Shown: piece by piece, positions 1 to 64,000 of the stretch
How positions within the stretch are numbered: the first letter of the stretch is position 1
How the letters are laid out: each line of letters opens with the position of its first letter
Assembly (NCBI GenBank): GCA_949361645.1
Contig: OX442415.1
Coordinates: 1,104,191 to 1,168,190, forward strand
Direction: 5' to 3'
From: Spongilla lacustris
Lineage: Eukaryota; Porifera; Demospongiae; Spongillida; Spongillidae
Length of the DNA stretch: 64,000 nucleotides
Notes under the pieces: generated by a model
Told to the model about the DNA's origin: nothing
Seen by the model: only the letters and a program-made list of their open reading frames with translations
Databases searched by the model: none
Made by a program: the position numbers and the translations under genes

Positions 1-771
1 GCATGTAGTAACGGAAGATTTTCCATGTTGGGCTATCATGTCGCTTTAGATCAAAGTAAATCGATCATATCATGGAGGAGTGGGAACCCTTGTATGGAAT
101 AGTAGTAGTTTCCTTGAAGCACTTGATTTGTCATGAGAACAGGCACTTTTGCTGCATGCCATGAACAATAAGAGGTTTTGTGCACCTGGTGTATTAATTC
201 GGGCTGCACAGGCACAAACCATGTTTTCACCCCATGGGGATGTGCATGGACACAATGCACAAGTGCTATCTGTATATATGTAGACTGGAATGGTTTATTA
301 TTTTTATTTTTAAAATGGTCTAGCCATGGTATGCAGTTTGGAGTCTGTTGCAGCCTAAAGAGCGGTGATATGCATATATCATGCAGTGTAAGATAGTAAT
401 ATATAACTGAACTACGCATGCGCAATTCAGTTCAAAATTTCGGTATGAACACCAGGGGAAGCGAAGCTATATCCTTTTAGATGGCAATACCCCTCATCAA
501 TTCGAATACACACTAGATGGAAATAATATCGTTGGGACATTATCTACTGGAATGCAGAAATAAGTTAAAGATGCTTATAGCTGTCATATACCATGCATGC
601 ATGTATAAAAACCACATCTCAGTTAAAAGCTAGACATGTCGCGTGTGTACATTATACGCGTGTTTAAGAAACATGCATGGACTGTAGGCCACTATAAGGA
701 TCTACACGTACATGCCGATACATGTAACAGTATATACATGTACATGCAGCCGGGATTATAAACTGAATTGT
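1..771. repeat. Left end of segmental duplication copy A plus a copy-A-specific stretch
   Basis: Bases 1-156 match 11043-11208 with few differences, so the window opens inside a duplicated unit whose left part lies outside. Bases 157-771 have no counterpart before copy B, where similarity resumes at the sequence of 772. The extra 0.6 kb is therefore an insertion in A or a deletion in B. Part of it (about 190-330) resembles the stretch around 9360-9470. I see no coding exon here. Confidence 0.8.
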
Positions 772-888
772 ATAGCGGCGCTAGTTCAAAAGCTTGCATG
801 CGGTTCAACCGTCATACCGCCACGTGAACTACAAATAGAGAGAGATCGTCCTCAAAGAATTCATGCACTGATTCCTTCCGGCAGCAGC

Positions 889-897
889 ATATTTAAA
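889..897 (+). promoter_or_regulatory. Possible TATA-like element of micro-exon gene copy A
   Basis: An ATATTTAAA motif lies about 55 bp before the proposed start codon at 953. It is retained in copy B in the same relative place. The position suits a TATA box if the 5' UTR is short. No transcription start evidence is available, so this is inference. Confidence 0.3.
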
Positions 898-952
898 CGG
901 CCAATCGTTTAGAGTTGTGCATGCATTGTCTAAAAATTTGCGCCGATCTAGA

Positions 953-2941
953 ATGCTGAAGGAACTTCTTCTTTTGACCATACTGGCCTTGTTCGCTAAT
1001 GCCCTGCCCAGCAAGGTATATGACGAGGTATGTCATCAAGGTAGCTATAGGATATAACTACAACTTCCATCCACTCACAGCCGGAGGAGAATAATGAGGA
1101 CAGTGACGTATACGTACCGTATAGCCGCGACGCTATTCTTAACGGTATATAGGAGCTACCCTATACTGAGAGGAAAGGCGTAATCATTTGTCATTCTTAT
1201 TGAAAAGAAATGATCTTCAGTTATTTGAAGGCGAAAAATGCTGGAAATTTGGAGTCTGAGGTAAATTAGTGACTGCGCCTTAATTGTCACCATACATGCA
1301 TGGATATACCATGACTTTGTATCTTTGCTTTCCTTGTCACCATGGGTACGAAAGGGTGCGGTGGTAAGTGCCAATAATGATGTTGCTTTTCCCATTTGTC
1401 TATTAACTATATTATTTACACTGTAGAAGGCAAGTATTAACGACGGTGAATTTCTAATTGCAACTCAACATGCATGACTTCCTTTATACCATCATATATA
1501 CAATACATGCAGCCTGTAAGTAGCAGTGATGTGTATAGCACCTTTTTTATTGCCGTTGTTATATGTGTATATGCATTGCAGGGAGTAAGTATCAGTGATG
1601 TTGAACCTCAATGCACTTTTAAATGCCTACCGGCTTATATTCCGTGAAAATTATGTATATAGGGAGTAAGTAGTAATGATGTTTTATTTCCCATTTCACC
1701 ACACGACTTCTTGTTACCTTGAATGCTGCATGGTTACATCATCGAACATTGTAAAGAGTGTAAGTACCCAGCAGTGACACATGCATCTTCTACAGCAATT
1801 TTTAACCTGGCGTGCATGCATATTCCTCCACTCTAAATTTGAACACTGTAGAACGTAAGTATTAATGACTCAATGTATATTCCATTGCACCTTAAATTAA
1901 CATGTGGATATTTATTCCTTGTCATCATGAACAATGCAGCGGATTGTAAGTTTCTATGATGCGTTACCCATGCATGCATTGCACCTAAATGTGTGTACTC
2001 TTCCGGTACTATTGAAAAATGCAGGATGTAAGTATTACTGTATGATTTTACATTTCTTATTTGACTACTTATATTCAATGTTTCATCATCATCATCATTG
2101 AAATTTTACCAATGAAGCCTGTAAGTATCAATCACCTGTAGTATCTTTCAAAATGAACTTCTTATTCCAACCTTGTGAACATGACTCAATCAGAATGTAA
2201 GATCAATGATTTAGCATTCATTGCCCTTTGAAAAATCTTCATTGCCTTCACGAATACTATAATGAGCAACAGCTTGTAAGTTGTTAGCCTATTTCATAAC
2301 ATGATGCATTACCTTTACTTCTCAATTGTCCCCACAATGCAGATGGTAAGCATTTCATATTGCACGTTAACATGGCTACATACATTCCCTGTTACAACTT
2401 ACACAATTCCAATCAATGCAGAAGGTAGGAATCAATAGTATTTCCCACTGTACCTTAACATTCCAAACTTATATTATTAAATACTTCTGTCATAATCAAT
2501 GCAGTCTGTAAGTGTCAGTGAAGTTACATTTCCCATTGCACCTTATCATTCCTTGTTACATGTACCATGTGGATATTATTATGAACAATGCAGTTGGTAA
2601 GGATCAATAGAGTAGTGCATTATGAACTTTAATTAACATGCTAATTTATTCCATGAACAATACAGGTTGTAAGTATCAATGATGCCGCATATCTTATTGC
2701 ACCATAATTGACTGCCTACTTCATGGATTCTATTATGGAAAATCCAGGGAGTGAGTGTCAGTGACATTGCATTTTTGCACTTTAAGTTGCCCATGTACTG
2801 GTATACCTTATCCCCGTGGAAACTATTATGATCGTAATGCAGAAGGTAAGTTTGTGATTATGATGTTGCATAAAAAGGTTCATTATGAATTTCAATGCCT
2901 TTCATGATTATATGGCATCTTCATTAATTTCACCACAGTGA
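953..2941 (+). CDS. Micro-exon gene, small secreted protein, copy A
   Basis: No family recognised. Exon 1 (953-1027) encodes a signal peptide starting MLKELLLLTILALFANA. Exon 2 is 1081-1144 (acidic, PEENNEDSD, then VYVPYSRDAILN) and exon 3 is 1208-1260. Then come coding micro-exons: 1355-1363 (GAV), 1427-1429 K, 1513-1515 P, 1582-1584 G, 1663-1665 G, 1757-1759 S, 1852-1854 N, 1940-1945 RI, 2025-2027 D, 2118-2120 P, 2194-2196 N, 2273-2275 L, 2343-2345 M, 2422-2424 K, 2505-2507 S, 2594-2596 L, 2666-2668 V, 2748-2750 G, 2843-2845 K. The last piece, 2939-2943, starts with the stop TGA. All junctions keep one frame, giving 86 residues; the single-codon part reads KPGGSNRIDPNLMKSLVGK. Introns are 53-94 nt. 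One donor is GC (1430). Acceptors at 1207, 1354 and 1756 end AAAG and are less certain. Only cDNA can prove the splicing. Confidence 0.65.
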
Positions 2942-2943
2942 CT
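1355..2943 (+). repeat. Degenerate tandem array of acceptor + codon + donor + intron units (copy A)
   Basis: Twenty successive units of about 66-100 bp. Each has an AG acceptor, usually within ATGCAG, then a variable 3-nt exon (once each 9, 6 and 5 nt), then a donor. The donor is a perfect GTAAGT in 14 of 20. Donors are often followed by a conserved ATCARTGATG-like stretch. Unit interiors share blocks such as CCATTGCACCTTA, TTCCTTGT and ATGAACAATGCAG. This suggests the array grew by tandem duplication of an intron carrying one codon, followed by divergence. Confidence 0.8.
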
Positions 2944-3350
2944 GTAAGTTTATGTGAACTAATGGACATATCATTCGTTTGTATTCCTGATGTGATTTTA
3001 AACAGTGATTGAAGCCATTGAAAGGAACTGCTCAACACACTTGTAGCTAGATATGTAGTGACTGCGACTTCAGTAGTAGTTGTGTGTTGATTTCTGATCA
3101 TGTTATGAAACATGTGTGCAGTTTAACAGTGATAATGATTAAGTTATTAATAGTGAGAGATGCGGATCGTGATGTGTTCTGGCACCCCACTGGAGCTTTG
3201 ATTCCACAACTGGAGGCATGGGCAAATAAGCCAAAACATGTGACTGGATGACATGCTGTGTCATTTCCTCTAAGCATATAGTGAATCATTGCACTGCTTG
3301 TGATTCTCAAGTGCTTGTGTTGCACTGTCCATTAAGTGTGTAAATTCGTC
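2944..3350 (+). other. Probable 3' UTR and downstream region of micro-exon gene A
   Basis: After the TGACT exon there is a donor at 2944 and a good acceptor ending at 3006, so a further intron would lie in the 3' UTR. The downstream sequence has no long reading frame and I did not find a convincing polyadenylation site. The whole stretch recurs in copy B. Confidence 0.4.
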
Positions 3351-3352
3351 CA

Positions 3353-4420
3353 GTGATGGGATGATTCCTTAATTCTTGCTCAAAGGTATAGCTTTGTAGT
3401 GGTGTGTGAGCTCACTGGGAGCTCATGTGGGTGCCCCATAGCAGGGTGGTCCCCACCACAACCTGCCTGGGCACCACCACTTGTGGGCACATTCAGCTCC
3501 CTTGATGCATCTCCCCATGCATAGGTTGTAGGCTCAACAAATTCACAATTGCGGCAGGTTTCCTGGTCAGCGTCGGTGTACAGTATGGAACGATGGCCCT
3601 GCTGGCTGTAGCCATTGCCTACTGTGGGAGCCAGTCCCTGATGGGGGGAGGCTGCTTATCCTAGAGGGGTTAAAGGTGACACACTGTACCAAGATGTCCC
3701 CCTTCAGCACATCTCATTGGAAGGTAGCTGATCTGATTATGGCAGCTGCGTCCTAAAATAGCCAGTCATCTTTCAGGGCCCATGCAGCAGGGGAAACAGC
3801 TGGTACCAGAAGGTGTGATATTTGACCTACTGCAGTGAGGTCTTGGGGGGTAGGGGCCGTCTGATACCTGCAGCCAGCTCTGGAGGTCACAGAGCTGCCA
3901 CTTTGCCTTGTGGATGTTCTCTGGTGCTGCCACTTGCCTGGCATAGCATCAGATGAGGGGGAGAGCAACTTATCAAAGTTGCAGAGTCAGTCCTAGATAT
4001 AAAACGTTGCACCTACAGATGTACAGTGTTGGGATTATTCCTTAATTACTTCTTGCTCAAAGGTATAGCTTTGTAGTGGTGTCAGTGTGAGCTCACTGGA
4101 GCTCATGTGGGTGCCCTGCCTGGGGCTCCCTTGATGCATCTCCCCATGCATAGGTTGTAGGCTCAACAATGTCACTGATGTGTGCTGTACATCCCTTAGT
4201 TAAAATGGCGGCAGGTTTCCTGGCCAGCGCTGGCGTACAGTATGGAACAATGGCCCTGCTGGCTGTAGCCATTGCCTATTGTGGGAGCCGGTCCCTGATC
4301 GGGGGAGGCTGGCTGTCTGGTTGTAGAGGGGTTAAAGGTGACACACTGTACCAAGATGTCCCCCTTCAGCACATCCCATTGGAAGGTAGCAGATCTGATA
4401 GAAATAGCCAGTAATCTTTC
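3353..4420. repeat. Local direct duplication of about 400 bp
   Basis: The stretch from about 3353 to 3770 (shared phrases include ATTCCTTAATT..CTTGCTCAAAGG and CAGTATGGAAC) is repeated in direct orientation at about 4025-4420 with small indels. The first member also recurs in copy B near 13791-14200, but the second does not. No gene recognised. The segmental duplication shared with copy B ends near 4020, at the start of the second member. Confidence 0.75.
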
Positions 4421-4859
4421 AGGGATGCAGCAGGTGATAGGTGCATGGGAAATGTCTAGCACATGAAGGTCTGATGTTATATACTTAGCGTGTAGCGCCA
4501 GTGTGGCATACAGACACAGCTCTCAGTGGCCGCAAGCGACAAGTTGTACAGTATAGTGACAATAATGCGCGGTGAAATGTATACGAGTTGTATTGGAGCT
4601 ATAGGAGAGCAATATTTGCGTTTTTTTTTTTTTTTTTTCTGTATTAATGCTTCTCGCCATACAATTCATAATATTGATTACGCAAGTGTGAAAGGACATA
4701 CTTATTGCATGCGGTCAGCTAACGCTAACTGTATTTTACCAATGCAGGCAGTTTTAGCATGGTTGCTGCATGCGTGGATTCACCGGGACTAGATTGGAAA
4801 ATAAGGCGAAGTCTTGTATAGCATGTCAGGATACTCGTAACACATAACACACCACCAAA
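4421..4859. other. Intergenic, no feature recognised
   Basis: AT-rich sequence with a T-run at 4620-4639. The short reading frames have no recognisable product. Confidence 0.5.
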
Positions 4860-5700
4860 GTCCCTCATTCACCCTTGTGGAGTGACCATGGGCTTCATTG
4901 CATGTTGATTTTAGTGGTTCATTTGTCATAGTGGACGCCCATTCCAAATGGATAGAGGCTGCTGTTGTCTCTATACCTTCCTCTCAGCAGGCAATGCGAC
5001 TACTCAAACTTTTCACGGGTTACCAGACATTTTAGTGTCTGACAAAGGTACAGCATTTACAAGTGCAGAGTTCCAGTTCTTTGTCAAGGCTAATGGTTTT
5101 ATGTGAAAAGTGCACCCTACCATGCTGCTACTAATGAATTCAATTTGGCAGTGCTAAAGAATGCCCTCATATGAATGACAGGTGATGTTGACAGGTCCAT
5201 TCAACTACGAAGCAATCACCAGCAGAGCTGTTGGCAGAAAGGAAACCCGAGTCTCATTTGGATATTATGCTTCCATCGCTGAAGAATGAGCAGCAGGAGG
5301 AAAGGCAAAAGGATGATGATGATCAGAAGGCGAGTCACCTTACATTTATAGCTAGAGAAAGTGTGTATTGCCTGAACCATATAGGAGTGTGGGTCCCCTA
5401 AATGAGATATTTGTTTAGCTTGTACAGGGGCCTGTGATGGTGTTTGTTGGAATTGGGAGATGGTAAAGAGAGTCATTACCTCATTGACCCTGTTAGGAGT
5501 AGGCCACAACTGGTAAAAAAGGAGATGATCATTTTTCAGAAGCAAGATCTACAGGACGTTGGGCCTCTTGATCCTAAAATCCCTGCCTCTAGTTCCACAG
5601 CAGCAGCTGCCAACACCACATCAGTTCAGATTTTACCACCACAGCCTCAGCCAATGGCGGACCCTGATTACAGACCTGCATGTACCTGTTCCTAAACCTG
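4860..5700 (+). pseudogene. Decayed Ty3/gypsy-type retrotransposon integrase fragment
   Basis: The translation shows an rve integrase core: VDAHSKWIEAAVV, then GLPDILVSDKGTAFTSAEF, then a clamp-region-like STTKQSPAELLAERKP. These correspond to the DAxSKW and GxPxxxVSDxGxxF motifs of Ty3/gypsy integrases. The frame is broken by in-frame stops (for example just after VKANGFM) and frameshifts. No protease, reverse transcriptase or LTR was seen nearby. The GDGKESHYLIDP stretch near 5450-5490 may be the integrase C-terminal part. A dead fragment. Confidence 0.75.
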
Positions 5701-5779
5701 CACCTATCATCCGACGTTCTATACCCAACCTCACCATGCAGACAATATGGCTTGTGAAGGGAGAAGTGTAGTGATTGCT

Positions 5780-5925
5780 GCATGCCATATAGATATTTAC
5801 ATGACCATTTTATAAGGCATCCATGTTCCACAGTAATGCTATCCCTCCATCTTTAATGAAATAGGCCATTACTTCACATATTGAACTGAGGTGTCTTGGT
5901 CTGCCATCCATAGATTTAAAGATCC
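5780..5925. repeat. Arm of a long-range inverted repeat (partner 9190-9335)
   Basis: This stretch recurs as its reverse complement at about 9190-9335, with phrases such as GGAGGGATAGCATTACTGTG on the partner strand. The pair brackets 3.3 kb of other repeats, so the region may be an inverted or composite element. Confidence 0.6.
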
Positions 5926-6299
5926 CTTTGTTCTATATGACCACAAAAAGCTGGCTGACTACATTTCACCAGGAAGGGATGTGGTCAAAGCCAGTGATAC
6001 CCTAAAGTACTGTAAACACACCTGTGTACTGCTGTGTGTAGCAGCCACAACCATCACAAAAAGCAGGCATGTTTAATAAAGGGCGATGGTATCTCAGTGC
6101 TAATGCATCCCGAAATTCAACTGAAGATAGATCAAAATGATGATGGGCAACAGGCATCACTGTCAACCCTATTGACCGTATAGATGTTACCATCTACAAC
6201 TCTCTGGATAGCTCGCTTCCTGTCATCATTAAAACTTTGCAAAACTGAGCTTAGACACTGCTGATCCTGGTTATCTAGTTCACGGTATTGTTTAGGTTC

Positions 6300-6790
6300 G
6301 TTTTTCAATGATTCGAATCAAGAAAGAATGTGTATACTGTTCTAATTCGTTTAGCGGCTAAGCTATTAACTGGTACACTCGTGCGCATAAGTGGTACTGC
6401 CCACCGCATTCAACGATAACTGTTGTGTCACGCTTCCTGCCCTTGGGACTGACTAGGTTTTGGAACCTCCACCTCAGCAATTATTAACATTAACTAACGC
6501 TATGTACGTTCAATGGTTCGTCTGATGCTAAAAGCGTATAATTCATATTTTCGTGCGAGGGTGGAAACGAACAAAAAAAAAAAACGAAAATTTTTAGATT
6601 TTTTTGTGATGGAGGTTTCAAAAACCATGTATACAGTTTAATTTGTCTGTCCCAAGGGCGGTGGGTAGTAACACTTATGCGCACGAGTGTACCAGTGAAT
6701 AGCTTAGCCAGAATTTGCCGCTACACGAATTACAACAATATACACATTCTTTCTTGATACGAACAATATCATGCAAAGCATCAACGAACT
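6300..6790. repeat. Inverted-repeat element (MITE-like)
   Basis: Sequence from about 6300 (TCAAGAAAGAATGTGTATAC...GGTACACTCGTGCGCATAAG) returns as reverse complement at about 6655-6770. A third, direct copy is at 7410-7540. Such paired arms are typical of non-autonomous TIR elements. No transposase is present and no target-site duplication was identified. Confidence 0.6.
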
Positions 6791-6956
6791 TCAAAAATTA
6801 AAAGTGAAAATACGACATGTAAGGTGCGGGCATGGCTGCATTGGTAGACAACATGCATACAAATGTTTACAGTACTTCAGGGTGCACTTCCCGCCCTTGG
6901 GACAGACTAGGTTTTAAGTGGAACCTTACCTCCTCTCGGTGGCCATATTACCGCAA

Positions 6957-8425
6957 TTATTAATACTGCAAACTTAATAACTAACGTTATGTACCGCGTC
7001 TGATTCTAAAAAGCGTATGCTTCTTGGTTTTTATGTTTTCGTGCGAGAGTGGAAATAAACCGAAAATGGGCTGAAAATGATGGCTGACTATCGTCAACCA
7101 GGATGCGGTGTGGCCAAACCCAGTCATACACATGCAGAGATAGTGTACGCACACCGCTGGTGTAACCCTTACGTGTAACCCTTTATACGTTATTATGCCA
7201 GTTGTCTTCGAATACCTAACCTTACCTGTGTACAATGACCACAAAAAGATGGCTAACTACATTTCACCAGGAAGGGATGTGGTCAAAGCCAGTGATACCC
7301 TGTAGTACTGTAAACACACCTGTGCACTGCTGTGTGCATCTTGTCTACCAATGCAGCCTTGCCCGCACCTTACTTTACTTTTTCGGTTGTTTTTTTTTTT
7401 TTAACGTTCAGGTTCGTTTTTCAGTGATTCGTATCAAGAAAGAATGTGTATATTGTTGTAATTCGTGTAGCGGCAAATTCTGGCTAAGCTATTAACTGGT
7501 ACACTCTTGCGCATAAGCGGTACTGCCCACCGCGCATTCAACGTTAACCGTTATGTCGCGCTTCCCGCCCTTGCGACAGACAAATTAAACTGTACATGGT
7601 ACTGCCCACCGCGCATTCAACGTTAACCGTTATGTCGCGCTTCCCGCCCTTGCGACAGACAAATTAAACTGTACATGGGTTTTGGAACCGGCACATGCAT
7701 ACTTATCCTTTTCTTCTAACCACTGTAGAGTTCTGTTTCTTTTAGATTTGACTTTGCCGTCAACAAAACTATTAATGTTAATTGCATTTCTCGCACGTCG
7801 TATTTGATGGTCAGTTAGAGCAAGAGTTTGCTCTCAATGCATGTTGTGTATTGGAGCTGATCAACAAATCAGTGATCAAAGCAGAACTATATATTGGACA
7901 CCTTGTAGGAGGTGGAGTAGGACGGGGATGACCGGGACAGCCCACCAATGGTAATTGTCTTTGAAGTAGTGCCAAGGCCAAGGGAAACAGCAGACACCTC
8001 TGAATTTTAAGGCTGATGCAATCTGAGGTGGGGCAGCAAATATACTGTTACATAGAAAGAATACATATGCATGGGGTCAGATAGCTGCATGACACTTGAC
8101 CCTTCGATGAAATACATTATGCTAAACTGACAAGCACAACGCAGCTCAATATTAAAGGTTAGGTATTCGAAGACAACAGGCATAATAACGTGAGGGTTAC
8201 ATCAGCGGTGTGCATACACTATCTCTGTGTATTACTGAGTTTGGCACACCGCATCCTGGTTGACGATAGTCAGCCATCTTGTGGTCATTGTATATACCGT
8301 ATTTTCAGTCCATTTTCGTTTTTTTTTTTCCACTCTCCCACGAAAACATGAAAACCAAGAAACATACGCTTTTTAGCATCAGACGCGGTACATAACGTTA
8401 GTTATTAAGTTTGCAGTATTAATAA
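6957..8425. mobile_element. Non-autonomous element with ~270 bp inverted arms
   Basis: The left arm (6957-7225) starts TTATTAATACTGCAAACTTA. The right arm (8155-8425) is its reverse complement, ending TAAGTTTGCAGTATTAATAA. Within the arms, GACTATCGTCAACCAGGATG (left) matches the reverse complement of CATCCTGGTTGACGATAGTC (right). About 0.9 kb lies between. Flanking duplications are unclear. The phrase TTTCACCAGGAAGGGATGTG recurs near 5970 and 7265, and inverted near 8635, showing mixing within one repeat family. Confidence 0.65.
7521..7678. repeat. Exact 79-bp tandem duplication
   Basis: Bases 7521-7599 and 7600-7678 are identical copies beginning TACTGCCCACCGCGCATTCA and ending TGTACATGG. 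No difference was found by eye, so the duplication is recent or an assembly artefact. Confidence 0.85.
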
Positions 8426-8445
8426 AAATTAATTAATTAATTAAA

Positions 8446-9360
8446 GTGCTTGTAATTCTGGCCCATTGGGTAAAAAAAGATTTGCAACTTTTGGCCTTGT
8501 GTCACAAGACTTACTGCTTGTTGTGCATGGCCTGCTGTTCTTCTGTCTCCACCACTAGTGCGTACAAATGTGAGGCTACACACAGCAGTACACAAGTGTG
8601 TTTACAGTTCTTTAGGATATCACTGGCTTTGACCACATCCCTTCCTGGTGAAATGTAGTCAGCCATATTTTTGTGGTCATTGTACACAGGGAAGGTTAGG
8701 TATTCGAAGAATAACGTGAAGGTTACACCAGCGGTGTGCATACACTATCTCTGTGTATGACTGGGTTTGGCCACACCCCTTCCTGGATGAAGAAATTCCG
8801 CCATCTTGGTTTGCAATGAATGGATGCACACAAACAATGCATACAAGTGTGAACGCTATCTCCTGGATGAAAATATTTCGCCAACATGGCTCCAATGGGT
8901 AGTGAAGGCATGGCTGTATTGGTGTAGACAACATGCATACTATACATGAGGCTATACACCAGCACTACACAAGTGTGCTTACACTATCTCAGTATCACTA
9001 GTTCTGCCTGCAGCACTGCAGCCATCTTTTTGTTCATGCAAGTATGTACTGATGTATGGAGAAGGCTTGCTGTAGACAACATACATTAAAATACCTATAG
9101 ATTAACATTCTGGTTTGGAGTGAAGATCAAGTACTGTAATTGTGATGCATGGTACTAGAAGAAACCATTCTTTCTAAAATTTTAGCTATAGAACAACTGA
9201 CGAAGTCTTAAAATCTATGGATGGCAGACAAAGACACCTTCAATATTTGAAGTAATGGCCCATTTCATTAAGATGGAGGGATAGCATTACTGTGGAACAT
9301 GGATACCTTATAAAATGGTCTTGGAAAGGCTACCTGTATTACATAATGGAAGCTAGCACA
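8446..9360. repeat. Mixed dispersed repeats, no gene
   Basis: 8446-8565 (AATTCTGGCCCATTGGGTAA onward) recurs at about 15386-15500. 8690-8960 contains further diverged copies of the CACCAGCGGTGTGCATACAC family. The partner arm of the 5780-5925 repeat lies at 9190-9335. No coding region is recognised. Confidence 0.55.
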
Positions 9361-9479
9361 CTATGAAGTGCTGTAAAGTGTCAATTTGTCATAAAAGACT
9401 GGGGACTGTAAGGGCACAAATCTTGATGGGTGCATGTGGACACAAAGCACAAGTGAAATGCTGAACAGACTCTTCTTAA

Positions 9480-10491
9480 TGTACGAACGCGCAGCGGGAA
9501 CCTTGCGGGAACCTAGGTTCCCGCCCGGGAACCACTTTTCGTGCAGTACTATATCATTATTGGCAAAGTTATGACTAATTGAGTGATATAAGTGTATACA
9601 CCTACCAATGCTGTTTCTTCCCCATAACACTAAACGCCGTACGTTGGCTAGACGCTGAGATATACAATGGTTTCTGGATCCACCTCGCACGCGTAACTTC
9701 CCGTTTGTACGGAAGGTTCCCGCGGCATGGTCCCATTTTAATGGCTACTGTGTACTAATGGAAGATGCGGTGTTTGTTTTAATTACTCCATAAGTTAGAC
9801 AAGTGATGGTAACTGGTTCCCCATAAATAACTAGACTATAAAATTATCAAATTGGGCTGGAAATACATAAATAATAAGTACATGAGGTTCCCGCGCATAT
9901 AGAGCAAAATCATTGCACGATGAATTCATCTAACTGGTTGTTTTGCAAGTACCGTATTTATAACTTAGCGCACAATAAGAGAGAAGGGGAGGTTGCCCCG
10001 ATGTGTCATTGTGTGTACGCGTGTGTATTTGAATGATCTACGTTTAATTTTATGCATGCATGCATGCACGTTGTACTCTGCAATTATGTGTAGCCAAGAA
10101 ATGACAAGGGGTACTTTTAAAAGGTCCCGTCGGCCTCAAGCGTTGAGGCCCAAGGTCCGAATATATCCCCTGCTCGTCGGCACCCGAAAATAGAGGTGGC
10201 TTTTGTTTAAACACGATTTCCAACTTATAGTCTCGGTGCCATTATTTTCAATAACTTGTACTACCACGCCTTTCTCACATTGTATTGGTGGTTCCCGGGC
10301 GGGAACCTTGTGTGGAAAATTGGTTCCCGCTCGGTTCCCGCGAATAAAAATATAGAACAAAATAAATGTTGGTTCAGGATCGTCACTATACCAGTTATAC
10401 ATTCGCATTAAAAGCGGCAGAAATCGTGCATGCATTTTAGCAATACTATTTGCGGGAACCACGCGGGAACCAAACGCTGTCCGTTCGTACA
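9480..10491. mobile_element. TTAA-flanked non-autonomous TIR element with GCGGGAACC subterminal repeats
   Basis: The element is bounded by TTAA at 9476-9479 and 10492-10495. Inside each TTAA the ends read TGTACGAACGCGCAGCG (left) and, reverse-complemented, TGTACGAACGGACAGCG (right). Subterminal zones hold many copies of GGTTCCCGC or its complement, for example 9498-9532, 10270-10340 and 10452-10472. TTAA target duplication suggests a piggyBac- or Kolobok-like mover (inference). No transposase is present. Confidence 0.65.
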
Positions 10492-10519
10492 TTAATAGTG
10501 AAGTCCCCACAAGTGCTGC

Positions 10520-11092
10520 ATGTGTTTGGGACAAAGACATTATCTTTACGATGGCAACAGTAATGCCTCAATAATTAATGAGTTATTGGTTGAAAAGATA
10601 GCCAAAGCATGTGGTAAAAAGCACGAAGTAAAAATATTTACTAGGTGTAAGATAGATGTTGCTATATTTTCTTTCATCAGTGATACTATATATACTAGTA
10701 CTGTGGCATGCAATAAAAACTATTGCAATGCAGACATTGGTCCTATGGAGTGCATGCATGGGGTCATAACAGTCACAGTGATGGTTGCAATCTTCAAAAA
10801 GGCCCACATCGGTATAGCCCAACACCTAGCTGTTATAACTCATGCATTTATAACTGTGGAGGGTATCACTATGGCCCTGGTGAATGTGTGTTCTTTGAGG
10901 ACCATGCCGGTCACAACTTCACAGTTGATTGAGCAACACAAAAGGGTGGAGAAGAGTTTCCTTCATGTGAGGTATAAATATGAAAGCCACTGTGGTAAAG
11001 TTTTACTCACTACATTAGTAAATGTGACTGCAATATTTACTATGCATGTGGTAACGGAAGACTTTCCATGTTGGGCTATCATGTCGCTTTAG
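10520..11092 (+). CDS. Unrecognised 190-codon open reading frame
   Basis: A continuous frame of 190 codons starting MCLGQRHYLYDGNSNAS, rich in Val, Thr, Ile and Lys, with no family recognised. It is longer than expected by chance in AT-rich DNA, but another frame of the same stretch (about 10723-10932) reads as a Cys/His/Tyr-rich peptide (CYNSCIYNCGGYHYGPGEC). The true coding frame, if any, is unclear. Its 3' 50 bp are shared with the first bases of the window. Could be an exon, a repeat remnant or chance. Confidence 0.2.
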   Translation: MCLGQRHYLYDGNSNASIINELLVEKIAKACGKKHEVKIFTRCKIDVAIFSFISDTIYTSTVACNKNYCNADIGPMECMHGVITVTVMVAIFKKAHIGIAQHLAVITHAFITVEGITMALVNVCSLRTMPVTTSQLIEQHKRVEKSFLHVRYKYESHCGKVLLTTLVNVTAIFTMHVVTEDFPCWAIMSL

Positions 11093-14000
11093 ATCAAAGT
11101 AAATCGATCATATAATGGAGGAGTGGGAACCCTTAAGTTGTATGGAATAGTAGTAGTTTCCTTGAAGCACTTTATTTGTAATGAGAACAGGCAGTTTTGC
11201 TGCATGCGGCGCTAGTTCAAAAGCTTGCATGCGGTTCAACCGTCATAGCGCGACGTGAACTACAAATAGAGAGAGATTGTCCTCAAAGAATTCATGCACT
11301 GATTCCTTCCGGCAGCAGCAGCATATTTAAACGGCCAATCGTTTAGAGTTGTGCATTGTCTAAAAATTTGCGCCGATCTAGAATGCTGAAGGAACTTCTT
11401 CTTTTGACCATGCTGGCCTTGTTCGTTAATGCCCGGCCCAGCAAGGTATATGACGAGGTATGTCATCAAGGTAGCTATAGGATATAACTACAACTTCCAT
11501 CCACTCACAGCCGGAGGAGAATAATGAGGACAGCGACGTATACGTACCGTATAGCCGCGACGCTATTCTTAACGGTATATAGGAGCTACCCTATACTGAG
11601 AGGAAAGGCGTAATCATTTGTCATTCTTATTGAAAAGAAATGATCTTCAGTTATTTGAAGGCGAAAAATGCTGGAAATTTGGAGTCTGAGGTAAATTAGT
11701 GACTGCGCCTTAATTGTCACCATACATGCATGGATATACCATGACTTTGTATCTTTGCTTTCCTTGTCACCATGGGTACGAAAGGGTGCGGTGGTAAGTG
11801 CCAATAATGATGTTGCTTTTCCCATTTGTCTATTAACTATATTATTTACACTGTAGAAGGCAAGTATTAACGACGGTGAATTTCTAATTGCAACTCAACA
11901 TGCATGACTTCCTTTATACCATCATATATACAATACATGCAGCCTGTAAGTAGCAGTGATGTGTATAGCACCTTTTTTATTGCCGTTGTTATATGTGTAT
12001 ATGCATTGCAGGGAGTAAGTATCAGTGATGTTGAAGCTTCCTCAATGCACTTTTAAATGCCTACCGGCCTATATTCCGTGAAAATTATGTATATAGGGAG
12101 TAAGTAGTAATGATGTTTTATTTCCCATTTCACCACACGACTTCTTGTTACCTTGAATGCTGCATGGTTACATCATCGAACATTGTAAAGAGTGTAAGTA
12201 CCCAGCAGTGACACATGCATTTTCTTCAGCAATTTTTAACCTGGCGTACATGCATACTCCTCCATTCTGAATTTGAACACTGTAGAACGTAAGTCTTAAT
12301 GACTCAATGTATATTCCATTGCACCTTAAATTAACATGTGGATATTTATTCCTTGTCATCATGAACAATGCAGCGGATTGTAAGTTTCTATGATGCGTTA
12401 CCCATGCATGCATTGCACCTAAATGTGTGTACTCTTCCGGTACTATTGAAAAATGCATGCAGGATGTAAGTATTACTGGATGATTTTACATTTCTTATTT
12501 GACTACTTATATTCAATGTTTCATCATCATCATCATTGAAATTTTACCAATGAAGCCTGTAAGTATCAATCACCTGTAGTATCTTTCAAAATGAACTTCT
12601 TATTCCAACCTTGTGAACATGACTCAATCAGAATGTAAGATCAATGATTTAGCATTCATTGCCCTTTGAAAAATCTTCATTGCCTTCACGAATACTATAA
12701 TGAACAACAGCTTGTAAGTTGTTAGCCTACTTCATAACATGACACATTGCCTGTACTTCTCAAATGTCCCCACAATGCAGATGGTAAGCATTTCATATTG
12801 CACGTTAACATGGCTACATACATTCCCTGTTACAACTTACACAATTCCAATCAATGCAGAAGGTAGGAATCAATAGTATTTCCCACTGTACCTTAACATT
12901 CCAAACTTATATTATTAAATACTTCTGTCATAATCAATGCAGTCTGTAAGTGTCAGTGAAGTTACATTTCCCATTGCACCTTATCATTCCTTGTTACATG
13001 TACCATGTGGATATTATTATGAACAATGCAGTTGGTAAGGATCAATAGAGTAGTGCATTATGAACTTTAATTAACATGCCTTAATGAACAATACAGGTTG
13101 TAAGTATCAATGATGTCGCATATCTCATTGCACCATAATTGACTGCCTACGTCATGGATCCTATTATGGAAAATCCAGGGAGTGAGTGTCAGTGACATTG
13201 CATTTTTGCACTTTAAGTTGCCCATGTACTGGTATACCTTGTCCCCGTGGAAACTATTATGATCGTAATGCAGAAGGTAAGTTTGTGATTATGATGTTGC
13301 ATCAAAAGGTTCATTATGAATTTCAATGCCTTTCATGATTATATGGCATCTTCATTAATTTCCCCACAGTGACTGTAAGTTTATGTGAACTAATGGACAT
13401 ATCATTCGTTTGTATTCCTGATGTGATTTTAAATAGTGATTGAAGCCGTTGAAAGAAACTGTTTAACACACTTGTAGCTAGATATGTAGTGACTGCGACT
13501 TCAGTAGTAGTTGTGTGTTGATTTCTGATCATGTTATGAAACATGCATGTGCAGTTGAACAGTGATAATGAGTAAAGTTATTAATAGTGAGAGCTAGATG
13601 TGGAACATGACGTGTTCCGGTACCCCACTGGAACTTTGATTCCACAACTGGAAGCATGGGCAAATAAGCCAAAACATGTGACTGGATGACATGTTGTGTC
13701 ATTTCCTCTAAGCATATAGTGAATCATTGCACTGCTTGTGATTCTCAAGTGCTTGTGTTGCACTGTCCATTAAGTGTGTAAATTCGTCCAGTGATGGGAT
13801 GATTCCTTAATTCTTGCTCAAAGGTATAGCTTTGTAGTGGTGTGTGAGCTCACTGGGAGCTCATGTGGGTGCCCCATAGCAGGGTGGTCCCCACCACAAC
13901 CTGCCTGGGCACCACCACTTGTGGGCACATTCAGCTCCCTTGATGCATCTCCCCATGCATAGGTTGTAGGCTCAACAAATTCACAATTGCGGCAGGTTTC

Positions 14001-14459
14001 CTGGTCAGCGTCGGTGTACAGTATGGAACGATGGCCCTGCTGGCTGTAGCCATTGCCTACTGTGGGAGCCAGTCCCTGATGGGGGGAGGCTGCTTATCCT
14101 AGAGGGGTTAAAGGTGACACACTGTACCAAGATGTCCCCCTTCAGCACATCTCATTGGAAGGTAGCTGATCTGATTATGGCAGCTGCGTCCTAAAATAGC
14201 CAGTCATCTTTCAGGGCCCATGCAGCAGGGGAAACAGCTGGTACCAGAAGGTGTGATATTTGACCTACTGCAGTGAGGTCTTGGGGGGTAGGGGCCGTCT
14301 GATACCTGCAGCCAGCTCTGGAGGTCACAGAGCTGCCACTTTGCCTTGTGGATGTTCTCTGGTGCTGCCACTTGCCTGGCATAGCATCAGATGAGGAGGA
14401 GAGCAACTTATCAAAGTTGCAGAGTCAGTCCTAGATATAAGACGTTGCACCTACAGATG
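11043..14459. repeat. Segmental duplication copy B (partner 1-4020)
   Basis: High-identity copy of 1-4020 in direct orientation, lacking the 0.6 kb of 157-771. The offset is 10430 at the first exons and drifts by a few bases through small intronic indels. Similarity stops at about 14459, where B continues into a G-run and A into the local duplication. The complete micro-exon gene is included. Confidence 0.9.
11383..13372 (+). CDS. Micro-exon gene, small secreted protein, copy B
   Basis: Same architecture as the copy at 953. Exons 11383-11457, 11511-11574 and 11638-11690, then micro-exons at 11785-11793, 11857-11859, 11943-11945, 12012-12014, 12097-12099, 12191-12193, 12286-12288, 12374-12379, 12463-12465, 12556-12558, 12632-12634, 12711-12713, 12781-12783, 12860-12862, 12943-12945, 13032-13034, 13097-13099, 13179-13181 and 13274-13276. 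The stop TGA is at 13370-13372. All 19 coding micro-exons are identical to copy A. The signal-peptide exon has three amino-acid changes (I10M, A15V, L18R) and exon 2 one silent change. Introns differ by substitutions and indels (a 4-nt insertion after 12014, a 4-nt insertion before 12463, a 7-nt deletion before 13097), yet every splice dinucleotide is kept. Expression is unproven. Confidence 0.63.
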
Positions 14460-15630
14460 TCCCTGTTATGGGGGGGGGGGGGGGGGGGGGTACCTAAGGC
14501 ACCTGTTGAACTCATAACCATTTACATAGTCAACACCTGTATGAATGTCCCTTATTGTGGAGGTGGGGCACTTCACCACTTTAACCTTGAACATTTCTCT
14601 GCATGGATGGCACTATGAGTTACAAGCTAGCTGCTAAATGATGGGAAGGAGAGTCGGAGGGTGACACCTCAGTCCCCGAGGTGAGGTGCACTCATCAGTT
14701 GTGAATGGACATGCTAAACAAATTGGAGGTATTGGAAATATAATATATAGCGCCCCAAACATTATTTGGACCCCAAACACACCAAAAAGAGATAAAAAGT
14801 GGCATGTTATTTTTACTTCCTCGATGCTGTCGCGGACTTTTAAAGATGTGGAGCTCATCAATGTGACGTCACATATCACATGAAAATTGATTCATTTGGT
14901 GCACTGTTCTGTACAATCTACAGGATTAAATTTATGAATGTCATTGTCAAAATGATATTCAAAATTTAAACTTTGACTATACTTAAGCTGTAGCAATTAA
15001 AATACAATCAATGAGCGAGCTAGCTATTGCTAAAATGTAAAATCAGCATATGGATTGAGCCTATAATAATGCTACCAAATATGAAATGCACTTCCCATGC
15101 ATGAAATATCACTGTTTCCTCAGTATCTGCTGAAATACATGTATATGAAATCATTACATCAAGATTTTAAAAGTACCCTTGCATGTTACTTCCATTGAAT
15201 TTCATGCGCATATATATCCAATCAGCCCAAAACTAATCTCCTTTGATTAAAATGACAAAGTATCATTTCCTCTTTCTTCGCATTACCTCAAGTCATTGAC
15301 CATTCAGCAAGAATGGTCAAGTACTGAATGGTCAAGTCACTACGCCAGTTCTTTACTAAATCAGTAATTAATTAAAGTGTGGCTTGTAATTCTGGCCCAT
15401 TGGGTAAAATAAGATGTGCAACTTTTGGCCTTGTGTCACATGACTTACTGCTTGTTGTTTACGGCCTGCTGTTCTTCTGTCTCCAACACTAGTGGAACAC
15501 ACTTCCTACCCAGTTTGGAGCAGATGGGATCATCAAATGTGTGTTTTCTCTACTACATCTGTCTCACTGCTGCACCTGCAACCACACCCCCTTTGGATGA
15601 AACGCTTGATTTAAGCGGAGAAGTGTATCA
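14460..15630. other. Intergenic, repeat-derived stretch, no gene recognised
   Basis: Starts with a G-run (14471-14490). About 14745-14850 (GGACCCCAAACACACCAAAAA, AAAAGTGGCATGTTA, CTTCCTCGATGCTGTCGCGG) recurs at 45110-45180 and 57165-57235. About 15386-15500 repeats 8456-8570. No coding exon is visible. Confidence 0.5.
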
Positions 15631-15636
15631 CCACCA

Positions 15637-15992
15637 AGTTGAATGGTAACATCGGCAGGCCTTCTAGGCCTCCTTTCCTGACCCAAACTAGGACCAGTTG
15701 AATGGTAACATCGGCAGGCCTTCTAGGCCTCCTTTCCTGACCCAAACTAGGACCAGTTGAATGGTAACATCGGCAGGCCTTCTAGGCCTCCTTTCCTGAC
15801 CCAAACTAGGACCAGCTGAGTGGTAACATCGGCAGGCCTTCTAAGCCTCCTTTCCTGACCCAAACTAGGACCAGTTGAATGGTAACATCGGCAGGCCTTC
15901 TAGGCCTCCTTTCCTGACCCAAACTAGGACCAGTTGAATGGTAACATCGGCAGGCCTTCTAGGCCTCCTTTCCTGACCCAAAGTAGGACCAG
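15637..15992. repeat. 60-bp minisatellite, about 6 copies
   Basis: Period of exactly 60 bp, unit containing GGTAACATCGGCAGGCCTTC and CTCCTTTCCTGACCCAAACT. Copies differ by single substitutions. Reading frames through it are repeat artefacts. Confidence 0.9.
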
Positions 15993-16324
15993 CTCCCAGT
16001 TTTGGCTTCAACAAAGCTCTTTTGCAGATATCTAGTATAGCATTAGGAAGAGTTTTATGGCAAGCCACTACATCCCCCCCCCCCCCCCCCCAAAAAATAA
16101 TAATTATAAAATAGGTGAGGAGGCATGCACAGAAGAAACAGAGAGTATATGGCCTGATCTGCAAGGATTGGCTTATTTCAATTCATTGTGGTGGATACTG
16201 GAGATTGACGAGATCTAAGACATAATGGCTAGACACCCATGTCTGGGGAACATGAGCTAATTGTGCATCTTTGTTGTCATGCAGCTGCATGCACCAAATA
16301 TTGCCTGATTTAGTGGAGATGTGA

Positions 16325-16540
16325 CAGACAGGTCCAGAGCTGCAGAGTCCAGAGCTGCAGGGTCCAGAGCTGCAGGGTCCAGAGCTGCATGGTCCAGAGC
16401 TGCAGGGTCCAGAGCTGCAGGGTCCAGAGCTGCATGGTCCAGAGCTGCAGGGTCCAGAGCTGCAGGGTCCAGAGCTGCAGGGTCCAGAGCTACAGGGTCC
16501 AGAGCTGCATGGTCCAGAGCTGCAGGGTCCAGAGCTGCAG
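16325..16540. repeat. 15-bp minisatellite, about 14 copies
   Basis: Unit GTCCAGAGCTGCAGG with sporadic changes. Because 15 is a multiple of 3, it produces long repetitive open frames on both strands that should not be read as genes. Confidence 0.92.
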
Positions 16541-18410
16541 CTTTACTATGCACTAATGTCAGCTGCAGGTGTGTTCCTATGGTCTGAGGTAAGGTTTCGG
16601 CCAGCTTCTAAGTGTACAAGTCTCCACCACACTGTTCTGTTGTGACAAACGATCACCCCCCCCCCCCCCCCCCCCCCCCCCCTTTCCTGCTAGGTTGTGG
16701 CATGATGGCATAGTGGGGCTAGGCTGCTTCCTGGACACAGTGCACATTGAGTGCCCCCCTGATAGGTCCAAACCAACCCACCACTTCATTGCTACTTGGA
16801 AGTTGGAGGGATTTAAGCTGTAGGCCCAATCACTCAGAAGTGGTTGCTGCCAACCAGCTGACATCCACACGAGGAGACAGCAGCCCTAGCCCTATCAGCA
16901 ACTGAAGTGGAACTAGGAAAAGATGGTCATCCAGTTTGTTTGATAGTTCCTACATGCATGGGAAGAATGTTCTCATTGTGAGTAGTGGCTATGTACAGGT
17001 GGCGACGAGACAGTTTACCAAATTCAGAGGTCCATGATACATGCAGAAGCACAATGTATGCAGCCTATGGGACAGTAGCCTGCCCCCCCCCCCCCCCACA
17101 CACACACACACACAGGTGAAGGAAGGTCAGTGCAACGTGAGGATCACTGACACCTAGCCTGTCAAGGAGATGTCTAGCCTGTCAATGAGATGTCTAGCCT
17201 CATGCAGTGTATTTAGCAGCAATCTAGGCAGCACAAGATTCTAGATCCCCAATGGACCGAAAGGGATATCAAGGTTAGGCTTGTCTGACTTATTTATTTG
17301 CTGGTCTGGAAAGTGATCTAATTAAAAAAAAAACTCACACTGCTTTAAATTGACTTGGAGACCTAACGCATAGACATCTTGCAGAGGGATGGTTATGGCC
17401 TTACACAAAGCAGGTCAAGGACCAATAAGGACCCCCATGCATGCATCATCCAAGTACCATGCATGGAACTGGAGGCCAGAACAAATGCTGCCTTTAGCTA
17501 TTGCTGTGACGAAGACATTGCAATTTAGACCCGGCTATCTAAAGCCTATTTATGTGGATGTAGTGCTTTATTTAGAGGTATGAATATACTGTGTGCATTC
17601 CTCTGGCAGTCCCCATAGCAAACTACTTTCACATTGAAATGAAGGCTTTATAGTATTCTAAGGTAAGGGGAGGGGGGGGGGGGGTCTAAGATAGATCATG
17701 AATAAAATAAAACAAGGTGGGTACTACTTGGATACCGTCACCATGTTGCAACGTTTACACAGATAATAAGGCACGGGTCTCAACTGTCAGCTAGAAATAT
17801 CACAGCTGAAAACATGTATACGGTTCCAAGCACCCTAGCTCTTCTGGCATATTTAGGAGTTTTTCCTTTAAAAAATTGATGTGATCCATACTATAATAAT
17901 GTGCCTTGAATGAAGGTACCTCAGAGGCTCAGGTCCTCCCCCACAAGAGGCTCTTTGTCCACTATAACTGGGCAAGAGATGCCAGCAATGTTAAACTTAA
18001 CACTTGCCGAGCAGCTTCAGCCATCCTGCATGGGAGTAGGATTGGGTCTGAATTATATGTTTATGTCACTTGTGTGTTGACAGACAGCTGAGTAATATTT
18101 GTCATGTAAACCAATTCAGTCTTAAAAGTGACTAAATGCACTTGATTGAGTTTTGATTGGATTAAATATCACTCCATGTAATATTTTCCTATTGTATGAT
18201 TTACTGTAAGAAGTACTCTGACTTCAATAATAGTGTGGACATCTCCTAACTAAAATTTCACTGGCCAATTATTAGTAATTTGTGTACTCTATATGCACAG
18301 CTTGGTAACAGCATTAGCAGACTGATTTTCTCTACCAGCTAGCAATGCTCTTAATTGAAGCAGTTATACATATACTGTTGCATCATAACTGATACCTCAC
18401 CACACCTCAC
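16541..18410. other. Intergenic, no gene recognised
   Basis: Contains C- and G-runs (16656-16682, 17083-17097, 17670-17685), a short CA tract (17099-17114) and small duplications such as GTCTAGCCTGTCAAGGAGAT near 17155-17195. Reading frames of about 60 codons (for example 17389-17583) have no recognisable product. Confidence 0.5.
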
Positions 18411-18414
18411 TTCC

Positions 18415-18570
18415 TTACATAGACGTATCTATGTAACTGATCTGAAGTAGGCAAAGCCACTTACCTTACATATGCGTATTCACGTAGGTTGGGTCACTTA
18501 CCTTAGATAAATGTATCCATCCATGTAACAGAGGAAAGCACGGTCACTAGCCTTACATAGAATCTGATGT
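18415..18570. repeat. Degenerate ~50-bp tandem repeat with palindromic cores
   Basis: Three or more diverged units contain CTTACATAGACGTATCTATG-like palindromes followed by the complement of AGGTAAGTG. Donor-like motifs recur on the minus strand, but no matching acceptor ladder like that at 1355-2943 is present. Confidence 0.45.
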
Positions 18571-18896
18571 GCCCACATATAAGGTAGGTGGAAATGTCAT
18601 GTTCTATACAAATATCCACTAGCTCAATGTCTGCATTGGATGAGTCATCCGATGCAAACATTGTCTGTACATGTATGACACATGATCACCAGTCCCTCTC
18701 ATTCCTTCTCCAAGAGAGTGCAGTGTCCATTGCACTACAGCACGGCAATATTGTGTATTGGGCACCACAAGTAGCGTGTAATTTGTATAGTGTAACCCTG
18801 TGTCATTTATATATTGTACTGATATCATATTATACAATAAAAGTAAAAAAATAAAAAAATAAACTATTACAACGTAAGACATACCAATGTTCTGTC

Positions 18897-20597
18897 CTAG
18901 TTTATAGTTTCATATGCATCATTAGGATGCAGACCAAAGCTAGTATCCTCCTCACCATCTAAGTTCATGATCTCATACGCTACGGTAGGGGAGGGCGGAG
19001 GTAGGGGAGGGGGGAGGTGGGGGAGGGTGGAGTTAGAGGAGGGGGGAGGTAGGGGAGGGGGGAGGTAGGGGAGGGTGGAGGTAGAGGAGGGGGGAGGTAG
19101 AGTTTTGGACCTCTTTCTTAAAATGCATCCACTAAATATGGTCACCATCACGCCCAGTGAACATGACACAATTGCAACAGAGATGCTTATTCCAACTAGT
19201 GCTGGAATATCAATTCCAACTATTGTTGGAATATCAGAGGATGCCTGGCTGGTCACTGAAAAATGGTAATTGATATGCATATGAAAGAAATGCAAAAAAA
19301 GAAAATCAGTGAGGAACCTCCATGCTTGCACAGAATGCACCATGCAAAACTATAAATCCATACATCAGGTATTTTTTTGAACTCTCCTGTATATGGTATT
19401 TACACATGAAAATGATGAGCTTGATATAAGCATGCAATTGCATAGACTGCTTCAAAATATACAGTACAAGCATGTTGATGCTTCCCCAATGGAGGTATGA
19501 TGGTTCAGATATGAGGCATTTTGGAGTCCATAGGACATGCATGCATTTAGCAGTATTGATTACATAACTTGCATGCATTTTAGCTGGTTAGATAACTTAC
19601 ATGCATTCAGCACTATTGATTAGATTACTTGCATGCACGCATTTAAGTGTAGCAATCATTTAGCAGTTTTGATACTGCATGAGATAACTTGCATCCATTA
19701 CTGAAGCAGTATATTTATTAGTAACTTTTGGCAATCAGGCAGCTATATGTAAATGTATATAAGAACAAACAATTTGTTTCAGTCACCTCATGCATGGTAA
19801 CCCATGGTAACCCATGATGGCCTGTATCATGACCTAATAATCAACGTACCTAGAGTGTACAGTTCGAAGAATTCAAGGCCCACATTTTCATCATACGTAG
19901 GCTGATCCATACATATCCGAACTTCCAGGTCCTCAGAGATAGGGGTTGGGAAGGTTTTGCAGAACCACGGGAGGTTTGGCGGATTACAGCACGTACTCTC
20001 CAAACCACCACATTGGCGTTTGTCCCAAAGGATGTCAAAGTAATGGAATGTTGTTTCGTCAAAGCCTGGTCCAGGATTGCCTGACTCGCAGTAATAATCA
20101 CTTCCTACAAGCTGCGGCGGGGCCACTCCCCCTGCGCATGGACAGCTGCTGTTGGTATAGGTTTCCACCAAGCCAGCGGCATACGTGTACACGTGATGCC
20201 TGTTACCAGGTGACCCGTAGGTAATGCTCACCCCATCGACGTAGTAAGTTTCAATATTTGTTGGTAACACACTATCGGATTGTTTATTAAAAGCGTCAGG
20301 CGTTCCCACCATATATCCACGGAATCTTCCGCAAACCATTTGGTAGCTGGCTCCGAATGCGCTTATATTCAATGAGTCGCAAGGAGCATTGGTTTTCTTT
20401 CCGCAAGATGCTCTCGGTGGTGTAAAGTTTTGCCACGAATCGGGACATTGCTGCGATGGGTCAGCCATATCTAGATAGCCAACCTTTTTCCACTGCTGAC
20501 CTGGTACGATAGGGAGAATAAAATCGGCAACTGCCATTCTAAAAAGGCAGCTGCAGGCAGTGAACTGCAAGAAATTCAATGCCTTCATCTTGACCAT
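18897..20597 (-). CDS. Sponge-type Cys-rich type I membrane protein with tyrosine motifs
   Basis: Two exons: 20597-19850 and 19255-18897, joined in phase 1, giving about 368 residues. The N-terminus carries a signal peptide (MKALNFLQFTACSCLF region). The ectodomain (about 30-249) has 16 or more cysteines and motifs such as CPDSWQNF, YVDGVSITYGSPGNRHHVYT, YYCESGNPGPGF and CCNPPNLPWFC. I recognise this as a large uncharacterised family typical of demosponges. Exon 2 adds a transmembrane helix at about 268-295, a basic stop-transfer RKRSK, a proline-rich stretch (PPPLPPP repeated) and two C-terminal tyrosine motifs, YEIM and YETI. This suggests a cell-surface receptor or adhesion protein that signals through SH2/SH3-type partners (inference). 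Ligand unknown. Confidence 0.8.
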
Positions 20598-21310
20598 GCG
20601 GCTGATCGGTTGCTATTACAATAAACATACACATGCATCTGTGTAACTATATATAGTCAACCCGCGGCCGCTTTAATGAAATCGGTCGGCCGGCCGGATG
20701 TTAGTTGATCGTGATAGGGTGTGTCACGATAATTAGCCAAAACATCCTCTAGTCACTTGCAATTATAGCTGTAAAGGAAATATACTGCGCATGCGCTCAA
20801 TAGTAGTCAAGTCAATCAGAATTGAAGTCAATAACCAACTTAAGAGGCTGGAGAGCATGCATGCAGTGGTGAAGAGATGAGGCATGAGGAAGGAGTTAAT
20901 CAACGCCATGCCGCGGACAATGCTTTCGCCAGGCTTCCCTGGCTGATTCCATGTGATCGTTAATAACTGAGGGCTGATTACTTGAATGTATATATAGGGA
21001 CTATAGAGTAGTATCAACATAAATTTGGGTTCTTAACTACATTCCTAAAGGATACATGAGAAATGTTTCCACAAACCAAAGTTGTTCCGTTGCCTAATTA
21101 CCATGCATTGTTTTCACTTACAATGTACATCAAAAGCATGATACAGAAATGATTGAAAATAAACTAAATGACTGTATGGTTTAAAAGTTACACTGAAACA
21201 AATAACCACAAAACTTAAAAAATTTGGCCGTCTTATTGTGTGGAGCACTGTACAAGGTTTAGGTGGTCGGCTATTTTAAAGAAATAATTGAAATATTACA
21301 TAGCTGAGAC
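20598..21310. other. Upstream region of the membrane protein gene
   Basis: Contains a GC-rich island near 20660-20700 (CCGCGGCCGC, GGTCGGCCGGCCGG) about 60-100 bp before the start codon, a plausible promoter. The rest shows no coding potential that I recognise. Confidence 0.4.
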
Positions 21311-21317
21311 GTTGACC

Positions 21318-21714
21318 GTGCTGTCAGCAATGGACCTTTTGCCTTCTGACGTCACGAATTAATTGGTTGTGTTTGACACAACATAAGTCCTTATAGGAAC
21401 TTCACGAAGAAACACAGCAAGTACTAAATTAATGGTAAAAGAATGCCTGACTATATTCCAAAATGAAATACCTTCGCCAGTTACGGTGCAAATGTTACAG
21501 CGCTCACAAGTTACCGGAAGTTGCCCCCTCAAAAATCGAAAAACGCGATTTCGCGTGTCTCATTAGCAACTTCCGCAATGTTTCGCTGCACCCTTACAGA
21601 GCTTCATCATGAAATACAACAAAAATGAAACGTGTGGTAATTTACTTCTCAATAAAAATTTAAAAGGAAAAGCATGCAGGAGCTATGATGGTAAAGTTAT
21701 ACCATTTTTAAAGT

Positions 21715-21751
<37 letters not shown>

Positions 21752-21805
21752 AATTCATGCGTGACGTCAAAGGCAAAAGCCAAAAGGTCCATTGCAAGGT
21801 CAATG
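21318..21805. mobile_element. Short inverted-repeat element with internal C-run
   Basis: The left end GCAATGGACCTTTTGCCTTC (about 21326) returns as the reverse complement near 21780-21797 (CCAAAAGGTCCATTGC). TGACGTCA-type sequence sits beside both arms. A 31-base C-run lies at about 21717-21748. Non-autonomous, class undetermined. Confidence 0.5.
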
Positions 21806-21907
21806 GGTGATGCAATAGGATGTGGCCTGTGGTATGATGAGCAGAAACCACGAAGGCACATGACAGCTGATCTTAGTACAAGTGCACTTGACTAGCATCA
21901 TCCACAG

Positions 21908-22243
21908 GCCCTGTTTTTATTAAAGTTATGGGAGTGAAAAACAGGGTCCTAGCGCGCATGCGCTAGTTTGTCCCAAAATACCTGGGGGCTGGGGTAATCG
22001 TAATGTCCTTTTGGAAACCATTCCGTATAATCGTCTGATTTCCTCCTGGTTAGGCTTGAGTGTAAGGCGTTGAAAGTGAAAGACACAATAAAGAATAAGC
22101 CACCGCTTCTCAGAACTCAACAGAATACGCCATCACGAGCATACGGAATGGTTTCCAAAAGGAAATTAATACCCCACAAGCTAGCGCATGCGCGTTAGGA
22201 CCCTGTTTTTCACCCCCTTAACTTTAATAAAAACAGGGCCTGG
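21908..22243. mobile_element. MITE with CAGGCCCTGTTTTTATTAAAG termini
   Basis: The left terminus CAGGCCCTGTTTTTATTAAA (about 21908) and the right terminus (about 22215-22243) are inverted copies, extending inward through ACAGGGTCCTAGCGC and GCGCATGCGCTAG. A compact palindromic relative is at 44855-44965, so this is a dispersed family. Confidence 0.75.
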
Positions 22244-22562
22244 GGACGTAGCCATATAACCTGCACTCAGAAAACTGCGGTGCTATCTAATCGCGCTAAG
22301 TGTGTATGTACGGTACAAAAAAAAGGAAAGATATGGCTTGCATACAAATCTGTACAAAACTTGCCCAAGACTGTATACGTACGAATGAGGCTTCGAGCGC
22401 GAGGGATTGCAAAATTAAAATTTGTATGTAACGGGTAGTAAATATAATGGGAGGATAAAAATCTAACCCTAACCCCTAAACCGACTTTTAAAAATATGAT
22501 GGTGACCGGGTGTTCGCCTGAAAGCGATCCGAATGCATGGGCGTGTGCGTGGGTAGTTCAAC

Positions 22563-23419
22563 CATAGATATTTAAGTAAGGGGATTGGAAACGCATCACG
22601 TGAGCGCATGATTGTACACGTACACTCCTTGACACGGTTATTATTACCCTTAAACCAATGAAGACTTGAAATCTGCTGCTACTGTGGGATTTGTTTTCGT
22701 CCTAAAACGTCATATTACATCTTCCTACGTGTCTGTAAGCCATTCTTTAACTGGCACGGCTCCTTGCTCTTATTGTTTGCTTGCTGAACGCGATTTTCTA
22801 GTACCTTACGCGACTCGGTTACGGACTGTACCTTTTATTTTTGACCAGTTCATCCCAGCGCGACTCTGTTACTACTACGTCGTTGGTAGGTCATATCTGT
22901 ATGCCTTTCCTTAATTTTGTGTACGGAGGACTGTTCCTTTGTTCGCAACCTCCATTCTAGTACGTAAGAAGCGTAAATGGAGTTACTTTGGCACTGTACC
23001 TTTTTCTGCGATTCTAAATGTGCTGGCGCGCTAAACGTTGCATATTATAGATGTGCACAGTGTGCTACGTGCCTATTGGCTGTCATTTTCCCATTAACCG
23101 TATCGCCTTAGGAGAGGTAACGAAGCTAAGGAGAGAAGCATTTATCGATTTTTGATTATTTTTTAAGCAATGGGTATAAGACATTACGAGTGTGTAGAAG
23201 AAAGTATGACTGGAAAACAAAGGCTTTGGGTACCAGGCTTTGCTTGTCCATATACCATTCGCAAAGACGTGAACCTGTGATCCTGACGTCTCGGTCCCTA
23301 TAGTCCATAAAACAGCTGCTGAATACGATATGAATTTTTAATTGTAGGCGTAACAAGGACTGTACGTGACTAATTAGATTCATTGATCCGTTTCCAATCC
23401 CCTTACTTTAATATCTATG
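22563..23419. mobile_element. 857-bp TIR element with 7-bp target duplication (P-like?)
   Basis: Ends CATAGATATTTAAGTAAGGG (left) and the inverse CCCTTACTTTAATATCTATG (right). It is flanked by the direct repeat GTTCAAC at 22556-22562 and 23420-23426. A second copy, inverted, is at 54009-54854 with a different 7-bp flank, ATCCAAC. TIRs starting CAT with a 7-8 bp duplication suit the P superfamily (inference). No transposase inside. It ends 80 bp before SCOC. Confidence 0.8.
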
Positions 23420-23506
23420 GTTCAACTGTGTTCAAATGAAATCTCAGTCACAAAAGTTATTGATCAATAATTCGCACGTGAGTAAAAATAATATTAGAAC
23501 ATCTAC

Positions 23507-23801
23507 ATGGAAGAGGGCGGAGCGAACGACGGGAGGGAAGACGCTCGGGAAGATGCAGCAAGAAAAGAAGAGCTTATCGGCAAGATACTCGAACTCCAAA
23601 ATACTCTTCACGATCTAACGCAGCGCGTAAACTCAGTTAAAGAAGAGAACGCGACGCTAAAAGCAGAGAACGACGTAAGCGTTACGTTGTGTACGTGGTG
23701 ATAGGCCTCTATAAAGCCAAGCTACCAAATTTTAGGTTCTGAATCAATACGTTGAAAACCTGATGGCCAGTTCAAGTACATTCAAATCCACCAAGAGATG
23801 A
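23507..23801 (+). CDS. SCOC: Short coiled-coil protein SCOC orthologue
   Basis: Two exons, 23507-23674 and 23736-23801, encode 77 residues with no phase break. After an acidic head (MEEGGANDGREDAREDAARK) comes a continuous coiled coil: ELIGKILELQNTLHDL, RVNSVKEENATLKAEND, then exon 2 VLNQYVENLMASSSTFKSTK. It matches animal SCOC through the KEEN..LK.EN..L.QY.ENLM core. SCOC is a small Golgi-associated coiled-coil protein that binds ARL1 and acts in autophagy regulation (family knowledge). The stop lies 36 bp from the stop of the oppositely oriented proteasome gene. The first ATG of the frame was chosen as start. Confidence 0.92.
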
Positions 23802-23837
23802 TTACTGCAACGCTATGGTGTGCTCTGTGTGGACCTC

Positions 23838-24005
23838 CTATATGTTGATAACACGCCCTAGCTTCTGTATCCTGTTCAGCAAGAGATCACCTTGCTTGAT
23901 AGTGGACTGGGGACGGGAGTAATGTTACTTACACCCACACTCACATGCATACACACACATGCATACACACACATGCATACACACTCGCACACACACTCAT
24001 GAATG

Positions 24006-24050
<45 letters not shown>

Positions 24051-25698
24051 CCTGGTACAGGTGGTTCTTGCTGTCAGGCCTGGTGGGGTTAGGAGGTAAA
24101 AATCCTCGTGGACCCACAAAAAAAGTTTCCACTTTCTTACCTGTTGGTCTCAATAATACCTCCAACCTTATCTATCCTGCAGTTCAGTCTGCCTGTAGCT
24201 ATGAACTGGGAGAGCTCTCTGTAGTGTGTGTGCACAAGACAACCTCACACACATGATCACCTCCTCCCCTCCCCCAACTCTTACCTGTCCATAAACTCCA
24301 CCCCCACTCCAAAGCTCTTAGCCATGTGGACCAGGGACACGGAGCGGTATGACTCCAGCAGCTGTGTGTAGGCCTTGATCCTCATCTCACGAATGTAGAA
24401 ACGAGTATGCGTTGCTAGGTAACGATCACACTTGAACTCCTGCTCCACCCAGACTTGTTGGGGCAGAAACAACAAGTGACTAAAGATTGCCTCCCTCCCC
24501 CTCCCACAATAGACTATCTCACTCACACAGGTTCTTGAAGAACTCGTCATATCTGCAGAAGTACAAGGACTCCACGTAGTCCTTCAGTTCAGGGAAGCTG
24601 TGGAGTACCTCTCGAATGTCTGTACCATTGATCACCTGTGCCAGCCAGTGCATGTGTGTGCTTTGTAACCCATGGTTACCACGCCACACCCCTTTACCTT
24701 ATCCTTCAGGTCACTTCGCTCCATGGCTACCATACAGCAGAACACAGCATACTTCACAAAACTCCTGTAGTCCATCAGCTCTGTGGAGGTGAACGTCGCC
24801 ATGGTTTCAAAGAAGTACGTGGCAGCTGTCTTGAAGTCCCGTATTGACATGGCGTAGAGACCGTGGTAGGTCTTGAGGCGGTTCCGGCGGTCCCAATCCC
24901 CTCCCTCCTCCAGCAAACTTGAACATGAGGAGGAGAGGGGGGAGGGGTCAGGTTACCCCGTAACCAATGACAACAATCCTATACCTCTTGGCCTTTTCGA
25001 TATTCCTAGTGATGAGGTCATGGTCCATGTAAAACAGACCAATCCGTATAAGGTAGAAGACAACATCTAGTCGATAGCCCAGTCCAACAGTCTTCTCATA
25101 GGCCACACGAAATGCACTAACAGCTGCATCCTAGGAGAGGTGTGGTGAGGATGATGAGGGTGAGGTGTGGGGTGGGTGAGAGGAGGTGTGTGGGGGTGAG
25201 GGTGTTAGTACAAGTGTAGCTCAAAACACACCACATGTCCTAGAGGATACACACCACAACGACCACCCACCTTGTCCCCAATGGTGCACAGGTACTCTGC
25301 CTTGGCCATCAGGGCGTCCTTCTGCTCGCTCTCGCCGTAGTTCTTCTGCGCGTTCTCGATGGCCTCCTCCCTTCTCTTCAGCTCCTCCACGTTCACCCTC
25401 TCCGCCGCCTCCTGGAGGCGGGCCAGCTCCGTCTTCCACTCCTGGGGCTTCACCACCGCACTCAGGGTGCGACAGAATGGTCCCATGGCTGGAGAAGGGC
25501 ACGAGCAGCTGCTTATAATAGGGCGACTATAGGAACGTTAAACGAAAACTCACAGTCCTTCCGAATGACGGCCTGAAGCTGTCGCCATAGGACATCCTTA
25601 TCTATTCCGGCCTCATCCACGTTGAGCAAGAAGACCCACTGTGCTACCTTGAGGTCCGGGTTTTCGGGCAACCCCTCCTCGTGCAAATCTAGCGGCAT
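23838..25698 (-). CDS. PSMD6: 26S proteasome non-ATPase regulatory subunit 6 (Rpn7)
   Basis: Nine exons on the minus strand: 25698-25554, 25488-25271, 25130-24985, 24917-24698, 24635-24527, 24453-24285, 24218-24141, 24079-24052 and 23906-23838. Phases are consistent and total 393 residues (human about 389). The N-terminus [20 protein letters not shown] matches the PSMD6 start. Helical repeats ([52 protein letters not shown]) are followed by the PCI part ([36 protein letters not shown]) and the C-terminus [15 protein letters not shown]. The protein is a scaffold of the proteasome lid. Introns are mostly 56-70 nt; two carry a CA microsatellite or minor repeats. No broken residue seen. Shares a 67-bp divergent promoter with the sorting nexin. 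Confidence 0.97.
24011..24047. repeat. (CA)n microsatellite in PSMD6 intron 8
   Basis: About 18 CA units directly beside the exon 8 donor. The neighbouring 23940-24010 is a degenerate CATACACACA-type repeat. Confidence 0.95.
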
Positions 25699-25765
25699 AG
25701 TAAAATTTTAAGCTGGGAACGAGAGTGCGTGAAGGAACTGCCCACGTGATGCATAAGCGATTTTG
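25699..25765. promoter_or_regulatory. 67-bp bidirectional promoter between PSMD6 and the sorting nexin
   Basis: Start codons of two divergent genes are only 67 bp apart, so both core promoters and 5' UTRs must overlap here or inside the genes. A CACGTG E-box (CCCACGTGATGC, about 25742-25753) lies near the sorting-nexin ATG. No TATA box is evident. Confidence 0.7.
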
Positions 25766-28700
25766 ATGGCCACGGAGGATAATGTTCCAGCTCCGAGTGC
25801 GGGAGAGGAGGAGGGCCGGGGTACAAGAGGCGAGGGGATGGAGGGGGGAGGAGGACCTCGCGAGATGGTCAGAGTCAAGGTGATTGGGTACCAGCTAACG
25901 GCCAAGGACTTCAACTATCAGCTGGAGGTATGTTTGGAGTACCGCTGTGCACACTGCCCCTACAGACTTGCGCGCCACAACAGGTGGAAGTGGGGGCTGA
26001 AAAGAAATCTTTAACTCGGCAATACAACGACCTCCTTTGGCTGCATCGTGTGCTGAGCAAAAACCTGGAGCCAGGCGGGAACGTTGTGAGTACTAGCTGT
26101 GGTGTCTCCGCCCACCCCTAGGTTTACCCACGGCCTTCTCTTGTGTTTATACAGATACCGCCTATGCCTGCCCCGCCCTCCAAGACCCCTGACACCAATG
26201 TACTGAAGCTTGGTGCGTTATGTGCACGTGTGTGTGTGTGTGTGTTTGTGCATCTGTCACGTGTGTGTGTGTGTGTGCATCTGTCACGTGTGCGTGTCAC
26301 ATGTACAATGAGCATATGTGTGAGTACTTACACTACATGTATGTGTCCGTTTGTGAGTTCATTCCCTCCCAACAATAATGTTTCCTAGGTGATCACTCCA
26401 GAGCTCTGTTTGGTGACCAGACAGAGATTCCTCGCCTCGCTATGGAAGGGTGGGGCCACTTGGGGGGATCTGGATGGATGCTCACTAATTAGAATACTCT
26501 GTACAGGTTTCTGCAGGCTGTGGCAAAGCATCGCTACTTCTCTGAGAACCACATCGTGTATAGCTTCCTGACCAGGGAGCAGGTGAGTGGACACTCCCCT
26601 CTAGCCCCTCCCCCTCTAGCTCCTCCTTCCACTTCCCTCTCTTTGTTCCTTCCGCCTCCCTTATACCCTCTCCATGGTGGAAACTCTAATCAATTATCAC
26701 CACACATCACTACAACATAATATGCACAATTCCCTCATTTGCTCCTACAACTCCACTACTCCTTCCTCTCCTCCCTCCCTCCCCTCCTTCCCTTCCCTCC
26801 CCTCCCTCCAGCTATCAGACCATGACCTGCAGAGTGCCAACTCCCTGTGGTCTCAGTTCTCCAAGGTGATCTCTGATTACCAGCTAAGCTCCATATCGGT
26901 ACATAACAGTGGGAGGAGGGGGGTGGCACTAATTAGAGTCCCTTCCCCCCCAACCAGGAGCCTGATGACCACTTTCCACAATACCTCAAGAGTGTGGAGA
27001 AAAGAATACCAGCTTTGCTAACCTGTTCCCAGGTATATTGTCCTCCTCCCCAGCCCCTTTCCCCTCTCTCTACTCTCCTTCCTCCAGGACTTCACAAGGA
27101 TGTGTCATTCTTGGCAGAGTGAGTACATTGTCTGTGTGGGGAGAGGAGGGTTCACGGTTGTGTGGTGGAGGGCATGGAGAGGAGGGAGGGGGGGATGGCA
27201 TGGGGAGGAGGGAGGAGCTGGTGGAGGACATGGGGAGGAGGGATGGGCTGGTGGAGGGCATGGGGAGGAGAGGGAAGCTTCTTGATATTATTGTGGTAAG
27301 TGAAGCTATAGATATGATTTGTTGTGGTGCTGGTCCCCAGACTTTGCTTGTTCCTTGATGGCTGTCACGGATGAGCTGCGTCTCCTTGGCAACAGTGAAG
27401 AGACCAAGAATGAGCAGTGCTCGAGGTAAGTGAGCAATATGGGTGGGCACTTATTAGAATGATTATGGTCTGCTGTTACCATAGATATTGTTTTAAATTT
27501 GCCGAAGGTCTTGAAGAGGATAAGGTAGTCATCATGGTGGAAGTTTGATGCACACACATCATGTATATCACACATGTACACCCTCACACATATACACACC
27601 CTCATATATAAGGAATACTCACATGCTGCTTCTATGGATGCCATGACAACCATTGGCTTCACTTTTGACTTGTACCACAAGTCCTTTGAACAAGTCAAGG
27701 TATGTACCCTCTCCGCTCCCCTTCCCACATATGCCCCCTTCCCTCACTCCCCCTTACCCTCACTCCCCCTTCCCTCACTCCCCCTTACCCTCACTCCCCC
27801 TTCCCCTCACTCCCCCTTCCTTCACTCCCCCTTTCTTCCCCCTCACATGTGCCCCCCTCCACAGGAGATTAGATGTACTATTGGGTTTGGTGTTACCATC
27901 TACAGGGAGTATTAGAGGTCATCATGGTAGGCAATGAAACAAGCTAACCCAGTATAGAGGATTTGTAGCAGAGACTGATGGTACATGCCATTCAGAGGCG
28001 GCCCCAGCGTTTAGCAAGGGGAGTGGCCCAAGCATACGAGGGGAGGGGCCAAGCACCAAAAATTTCATAACCGTTTGATGTTAATAATCCTTGTTTTATT
28101 TATACATGCAAGCGAGCACTAGAAGACTGCTACCAAACATTGAAGATAGTTTTAGGGAGTGGAGGGATGGGGAGGAATGTCATAACCCGGGAGGGGGGGG
28201 GGGTGGCCAATGCCCCTCCCCCTTCCACCTCTGGCTGCCAATATGTGATTTGGTAATACTTAGAACAACTGATGGACAGAATAGCAGAGTGGCAATCTTT
28301 CTGTTTTTACAGAACCACATTGCTAAGCTTTAGCATCTTATCTCCATAATAGAATTCACATTGACTAGGTGATGTGCACAACCATTAGGGTATACAACCA
28401 TTAGGGTATACAACCATTAGGGTATACAACCATTAGGGCATGCAACCATTAGGGCATACAAAAAACATTAAGCATTTCTGCTGGCTGGCTGAGCAGGACA
28501 GTTCTATGGCAGAGTCTAGTGGGGAGCATGTGCCTCTATGGTATGACGATCTTGAGCCATGAAGACACATGATTGCAGAAAGTAGCAACGAAGTGCTCAA
28601 TTTGGTATGAAGCCAAAAAGAAATGGTTCTAAAGGCTGTATGGTTGATCGTGCTTCTCTGCAATAAGTGACACATTATTATGGCGGCAGCATGACCTGAT

Positions 28701-29303
28701 CCACAAGATGTGCATGCTGTAAAGATTTGGCAACATTTGTCATCATATTGGTATATCTCCCATGGCAACAGGAGATGCTGTTCCGCAGGCTGGCTAAGGT
28801 ACAGCAGCTGGCCACAGCCTCCCAGCAGCTGGAGAAGGCCAGGCCAGACAAGAGGCCCATTGTAAGGGGAGCCATCTTGTGTGCACACACACCTATGTTC
28901 AGGCCACACCTCCTTCCTTAACAGGCGGAGAAGGCACGAGAGGATGCTCTGAGATCATTGGAGAAGATCAGTGCCACTGCTGATGATGAGGTAATGACCA
29001 CACCCACCATGCATCACCTTGACACATTCTGGTCTGCCTCCTTCCCAACCCTTCTCTCTACCTCCTCCCCACCCCTTCTCTACCTCCCCCCCCCAACCCT
29101 TCTCTGCCTCCTCCCCATCCCTTCTCTGCCTCCTCCCCATCCCTTCTCTGCCTCCTCCCCATCAGTATGTGCACTTCCAGCATGAGTACACAGATCAGGT
29201 GAGGATGAAGCTGCAGGCTTATGTGGAGGCTCAGGTCACCCACTGCAAGAGGTCACTGGAGAACATCAATAAGCTAAGAAGTGACCTCGAGGCGCTGCCA
29301 TAG
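25766..29303 (+). CDS. SNX-BAR sorting nexin, SNX5/6-like
   Basis: Fourteen exons: 25766-25927, 25984-26085, 26155-26212, 26389-26449, 26507-26582, 26812-26898, 26958-27032, 27088-27118, 27341-27425, 27485-27524, 27613-27699, 28772-28861, 28925-28990 and 29166-29303, in phase, 385 residues (human SNX5 404). The PX domain (about 33-145) has the core VEVGAEKKSLTRQYNDLLWL, the proline loop IPPMPAPP and FLQAVAKHRYFSENH. The rest is a helical BAR-type region (for example EMLFRRLAKVQQLATASQQL) ending soon after the last helix, as in SNX5/6. Such proteins bind endosomal membranes and form retromer-linked tubules. Subfamily placement is from motif spacing only. Exon 8 (31 nt) and the phase around 27118 are the least certain. 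The Gly/Glu-rich N-terminus (residues 14-31) is the seed of the minisatellite in the pseudogene at 46672. The alternative upstream TTG at 25763 was not used. Confidence 0.88.
26222..26300. repeat. GT-rich microsatellite in sorting-nexin intron 3
   Basis: Interrupted (GT)n with CATCTGTCACGTGTG repeats. A diverged copy is in the pseudogene at about 47510-47575. Confidence 0.85.
27120..27295. repeat. G-rich degenerate repeat in sorting-nexin intron 8
   Basis: Imperfect ~30-bp units of GGCATGGGGAGGAGGGA type. They generate Gly-rich open frames that are not genes. Confidence 0.75.
28376..28460. repeat. 17-bp tandem repeat ACAACCATTAGGGTAT in sorting-nexin intron 11
   Basis: About five copies of ACAACCATTAGGGTAT(A), the last ones with GCA/TGC changes. 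Lies in the 1.07-kb intron 11, the longest of this gene. Confidence 0.85.
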
Positions 29304-29965
29304 CAACAGTCATGACCCCCCCCCCCCCCCCCCCCCCTCATGTGTGCTTTGGTATAACTGCTGGAGTGTGTCCTCTGTAATGATGTGTGTGTCAGAACAG
29401 CCATGTTGTATGTACTGTGCATGTGTCCTTTATTCACCAACAAATAATGTAGACATGTTGGCACATCAGCTACCTCCTAGTGAAAGATTTCGAGTACTAC
29501 ATCACATGTAGTTTAATTACATTAATTGCTTATTATGTAACTATCACCTTGGTGTTCGTAACTATCACCTTGGTACGCTTGCATAGGGTCTGGAGACATT
29601 CGCGTACAATGTTTGTGCCCAGGGAGCAGGATTTGTAACGCAACCAATCAAATTTCGTGTTTATGATGAATATACTTAAAAACGCGTGACTTTTATGTTT
29701 TGCTGGCAATAAGAATGATGTCATTATTAATCGCTAGCCATACTAGTAACTCGCGAAGCAAAGAAAGAAAGCTTTGTTGGCGTGGCTGAAGATTGGTGCT
29801 GCTGTTTGGAGCGCGTTCGTATTGCATGCTGGGAATTTTCACCGATAATGAATTACACCTGCTTGGGTCGTTTCACGGCATTTCATCACCAGCTAACAAC
29901 TGTAGGTCTTATTTGTATGAAAGGGCACGTTTGGAAATCAAATGCTACTTTTTGAAGCTAATCTC
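29304..29965. other. Intergenic, no gene recognised
   Basis: Starts with the sorting-nexin 3' flank, including a C-run at 29317-29337 just after the stop when read outward. A 19-bp direct duplication GTAACTATCACCTTGGT occurs at about 29536 and 29559. No coding region seen. Confidence 0.45.
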
Positions 29966-29973
29966 GTCTTCTT

Positions 29974-30906
29974 TAGGGTCAACTATCGATAAGGTTTTGA
30001 GCTTATCGGTAATTATCAGTTAGTAAACACCTACTATCGAATATGTACCCTTACATACAATGTATTGTTCTTATTAGTTACCATGGCAACTAGGTACAGC
30101 GCTTTGAACTTGTGCAACCACCTTAGACTTGTCAGTGCTGTTGTTGTACAGTTTTTAGATCTAGGTGGGAAAGCCGGCAGGGAGGGAGAGGGTGGGAGGG
30201 CGAGGAGGAAGTGTTCTGTAAGGTCATAAGGTGCATAGGCTAAACTGTCACATTTGTCCACAGTATCACATATGCACGTTTAGTTTGTATGCCATTAAAT
30301 AGGATGCTGACCGGCGATTGAATATTTTAGCTACACTGTACGTAAAGACTAGAAAAACACACACTATTAATCTTCACAACACACACGCACACACACATAT
30401 ACTGTTTGTAGCATCAGGTAAACACCACGATACAGAACGCTATAAATAGGTGACACACGCCTACAGGGTACGTGTTCCGCGCAAAGCGGTCGATTCCGGT
30501 CATTGGAGACAGGTCGGTACTGCTTCCAGACCATTATTCCGTTGCAGATGGAGCATTTTTCATTGTATTGATAAAGACGACGATACTTCATTTTTCATTT
30601 TTCAATACCTTGCGGCGCACTGGATTTAGGCCACAAATTGAATTCGATCACGTGCAACATTGACAATCGAGCCCAAAAGGATAAATAGAAATAGGAGAAA
30701 TTAAATTACACGGACCGTGAATAATTATTTGGAAGGCCAGTACAAGAAAAATAAAAAATCTATAAGAAAGCCGAGTGTTCGGTTAGAAGTTACCTCTTAC
30801 TGAACGGTAATGAATAACAAACTGTCTTCCCGCCAGTTCCCGGTTGCTTAACGGTATCGGATAACCGGTAAGCGGTAAGGACAAACCTTATCGATAGTTG
30901 ACCCTA
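29974..30906. mobile_element. 933-bp hAT-type non-autonomous element with 8-bp target duplication
   Basis: TIR TAGGGTCAACTATCGATAAG at the left end is matched by its inverse at the right end (CTTATCGATAGTTGACCCTA, ending 30906). The flanks carry the exact 8-bp direct repeat GTCTTCTT at 29966-29973 and 30907-30914. An 8-bp duplication with a TAGGG-type terminus is characteristic of the hAT superfamily. No transposase frame inside. Confidence 0.9.
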
Positions 30907-30914
30907 GTCTTCTT

Positions 30915-31194
30915 ACGACGTTCCTGTCGCGAGTTATACGTGATGAACGGCGGAATTTTGTCACTCCACGTAAACAGTAAAAGTAAACGGCACTGTTTAG
31001 CGAAGCTCACGTTATATGTGCATATCTGTCATGTTTGTGATGGATTATATGCGAGCTGGCGAGTATTTACTATTACTATAGGCAAGCGCTCGATCGAAAA
31101 CCACGCCCACGAAGCCAACCCTAAATAGGACCCACAACCGTGGGTCCTGATATGTTGCCAAATATACACACTTTACATAATACCCACCCTGTGC
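30915..31194. other. Short intergenic stretch before the TRAF-like gene
   Basis: No motif recognised beyond a small palindrome around 31122-31148 (AATAGGACCCACAACCGTGGGTCCTGAT). A similar hairpin, ATAGGACCTACTAACGTAGGTCCTGAT, occurs at 51838-51864. Confidence 0.45.
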
Positions 31195-32406
31195 CTAGTC
31201 ACTATCATTCGAATCATAAGAGTGGGATAGCGATCTACTGCTCCCCGGAGGCGGAGGAGGTTGGGGACGCCCATAGGCAGATGGTTTCATTATTCTCTTG
31301 GCCGCAGCATCAGCTTCAGCCTTGGCTTTATCCATCAGTGGCTGAAGTGATGATGTAATTTCTTCTAGTTTATCTTCCAATAATGACTTCTGCTCTTCTA
31401 ATTTTCCCTCCAATGTTTCGGCCTGCTCCTGTTGACGCTTATCAAATGTTGTTATATGCTTTTGTAACTTGTTCTCCAACAGTCCCATCTGTTCCTGTTG
31501 CTTCTTAATTAATGTCGTCTGCTCTTCCAACTTCTTTATAAACATTAGTTTCATCTCTTTCATTTGTTGTTGGTAAAACTGCTGTTGTTCAGCAAATGCT
31601 TTGGAGCGGAGAGCAGATAAATGTACCTCGCTGTTCTGCTCGTGTTGGACGATCTCGCACCGTGGGGCAACGTGGGAACATCCCAAGGGGGCGTGGACAC
31701 ATGGGACGGGCTCGTTGGGACAATCCCTCCTGTGCGCATCAAGAGTTTGGCGGGTAAGATTTAGAGCTTTGCACTGGCGAGGGCATGCCACGGGAGCGTG
31801 CGGACATATCTCGGTGTGGGCGGACATCTTATTGTATGCTGTGGACACTTCACATGACGGATGAGGACAGCCGGTCATTCGAAGCTTGCAGTGGTGTGCG
31901 AGATGATCGACGAGATCGTGGCGACTCAGACGAACATCGCACGTATCTCGCTCGCTGACACCTTTTGCTTTGGATTTGAAGTTCGGGCAGCTCTGGAGAC
32001 AATGAAACTGATTGTGTGTGTCCATCTCTCCTCGAGGGACAAGCGCAGCGCAATCCTTTGCGGAGCACGTGATCGGCTCATGAGGACAGTCTGTGTCTAG
32101 ATGGTCGTCCAATCGACCGCACGTTCCCTTCCACTTGCATTTATCGTGCACACACAGAACGTCCAGAGCAGATACGCGAGCTGCAACAAAGGCAGAGGGT
32201 ATAGGCGCGGTAAGAGGTTCTCTACAAACAGGACAGACTGGATTTCGTCGCAAGCTTTCCGTGAGACAGTCGGAACAAAACAGATGGGCTCCAGATTGGC
32301 ACGTGACTGGTGAGCGGCACACTTCGAAGCATACGAGGCAGTGGTAGGCTTCACTACTGGCTTGATTGCAGAACTTGCTGGCAGGAAAACCACCTCGCCT
32401 TGCCAT
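31195..32406 (-). CDS. RING-finger TRAF-like protein, intronless, 403 aa
   Basis: A single uninterrupted frame. Residues about 23-63 form a C3HC4 RING (CLVCFEVCRSPVTCQ, HLFCSDCL, PVCPVCREPL). Residues about 80-260 carry a series of TRAF-type zinc fingers (for example CPHEPITCSAKDCAALVPRG, CPHAPVACPRQCKA, CPNEPVPCVHAPLGCSH). Then comes a long Gln/Lys/Glu coiled coil (about 270-375) with repeats such as KLEEQKSLLEDKLEEI, and a Pro/Ser-rich tail. There is no MATH/TRAF-C domain. The likely role is a RING E3 ubiquitin ligase that oligomerises through the coiled coil (family inference). Lack of introns in an intron-rich neighbourhood suggests an ancestral retrocopy or an intronless family. Close relatives are at 54913 and, broken, at 42995. 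Confidence 0.88.
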   Translation of the reverse strand: MARRGGFPASKFCNQASSEAYHCLVCFEVCRSPVTCQSGAHLFCSDCLTESLRRNPVCPVCREPLTAPIPSAFVAARVSALDVLCVHDKCKWKGTCGRLDDHLDTDCPHEPITCSAKDCAALVPRGEMDTHNQFHCLQSCPNFKSKAKGVSERDTCDVRLSRHDLVDHLAHHCKLRMTGCPHPSCEVSTAYNKMSAHTEICPHAPVACPRQCKALNLTRQTLDAHRRDCPNEPVPCVHAPLGCSHVAPRCEIVQHEQNSEVHLSALRSKAFAEQQQFYQQQMKEMKLMFIKKLEEQTTLIKKQQEQMGLLENKLQKHITTFDKRQQEQAETLEGKLEEQKSLLEDKLEEITSSLQPLMDKAKAEADAAAKRIMKPSAYGRPQPPPPPGSSRSLSHSYDSNDSD

Positions 32407-33330
32407 ACTGCGGGGGCGGCGGAAGTGGGGGGGGTAATACTATGAATATATAATGAGTGGGCGTGGTAGATAGTGGCTGCGCATGCGAAAATGAACCGCT
32501 TGTTGCGTAGCTACTACTTTTAAAATAGTTCATCCGATTCCCGTTCTCTTTGATAGTAATAATATTTCTGCTCGGTAAAGTTGGGGAGGGGGGGGGGACA
32601 TAATCAATCAAGTTCTATTTTTTTAATTACGACAAGTAGCATGTTATACATGTAGTGAACCCACATATTGTACCTTTCCTATAATTTATGTAGTTCATGT
32701 ATGAACAAAAATAATTTTTACACGTTTCTTATTGTATGGCAGGCTTAGCCTGACTTTGATACGAGCCAACCACGGGCACTCCTGTCTCGAGCAGGATCAT
32801 CTGTGGAAGATCCATAGAACTTCTTGTAATATTAGTCCTTTTGTGTGTAATGTATATGTGTGTTAATAATAATAAAAACGTTTCTTAAAAGTAAAAAATA
32901 TCTTGTTTCACTACATTTTTCCCCTATTCATACGTTGCGTTCATAAGAGCAAACGAAGATAGAACTGAAGGGCAACCTTGGAATACTACCCATTTATATA
33001 GTGCAATGTCACATCAAACAATTTCTTGCTAGCATCACTGAACTGGCATGTGAGGTTATTCTGGAAGGCAAGGGGATCCCTAAAAAATGAAGTTGTAGTG
33101 GTAGTGATGGAACAAAATATTATGCTCAGACCACAAATGCCCAACCAGAGCATCTTGGTATTTTAATGCCATTTCCCGCCTGACACACTTTTCATTAAAC
33201 TGCGCTCTGGGTCACTTGCTACCAAAACTGGTTCATCATGCAGGATCAACCTAAGCATAGCCCATCATGTCATACACAAGAACACCCATCACAACTATCC
33301 CCTCACGGGATTCAAAGGGCATTATTTTGT
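32407..33330. other. Intergenic region upstream of the TRAF-like gene
   Basis: A GC-rich promoter-like stretch (about 32410-32435) lies directly before the start codon. Further out is AT-rich sequence with short repeats near 32870-33250. No coding region recognised. Confidence 0.45.
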
Positions 33331-33341
33331 GTGTGTGTCAC

Positions 33342-33432
<91 letters not shown>
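33331..33432. repeat. (GT)n microsatellite, about 100 bp
   Basis: Almost pure GT/TG dinucleotide run with one interruption. It yields Cys/Val-repeat frames that are artefacts. Confidence 0.97.
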
Positions 33433-33436
<4 letters not shown>

Positions 33437-33868
33437 CATGATATATGTTTATGTGTAGTCATGCTTGGTTATTAATTGAAGTGTACAGTCATACGAGCAT
33501 GTTTATCTTGCGTGAGTGTGCGTTGTGTGGGTGCGTTTTGAGACGATAACTGAGGTAGGTATTCAATTAACGATTGATTCTAATCCAAGCCCACCTGCCT
33601 GGGCCTACTAGTAAGGTGTGCAGGCTAGATTTAAAATTGTGCAAGCAATTAAGTATTTACTACATACTTAGAGTGCTGCATATGGTACATATGTACAGAC
33701 GACCCATATGTGAGATGCGTTTTAGGAGTGTGTGCTATACCAGTATCTATGGCTAGTAGTACCGTGTTTTAAAAATCACTCTTCAGACATTTAGCAAAAG
33801 ATGTAGATAGTTTCCTTCTCAATGCCCTAGCTGGGCCACAGGAGTGCTCTAGAAGAGGCAAAAGGTGC
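33433..33868. other. Intergenic, no feature recognised
   Basis: AT-rich sequence. No protein or RNA gene seen. Confidence 0.4.
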
Positions 33869-34150
33869 ACAGAAGGCCACACCCATGTTCCCTCCTCACA
33901 CTACACCCATGTTCCCTCCTCACACTTCACCCATGTTCCTTCCCACACTTCACCCATGTTCCATGTTCCCTCCACACTACACCTATGTTTCCTCCTCACA
34001 CTACACTTCTCACACTACACCTATGTTTCCTCCTCACGCTACACTCCTCACACTACACCCATGTTCCATGTTCCTTCCTCACACTACACACATGTTCCCT
34101 CCTCACACCACACCCATGTTCCTTTCTTGCACCACACCCATCTTCCCTCA
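33869..34150. repeat. Degenerate ~20-bp repeat CCTCACACTACACCCATGTT
   Basis: About thirteen imperfect units with higher-order duplications such as CCCATGTTCCATGTTCCCTC. Frames through it (His/Thr/Pro-rich) are not genes. Confidence 0.85.
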
Positions 34151-34502
34151 CACATGTAGGGGTATGCAGAGGAATTTCATCATATTCCTCAATGTTGTGT
34201 GGAGTTTTTTCTGCAATGCCATAGAAAGGCAGTTCTAACAATTTTGACATCGAATAGTTTCTATTATGTTTATCTTGAAAGCCGTTACTCGCTTTGTTTA
34301 TGTATGTGCGGGTATGAATGTTAGTACAGTCTGCCCTCCTTATAAGCTCCATGTTTGTTCCCTGTATAACGAATGTTGTGTTTTTGCGTGTACCTACAAT
34401 AGCATAATTACGCATCAAACAAATTGCACTGCATTTTGTCCTAAAACACACCAGATGCCTAAAATCCTCCTCTGAAAAGATGCCAAAATTATCTCCTACA
34501 AA

Positions 34503-35628
34503 TAGGGTGTGTAACCTCCCCTGAGAAATGAAAATCGATTTTTCCGAATATTTTTAAAACACTAATCGATTTTTCAGGTTTTTCTGGATCTGAAAATCGA
34601 TTTTTCCGAATACTTGAAAAAACATAATCGATTTTTCCGAATAGGTTTTGACAATTTGCCAGCCGAATACCTAGGTTATTCAGGTTTTCTGCTCACTGAG
34701 TTATGGTTGTCACTCAGCACTTTACCAGAGCTAAATGCACTATACCTACATGTACACATCACACCAGACACCACTACACACCCCAACAGACACCTCCTAC
34801 ACAACCACAGCTACCCCCATCACACCAGACACACAAACACAGCTACCCCCATCACACTAGATACACAACCACAGTACAACCACAGCTACCAAGTCACACC
34901 AAACACCACTACACATCACACCAGACATCACACCAGACACCCTCCCACACAATCACAGCTACCCCCATCACACCAGATACCACCAGCACACAATCATCGA
35001 CCTACATTCAGTACATAACCACATACCTAGTGGGGCGTGTCCCGACCTTACTAGTAGCGTGGCCACGCTGACGTACACATCACACTAGATGACAAAACAA
35101 TAGAACCACAGATGAAGTTTACGCACCACCGGTCAGGCAATCTGCATTTCACCATAGCGAGTTTTGAAAATACTCGTAACTAAATACTATAAGTGCGATC
35201 ACTGCGATATCGATCAGCCCAGAGAGATTGATGCAGGGAACAAGCTCATAGAGAAATGTCTCGCTTTGATTTGTAGCTGGAGCTGTCCGTCGTAGGTCTA
35301 GTTTGAATTAACTGCCCGTATTGCAATAATTTATCGTACAATCGGTTAATTGTTGCTCTCGTCCCCACATATAGTAACATAAACAGTGACGTCATGTTAC
35401 GTTTCACATTGTAAACACGTATTCTTATAAAAAGGTATTCGGGCGAATTGTCGATGCGGACGGCGAATACCTAAGTACCTCCGAATGGAGATGCACAAAC
35501 CGGTTATTTCGAATAGAAAAAATCCAATAATCGATTTTTGCGAGTAATGCTAAACTACTATTCGAACGGATAGGTTTTTGCGAATATCCGAATAACCCGA
35601 ATAACCTGATAACCGGTTACACACCCTA
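34503..35628. mobile_element. 1126-bp hAT-type element with 8-bp target duplication
   Basis: TIR TAGGGTGTGTAAC at the left, GTTACACACCCTA at the right. The 8-bp direct repeat CCTACAAA lies at 34495-34502 and 35629-35636. Subterminal zones contain many ATCGATTTTTCCGAAT copies, and 34740-35000 is a CA-rich degenerate repeat. It is inserted in the Tigger C-terminal coding remnant. No transposase inside. Confidence 0.92.
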
Positions 35629-35857
35629 CCTACAAACTGTAAAAGAGTAGACACACTGTTCTTTGCCTCAGTCAATGGAACTGACTGTGGTTCCACGTTG
35701 TTGGGGTCTTGAGTTTCTTCTTCACCTACATCAAAACCTGTATGTGAAGTTGTTTGACCCAATAGCCTTGCTGCAATTTCTGCCATCGTCTCCTCCCCTT
35801 CTGTCTCTATTTCTCCAGGATCCATTACCCAATCAAGTGCTGCCATTCGGGTCGCTC
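35629..35857 (-). pseudogene. Tigger transposase remnant, C-terminal segment
   Basis: Minus-strand frame with MAALDWVMDPGEIETEGEE and GQTTSHTGFDVGEEETQDPN, acidic as expected for the region after the DDE domain. Reading continues across the hAT insertion into LLQFVG then DNFGIFSEEDF at about 34460-34500, once one copy of CCTACAAA is disregarded. Confidence 0.6.
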
Positions 35858-37247
35858 TCCACTGCAGTGGCGGATCTATGAATGGGGCTATAGGGGGGGC
35901 GGTTGGTTGGAGGGGCGGCCGAGGGCGGGCCGGGGCCCACCCACTCACCAGCAAGGGGGTATGGGGGAGTGCTGTAAGCTCCCCCATCGGGGCCTGGGGC
36001 GGAGCCCCAGAAGCTTTCACATTTTTCGCTTCAAAGCCGCAAAAAATCAGCGTATTCGCAGCGCAGTGAAAGAATTTACATACGCGCGAAAGACAACGAA
36101 GTTTATTGCGATAACGCCCCTCGTAACGTCTGAGAATATTGGATATGCTCGCGTGAGCAAACCGTACTTCTCCTCTATATTGTCGTTATGATGTATGTAA
36201 ATCGCTTTAGAGGTATGGTGATATAGCAATTGAAGCAGCAGCAGCTGTGAAAATGTTTCGCCATTTGCACCTTTTATCGAACGGTGCACCTAATTAAACC
36301 TTTAGTGACAATCGGTAGACTATGTACTTGTACATTTAAAGACTGAAACTTTGTTATTGTTAATTATGATCGTGATTCAGTTAAGTTAGTATACACCTAT
36401 CAGTGGCGTAGGAAGAGTGCAGCGGCCAACAAAGGTGGTTCCCCCGCCTCCCCGGGGAGGGTACGGTAGGGGGGTACCCCTCCCGGCCAGCTAGGGGCAC
36501 GGGGGAGCGCTGTAAGCTCCCCCATCGGGGTCTGGGGCGGAGCCCTAGAAGCCAACGTAGAAAACCCCCCAAAACAACGCAAAAACTGTAACCAGGTTAG
36601 TTTGTTTTGAGACCTTGCCTCTGCGCATGTAATATAAAATACAAAACGGCTATAGTGCAGCCAAGGCCACTTTTGGTAACCGTTGTACACTGGGTAGCCT
36701 AGCTTGAGCTAGCTCTCGCGATCGATTTGAAGACCACTTGCATCAGTTGCATGTCTGCAGCTATTGCTCAGCTAATTGAATTGATACATGCGCGCTTGTC
36801 AACCTATTATTATTATTATTATTTTGTTGTTGTGAAAAAGTGCAGCGGCCATGGCCGCTGCTGCCGCCCCAGCTCCTACGCCACTGCCCCTATGCACATG
36901 CAGGCAAGATTTCGAAGGAACGAATAAAACGTTCGCGGTTATTAAATAAAATTTCCGGTATTAGATTCCAGATCTGTGCAAATTAATCATTGAAACTTTT
37001 AAGAAATTGCCGCCCCCCCCCCCCCCCCACACACACACACATACATACACAAAAGGTGTGCTTTCTAGATGCGCGTGCGTTACGTACGGTAGGAAGTACG
37101 CGCGCACGCGTGTGTGTGTGTGTGGGTGTGGGGGGGGGGGGGGGGGGCGGCAATTTCATGACAGGGGCGGCATTTAATATGAATGGGGGGGGGGAAGGGG
37201 GGGGGGGGGGCTGCCGCCCCCCCAAGGCTATGCTAGATCCGCCACTG
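35858..37247. mobile_element. GC-rich-ended TIR element (CAGTGGCGGATCT termini) with a nested element
   Basis: The left end CTGCAGTGGCGGATCTA and the right end TAGATCCGCCACTG are inverted. The flanks share CTCTCCA at 35851-35857 and 37248-37254. Subterminal G/C-runs (35889-35935, 37011-37030, 37131-37225) and the phrase GGGAGTGCTGTAAGCTCCCC are typical of this family. A related element is nested at 36401-36886. Confidence 0.8.
36401..36886. mobile_element. Nested TIR element, CAGTGGCGTAGGA termini
   Basis: Ends CAGTGGCGTAGGA (36401) and TCCTACGCCACTG (ending 36886) are inverted, extended by AGTGCAGCGGCC near both ends. It shares GCTGTAAGCTCCCCCATCGG with the outer element, so the two belong to related families. 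The target duplication was not resolved. Confidence 0.75.
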
Positions 37248-37626
37248 CTCTCCAGTTCAACAGGCAACCTTGTGATTACAGCAGCTATCTCCCTTGGAAC
37301 TTTCTCCAGCATCTGCTGCCATCAGTGCTGCTCTGTCTGGTCTCATTTGCCTGATCCAAGTTTCAGGCAGAACCCCTGACTTGCACCAACAGTTCAATAC
37401 AGTTGTTGCCGAGATGTCCTGCCAGGCAGCTACAAGCCAAATAATGGCCTGAATGTGTCAAGAGTGAAGAAGATATTGTAGGTACATGTAAGAGCACATC
37501 AGTGCAAAAACCTATACAACAAATAAACAAAGACAGACCTGCTTAAGATTGGTTTTAAGTGACAGTGCCTGTAGATCCTGACTGGGATCATTGTCATACT
37601 GTTGGACCATGTAACAAGCCAGCTTG
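37248..37626 (-). pseudogene. Tigger transposase remnant, post-DDE segment
   Basis: Minus-strand translation gives KLACYMVQQYDND, then AIIWLVAAWQDISATTVLNC WCKSGVLPETW, matching the ..AI.LI..AW..V...TI.NC.RKAG. signature of Tigger/pogo transposases. Frame changes near 37330 and in-frame stops show decay. It is contiguous in sense with 41044 onward once the CACTG element is removed. Confidence 0.8.
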
Positions 37627-37811
37627 CACTGTAAAAAACGCGGTGGTTATAGCCCACTAAAGCCTTATCCCACCAGCGTTTTTACTGTCCCACCGATGAT
37701 AAGCGGTGGACTAGGCACACCTTGAGCATGGTGGAACGGGAATATTGTCGTACAATTGGAGAAGATGATCAACGAACTACGTTCATGTAAATGTAAAAGA
37801 GAAAAAATGTC

Positions 37812-37880
37812 ATGGATGTGAATCGAACCCGCGATCATTCATCTTCAAGCCAGTTGTATAGCGCTTCAGCCAACTTAGAC
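37812..37880 (-). ncRNA. tRNA-like sequence (tRNA pseudogene or SINE head)
   Basis: On the minus strand a B-box-like GGGTTCGATTCAC (about 37818-37830) follows an A-box-like GTTGGCTGAAGCG (about 37862-37874), at tRNA spacing. The acceptor and anticodon stems pair poorly, so it is not a functional tRNA as it stands. It lies inside the CACTG element. Confidence 0.4.
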
Positions 37881-37954
37881 ATAGTTAATCATTTTGTTAT
37901 TCGCTGGATTTATACCTTCCATGAATTATGAACAAATGCGTTGCGTCTTTGTGT

Positions 37955-38385
37955 CACTACTTGGGACTAAGCTAAACATTTATCAACCCCCCCCCCCCCC
38001 CCTACCCATCCTGTAAATGTGTCAACAAGGCATGCAGTGGAAGCACATCTGCAGTCATCCTATGCATTCTGTGACACTTGACATTGTCCCAGAAATTGCA
38101 TCAACACACTATGGGTGTTCCCCACACATGTCTCTCTAGTGGGGACTCAGCTAAACATTTTTTGAAAACACTCACCCCTTCCTCCTATACATGTGTCAAC
38201 ATGCATGCAGTGGAATTGCATTCGCTCCATTCTGATGCATTCTGTGACACTTGATAGTGTCCGATAAATTATAGCAACACACCAGGGATGTTCCCTACAC
38301 ATGTGTCACTGCTGGGGACTGAGCCATACATTTTTCAAACCACCCCTACCGTTCCTGTACATGTGTCAACAAGGCATGCAGTGGA
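37955..38385. repeat. ~180-bp tandem repeat inside the CACTG element
   Basis: About 2.4 diverged units with TGGGGACTCAGCTAAACATT, TACATGTGTCAACA.GCATGC and CATTCTGTGACACTTGA. A C-run occurs in the first unit at 37987-38002. Confidence 0.8.
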
Positions 38386-39941
38386 AGCGATGGTATGATA
38401 GCAATGACTCCCATACTGTTGTAAATGTATGTATAACAAGTGTAGAACTAGAACAAGACAAAATGACAGTGTATTCACCGTCCAATTTGTCAGTGAAACA
38501 AAGTTAATAATATGTTCAACAATGTGTTACTATATTTAATACTGTTCAACTATGTGATGCATATTTAGGAGGAGGATATTTAGTTGAAACCTACAGTTTA
38601 GCACGCTCTGGCATTGCAGCAAACTAAGGTGAGGCTAAATCTGGTAGATGCTTGGTTGACTTACTACACTGCAATTGCAAAGCCAGATGAGCAACAAGCC
38701 AAGAAATACAACCCTGAGCTTTTATACCTTAACCCACCAAAGGGCATGTGGATCGAACCTAACTCTCTGAACTTGGGATCATTTGCCTTGCGCTTGCATT
38801 ACATTGGCTTAATCCAGCTGCTGACCCACTTTTTAAAAATGGACATTATACTTAGCAGCTGTGTATATTGTTGGTGGTATACGCAAGTATTATTTTTAAA
38901 TTCATTATTTATGAGTATACTATTTAAAGGTACAAGGTAAAGGCATGGAGATGGGGATAGCCAGCCTTTAGCTAGATACCAACTGAGCAAACCACTTCAC
39001 AGCCTCAATATAGGTCTCAACAACCAATTGGGTACAAACCCATCATTACTATTATTATAGATAGACAAGTATCTTATAACATAAAAACAGCAATACACAT
39101 ACCCACATAAACTTAGACAAAAATAGTTCAGTGAAATGAACACTCATAAAACCACATCAAGTAAAATGAGGGATCGAGGCCTGCTCCATCATCCATGCCA
39201 TGGATCCACGCAAGCAAAGGTTTGTTGCACGTACAGCCATTCTGGCACGAACCCCATCCAATTCTCCAACTTCGTTGTAGTTAATTTTAAAACAATAATA
39301 TCGTACTACAATATACATGATTAATATTAAATTATAAATACGTACACATATATTAAATAAACACACATAGCAATAGCGATGACCAATGAAGGTCCAACTC
39401 TTGACAGCTAGGCTATTGCACAGGTCTTCACCAAAGCGAGGATAATAATGATTTTTTTGCGGATAGGGCTGGGCCTCGTAGGAACGTAAGACCATTTTTA
39501 CATACAGTTACGAATAGCTGATAACACTCACCAATATGTTTCAAAACGGATGCGCGCGCTGCTGGTATTCCCGCTAAACTGCTCACACAGTGCACAAGTG
39601 AACATGAAGAGAATTCCGCCTTCATACCCTTCTCTCATGTTCTAAATAAAGACCTTGCGCATGCGCGGTATATTTGCACATGTTTTTCTTTTATTTTATT
39701 TTTTTGCTGTCGTGCGTGAACTTAAGCTAATACTGTAGCAGGTGAGCAATAAGGTTGTGCTTGTGTCTTGCATCGAAAGAGACAAGAAGTTCTCCATTCC
39801 CACCACAAAGGAGCAATCGGACTTGGAATTTCTCCAACAAAAAGTTTTTCACTACCTTTCGAATTCGTCGAACGCAAGACCACACAGTTACGTGTCTGAG
39901 CTTTGATGAAGGATTTGGTGGCGATTTCGTTGACACCTAGG

Positions 39942-40072
39942 ATGATGCAGTTTTTGGCTGTGGTTTTCGTTCCACTGGCACAAGCAACACATTTCAGTGG
40001 CTACGAAACAAAGGTGAGTAATTTTTTTTTTATTGCTCGCAGAGTTTAGCATTTTGACCCTTCACAGAACTG
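39942..40072 (+). CDS. Possible signal-peptide exon, unrecognised
   Basis: MMQFLAVVFVPLAQATHFSG YETK ends at a good donor (GTGAGT at 40014) with an acceptor near 40067. The continuation in phase stops after about nine codons. Reading the next stretch in another phase would give a longer peptide, but the junction does not support it. Lies within the CACTG element. Weak. Confidence 0.15.
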
Positions 40073-41045
40073 GAGGCTACGGAGACTAGGACATTGAATC
40101 ATCGCGCAGTATCATATCGCCGTCAAGCCTTATACGCATGGACTCCCAACGTCAGTGGTATTCAAACGTGTGAGAATTCACCTAGTGTATACGACATTAA
40201 CGCGCGCTACTTACTTACCCAGCGCCAGTGACTTTTAAAATCCATGGCTGCTAGAATTCACTGAGCGTCTTGTGACATCGAGGCAAGCGTGACTTTACCC
40301 AACGCTCGCTAGTCACATACCAGTCTGCAGAAGGGTAAGTCCTCAAACTTCATTTTGTTAACTTTATTGTAACAAAATTTGTAAACGCTTGTGTATTGAA
40401 CAGTGAAAAGTTTAACCTCTTACTGGTGTTCAGACCAGGCAAGCTCTTAAATTAAATTTGGGATGTCGTTAATTAATGTACACTTCTTTATTAGATATGG
40501 ATGCTCACGCTGGTAATATTTTTCTCAATGGAGTGAAAGAAGCAGCTGGAATGAATGCAGATCAATGTAGGTAATGGAAACAAATCCAGTATGTTCTTGA
40601 CAGCAATTTCCACTCCCAGTTTATGCCCTTGTCCTGCTGCTTTATATTCTTCAGGATCCTGGAGTACATGTTACATTTACAGTGCAAGCAGACCAGGCAA
40701 CCTTCAGTGGCTCTTTTCATGGATCTTGGACTTTGCAGAGCACTGGGACTCTTTGAATGTACTCTGTATAAATTTTGTGCACTTTTGATTTTGATTTAAA
40801 ACTGGTTGAGGTTATTAAAGTTAATTTTGGTATGCAGTACTAGTGTGGGGTTATATATAGCACAAACCTGACCAAATCTAGTGGGGTTATCACACAAAAA
40901 CTCGTGGATACAGGCTTCTTCAACTAGTGGGTCATACCACTCAAAAAGAGAGGTGGGACTGACACACCTCAGATGGTGTGCCAGTTGGGACAACGCTAGC
41001 ACACCAAATTTGGTGTGATGAAGCCACCAAGTTTTTTACAGTGTG

Positions 41046-42150
41046 TCTTTGTAGTGGGCCTTAAATACCTTGTTCCAAGGGCTGCACAACGGACGTGCAG
41101 TTCGGTGGCAGAAAATGGAGCAAAAGTTTGCTCAGCCTAAAGGCATCAAAGCTGCCCACTTTTGTAAGTACTGTATCTGCCACACCATGTGAACTGGCAT
41201 TGTCCAGCAACATCAAGCAGTTACACTGTTGCGACATAAAACTTGATTGCTCATTCACATGCACTCTTGAAAACCTGCAGAAAACCGCAGTGAGTATGAA
41301 TTATAAAGTAACCTGAAGCTCAACATGTGTGTGCTTACCTCACTATGCATCCAAGCCTTCTTATTACTATAATAGGACACCACAATATCAGGGTTGAAGC
41401 TTTTCCCAAAACAGCGGGGCCACTTGTATTTATGAATCACGATGGCACTCAGTTCCACATACATGCATTAACAGCTAGGCCCACTGTTATGCAATCTTTT
41501 ACTTTCTTAAAGCCTCTCACATCAGTAGTTGTGGTGAGTGTACGATCAGGCTAAAGTAATTCAAAAGTTTCTTTCACTACATGTACATGAAAATTAATGT
41601 ATTTATTGGAACATATCACTCACTGCCCGGGCTGTCTGTAGCATATAAACCTGTCTCATCAAAATTGAACTGAGATGTCATCTGGTCTGTAGTGGCTCAG
41701 AATATCAGGCAGCTCCCTCTGGGCTCTTGCCATACCTTGCTGGTCAGCACCACCAGCTTCCCCATGAAGGTGCACAGAAAAGACACCATGACGTTTTTTC
41801 CATTTGGCTATAGCCAACCATGGCTAAGTCCATTAACAGTGTGATCATCATCTGGCATTACGCTTGCAGAAGAGAAGGACGGCTGGAGGTGTGGTTGCAG
41901 ATGTGGAAGTGACTGCTGAAGGAGTGGCTGCTAAAAAGGGGTGTGGCTGAAAATAGCGGAATGGCTCCAGTGTCTCTAGATGTAAGAGGAGCGACTCCAG
42001 ATGAAGCACTTATAGAAGCTACAGCTCCTCGTCGATCAATTTGCAGGTGCACGGCCAATTCTGATGCTTTTGACAGCATCAGAGCATCTGAAAGCATTCC
42101 GTTGCGCTCACGTACGCTGGAGAGTATGTGGACTAATCAGTTTATACATT
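41046..42150 (-). pseudogene. Tigger transposase remnant, HTH to DDE region
   Basis: Minus-strand motifs in order: GMLSDALMLSKASELAVHLQ (CENP-B-type HTH, about 42040-42110); GWL/AKWKKRHGV and GEAGGADQQG (about 41740-41830); DETGLY (first catalytic Asp region, about 41650); KWPRCFGKSFNPDIVVSYYS NKKAWM (about 41330-41430); LLDNASSHG (second Asp, about 41180); and FLPPNCTSVVQPLEQGI (about 41070-41120). Frames change at least three times and stops interrupt, so it is inactive. Confidence 0.85.
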
Positions 42151-42190
42151 CAAACTGTATGACAATAACCAACAAATTAAACACTTATTA

Positions 42191-42994
42191 TAGTTAAAAA
42201 GGCTGGTGATTCAAAACAAAAACGTGCGTACGCGGGTACGCGGGTACGCTCCACTATTACCCGATAGCAGCTAGCAGCCGAACGAACGCGGGCTTATCCC
42301 GCCATAGCGGCGCGCGTGCGTAACTAAGTTACGTGGCGGCGCGCGAAAATAGTGGTAGTACAGTGCATAACATGCTAGTTGATGATAAAAATTTTTGCAT
42401 CACTTTTACATTTGAGTGGACTTTTTAACAACATGGTTTGGAATATCCAAAATCTAATTACAGAATATTGTTTATGCATCATCTGGCATTAAAAGCACAA
42501 AACCACAACTGCTCACGTGACTTCCTAGTTGCATAGCGTTTCATTTTCAGTAACTACCCCAAATAAGTAGTTTTTAAGGGATTTCTCCACCGTTACATGC
42601 TGGATTGCGCTGAAATTCGGTGTGTAAGTGTAGCATGGTCCCTTATCGAAAACTGCCGTGTCCGATTTCGAATGCGGGAAGCAGTTTCGGTATTGGCATC
42701 CTTTAAGGACAGATTTTAGAGGGAATTGTGCTTAGTATGGAGTTTCGTTGCGTGCGCTATCTGAGGTCCCAGGATCAGCTAGTAGATAGTAAAATGATGG
42801 TTGAATCCAAGGCAGTTGCATTCGTGACTTTACTGATGGTTTGATTCCATACGGTTCAAAGGTATAGATTCAATAATTGCCTATGTCAGCATGACGTCAT
42901 CATGCAATACTATATCGCTTTAAATATATCACAGTGCATAGCAACTATGCTAGAAAAAAGGTTTCTATTGAGAACCCATGCCTTAACTGCCCTT
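42191..42994. other. Intergenic, no gene recognised
   Basis: Includes a GC-rich patch (42220-42350) with GTACGCGG repeats and the palindromic-looking GCGCGCGTGCGTAACTAAGT TACGTGGCGGCGCGC. No coding exon seen. Confidence 0.45.
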
Positions 42995-43520
42995 AGCAGG
43001 AGGGAATGTCCCAACGAGCCCGTCCCATGTGTCCACGCCCCCTTGGGATGTTCCCACGTTGGCCCTCGGAGCGAGATCGTCCAACATGAGCAGAACAGCG
43101 AGGTACATTTATCTGCTCTCCGCTCCAAAGCATTTGCTGAACAACAACAATTTTACCAACAACAAATGCGTGAGATGAGACAAATGCTTGAGAAGAAGTT
43201 GGAAGAGCAGACGACATTAAATAAGAACTGAGCAACCGGAACAGATGGGACTGTTGGAGAACAAGTTACAAAAGCATGACAAGCATCAAGGAGCAGACCG
43301 AAATATTTGAGGAGAAATTAGAAGTGCAGAAGTCATTATTGGAGGAGAAATTAGAAGTGCAGAAGTCATTATTGGAGGAGAAATTAGAAGTGCAGAAGTC
43401 ATTATTGGAGGAGAAATTAGAAGTGCAGAAGTCATTATTGGAGGAGAAATTATAAGGGATGACATCATCTCTTCAGCCCCTGGAGGATAAAGCCAAGGCA
43501 GAGGAGGGTATACAGCACCA
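42995..43520 (+). pseudogene. Truncated RING/TRAF-like pseudogene
   Basis: Starts abruptly at the last zinc finger (CPNEPVPCVHAPLGCSHV), lacking the RING and upstream fingers. It continues into the coiled coil (RSKAFAEQQQFYQQQMREMR) and stops after TTLNKN by frameshift. Beyond the break, five copies of a 33-bp unit (43310-43455) encode LLEEKLEVQKS repeats in another frame. Same order and orientation relative to an NSMCE3 copy as the intact gene at 54913. Confidence 0.85.
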
Positions 43521-44029
43521 CACATTAGGCATCGCCAAAATTCCAGGCATCGTCAGATATATGCAGAGGATGATGACTGATAAGGTACCAGTGGTACAGG
43601 TGTTGACTGATACACACATTACGGTTGGTTCAATCGTATATGTATGTATGTACGAGTTTATAGTTTCATTAATACTAGAGCTGCTCGTTTATGATAACTC
43701 GTATGTTATATACACACTCGTACATTTGTGTCAAAAGTCATCTGAGATGACACATGACATCAATGTGCTTCCTGAAATCTCTCTTGAAAACTTTGAACAT
43801 GCCTGGCAAAGGTTTTGACTCGCTTACATGTATGTAACCAAACAATGCTGACATTACTCATTGTCAGAAATATATCAGTTATAATGTCATGATGAGCTCT
43901 ATCACTGTTGTGTAAGAGCTGATTGTTGCTATGGTGATGATCACAATGACCAGCTAGCTCTGGAGGACACTCTGGTACTGGCGCTCCCAAAGCCCAGGGT
44001 CACTGTCATGAAGCTGTAGAGGTGCAGAC
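43521..44029. other. Spacer between TRAF-like and NSMCE3 pseudogenes
   Basis: 43905-44029 matches 56019-56144 (the 3' flank of NSMCE3). 43521-43900 has no counterpart there and holds no recognised gene. Confidence 0.6.
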
Positions 44030-44221
44030 TTATCTCATGTCCTTAGCACCAAGCACTGTTACCTCGGCAACCATTTTCAGCAGTGCCTTCTTGTCCACCT
44101 CGCTCATGGCCCTGGGGCCCCACTGGTAGATGAATTTGGCAGTGTCCCCCATCACCTGCCTTTCCTTCTTCAGGTACCTGCCAACAGAAGACATAGGGCA
44201 GCCATCTTGGCCATGTCAGGC

Positions 44222-44228
44222 AACACAC

Positions 44229-44302
<74 letters not shown>
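44222..44302. repeat. (CA)n microsatellite in the NSMCE3 pseudogene intron
   Basis: Nearly pure CA run. The orthologous position in the intact gene carries a shorter run at 56337-56380. Confidence 0.95.
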
Positions 44303-44305
<3 letters not shown>

Positions 44306-44854
44306 CTAAAGTGGTAACATTGAACATGTAAAGTTTTTTCTCTCCCGTTCAGCTGTTTAAGTGACCTGGTTACATTTAATGGTATACTACACTTAATACC
44401 AGTGATTTTAGACTGAATTAGGCTGAAATAATTAAGGCTTAAATCCTTTTGGTACTCAAGTCACGCTAGTGGATCTGTTAATTACACCTACAGGATTGGG
44501 TGAAAAAGCTCATTTCTACCGTTTCCAATACCAAAATAATACCATTCAGCTCCATGGCTTGTTTTACTAAGGTCCGCGATATACCACCGAACGTTAATGG
44601 TTCTTAATGAATAACATTAAATTCATGCCCACCATACCGCTATGTTGTAGCTATGAACAATATAAAAATGGACACGAGGGTACAGTACTTTTATATTTAA
44701 TTCCAATTCGAGTATTTTGCCTCATTACTGGCGCCATCATTAGACACCTCTTCCCTGTGTAAACAAAAACAACGCGCTAAAGTAACTGTGAACCATAGTT
44801 TGCTCAGCGTTTCATTGTACATCCTCCGCATCTGTGAGCCGTTCCTTTTAGCCT

Positions 44855-44965
44855 CGTCCCCAGGCCCTATTTTTTATTAAAGTTAGCGGGGACAAAAAAT
44901 AGGGCCTATTTTTTGTCCCAGCTAACTTTAATAAAAAATAGGGCCTGGGGACGAGGCTACGTTCC
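44855..44965. mobile_element. 110-bp near-perfect palindromic MITE
   Basis: Arms AGCCTCGTCCCCAGGCCCTA...TTTATTAAAGTTAGC and the inverse meet around AAAAAATAGGGCCTATTTTT. It is absent from the matching intron of the intact NSMCE3 gene, so it inserted after the duplication. Same family as 21908-22243. Confidence 0.85.
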
Positions 44966-46267
44966 TTTGTGCATTTGTTCATGAATGTAATTAGTAGTAG
45001 CCACACGTGCTTAGCATCAATGAATAATTATGTCGTCGTTATTATTCAACTCGCTGAATTTTTTTTGTTTAACGAATTGGGGTACTGATAATAATGTATC
45101 GCAACCTTTATTTGGACCCCAAATACATCAAAAATAAATAAAAAGTGGTATGTTAATTTTACTTCCTCAAATGCTGTCATTATTTTGGCTGTTTAAAAAG
45201 TGCTTTTTGGTTAAGGTTTCATACTTGAACCACTCAGTACAAAATGCATGGAGTGTAATTGATATCAGTAATTTAAACACAGATTATATAAATATAGTAC
45301 ATATATTAATGAAGGAATTCAATTCTTATAAGGTATAAGCCTTGTTATCTCCTTATAAGGTGTGTGTAAATAATGCGCAGTTTCTGCTATTAACCAGAAG
45401 GTCAAATAACGCTTAGTTTTGTATACTGAGGGATGCTATAATGTCCTAGAATTAAAGATTACTACAAACAATACGTTAGGTTGCATAATATACCTCCAAA
45501 CAAGTTAATTAACAAAAATTGTCAATGTAATTGCGCTAATTTTAGTTAATAACCAGCAACATTAAAACGATAACCACCTATAGAATTACACTGCATATTA
45601 ATTGAATTACTATTCCTAATGAAGCTGAGAGGTGCCCAGTCCTACGCTTAGTTTAAACACAGATGGATGTTATGTCTTTGAATAGGACAAATAAAACATT
45701 GTTACAGACAATATGCTAGGTAGTATAATTTACCTCCAAACAAGATAGTTATGAGTTTCAATGCGATTGTGCTAATTTAATAACCAGCAGTATAAAAATG
45801 ATAACCATCTATAGAATTGCACTGCATATAAATTGAAGAGGTGCCCAGCCCATCAACACAGATAGGACACCTCATGCCCAGTCCATCAGCATGGATAGGA
45901 CACCTCGTGCCCAGGCCATCCACATTACCCTTACATCTTTTCCACATAGCCGCTGATGACAGCCTTCACATCTCCAAACACGGGGTGCCCAGACCTGCAC
46001 ACATACCATTATGGCTGCCACACCTAGCCACTAAGCTACAACCTACTCCTGTCTGATCCCAAGTTTCTCGAGTATACTCCAGAGGTGCTCTGCGTTGAGC
46101 AGAATGGAACAGGAACAGGTAGCGTAATGGAATGGAGCTTGGACAGTAGCACAAAGAGAAGACCCATATGGCATCTGTCCACATCACTCCTGTAGGGGTG
46201 GGGAGGAGGAGGTGGAAGGGGAGAAGACTAGTCCAGCATAGCAGACCCTCGTGTGGACATGGATGGA

Positions 46268-46384
46268 GGGTCTGGAAGGTTGCCTATTATCAATTCATAC
46301 GGATTAGTTTGTGTTAATTACGCCTGGAGTACGTAAATTGCTCTGTACGACTTTAGAGAATAGGCAACCTTCCAGACCCTCTGT
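46268..46384. mobile_element. Short MITE, GGTCTGGAAGGTTGCCTATT termini
   Basis: Inverted ends GGTCTGGAAGGTTGCCTATT and AATAGGCAACCTTCCAGACC around about 75 bp. Relatives are at 58188-58318 (same intron of the intact gene, so older than the duplication) and, diverged, at 61410-61555. Confidence 0.85.
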
Positions 46385-46671
46385 TCACATGATGGTGTAC
46401 TATGCTAGGAGGAGACAGGGTGGATTGGACCATGTAGCTAGATGCCTACTCAGACATCACCTCCTCCTACATAACCCTCCCCCTGGGCATATACACACAC
46501 ACAGCTCACCAAACAGCTGCAGAATCCACTTGCTCCGCTGGCAGGCAGTTGACCAAGACATTGCACACTGTCTTCCCATGCAACACTTCACTGGCCCTCA
46601 CCCCAAATACCTGAGGGATGTAAGGGTGACCTTTGACATGTGGATCCTCCCTCTCCATGACCACGCCCACA

Positions 46672-47757
46672 TAATGTTCCAGCTCCGAGTGCGGGAGAGG
46701 CGGAGGACCAGGGTACAGGAGGCGAGGGGATGGAGGGAGGAGGACCAGGGTACAGGAGGCGAGGGGATGGAGGGAGGAGGGCCAGGGTATAGGAGGCGAG
46801 GGGATGGAGGGAGGAGGGCCAGGGTACAGGAGGCGAGGGGATGGAGGGAGGAGGACCAGGGTACAGGAGGCGAGGGGATGGAGGGAGGAGGGCCAGGGTA
46901 TAGGAGGTGAGGGGATGGAGGGAGGAGGACCAGGGTACAGGAGGCGAGGGGATGGAGGGAGGAGGACCAGGGTACAGGAGGCGAGGGGATGGAGGGAGGA
47001 GGACCAGGATACAGGAGGCGAGGGGATGGAGGGAGGAGGGCCAGGGTATAGGAGGCGAGGAGATGGAGGGAGGAGGACCAGGGTACAGGAGGCGAGGGGA
47101 TGGAGGGAGGAGGGCCAGGGTACAGGAGGCGAGGGGATGGAGGGAGGAGGACCGCGCGAGATGGTCAGAGTCAAGATGATTGGGTACCAGCTAACGGCCA
47201 AGGACTTCAACTATCAGCTGGAGGTATGTTTGGAGTACCGCTGTGAACACTGCCCCTACAGCCTTGTGCGCCACAACAGGTGGAAGTAAGGGCTGAAAAG
47301 AAATCTTTAACTCGGCAATACAACGACCTCCTTTGGCTGCATCGTGTGCTGAGCAAAAACCTGGAGCCAGGCGGGAACGTTGTGAGTGCTAGCTGTGGTG
47401 GCACCTCCCACCACTAGGTTCTCTTGTGTTTATACAGATACCGCCTATGCCTGCCCCGCCCTCCAAGACCCCTGACACCAATGTACTGAAGCTTGGTGCG
47501 TTGTGTGCACGTGTGTGTGTGTGCACGTGTGTGTGTGTGTGTGTGTGCATCTGTCACGTGTGTGTCACGTGTACAATGTGCATATGTGAGCACTTGCATT
47601 ACATGTATGTGTACGTTTGTGAGTTCATTCTCTCCCAACAATAATGTTTCCCAGGGATCACTCCAGAGCTCTGTTTGGTGACCAGACAGAGATTCCTCGG
47701 CTCGCTATGGAAGAGTGGGGCCACTTAGGGGGATCTGGATGGATGCTCACTAATTAA
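46672..47757 (+). pseudogene. Partial sorting-nexin pseudogene with expanded minisatellite
   Basis: Copy of 25779-26495 joined directly to the NSMCE3 pseudogene. The start codon and first four codons are missing. Exon 1 is enlarged by the 36-bp array, then VRVKMIGYQLTAKDFNYQLE, exon 2 (GVAR change: GTGGAAGTAAGG instead of GTGGAAGTGGGG), exon 3 (IPPMPAPPSKTPDTNVLKL) and exon 4 to ETRRLAME-type sequence. It ends near 47757, where the matching intron breaks off into A/T-rich Helitron-flanking sequence. Not translatable as a sorting nexin. Confidence 0.88.
46697..47150. repeat. 36-bp minisatellite, about 12 copies
   Basis: Unit AGGCGAGGGGATGGAGGGAG plus GAGGACCAGGGTACAG, with CAGGGTATAGG and GGAGGGCC variants. 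Unit length is a multiple of three, so both strands stay open (Gly/Arg/Glu or Pro/Ser/Leu repeats). One copy exists in the intact sorting-nexin exon 1 at about 25800-25850. Confidence 0.93.
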
Positions 47758-47990
47758 AAAATTAAATTGAGGTAAGTTGATATACGAAATAATTATGCAC
47801 CTTTACATGATACATTATCATGGAAAGAGTGCATTGTGCAGTGATGGGTTTTTTAATATGTTTAACTAGTATGTAAATCACCATCTTTTACCTTTACATC
47901 TTAAATCATTCAACATAATTAATCGGAATAAGCAAAAAATTGAACTTATATTCCTATTCTTCAACTTATATTCCTATTCTTCAACTTATA
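47758..47990. other. A/T-rich junction region with short tandem repeat
   Basis: Includes three copies of TTCAACTTATATTCCTATTC at about 47939-48000. Marks the boundary between the sorting-nexin copy and Helitron-related sequence. Confidence 0.55.
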
Positions 47991-47994
47991 TTCC

Positions 47995-49492
47995 TATTCT
48001 TCTCTCTTTAGATACTCTCTGTTTGAGCCCAATGATAGTGTACAGGGTACATACAAGTGTGAGCTAAATAAAGCCCTTCGTAAGAATAGCTCATTGCTTG
48101 GAGAGTTAAATGATGCCTTCAATAAAGTTAATCCCAGTCTAGCTAAACAGGTACTCACACGAGCGGCTAATGAAGCAGTAGCTAAGATATGCACGAATGC
48201 TTTGGTAAGCAAAGCTTTGAGCCTGCATAGAGTACATGCTGGGGTGATCATTAAAGGTGTGCGCTCCATCAATGCTTTGAGCTTTTCACATTCTAATGTA
48301 GACAGTTGGGAGCATTGTCACACTGTGGGCTCAGAACCATATTTTTATGATAGTTCTTACACACCAGTCAAACATGTACAAGCCATGCCAGTAGACCAGC
48401 ATGGTCGCTGTGTTGTCAGTAAGGAGGGAATGTTCTAGTAAGTGCAGACAGCCCAATCAGGAGGAGATAGAGGTAATATGTACCACAAAGTCCCTCTTTA
48501 AAATGTCACTAGATAAGATACGTCAGGGGCTTGACAAAATAGACAGAGGTTGTACATTAGTTCAACAGGCACAGGCTACTATTTCTGACACTCCAGACAA
48601 TGGAGAACAGCCAAGGGTTAGTGAACTGCATGGACATCCCATATCTTGTGAGATGCTGTCATGTACATGTCCACTAAGAGTGATTCGAGCAGCTTCAACA
48701 CACTATCCTATGCTGAGAAGATTTCTGTGGCTTTTGTACTCTGTGCGCAAGCATCACCGTGCAGTGGCTCGCATTGATAAAGCTCTTTCTTCTGGTAATG
48801 TACAAAGGTAGTACACACACTGGGCTTTGCAGATCTATCCCTGGTGTTTAGTGAAGATGGGAGTGAAAATGCAGTGTTTGTAGAAGATCACTCAGTACCT
48901 GGCCTTGGTTCCATTGAACACCATCTGTTGATAAGTAATGCAGATGTTATTGCTGAATTGCAAGCGAGATGGAAAGATGACCCAGAGTTTCCCTGTTGTA
49001 GCTGTGAGAGGTTACACCAGCGTAAACAGGCTTCGGGTGTAGATTTCACTTGTGATGACAAATACCATACAGACATTTGGATGTGGCTGAGAGCATATCT
49101 CATGGTTTGGACCAAAATGACCTACCAAAGAAGACATAGCCACGTTCCAGTCATACACTATACGTTCATTGGACCAAAACAATTCCACCAGTCCTGACGT
49201 TGATCAGTACAAAATGTTGAACGTGAAAGAAAAACCACTTGACAATAGACAGGCGTATCTTGACGTAATGTGTTTTCCTAATTTGTTTCCTTTGGGACAT
49301 TTTGGTGAACTGCACACACGAGAAGTGCATATTTCTTCATTTGAATATGCCAAGTCTAAACTCCTGAAAAAGGACTCTCGCTTCAGAAAAGATGCACAAT
49401 ACGTGTTCTTTCTTTTGTCACAGCAACAGCAAGATTTCATTAAAATGAATTGGATTTGTAGACAGCAATTGAGTAAAAAGTAAGGAAACAAG
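47995..49492 (+). pseudogene. Helitron Rep/helicase protein fragment, frameshifted
   Basis: Successive frames carry a protein found in animal Helitrons: NSSLLGELNDAFNKVNPSLA, SHSNVDSWEHCHTVGSEPYF, then CTCPLRVIRAAS, a Cys-rich CCSCERLHQRKQ, DIWMWLRAYLMVW, and the Helitron-like N domain (FPNLFPLGHFGELHTREVHI, LLKKDSRFRKDAQYVFFLLS). At least three frame changes (about 48435, 48810, 49195). It stops after KMNWICRQQLSKK where foldback sequence begins. The Rep HUH motif and helicase are missing. Domain assignment is from recall of motif patterns. Confidence 0.72.
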
Positions 49493-50035
49493 CAATTACG
49501 GCATTCATTGAATTACATTTAGCACAGAATTTCAGGCACCCTTGGGGTACCATGTAAATTAATGGCTCTTTCTATATAAGCCCTCACCCAGAAAAGAGTT
49601 CACACAATCATATTTTATACTTAACTCACAATCCAATCATTATATCAGTTCTCTATAGGTCCAAAGTGCTGATCAAAATAGGCCTGCCTCCTTCCCATGC
49701 ATATGTTTACATGTAATGTAACAAGATATAAAAATTTAATTAAAATAAAATTGGTGATGTAGGATTTGTAGACAGGAATTGAGTAAAAAGTAAGGAAACA
49801 AGGAATTACGGATATTATGCATTCATTAATTTTATAAATATTACATGCCTACATTATTTAGCAAATCTACCTGCCTGAAATTCTGTGCTAAATGTAGGTA
49901 TGTAATATTTATAAAATTAATGAATGCATAATATCCGTAATTCCTTGTTTCCTTACTTTTTACTCAATTGCTGTCTACAAATCCTACATCACCAATTTTA
50001 TTTTAATTAAATTTTTATATCTTGTTTCACTCATT
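49450..50035. mobile_element. Foldback element, ~330 bp palindrome plus partial arm
   Basis: The arm GGATTTGTAGACAG...AATTGAGTAAAAAGTAAGG..GCATTCATTAATTTTATAAA (about 49723-49870) is followed by its near-perfect inverse (about 49880-50030), ending ATTTTTATATCTTG. An incomplete direct copy of the arm is at 49450-49545. The related palindrome at 53200-53487 shows this is a family. Confidence 0.85.
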
Positions 50036-50435
50036 TTTATTCACTGCAAGCATGAAGAAAGAAGTATAAATGCATGTATTGGGCAACCTTGGAATACTAC
50101 CATATACCATATTAATGATCTGCTCACGTGCAATCACTGAAACGTTATGGTAAACGGTTTTTTAATAGCAAGAATTTATATTACTAAACATTGATTATGT
50201 GTCATATATAAACCGGCCGGCAGAGCTGCGCCGTGACTGCCGTGTCAAAGATTACTTCGCATGGCGAGGAAGTAATATACCGGCATGCATATGCATGTAC
50301 TTAGTCGGTCAGTTTCATAAGATTATATAAGCATGCATACATGGCATATACATAGGTCCAATGGACACTCAAGCACGTGACCAAAATCAATGAATATTAA
50401 ATTTGGTTGGCAAATTTATTGTCCGTGCCTAAGAA
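50036..50435. other. Intergenic, no gene recognised
   Basis: Contains several GCATGCATA stretches and ACCGGCCGGCAGAGC. No coding exon. Confidence 0.4.
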
Positions 50436-50600
50436 ATGGTTGTCAGTTGCTGTGCGATTGGTTGTAGAAGTCGCCATGGTGAACGTTCTAGCCTTGGATT
50501 TTATCGTTTTACATCTAAGAATCATCCCTGACAACAGAAATGGAACTGGTTGGCCGTAGCAGACCGTGGCGTATGGTCGGGCTACGCCCAACTACTGGAT
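50436..50600 (+). pseudogene. THAP-type zinc finger remnant
   Basis: MVVSCCAIGCRSRHGERSSL GFYRFTSKNHP, then an in-frame TGA at 50529, then QQKWNWLAVADRGVW. The C..C spacing, FYRF and the following Trp match the THAP DNA-binding domain of P-element-type transposases and their domesticated relatives. The stop and the missing distal CxxH part make it non-functional, unless it is read through or mis-sequenced. Confidence 0.65.
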
Positions 50601-50965
50601 GCCCATAGTACACTCGCGGATCTTTGGTGACTATATATTGTATCTGGTATGTATGTGTCATTCCCATGTGGGATCGAGCGCTTCAGTTTCACTGTGTCAG
50701 TTTACGCTCAGGAAAACCTACTAGTAAACATCCGTCGGGTCCCCAGACCCAGCAATGATTTAGACTTCGCCCTGACTGTGTTCTCGTTTAGGAAGCAAGT
50801 AAGATTAAACACTTACCCAGCCATGCATGTGCAGTGACCAGAAAGAATAGAACCGTCAGGTCTGGCTTAGCTATCATCCAAGCTTCACGTCATCGTATAA
50901 CATCAGCCAGGTGAGAGCTGGCTAGAGCTTTGACCCCTATACCAGTGATAGCACGCAGTACGAAT
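50601..50965. other. Region between THAP remnant and basic ORF
   Basis: A 62-codon frame (50649-50837) has no recognised product. Otherwise nothing identified. Confidence 0.35.
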
Positions 50966-50969
50966 GCCA

Positions 50970-51230
50970 TTACGTAGACGCGCTCTCCTTCTTACTTTCC
51001 GGATCAAGCCAGTACTGGGCCTTCGCGCTCTCCTTCATACTCTCAGAATTGGCTTTGTAGTGCTTCCTGTCGCAAGCCTTTTTTTTTTCATGCGCTTCGT
51101 GAAAACTGTCGCGCTCCTCACATTCAATATCTTGCGACTCGTCAGCACAACTGTCATCATTTAACTTGGCAATCTTCTTAGCACGATTCGAGGCACGATT
51201 CTTTTCTCTTCGCGATCGACGTGACGGCAT
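50970..51230 (-). CDS. Basic N-terminal fragment resembling Helitron-associated repeats
   Basis: 86 codons: MPSRRSRREKNRASNRAKKI, an acidic linker, then KACDRKHYKANSESMKESAK and YWLDPESKKESAS. The YxANSESxKESA and YxxDPESKK motifs look like the repeated N-terminal segments of sponge Helitron/PIF1-like proteins (recall-based). The frame runs into non-coding sequence at 50970. Probably the 5' end of a broken mobile-element gene. Confidence 0.4.
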   Translation of the reverse strand: MPSRRSRREKNRASNRAKKIAKLNDDSCADESQDIECEERDSFHEAHEKKKACDRKHYKANSESMKESAKAQYWLDPESKKESAST

Positions 51231-51239
51231 TTTGAAGAA

Positions 51240-52455
51240 AACAAACCAGACGCGTCAAGCATTTGGAAGAAACGTGACTACTATTAAAATATAGTAACTG
51301 TAGAGCACTATATAGAACGTGTGCAACCACAAGCGCAAAAGCAAGGGTTTACTATCCTAACTTTTATGTCTTCCACGGGCCGATAAAATCTGTTGTGGGC
51401 TATTGCTAACATAACAATGTTGCTATAGATCGAATTTGTGTCAAGCATAGCTCCCCTTACGAAAATAATAAAACAAATCCAACTCGGCAGTAAGTTTCTA
51501 ACTTATTGGTTCTAGTGCTTCCGCATAACGGTTAACATTACGCTTCAATCGTGACAAAGATACAGCGCAATAAACCTCTTATCCGAGCAAATCTTATCTT
51601 ATCAGATCCGGAAGAAGAAGAAGAAGGAATCGCCCATGTTTTCAGGTTCTAGTGTGGGAACGAGTGAGCGTTATCTCTGTTGTCTGAGCTTTCTAAGCGT
51701 CGGCAGTTTTACTACATTGTAGGTAATCGTTGGCTGTATCCAAATACGCTCGCTAAATTCCAACTGATTCTACGGTGCAATGACAATAGTGAAATCTGGT
51801 GTTTTGCTAATCGTATTCATGACACTTCAAATCCTACATAGGACCTACTAACGTAGGTCCTGATGTATAGCTGTCTACAGCTGCAAGGCATGTGAAAAAG
51901 TTCCTCTGTGTCAACTTTTATACAATTTACAGCTGTACATGTACATCTATAAAACCACAGCAAGCCTGCCTCCTTCCTGTGTGCATAACACATATGGTAT
52001 AGCCCAGCACGTGGTCTTTCATGTACTATGGGGTGCTATAAGAAAACATGATCCTTCCCTGATGTCATCTGGTACAAAAGTTAAATCAATGTTGTGTGAG
52101 ATAGAGGAATAGTGCCTTTATATACTATACAATTACTACATTATATTTTTAAATTACGTGGCATATTTTTACTCATGCTAAAGTCGATTTAAAGTGGTAC
52201 CACCCCTCTACCAGCCATTCACATAATTCAGCCCCACCCTCACCACCGCATAGTTGATTTGTTCAACACATTTATTATGGGAGGTTTTTCCACTTTATTT
52301 AAGCACACCGATTAAATTATTATCCTTTAGCACTATTTAAACCGATGCATGCCTCCATTGAACACATAAATATCCCTGGAAGATTTAAGCGGGTAAAGGT
52401 AATAAACAATTCAACTTCTTTGTTGTGTTGCTTTTACACTCTCTTTCATTTGCAT
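51240..52455. other. Intergenic, no gene recognised
   Basis: A small hairpin at 51838-51864 (GGACCTACTAACGTAGGTCC) resembles that at 31125-31148. Otherwise AT-rich, with no supported feature. Confidence 0.45.
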
Positions 52456-52459
52456 GTAG

Positions 52460-52753
52460 ATGTCAGATCAGGAGATGATAGAGGATGACATTGAAAGCCG
52501 GTTTTTGGAGGACGAGGAAATTCGTCCTACGACTCCGATTCCTTTAACTCAGCCCCCTCCAGAAGCAGAGCTGCTGCTGCCACCTGCCGCTGCACCACTA
52601 CCAGCAGCGGTGGCCCTGCCACTACCAGCAGCGGTGGCCCCTCCCGCACCACTACCAGCAGCGGTGGCCCTTCCCGCAGCGGTGGCCCCTCCCGCACCAC
52701 TACCAGCAGCGGTGGACCCTCCCGCACCACTACCAGCAGCGTTGGCCCTATGA
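52460..52753 (+). CDS. Unrecognised acidic / Ala-Pro-repeat ORF
   Basis: MSDQEMIEDDIESRFLEDEE followed by IRPTTPIPLTQPPPEAE and APLPAAVA repeats encoded by a ~30-bp degenerate tandem (about 52590-52745). A plausible splice acceptor (TGCATGTAG) immediately precedes the ATG, and an intron-like stretch precedes that. No domain. It may be a 5' exon of a lost mobile-element gene. Confidence 0.3.
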   Translation: MSDQEMIEDDIESRFLEDEEIRPTTPIPLTQPPPEAELLLPPAAAPLPAAVALPLPAAVAPPAPLPAAVALPAAVAPPAPLPAAVDPPAPLPAALAL

Positions 52754-52889
52754 AAATTTTTCATTTATATATTCTAAAAACACAACAGTATACTATCACT
52801 AACATAATTTACACTTACGTTCTTTAATCCTGGTAAATTATACATGATCATCACTCAACATGTTTATATATATTACGTTTTAAATAAAT

Positions 52890-53160
52890 AAGACAAAGGC
52901 CAGGACTATCCTAAACCTATATACAACTTCAAGCCAGGAAAACTGAAAACGAATAAAATTTCAGGACAACATTCAAACAAGCACGAGATACGTACCGCGA
53001 AATATTTTACTCAAGCACATGAAGCAAAGAAGGCCCACGACCACTTATGCAAATGATCCAGAAAGTAACAAGTCTTATGAAAACGCTAGGAGGCTCATTT
53101 CAAAAATGACAATCATGAGCCTTGGAAACCCAGCAGAAAAAAGGAAGAGATTAGTACTCC
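52890..53160 (+). pseudogene. Possible mobile-element protein remnant
   Basis: Frames such as DYPKPIYNFKPGKLKTNK and YANDPESNKSYENARRLISK resemble the YxANPExxxxY repeats of the 50970-51230 ORF but are out of phase with one another. Low-confidence reading. Confidence 0.25.
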
Positions 53161-53199
53161 TTGTATAACGTTTTAAGACACAAAAAAAAAAAATCAATA

Positions 53200-53487
53200 A
53201 AACAAGATATAAAAATTTAATATAAATAAATTGGAGATGTAGGATTTCTTTTAAAGTATCAAATTGTGTAAAAAGTAAGGAAACAAGGGATTCCGGAATT
53301 AATTTATACAATTATGAATCTATAATTATTAGATACCTACATCTGTGCATGCTAAATGTAGCTATCTAATAATTATAGATTCATAATTATTCCGGAATCC
53401 CTTGTTTCCTTACTTTTTACACAATTTGATACTTGAAAAGAAATCCTACATCTCCAATTTATTTATATTAAATTTTTATATCTGGTA
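53200..53487. mobile_element. Foldback element, ~290 bp palindrome
   Basis: Arms ATATAAAAATTTAATATAAA..GGAGATGTAGGATTTC..GTGTAAAAAGTAAGGAAACA and inverse flank a short centre around CATCTGTGCATGCTAAATGT. Same family as 49723-50030, with about 20-25 percent divergence by eye. Confidence 0.88.
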
Positions 53488-53539
53488 TATAATACTGATC
53501 CCCGCTTCTTTTCAATGCAAATATAATCGTAATCTTAAT

Positions 53540-53915
53540 TGGCCCTTCCCGTGCACAAGTACATGTATCCGCGCTGTAGCTAACCGAGGCGCGCGAGGCA
53601 CTGTTTCGTGCGGTTATAAATCGCACGCAGTCATACCATAGATATTATAGTACGCAAAATAACATGAATATTTAATGTCCGGAATGGTGGTCACGTGCCT
53701 CCAGTGCACACCCCCCCCCCCTTCGGCCTTCCCCCCTATATCCGCCCCTGCCAGTACATGTATCAGCGCTGTTGCTAACCGCGGCACTGTTTTGTGCGGT
53801 TATATCGCAAGCGGTACGCAAAATACACTCATGAAATTTAATGAGTCGTCCGAAAGGGGGGGCCACGTGCCCCTGGTGCCCCCCCCCCCCCCTCCCCCCA
53901 GATCCGCCCCTGTTT
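53540..53915. repeat. Tandem ~195-bp duplication with GC-rich transposon ends
   Basis: Two diverged direct units start GTACATGTATC(C/A)GCGCTGT at about 53559 and 53754. Each ends in a C-run followed by ATCCGCCCCTG, similar to the termini of 35858-37247. Probably a truncated member of that family. Confidence 0.65.
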
Positions 53916-54008
53916 TATAGGCTCGCAAAAACAGATACGTATAATGAGATGCGGCTAGAAATATTTTGGTGGCTAATACTAAATTACGGTATCGCTTAAT
54001 TATCCAAC

Positions 54009-54854
54009 CATAGATATTAAAGTAAGGGGATTGGAAACGGATCAATGAATCTAATTAGTCACATACAGTCCGTGTTACGCCTACAATTAGAAATTCATAT
54101 CGTACGCAGCAGCTGTTTTATGCCAAGACTATAGGGACCGAGACGTCAGGATCACAGGTTCACATCTTTGCGAGTGGTGTAGGGACAAGCAAAGCCTTTG
54201 TTTTCCAGTCATACTTTCTTCTACACACTCGTAATGTCTTATACCCATTGCTTAAAAATAATCAAAAATCGATAAATGCTTCTCTCCTTAGCTTCGTTAC
54301 CTCTCCTAAGGCGATACGATAAATGGGAAAATGACAACCAATAGGCACGTAGCACACTGTGCACATCTAAAATATGCAACGTTTGGCGCGCCAGCACCTG
54401 TAGAATCGTAGAAAAAGGTACAGTGCCAAAGTAACTCCATTTACGCTTTTTACGTACTAGAATGGAGGTTGCGAACAAAAGAACAGTCCTCCGTACACAA
54501 AATTAAGGAAAGGCATACAGATATGACCTACCAACGACGTAGTAGTAACAGAATCGCGCTGGGATGAACTGGTCAAAAATAAAAGGTACAGTCCGTAACC
54601 GAGTCGCGTAAGGTACTTGAAAATCGCGTTCAGCAAGCAAACAATAAGAGCAAAGAGCCGTGCCAGTTAAAGAATGGCTTACAGACACGTAGGAAGATGT
54701 AATATTACGTTTTAGGACGAAAACAAATCACACAGTAGCAGCAGTTTTCAAGTCTTCGTTGGTTTAAGGGTAATAATAACCGTGTCGAGGAGTGTACGTG
54801 TACAATCATGCGCTCACGTGATGCGTTTCCAATCCCCTTACTTTAATATCTATG
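54009..54854. mobile_element. 846-bp TIR element with 7-bp target duplication, second copy
   Basis: Inverted copy of 22563-23419 with the same CATAGATATTAAAGTAAGGG termini. Flanked by ATCCAAC at 54002-54008 and 54855-54861. Its right end lies only 58 bp from the TRAF-like start codon at 54913, so it may supply or disturb that promoter. Confidence 0.88.
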
Positions 54855-54912
54855 ATCCAACCTACTGTCCAGCCGCAAACACCTGTGCTCCCAAGGCCTC
54901 CGTACCACGTGC

Positions 54913-55893
54913 ATGGCAAGGCGAGGTGGTTTTCCTGCCAGCAAGTTCTGCGATCAAGCAATTAGTGAAGCCTACCACTGCCTCGTATGCTTCGAAGTGT
55001 GCCGCTCGCCAGTCACGTGCCAATCTGAAGGAGCCCATCTGTTTTGTTCGGACTGCCTCAAGAAAACCCTGCGACTAAATCCAGTCTGTCCAGTTTGCAG
55101 AGAACGTCTTACCGCGCCTATACCCTCTCCCTTTGTGGCAGCTCGTGTATCTGCTCTGGACGTTCTGTGTGTGCACGATAAATGCAAGTGGAAGGGAACG
55201 TGCGGTCGATTGGACGTCCATCTAGACACAGACTGTCCTCATGAGCCCATCACGTGCTCTGTAAATGATTGCGCTGCGCTTGTTCCTCGAGGAGAGATGG
55301 ACACACACAATCAGTTTCATTGTCTTCAAAGCTGCCCGAACTCCAAAGGTGTCAGCGAGGAAGATACGTGCGATGTTCGTCTGAGTCGCCACGATCTCGT
55401 CGATCATCTCGCACACAACTGCAAACTTCGAATGACCCGCTGTCCTCATCCGTCATGTGAAGTGTCCACAGCATACAATAAGATGTCAGCCCACACCGAG
55501 ATATGTCCGCACGCTCCCGTGGCATGCCCTCGCCAGTGCAAAGCTCTAAATCTTACCCGCCAAACTCTTGATGCGCACAGGAGGGATTGTCCCAACGAGC
55601 CCGTCCCATGTGTCCACGCCCCCTTGGGATGTTCCCACGTTGCCCCACGGTGCGAGATCGTCCAACACGAGCAGAACAGCGAGGTACATTTATCTGTTCT
55701 CCGCTCCAAAGCATTTGCTGAACAACAACAAATTTACCAACAACAAATGGGTGAGATGAGAATTATGTTGGAAGAGCAGACCACATTAATTAAGAAGCAA
55801 CAGGAACAGATGAGCGAGTTGGAGGCATTATTTAAGCAGAAACTAGACGAGATTCCGAATATAGTGTATACAGCTATGTCTGATAGATGGTGA
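54913..55893 (+). CDS. RING-finger TRAF-like protein, intronless, 326 aa
   Basis: Paralogue of 31195-32406. RING at about 24-64 (CLVCFEVCRSPVTCQ, LFCSDCLKKTL, CPVCRERL), TRAF-type zinc fingers to about 250, then a shorter coiled coil (AEQQQIYQQQMGEMRIMLEE, KKQQEQMSELEALFKQKLDE) and a different C-terminus (NIVYTAMSDRW). All RING Cys/His ligands are present. The KLEEQ repeats and Pro-rich tail of the 403-aa relative are missing. Likely an E3 ligase (family inference). It is followed in opposite orientation by NSMCE3. The same pair, broken, is at 42995-46671. Confidence 0.87.
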   Translation: MARRGGFPASKFCDQAISEAYHCLVCFEVCRSPVTCQSEGAHLFCSDCLKKTLRLNPVCPVCRERLTAPIPSPFVAARVSALDVLCVHDKCKWKGTCGRLDVHLDTDCPHEPITCSVNDCAALVPRGEMDTHNQFHCLQSCPNSKGVSEEDTCDVRLSRHDLVDHLAHNCKLRMTRCPHPSCEVSTAYNKMSAHTEICPHAPVACPRQCKALNLTRQTLDAHRRDCPNEPVPCVHAPLGCSHVAPRCEIVQHEQNSEVHLSVLRSKAFAEQQQIYQQQMGEMRIMLEEQTTLIKKQQEQMSELEALFKQKLDEIPNIVYTAMSDRW

Positions 55894-56144
55894 GGGGTAT
55901 AAAGGTACACGTAATTGGATGCAATGTATGAGGACACATGCATGTGGTTGATGTAAGGTAATGCAATGTAATGAATGCTCATAATTCACACAATAATACC
56001 AGATGTATGTGGTGAAGCAGCTGTTGTGTAAGAGCTGAATGTTGCTATGGTGATGATCACATGACCAGCTAACTCTGGAGGACACTCTGGTACTGGCGCT
56101 CCCAAAGCCCAGGGTCACTGTCATGAAGCTGTAGAGGTGCAGAC
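55894..56144. other. Convergent 3' region between TRAF-like gene and NSMCE3
   Basis: About 250 bp between the two stop codons. 56019-56144 is shared with 43905-44029. No further feature. Confidence 0.55.
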
Positions 56145-56335
56145 TTATCTCATGTCCTTAGCACCAAGCACTGTTACCTCGGCAACCATTTTCAGCAGCG
56201 CCTTCTTGTCCACCTCGCTCATGGCCCTGGGGCCCCACTGGTAGATGAATTTGGCAGTGTCCCCCATCACCTGCCTTTCCTTCTTCAGGTACCTGCCAAC
56301 AGAAGACATAGGCAGCCATCTTGGCCATGTCAGCC

Positions 56336-56383
<48 letters not shown>

Positions 56384-59300
56384 TACACGCGACAAAAGTG
56401 GCAACATTGAACATGTAAAGTTTTTTCTCTCCCGTTCAGCTGTTTAAGTGACCTGGTTACATTTAATGGTATACTACACTTAATACAAGTGATTTTAGAA
56501 TCAGGCTGAAATATTTAAGGCTGAAATCCTTTTGGTACTCAAGGCACGCTAGTGGATCTGTTCATTACACCTACAGGATTGGGTGAAAAAAAGCACTTTT
56601 CTACTGTTTCCAATACCAAAATAATATCAAAATATAGCTCCACTATAGCCCGACTTGTTTTACTAAAGTCCGCCACACCATCGAGGAAGTAAACGTAAAT
56701 GGCTTCTTAATGAAAACATTAGATTCATGCCCGTGATACCGCTAAGTTGTAAAACATATCAGCTATGAATACTATTAAAATGGACACCTTGTGCGGCTTA
56801 AAACCTTGTCAATATTTTCAAGTGTTTGAGGGTACTTAATTTTTAATTACATTTCAATTAGTACCACATTTAAAAAAAGCTGTGGATTTGGTTTTCGAGA
56901 ACAGAATCATTTTTGCCTCATTACATCCCTTAGACACCTCTTGTGTAAACATTTTGTAAACAAAACCAACTCGCTAAAGTAACTGTGAACCATAAACCAT
57001 AGTGTGCTCAGCATTGTGAGCCCTTCCTTCGTACCTTCGTTCGTGAATTTAATTAGTAGTCACAACAATTGTGAATAATTATGTCGTCGTTATTATTCAA
57101 CTCACTGATTTTTTTTTGATAAACGAATTGGAGTACTGAAGATAATGTATCACGCCTACTATTCGACCCAAATATACCAAATATGGATAAAAAGTGGCAT
57201 GTTAATTTTACTTCCTCGATACTGTCGCGGACTTTAGTATCAAAAGGATTTCAGCCTTAATTGTCCTAAAATAACTTGTACTACGTGTAAGTGTAACATT
57301 AAATGTAACCAGGTCACTTAAACAGCTGAACGGGAGAGAAAAAACTTTACATGTTAAATGTTACCACTTTAGGCATTATTTTGGCTGTTTAAAAAATGCT
57401 TTTTTTGGTTAAGGTTTGGATACTTGAACCACTAAACAATGCATGGATATCAGTAATCAATGAAGGGATTCAATCCTTATAAGGTATAAGCCTTGTTATC
57501 TCCTTATAAGGTGTGTGTAAATAATGTGCAGTTTCTGCTATTAACCAGAAGGTCAAATAACGCTTAGTTTTATATACTAAGGGATGCTATAATGTCCTAG
57601 AATTAAAGATTACTACAAACAATATGTTAGGCGGTATAATTATACCTCCAAACAAGTAAATTGTCAATGTAATTGTGCTAATTTAAGTTAATAACCAGCA
57701 ACATAAAAATGATAACCACCTATAAATAATAATTGAATTACTATTCCTAATTAAGCTAAGAGGTGCCCAGCCCATCAGCACGGATAGGACACCTCGTGCC
57801 CAGGCCATCCACACTCTCCTTACATCTTCTCCACATAGCCACTGATGACGGCCTTCACATCTCCAAACACGGGGTGTCGAGACCTGCACACATACCATTA
57901 TGGCTGCCACACCTAGCCACTAAGCTACAACCTACTCCTGTCTGATTCCAAGTTTCTCGAGTATACTCCAGAGGTGCTCTGTGTTGGGCAGAATGGAACT
58001 GGAGCAGGTAGTGGAATGGAATGGGGCTCACCTTCGCTGACAGGCACAGACTTCAGCATGAGTATGGACAGCAGCACAAAGAGAAGACCCATATGGCATC
58101 TGTCCATGTCACTCCTGTAGGGGTGGGGAGGAGGAGGTGGAAGGGGAGGAGACTAGTCCAGCACAGCAGACCCTCGTGTGGACATAGGATCTGGAAGGTT
58201 GCCTATTCTCAAGTCCTATGGATTATCTGGAGAAGATAAATTGCATTCCTCCCGATGTGATAATTTTTAAATTAACACAAACTAATATGTACTTGAGAAT
58301 AGGCCAACCTTCCAGACCCTCCATCCACATGATGGTGTACTATGCTAGGAGTTGACAGGGTGGAATGGAACATGTAGCTAGATGCCTACTCAGATATCAC
58401 CTCCTCCTACATAACCCTCCCCCTGGGCATATACACACACACAGCTCACCAAACAGCTGCAGAGTCCACTTGCTCCGCGGGCAGGCAGTTGACCAAGACA
58501 TAGCACACTGTCTTCCCATGCAACACTTCACTGGCCCTCACCCCAAATACCTGAGGGATGTAAGGGTGACCTTTGACATGTGGATCCTCCCTCTTCATGA
58601 CCACGCCCACAGGGATAGGTGTGGCCAAGATACCTGTACCTCAGAAAGCTGAAGGTTGGCCTTTTCAAAGACAACAGGGAAGGAACGTGAGTGTTCCCCT
58701 CCTAAGACGTGGTCAACCAGCTCTGTGATGGTCAGAGGGAACATCACGTGATGGAGGTGTTATGGTCAGAGGAACATCACATGATGGAGGTGTTATGGTC
58801 AGAGGAACATCACATGATGGAGGTGTTATGGTCAGAGGAACATCACATGATGGAGGTGTTATGGTCAGAGGAACATCACATGATGGAGGTGTTATGGTCA
58901 GAGGAACATCACATGATGGAGGTGTTATGGTCAGAGGAACATCACATGATGGAGGTGTTATGGTCAGAGGAACATCACATGATGGAGGTGTTATGGTCAG
59001 AGGAACATCACATGATGGAGGTTTGTACCCTTCTTCCTCACAGGAGTGCCTCTTGTCTCTGACATTAGAAGGTATCTCACCATCTCAGAGACCTGGGGAG
59101 AGGGTGAGAGAGGAGACGAAAGGGAGAGGGGGGAATGAATAAGGTACAATGTTAACACCAGCTGTTCATTGAATACCTTTCTCTTTTGCAAATCTGAGCC
59201 CATCTGGCCATAGGCCTGTTCAGCTGCCCTAGAGATCTGAGTGCTCTCCACACTACTATGTGTAGGAGCGGAGGGGAGGGGAGGGGAGGGGAGGGAAGGG

Positions 59301-59750
59301 AAGGAGGGGAGGGAAGGGGTGGGGAGGGGAGGGAAGGGGAGGGAAGGGGAGACATTCAAGAGCGAAAAGAATACAGGTTATAGGTAAAATACAAGGGGAG
59401 GAGAGTGAGAGGTAGGAAGGACGGAAGGAGAGGCAGGTGGACTACCATTCATGAAGTACTTACTCCTGTTGCGACGAGGTTGAAGGTTGCGACTGCTGCA
59501 CATTTTCCTGGTCGAGACGATGTAAGTAAACAACCCACTCACTTTGACATCTGCACACTCATTAGTCTCGTCTACATTCAGACATGTCACCACACAACTC
59601 GTGATACGCATATATACATATATATAAAATACCGCAAGCTGAGCCGCCAAACAACCACGACCCTTCGCATCGCACCTCGTTTCCTGCACTCCGCCTGGCC
59701 TCAGCCTGAGACTCCCTTCCCCCTCTCTGCCTGCCCCTCGCGCCGCTCAT
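56145..59750 (-). CDS. NSMCE3: NSMCE3-like MAGE-domain protein (SMC5/6 complex), with a frameshift
   Basis: Ten exons: 59750-59676, 59507-59464, 59255-59177, 59092-59029, 58723-58640, 58550-58450, 58114-58032, 57978-57936, 57883-57824 and 56292-56145. After a low-complexity head, the MAGE homology domain reads VSEMVRYLLMSETRGTPVRK, ELVDHVLGGEHSRSFP, EKANLQLSEVFGVRASEV, YVLVNCLP, MGLLFVLLSILMLKSVPVSE, LWSILEKLGIRQE, HPVFGDVKAVISGYVEKM and KFIYQWGPRA. It ends KDMR. NSE3 binds NSE1 and NSE4 in the SMC5/6 DNA-repair complex. Summed exon length is one base over a multiple of three. The excess is in AAA at 58680-58682 (exon 5), which puts a stop after SRSFP unless it is a sequencing error. About 259 residues otherwise, close to the family. 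As the only MAGE gene here it is called NSMCE3, the member found outside mammals. Confidence 0.85.
56337..56380. repeat. (CA)n microsatellite in NSMCE3 last intron
   Basis: About 20 CA units, at the position where the pseudogene has about 40. Confidence 0.95.
56392..57375. repeat. Intronic inverted repeat (arms ~150 bp) in NSMCE3
   Basis: 56392-56545 (ATGTAAAGTTTTTTCTCTCC, TTCAGCTGTTTAAGTGACCT) returns as reverse complement at 57238-57375. The pseudogene has the first arm (44310-44455) but lacks the second: its sequence passes straight from CTTCCTCAAATGCTGTCAT to TATTTTGGCTG. So the second arm was gained in the gene or lost in the pseudogene. Confidence 0.75.
58188..58318. mobile_element. 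Short MITE in NSMCE3 intron 6
   Basis: Inverted ends TCTGGAAGGTTGCCTATTCT and AGAATAGGCCAACCTTCCAG around an AT-rich centre. Counterpart of 46268-46384 in the pseudogene; a further diverged copy lies in a PXK intron at 61410-61555. Confidence 0.83.
58739..59020. repeat. 33-bp minisatellite in NSMCE3 intron 4
   Basis: About 8.5 near-identical copies of GTTATGGTCAGAGGAACATC ACATGATGGAGGT. Both strands stay open through it because the unit is a multiple of three. Not a gene. Confidence 0.93.
59265..59352. repeat. Polypurine tract in NSMCE3 intron 2
   Basis: Almost pure G/A on the plus strand with GGGGAGGGAA units, that is C/T on the transcribed minus-strand RNA, shortly upstream of the exon 3 acceptor. 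Confidence 0.85.
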
Positions 59751-59838
59751 GCTCTCGCACCGCCGATTACCATCTTCGAAAATTGCGCAACCGCCACAAT
59801 GTGGTCACGTGCAATATCCAAGACGCCCTAGGAGTGCA
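59751..59838. promoter_or_regulatory. 88-bp bidirectional promoter between NSMCE3 and PXK
   Basis: Only 88 bp separate the divergent start codons. The interval contains GGTCACGTGCAATATCC (CACGTG E-box at about 59806-59811) and CGCAACCGCCACAATG. No TATA box. The E-box parallels that of the 25699-25765 promoter. Confidence 0.7.
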
Positions 59839-62725
59839 ATGGCCACGATACTGGAGCGAACGGACAAGAAGGCGTACATGGACGACAGCGTCCCTCTCAA
59901 GGCCACCATACTTACACACCGAGCACTGCCAGATCACGTGGTACGTTAAAGAAAGTTTTGCTTTGAGAGATTAGCTGCCGTGGTAGAGGCGGGTACACTT
60001 ATGTTGTGTGTGGTCTACGTAGCGGTGGGGCAGTGCTAGTACATGTGTTACGTGTGCAGAGCAGTGCATGGGCGTGCACAGCGGTGCGCGGCCTCCGTAC
60101 GGTGTTCGCGCGCGTAGCGGGGATAGTCCGTATTGCCGTGCAGTGACCACGCCCACTGTTTCCTCGAATTTCCAAAGGAGTTCGTCATTCGGGTGCAGCG
60201 CGGACCAAACCCGGCGGAATTCTGGGAGGTACGCGCGCTGATCACGCTGTCTGTTTGGTGCCTCTCTCATTACCCCACAATTCTGGTCTCGCAGGTAGCC
60301 CATCGATACAATGAGTTTTCAGAACTTAATGACGTCATAAAGGTATAGCCCCTTGGGGACCCCCCCCTTCCTTCCGTTAGTTATGCCCGTCTCTGTCCTT
60401 CGCAGGAGAATGGCTTCACGACGTTACCCCTCCCTCCCAAGAAGATGTTTGGGAGCACAGAGAGGCAGTTCCTGGTCGAGAGGCAGCAGAAGCTCCAGGT
60501 GTTCCTGGACACCATACTGATGGAGCCTTTGCTGAGCTCCAGGTATGAAGTCAAGAAGTTCTTGGATCCGTCCAGTTACAGCGAAAATATCTATGGTACT
60601 GTCCCAATAGGAGCACATCATAAGCCCATGTGATCATTGTGTGTGTGTGTGTGTGTGCAGACAATGCCCTAAGGGATGTGTCCATGTTCTTCAGATCTGA
60701 GCTGACATGGAATGTTGTCAAGCCTCTTAAAGACATAGGTAACATGTGGGTATGGCATATGAGGGCGTGGCCTGACCTCCCCCCACACCCACACCCCAGG
60801 GTCCAGGTTCCGCAAGCAGTACTATCTCATAGAGTCCAAGACCAACCCCAGCCTCCCCCACCACCTCCTGTCCTGGGTGAGTTACCACACCCCTGGGACA
60901 CGCCCCTGACCACACCCCTATGCTGTGCCCCTGACCACACCCCTGTTATGTACCCTGACCACACCCCTATGATGTGCTCCTGACCACACCCCTATGGTGT
61001 GCCCCTGACCACACCCCTATGGTGTGCCCTTGACCACACCCTATGATGTGCCCCTGACCACCCCCTATGGTGTGCCCTTGACCACACCCCTATGGTGTGC
61101 CCCTGACCACACCCCTATGGTGTGCCCTTGACCACACCCCTATGATGTGCCCTGACCACACACCCATGATGTGCCCTTGACCACACCCTATGGTGTGCCC
61201 CTGACCACACCCCTATGACATGCCCCTGACCACACCCCTATGTTGTGCCCCGCCCCTCAGATGGAGCCAGGTCCTGACTTCTCTCTGGGCCACAGGGAGC
61301 TGGAGGTGTCCCTGAAGACCCTCACCGAGATCAAGGTATGGCCACCTTACTGGTGATGTCAACTTAATGATGACATCATTATGATGTCATCATCATCATC
61401 TTGTCGTCTAGTCCCTATTCTCGGGTTATTTTAAGTTATTGTTCATTAAAAATTATTCTGTCCATCAGAAGTAAATTGCATTCCTCCCGACATAATAATT
61501 TTTAATGAACACAAACTAATCTGTACGACTAGAGAATAGACAACCTACCAGACCCTCTGTCCACACGAGGGCCTAGCTACACCGGAATCGGGATTATAAA
61601 GTATAATGTACCCTCTCCCGCACCCTCCCCTCCCCCCAGCACCCTCACATCCTTACCCCTCTGTCGGCCACCTTCAATGGCACGGGACTCCTGGTGGTCA
61701 GGAGGTATGTTCCCACCGGCTCCCTCAGGGACAGGATATGTGGGGGCGGGAAACCCAACCCCCAGCTGCCCCTCGTCCAGAAGATCTCGCAGCCCAAGGC
61801 ACGCCTAAGTGTGCCTGACATCAAGAAGTATGGAAGGCAAGTTCTGGAAGCACTTCAGTTCCTGCAGAGCAAAGGATTTGTCCTTGGTCAGCTACATCCC
61901 TCCTCCCTCTCCTTCCTCCATGCCTACTCCCTACCTCTCCTCCTCCCCAGGCCATGTACACAGTGGTAACGTGATATTAGATGATGGGTGTTGCAAGTAA
62001 GCCACTAGATGATGTCATCATCACCATGCATACTGGCCACGCCCCCAGGCTGGTGGACATAGAGAACTCCCTCCTAGGACTGGTACCTCTCAACAGACAC
62101 TACCTCATGGACGTCAGGAAGATCCATGTACGGTGTGGGCATGGTCACTAAACATGTGGGCATGTCAACTGAACCTTTTGTACGCTTTCCTGGTCCCCAG
62201 ACCACTGTGGAGGAGCAGGTGTTCATGTTTGGGCACATGCTATATGAGATGGCCAGCGGGGAGCCTCTGAAGGTGGGCACCATTGAGAGCTGTCCTCCCA
62301 ACATCGACCTCAACATCTGTTAGTCGCGTGCTGTCTGGTGTGTCCTTCGCTTAACCCCTTCACTCTCTCCCCCCCCCTCCCACAGCCCCCCTGCTGTCGA
62401 CCCTCTTGACCCCCCAAGGCATCAAGGCAGGACTGCCAACTATTGAAGCATTGCTGGCCAATGAGTAAGTCTGTGCACATACGCATCTCTACATGTACAC
62501 CTGCACATGTACACTAGCACTCTGTGTTGATGTTAACTAATCTGTATTAATGTGTCACATGTCCATATTGTTAATTACCATTGTCACTTAATTAATGTTG
62601 ATAACCATTGTCACATTGTTAATGTTAATAACCATTGTTAACAACTCATTAATAACCATTGCCACAGGTTCTTCTCCAGTCCTCCTCCAGCAGGTGCTGC
62701 ACCTGTTGAGAAGCCTTCTCTGAAG
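59839..62725 (+). CDS. PXK: PX-domain pseudokinase PXK, 5' 416 codons (continues past window)
   Basis: Thirteen exons: 59839-59940, 60178-60228, 60295-60342, 60406-60595, 60661-60738, 60800-60876, 61261-61335, 61640-61886, 61951-61996, 62049-62127, 62201-62318, 62386-62464 and 62668-62725, all in phase. N-terminus MATILERTDKKAYMDDSVPL. The PX domain (about 20-155) has EFVIRVQRGPNPAEFWE, HRYNEFSELN and LPLPPKKMFG, then ERQQKLQVFLDTI and VKKFLDPSSYS. MFFRSELTWNVVKPLKDIG leads into a kinase-like domain. There HRD is replaced by GHVHSGNV (about 290-297) and DFG by DIE (about 308-310), so catalysis is unlikely, as in known PXK. MFGHMLYEMASGEPL matches the later lobe. Role: endosomal membrane trafficking by phosphoinositide binding (family knowledge). 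The remaining C-terminus lies beyond the minisatellite and outside the window. The acceptor before exon 2 (CCAAAG) is non-optimal. Confidence 0.93.
60890..61255. repeat. ~24-bp minisatellite in PXK intron 6
   Basis: About fifteen imperfect copies of CCTGACCACACCCCTATGGTGTGC. Fills the intron between exons 6 and 7. Confidence 0.92.
61410..61555. mobile_element. Diverged short MITE in PXK intron 7
   Basis: Ends GTCTAGTCCCTATTCTCGGG and GAGAATAGACAACCTACCAGAC are imperfectly inverted. The interior AAATTGCATTCCTCCCGA..ATAATTTTTAA matches 58230-58275. Same family as 46268-46384. Confidence 0.65.
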
Positions 62726-62739
62726 GTACACGTGTGTTC

Positions 62740-63935
62740 AGCATACCCTTGGATACTCACCCTGTATAGTCGTGTGTTCAGTATACCCTTGGATACTCAC
62801 CCTGTATAGTCTTGTGTTCAGTAGACCCTTGGATACTCACCCTGTATAGTCTTGTGTTCAGTAGACCCTTGGATACTCACCCTGTATAGCCTTGTATTCA
62901 GTAGACCCTTGGATACTCACCCTGTATAGTCTTGTATTCAGTAGACCCTTGGATACTCACTCTGTACCCTTGGATACTCACCCTGTACCCTTGGATACTC
63001 ACCCTGTATAGTCTTGTGTTCAGTACACCCTTGGATACTCACCCTGTATACTTTTGTGTTCAGTAGACTCACCCTGTATAGTTATGTGCTCAGTAGACCC
63101 TTGGATACTCACCCTGTACCCTTGGATACTCACCCTGTACCCTTGGATACTCACCCTGTATGGTCGTGTGTTCAGTAGACCCTTGGATACTCACCCTGTA
63201 TAGTCTTGTGTTCAGTATACCCTTGGATACTCACCCTGTACCCTTGGATACTCACCCTGTATAATCTTGTGTTCATTAGACCCTTGGATACTCACCCTGT
63301 ATAGTTATGTGCTCAGTAGACCCTTGGATACTCACCCTGTACCCTTGGATACTCACCCTGTATAGTCTTGTGTTCAGTAGACCCTTGGATACTCACCCTG
63401 TATGGTCTTGTGTTCAGTAGACCCTTGGATACTCACCCTGTATACTCTTGTGTTCATTAGACCCTTGGATACTCATCCTGTATAGCCTTGTGTTCAGTAC
63501 ACCCTTGGATACTCACCCTGTATACTCTTGTGTTCAGTAGACCCTTGGATACTCACCCTATATAGTCTTGTGTTCATTAGACCCTTGGATACTCACCCTG
63601 TACCCTTGGATACTCACCCTGTACCCTTGGATTATACTCACTCTGTACCCTTGGATACTCACCCTGTACCCTTGGATACTCACCCTGTATAGTCTTGTGT
63701 TCAATAGACCCTTGGATACTCACCCTGTATACTTTTGTGTTCAGTATACCCTTGGATACTCACCCTGTATAGTCTTGTGTTCAGTATACCCTTGGATACT
63801 CACCCTGTATAGTCTTGTGTTCAGTATACCCTTGGATACTCACCCTGTATAGTCTTGTGTTCAGTAGACCCTTGGATACTCACCCTGTATAGTCTTGTGT
63901 TCAGTAGACCCTTGGATACTCACCTTGTATAGTCT
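62740..63935. repeat. Compound minisatellite, ~1.2 kb, in the last visible PXK intron
   Basis: Units of about 39 bp (TAGTCTTGTGTTCAGTAGACCCTTGGATACTCACCCTGTA) alternate with a 21-bp shortened unit (CCCTTGGATACTCACCCTGTA). More than 25 units in irregular order. No spacer diversity of CRISPR type; it is a eukaryotic intronic satellite. Confidence 0.93.
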
Positions 63936-64000
63936 CGCAAACTATCCTGCTGACCATTATAACTTTGTATATACCATTGCCTGTATGTAAAGTACACTTA

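What the first reader, a model, noticed from the sequence alone, without database searches (positions are those of the whole stretch)
953..2943. A gene whose C-terminal peptide is spelled out one codon per exon
Seen directly: twenty consecutive acceptor-N-donor ladders within 1.6 kb. The enclosed exons are 9, 3, 3, 3, 3, 3, 3, 6, then 3 nt eleven times, then 5 nt. All introns between them are 63-93 nt, normal for this genome. Joined to three ordinary exons, including a clear signal peptide, they keep one frame and give an 86-residue secreted protein. The only stop (TGA) is the first triplet of the last tiny exon. Symmetric micro-exon genes are known, notably in schistosomes, but a run of single-codon exons of this length is outside anything I know. 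ORF finders and most spliced aligners would miss it completely.
Basis: partly seen in the sequence, partly recalled or inferred. Interest (0 to 1): 0.97.

Follow-up and report, generated by a model that had tools for sequence, protein, structure and literature searches.

The report
Sponge peptide genes, one codon per exon
A genome matching the freshwater sponge Spongilla lacustris carries dozens of related genes in which a conserved leader is followed by long runs of three-base segments framed by splice sites, so that each amino acid of a predicted secreted peptide would be spelled by its own exon, a structure that would likely let whole amino acids be added, lost or swapped without breaking the reading frame.

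Summary
The ladder is real, and the gene belongs to a large family. The window gene (953-2943) joins as described: 23 exons, 86 codons, ending LVGK-stop; a 98% identical copy lies at 11383-13374. Genome-wide, the unit acceptor-N(0-30)-donor occurs 215 times (reversed pattern 0); of 100 listed, 98 enclose 3 nt and 2 enclose 6. Thirty other loci hold 31 arrays: 647 of 692 strong units enclose exactly 3 nt. In 24 of the 30 a related signal-peptide leader was found. Stops are 3 of 647 triplets (26.8 expected), each the last-but-one strong unit. Six of 16 models built without a frame rule run from leader to stop in frame, one through 41 consecutive one-codon exons. Cores are hypervariable, often Pro/Gly- or Cys-rich; 13 of 23 array ends read Gly-Lys-stop, an amidation signal. 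In two of three paralogue pairs triplets changed faster than introns. It likely works as a codon-cassette gene: homologous ~88-nt introns around single codons would let recombination add, remove or exchange residues in frame. No RNA was examined; splicing and translation are inferred. It meets a published micro-exon gene definition, at an extreme not found in the papers searched.

The parts
890..897 (+). TATA-like box (TATTTAAA), 63 bases before the ATG
   Evidence: TATA-like box at -47 to -69 in 15 of 19 family leaders
953..1027 (+). exon 1, predicted signal peptide (MLKELLLLTILALFANALPSKVYDE)
   Evidence: conserved leader exon in the family
1081..1144 (+). exon 2, acidic propeptide
1208..1260 (+). 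exon 3, conserved propeptide (E)MIFSYLKAKNAGNLESE
1355..1363 (+). 9-nt exon, GAV
1427..1429 (+). one-codon exon AAG (K), GC donor downstream
1513..2845 (+). array of 17 micro-exons: 16 of 3 nt and one of 6 nt (1940-1945), spelling PGGSNRIDPNLMKSLVGK
   Evidence: exons start at 1513, 1582, 1663, 1757, 1852, 1940, 2025, 2118, 2194, 2273, 2343, 2422, 2505, 2594, 2666, 2748, 2843
2748..2845 (+). last two codons GGA and AAG: Gly-Lys before the stop, a predicted C-terminal amidation signal
   Evidence: same ending in 13 of 23 array ends read
2939..2943 (+). 5-nt exon TGACT with the stop codon
3006..3060 (+). predicted start of the 3' untranslated exon (acceptor before TGATTGAAG; right end arbitrary), resembling the TGATTTTAGG exon of relatives
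   Evidence: by eye; weak
11383..13374 (+). tandem copy of the whole gene, 98% identical, same 23 exons and same 22-residue C-terminal part; three differences in exon 1 alter the signal peptide

Best explanation
The window holds one member of a family of genes for predicted secreted peptides, in which the mature peptide would be written one codon per exon. Three ordinary exons give a conserved signal peptide and acidic propeptide; then come tens of 3-nt exons separated by homologous introns of about 88 nt; then a stop exon, often right after Gly-Lys. Shown by sequence: the leader, the arrays, exon length 3, stop avoidance, in-frame models, variable triplets inside conserved splice sites. Inferred: the spliceosome likely removes the short introns one after another, so that each step adds one codon to the growing leader exon and no 3-nt exon needs to be recognised alone; the product would be secreted, trimmed at the propeptide and in many members amidated or disulphide-bonded. 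The unit (intron plus codon) is a cassette: unequal exchange or conversion between the homologous introns would add, delete or copy whole codons without frameshift, and selection for new peptides would keep the triplets diverse. Likely role: diversified defensive or signalling peptides of a sessile animal (role is the weakest step).
For: Window gene joins in frame. Leader exon 1 or 2 found in 24 of the 30 array loci; about 39 leader loci in all (my merging). Exon length: 98 of 100 listed exact matches enclose 3 nt and 2 enclose 6, reversed control 0; 647 of 692 strong units are 3 nt and 668 are non-zero multiples of 3. Stops: 3 of 647 triplets, 26.8 expected, at units 33/34, 7/8 and 25/26 (Poisson 8e-9 under independence). 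Paths chosen by splice-site scores, with no frame rule, reach the terminal exon in frame with no internal stop in L003, L010, L011, L014, L022, L024: 178 micro-exons. Unit columns: splice sites agree in 90-100% of units, other intron columns in 48-98% (ungapped, falling with distance), triplet positions in 31, 38 and 66%; the first two are the most variable of all columns. Paralogues: triplets differ at 11/107 and 14/81 bases, introns at 115/3154 and 56/2396, splice sites at 3/318 and 2/243; 14 of 16 changed codons alter the residue. Codon-block duplication: 300-nt stretches 627 bases apart, 98% identical, inside L021, matching the repeated AAPKTLV. Gly-Lys-stop in 13 of 23 array ends. TATA-like box in 15 of 19 leaders. 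Leader relatives in Ephydatia muelleri.
Against: No RNA or peptide evidence was examined. Exon length 3 can be inherited with a duplicated unit rather than kept by selection. In one search the terminal exon was sought by a motif that begins with a stop codon, so ending at a stop is by construction, and arriving in frame follows when the units are 3 nt; the informative part is the absence of internal stops. Of its 16 starts, six gave no closed path (W1, W2, L009, L015, L019, L029), L034 and L032 came out of frame, L016 and L021 contain internal stops (in L021 at the array end); the starting donors for L015, L016, L032 and L034 were misplaced guesses. One of three paralogue pairs (L015/L016) has 0 of 39 exon changes against 57 of 1160 in introns (all three: 16 of 74 codons changed, 7.2 expected, P 0.002), and gain or loss of units in L025/L026 may be counted as substitution. 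Some units have lost the AG acceptor (L021, L034), and L023 has lost its ATG. No codon-flank linkage between loci (153 of 500 shuffles reach the observed value), so copying of cassettes between genes is not shown. In 6 of the 30 array loci no leader exon 1 or 2 was found. The Ephydatia models P0001-P0003 stop within about a dozen residues after exon 3.
Confidence: 0.87

Rival explanations
1. Non-coding tandem repeat: the arrays are a minisatellite of a 91-nt unit that carries splice-like sequences, skipped as one long intron between the leader and a terminal exon; the triplets are neutral spacers.
For: Units are tandem and homologous at about 91-nt spacing; length 3 could be inherited with the unit; annotated Ephydatia relatives end near exon 3.
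Against: Stops 3 of 647 against 26.8 expected, each last-but-one in its array; 178 micro-exons of six closed models hold no internal stop; splice sites are the most conserved columns and the first two triplet positions the most variable; 14 of 16 changed codons alter residues; coherent peptides such as six-cysteine cores and GPP runs.
Confidence: 0.06
2. Variable splicing library: the exons are real, but subsets are skipped, so one gene makes many peptides that differ by single residues, as proposed for flatworm micro-exon genes.
For: Almost every unit is symmetric, so a skip keeps frame; the introns are homologous; units with lost acceptors occur within arrays. PMC7653826 (passages) states this logic for micro-exon genes.
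Against: Splice sites are strong and uniform, which suggests constitutive inclusion; nothing here measures skipping. It can be true together with the best explanation.
Confidence: 0.3
3. Introner origin: the arrays arose when a mobile intron inserted between the codons of an existing peptide gene, not by duplication of intron-plus-codon units.
For: Introns are more alike than the codons between them, and codon and flank are not linked between loci.
Against: Insertion at every codon boundary and always in phase 0 is implausible; of the isolated exact matches the two fetched lie in degenerate or partial ladders, so the unit was not seen dispersed through unrelated genes; block duplication of codons with introns is seen in L021.
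Confidence: 0.12

Closest known systems
Micro-exon genes (MEG) of schistosomes and tapeworms
   Same: Signal peptide, many consecutive symmetric micro-exons, secreted product, hard for annotation (PMC10526429 and PMC7653826, passages).
   Different: Schistosome exons are given as 6-81 bp, most of 15 bp (3-81 bp in the abstract of PMC10526429), with introns of 0.1-5 kb. Here the typical exon is 3 nt in runs of up to 41 (49 micro-exons in L022), introns are about 88 nt and homologous to each other (mean identity 74-95% within six arrays), the core is hypervariable, and no hit of the leader search bears a non-sponge name.
Cone-snail toxin precursors and similar venom or defence peptide superfamilies (recalled)
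   Same: Constant signal and propeptide, hypervariable mature part, Cys-rich frameworks, amidation signals.
   Different: No sequence relation found: Pfam gave no hit over cut-off for two precursors and two cores had no match among PDB sequences. A codon-per-exon layout is not known to me there.
Host-made ribosomal peptides of sponges: proline-rich macrocyclic peptides, barrettides, asteropsins, halichondamide A
   Same: Thought to be sponge-encoded short Pro-rich or Cys-rich peptides (PMC11382151, part 1 of 3 read); cores such as RPPHIPPIPPIPGK and the Cys-rich ones look alike in kind.
   Different: Relation untested; the genome paper on the macrocyclic peptides was not held, so its gene structures could not be compared.
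Isolated 1-3 nt micro-exons of plants and vertebrates; recursive splice sites
   Same: Spliceosomes can include an exon of 1 nt (PMC8831610, passages); stepwise splicing resembles recursive splicing (PMC13149111, passages).
   Different: The passages seen describe single micro-exons or two neighbours; recursive sites enclose 0 nt, here 3 nt.

Membership tests
Micro-exon gene as defined in PMC7653826 | at least seven exons | tested here: met
   23 predicted exons in the window gene
Micro-exon gene as defined in PMC7653826 | exons under 70 nt and divisible by three make up at least half, with a run of at least four | tested here: met
   19 of 23 predicted exons, in one run: one 9-nt, seventeen 3-nt and one 6-nt exon
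Micro-exon gene as defined in PMC7653826 | exon structure taken from an annotation rather than predicted by eye | not testable with these tools
   no annotation or RNA data of this genome held
Flatworm MEG by descent | sequence relation to schistosome or tapeworm MEG proteins | tested here: not met
   profile search A1: 17 hits; one is named Ephydatia muelleri, three bear Em gene ids as used for that species in PMC7385117, 13 carry no name
Sponge proline-rich macrocyclic peptide precursors | repeated recognition sequence and core elements | not tested
   reference sequences not held
Introner elements | near-identical introns dispersed in unrelated genes | tested here: inconclusive
   most listed matches cluster in arrays (both lists capped); two of the isolated exact matches were fetched: L045 lies in a degenerate array, L046 in a partial ladder
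Amidated secreted peptides | C-terminal Gly-Lys (or Gly-Arg-Lys) before stop | tested here: met
   for the window gene and 12 others: 13 of 23 array ends read Gly-Lys-stop, 1 Gly-Arg-Lys-stop; in 4 of the other 9 no stop was located
Amidated secreted peptides | amidating enzyme in the genome | tested here: inconclusive
   type II copper monooxygenase domains present but these also occur in other enzymes
Recursive splicing | zero-length exon, AG directly followed by GT | tested here: not met
   6 of 692 strong units have length 0, 647 have 3

The most novel reading that the evidence does not exclude
A gene architecture in which the unit of duplication, loss and exchange is a single codon: homologous introns frame each codon, so peptides evolve by inserting, deleting and swapping whole residues in frame, giving a nerveless animal a fast-changing arsenal or signalling set of secreted peptides, spliced one codon at a time along tens of steps.
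Probability: 0.6. Interest if true: 0.97.

Novelty: new variant of a known kind. Interest (0 to 1): 0.94.

Why it matters
If the arrays are spliced as predicted, spliceosomes routinely join tens of consecutive 3-nt exons, far beyond the isolated cases in the passages read here, and recognition across the exon cannot be needed. It also shows a way for protein evolution to work in whole-codon steps, and it exposes a family of predicted peptides that annotation is likely to miss: leader relatives in Ephydatia are modelled as ending near exon 3. It bears on whether sponges make processed, amidated peptides; PMC9004410 (passages) reports an amidation site in sponge phoenixin precursors.

Tried and rejected
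Exact unit pattern in viral contigs and genome contigs: 0 matches each. Pfam for two precursors (no hit over cut-off; one weak hit, Defensin_propep, E 0.16); PDB sequences for two cores (none). Test for codon-flank linkage as a sign of cassettes copied between genes: not significant (153 of 500 shuffles). A first search for signal-peptide exons by hydrophobicity recovered the leader only in L002, the window's second copy, because its donor rule was too strict; blastn with exons read by eye succeeded. Closed models failed or were faulty for 10 of 16 starts (told under evidence against); an earlier, stricter version closed 3 of 13 (L014, L022, L024). Papers: searches listed no description of single-codon exon arrays or of this family (lists capped at 20); only papers named by id in this report, and PMC7821500 (passages), were opened, all as passages except part 1 of 3 of PMC11382151.

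Full report
What was checked. The finding describes twenty tiny exons inside 1.6 kb. I read the region, listed acceptor-N-donor sites and joined the exons. The result is as stated: 23 exons, 263 nt, 86 residues (signal peptide, acidic stretch, EMIFSYLKAKNAGNLESE, GAV, K, PGGSNRIDPNLMKSLVGK), TGA as first triplet of the last 5-nt exon. One donor is GC. A second full copy at 11383-13374 is 98% identical; between the copies 0 of 62 micro-exon bases, 4 of 201 bases of the larger exons and 26 of 1721 intron bases differ, too few to prove anything alone.

Where it comes from. The own genome has 248.56 Mb and contigs C2-C5 of 22.15, 17.78, 13.56 and 11.34 Mb; Table 2 of the Spongilla lacustris genome note lists the same four lengths (PMC12141999, passages; chromosome 1 is 31.14 Mb there and 31.13 Mb here). 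I take the host to be Spongilla lacustris, a freshwater sponge (lineage). Leader relatives fit: one is named Ephydatia muelleri and three bear Em gene ids, the form used for that species in PMC7385117 (passages).

The family. A DNA search with the gene gave 268 matches, those listed mostly to the array part and grouped in arrays on many contigs; only 40 of 85 first-look candidates were scored, so this is a lower bound. I fetched 20 regions of 9.9 kb, then 7, 5 and 2 smaller ones. A scan that allows 0 to 30 nt between acceptor and donor found 475 of 484 cores with exactly 3 nt (some loci overlap). On 30 loci chosen to avoid overlaps, with chains of at least five strong units, 31 arrays hold 692 strong units: 647 of 3 nt, 17 of 6, 2 of 9, 1 of 12, 1 of 21, 6 of 0, and 18 of 2, 7, 10, 11, 14, 23 or 28 nt; several of the odd ones look like register choices (GGT followed by GTAA) or the tail of exon 3. 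One block shuffle gave none. In the whole genome the exact consensus pattern with a free gap of 0-30 nt occurs 215 times, reversed control 0; 100 places are listed, 98 with 3 nt and 2 with 6.

The leader. Searches showed by eye that two arrays follow three ordinary exons like those of the window. blastn with these exons found exon 1 upstream and on the same strand in many loci. A protein search with the leader gave 42 matches, which I merge to 29 loci; ten more come (two window copies, L010, L011, L012, L018, L024, L025, L026, L027): about 39 leader loci. Of the 30 array loci, 24 have exon 1 or 2; L013, L017, L020, L028, L043 and L044 do not (L013 has an exon-3-like match). In L003, L009, L010, L011, L014, L019, L021, L022, L024 and L029 the three exons can be joined in an open frame that enters the array in phase 0 (frame rule applied there); of the other 5 tried, L016, L023 and L034 gave no model and L032 and L035 no start. 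L023 lacks its ATG. A TATA-like box stands 47-69 bases before the ATG in 15 of 19 leaders.

Coding or not. Four tests, none resting on the window alone. (1) Stops: 3 of 647 triplets against 26.8 expected from position-specific base frequencies (P about 8e-9 under independence); with duplicates removed 1 of 406 against 13.9. Each of the three is the last-but-one strong unit of its array. (2) Closed models: a path from the leader donor through micro-exons to a terminal exon, chosen by splice-site scores without a frame rule, is in frame and free of internal stops in L003 (14 units), L010 (41), L011 (40), L014 (24), L022 (49) and L024 (10), 178 units in all. The terminal exon was sought by a motif beginning with a stop, so only the lack of internal stops is informative. 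Of 16 starts, six had no closed path, L034 and L032 were out of frame, L016 and L021 had internal stops; four starting donors (L015, L016, L032, L034) were misplaced. (3) Column variability: triplet positions agree with their commonest base in 31, 38 and 66% of 489 units, splice sites in 90-100%, other intron columns in 48-98%, falling with distance because the alignment is ungapped. (4) Paralogues: L010/L011 11 of 107 exon bases differ against 115 of 3154 intron bases; L025/L026 14 of 81 against 56 of 2396; L015/L016 0 of 39 against 57 of 1160; 14 of 16 changed codons change the residue. Codon level for three pairs: 16 of 74 against 7.2 expected, P 0.002. Caveat: gain and loss of units can look like substitution in L025/L026.

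What the cores look like. Read one codon per exon: RPPHIPPIPPIPGK (L003), GAPGAAPKTLVAAPKTLVWTLPLWPFLVWG (L021), RRCPSHCFPDCCGPDPCFDIQCPPECCGCPPAGEGCGPRGK (L010), CDPSSDCLADCQILPRPGCYAKCC (L014), runs of GPP (L022), WWWHIPY followed by 16 Gly and Lys (L041), YENGWEYNRLADLFCKKWYSKDCCAVIQKGKSKGCAKCDNSGGRGCG (L018, some exons of 6 or 9 nt). Of 23 array ends read, 13 are Gly-Lys-stop: window, its copy, L003, L009, L010, L011, L015, L016, L017, L022, L035, L040, L041 (L009, L015, L040 and L041 by eye; L009 passes over a degenerate unit). L032 is Gly-Arg-Lys-stop. L014, L021, L023, L024 and L043 end otherwise; in L025, L026, L027 and L042 the array ends in Cys codons and I located no stop. Gly-Lys-stop is a usual signal for C-terminal amidation (established knowledge). 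Copper monooxygenase domains of the amidating type or its relatives are present.

How it likely works. Inferred: short introns with strong uniform sites favour recognition across the intron. If intron 1 goes first, the leader exon gains three bases and the next GTAAGT becomes its donor, so splicing could ratchet along the array and no 3-nt exon need be held from both sides at once. Because the introns are homologous (mean identity 74-95% within six arrays), unequal exchange could move whole codons. Evidence for block moves: 300-nt stretches 627 bases apart at 98% in L021, which repeat AAPKTLV, and an excess of near-identical introns three units apart in L022 (8 of 39 at lag 3 against 2 of 41 at lag 1). 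No linkage of codon with flank between loci was seen, so exchange between genes is not shown and point change under selection may do most of the work. In micro-exons the third base is T in 66% and C in 2.5%, a bias I do not explain; splicing needs may cause it.

What is known. Flatworm micro-exon genes are the nearest kind (PMC10526429 and PMC7653826, passages), and the window gene meets the latter paper's definition on its predicted structure. Exon sizes given for schistosomes are 6-81 bp, mostly 15 (3-81 in the abstract). One-nucleotide exons are confirmed singly in plants (PMC8831610, passages). Two 3-nt exons in a fungal gene are mentioned in PMC5639578 (passage). Sponge-made ribosomal peptides are discussed in PMC11382151 (part 1 of 3); the PNAS paper on proline-rich macrocyclic peptides (recalled) was not held, so I cannot exclude that such gene structures are described there or in other unheld papers. 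Ten searches listed nothing of this sort.

Verdict. I rate it a new variant of a known kind (micro-exon gene) because it meets that definition, though the homologous one-codon cassettes set it apart.

Noticed in passing
window 31195-32439 (-) and 54856-55893 (+): Two RING/TRAF-type zinc-finger ORFs of one family; among 51 relatives of the second one is named Ephydatia muelleri and several bear Em ids.
   Followed up: partly
window 62733-63935: Forty-base satellite, about 30 copies; it gives the only spurious micro-exon chain of the window, with many 1-nt pieces.
   Followed up: partly
L021, L034 (array units with CAA before the codon): Single units in which the AG acceptor reads AA, which would drop that codon; they look like decaying cassettes.
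   Followed up: no
L023 3917-4916: Leader without its ATG followed by a seven-unit array ending in TGA: likely a dead copy.
   Followed up: partly
L031 (C1:29740000-29743500): A leader locus whose acidic second exon is repeated in tandem several times, so the propeptide too may vary by exon duplication.
   Followed up: no
micro-exons of the loci fetched: One codon dominates for some residues (CCT for Pro 73 of 74, TGT for Cys 42 of 42 in the non-redundant set) and third-base C is nearly absent.
   Followed up: partly
P0001-P0003 (Ephydatia muelleri gene models by their ids): Annotated relatives end within about a dozen residues after leader exon 3, as if further exons were missed.
   Followed up: partly
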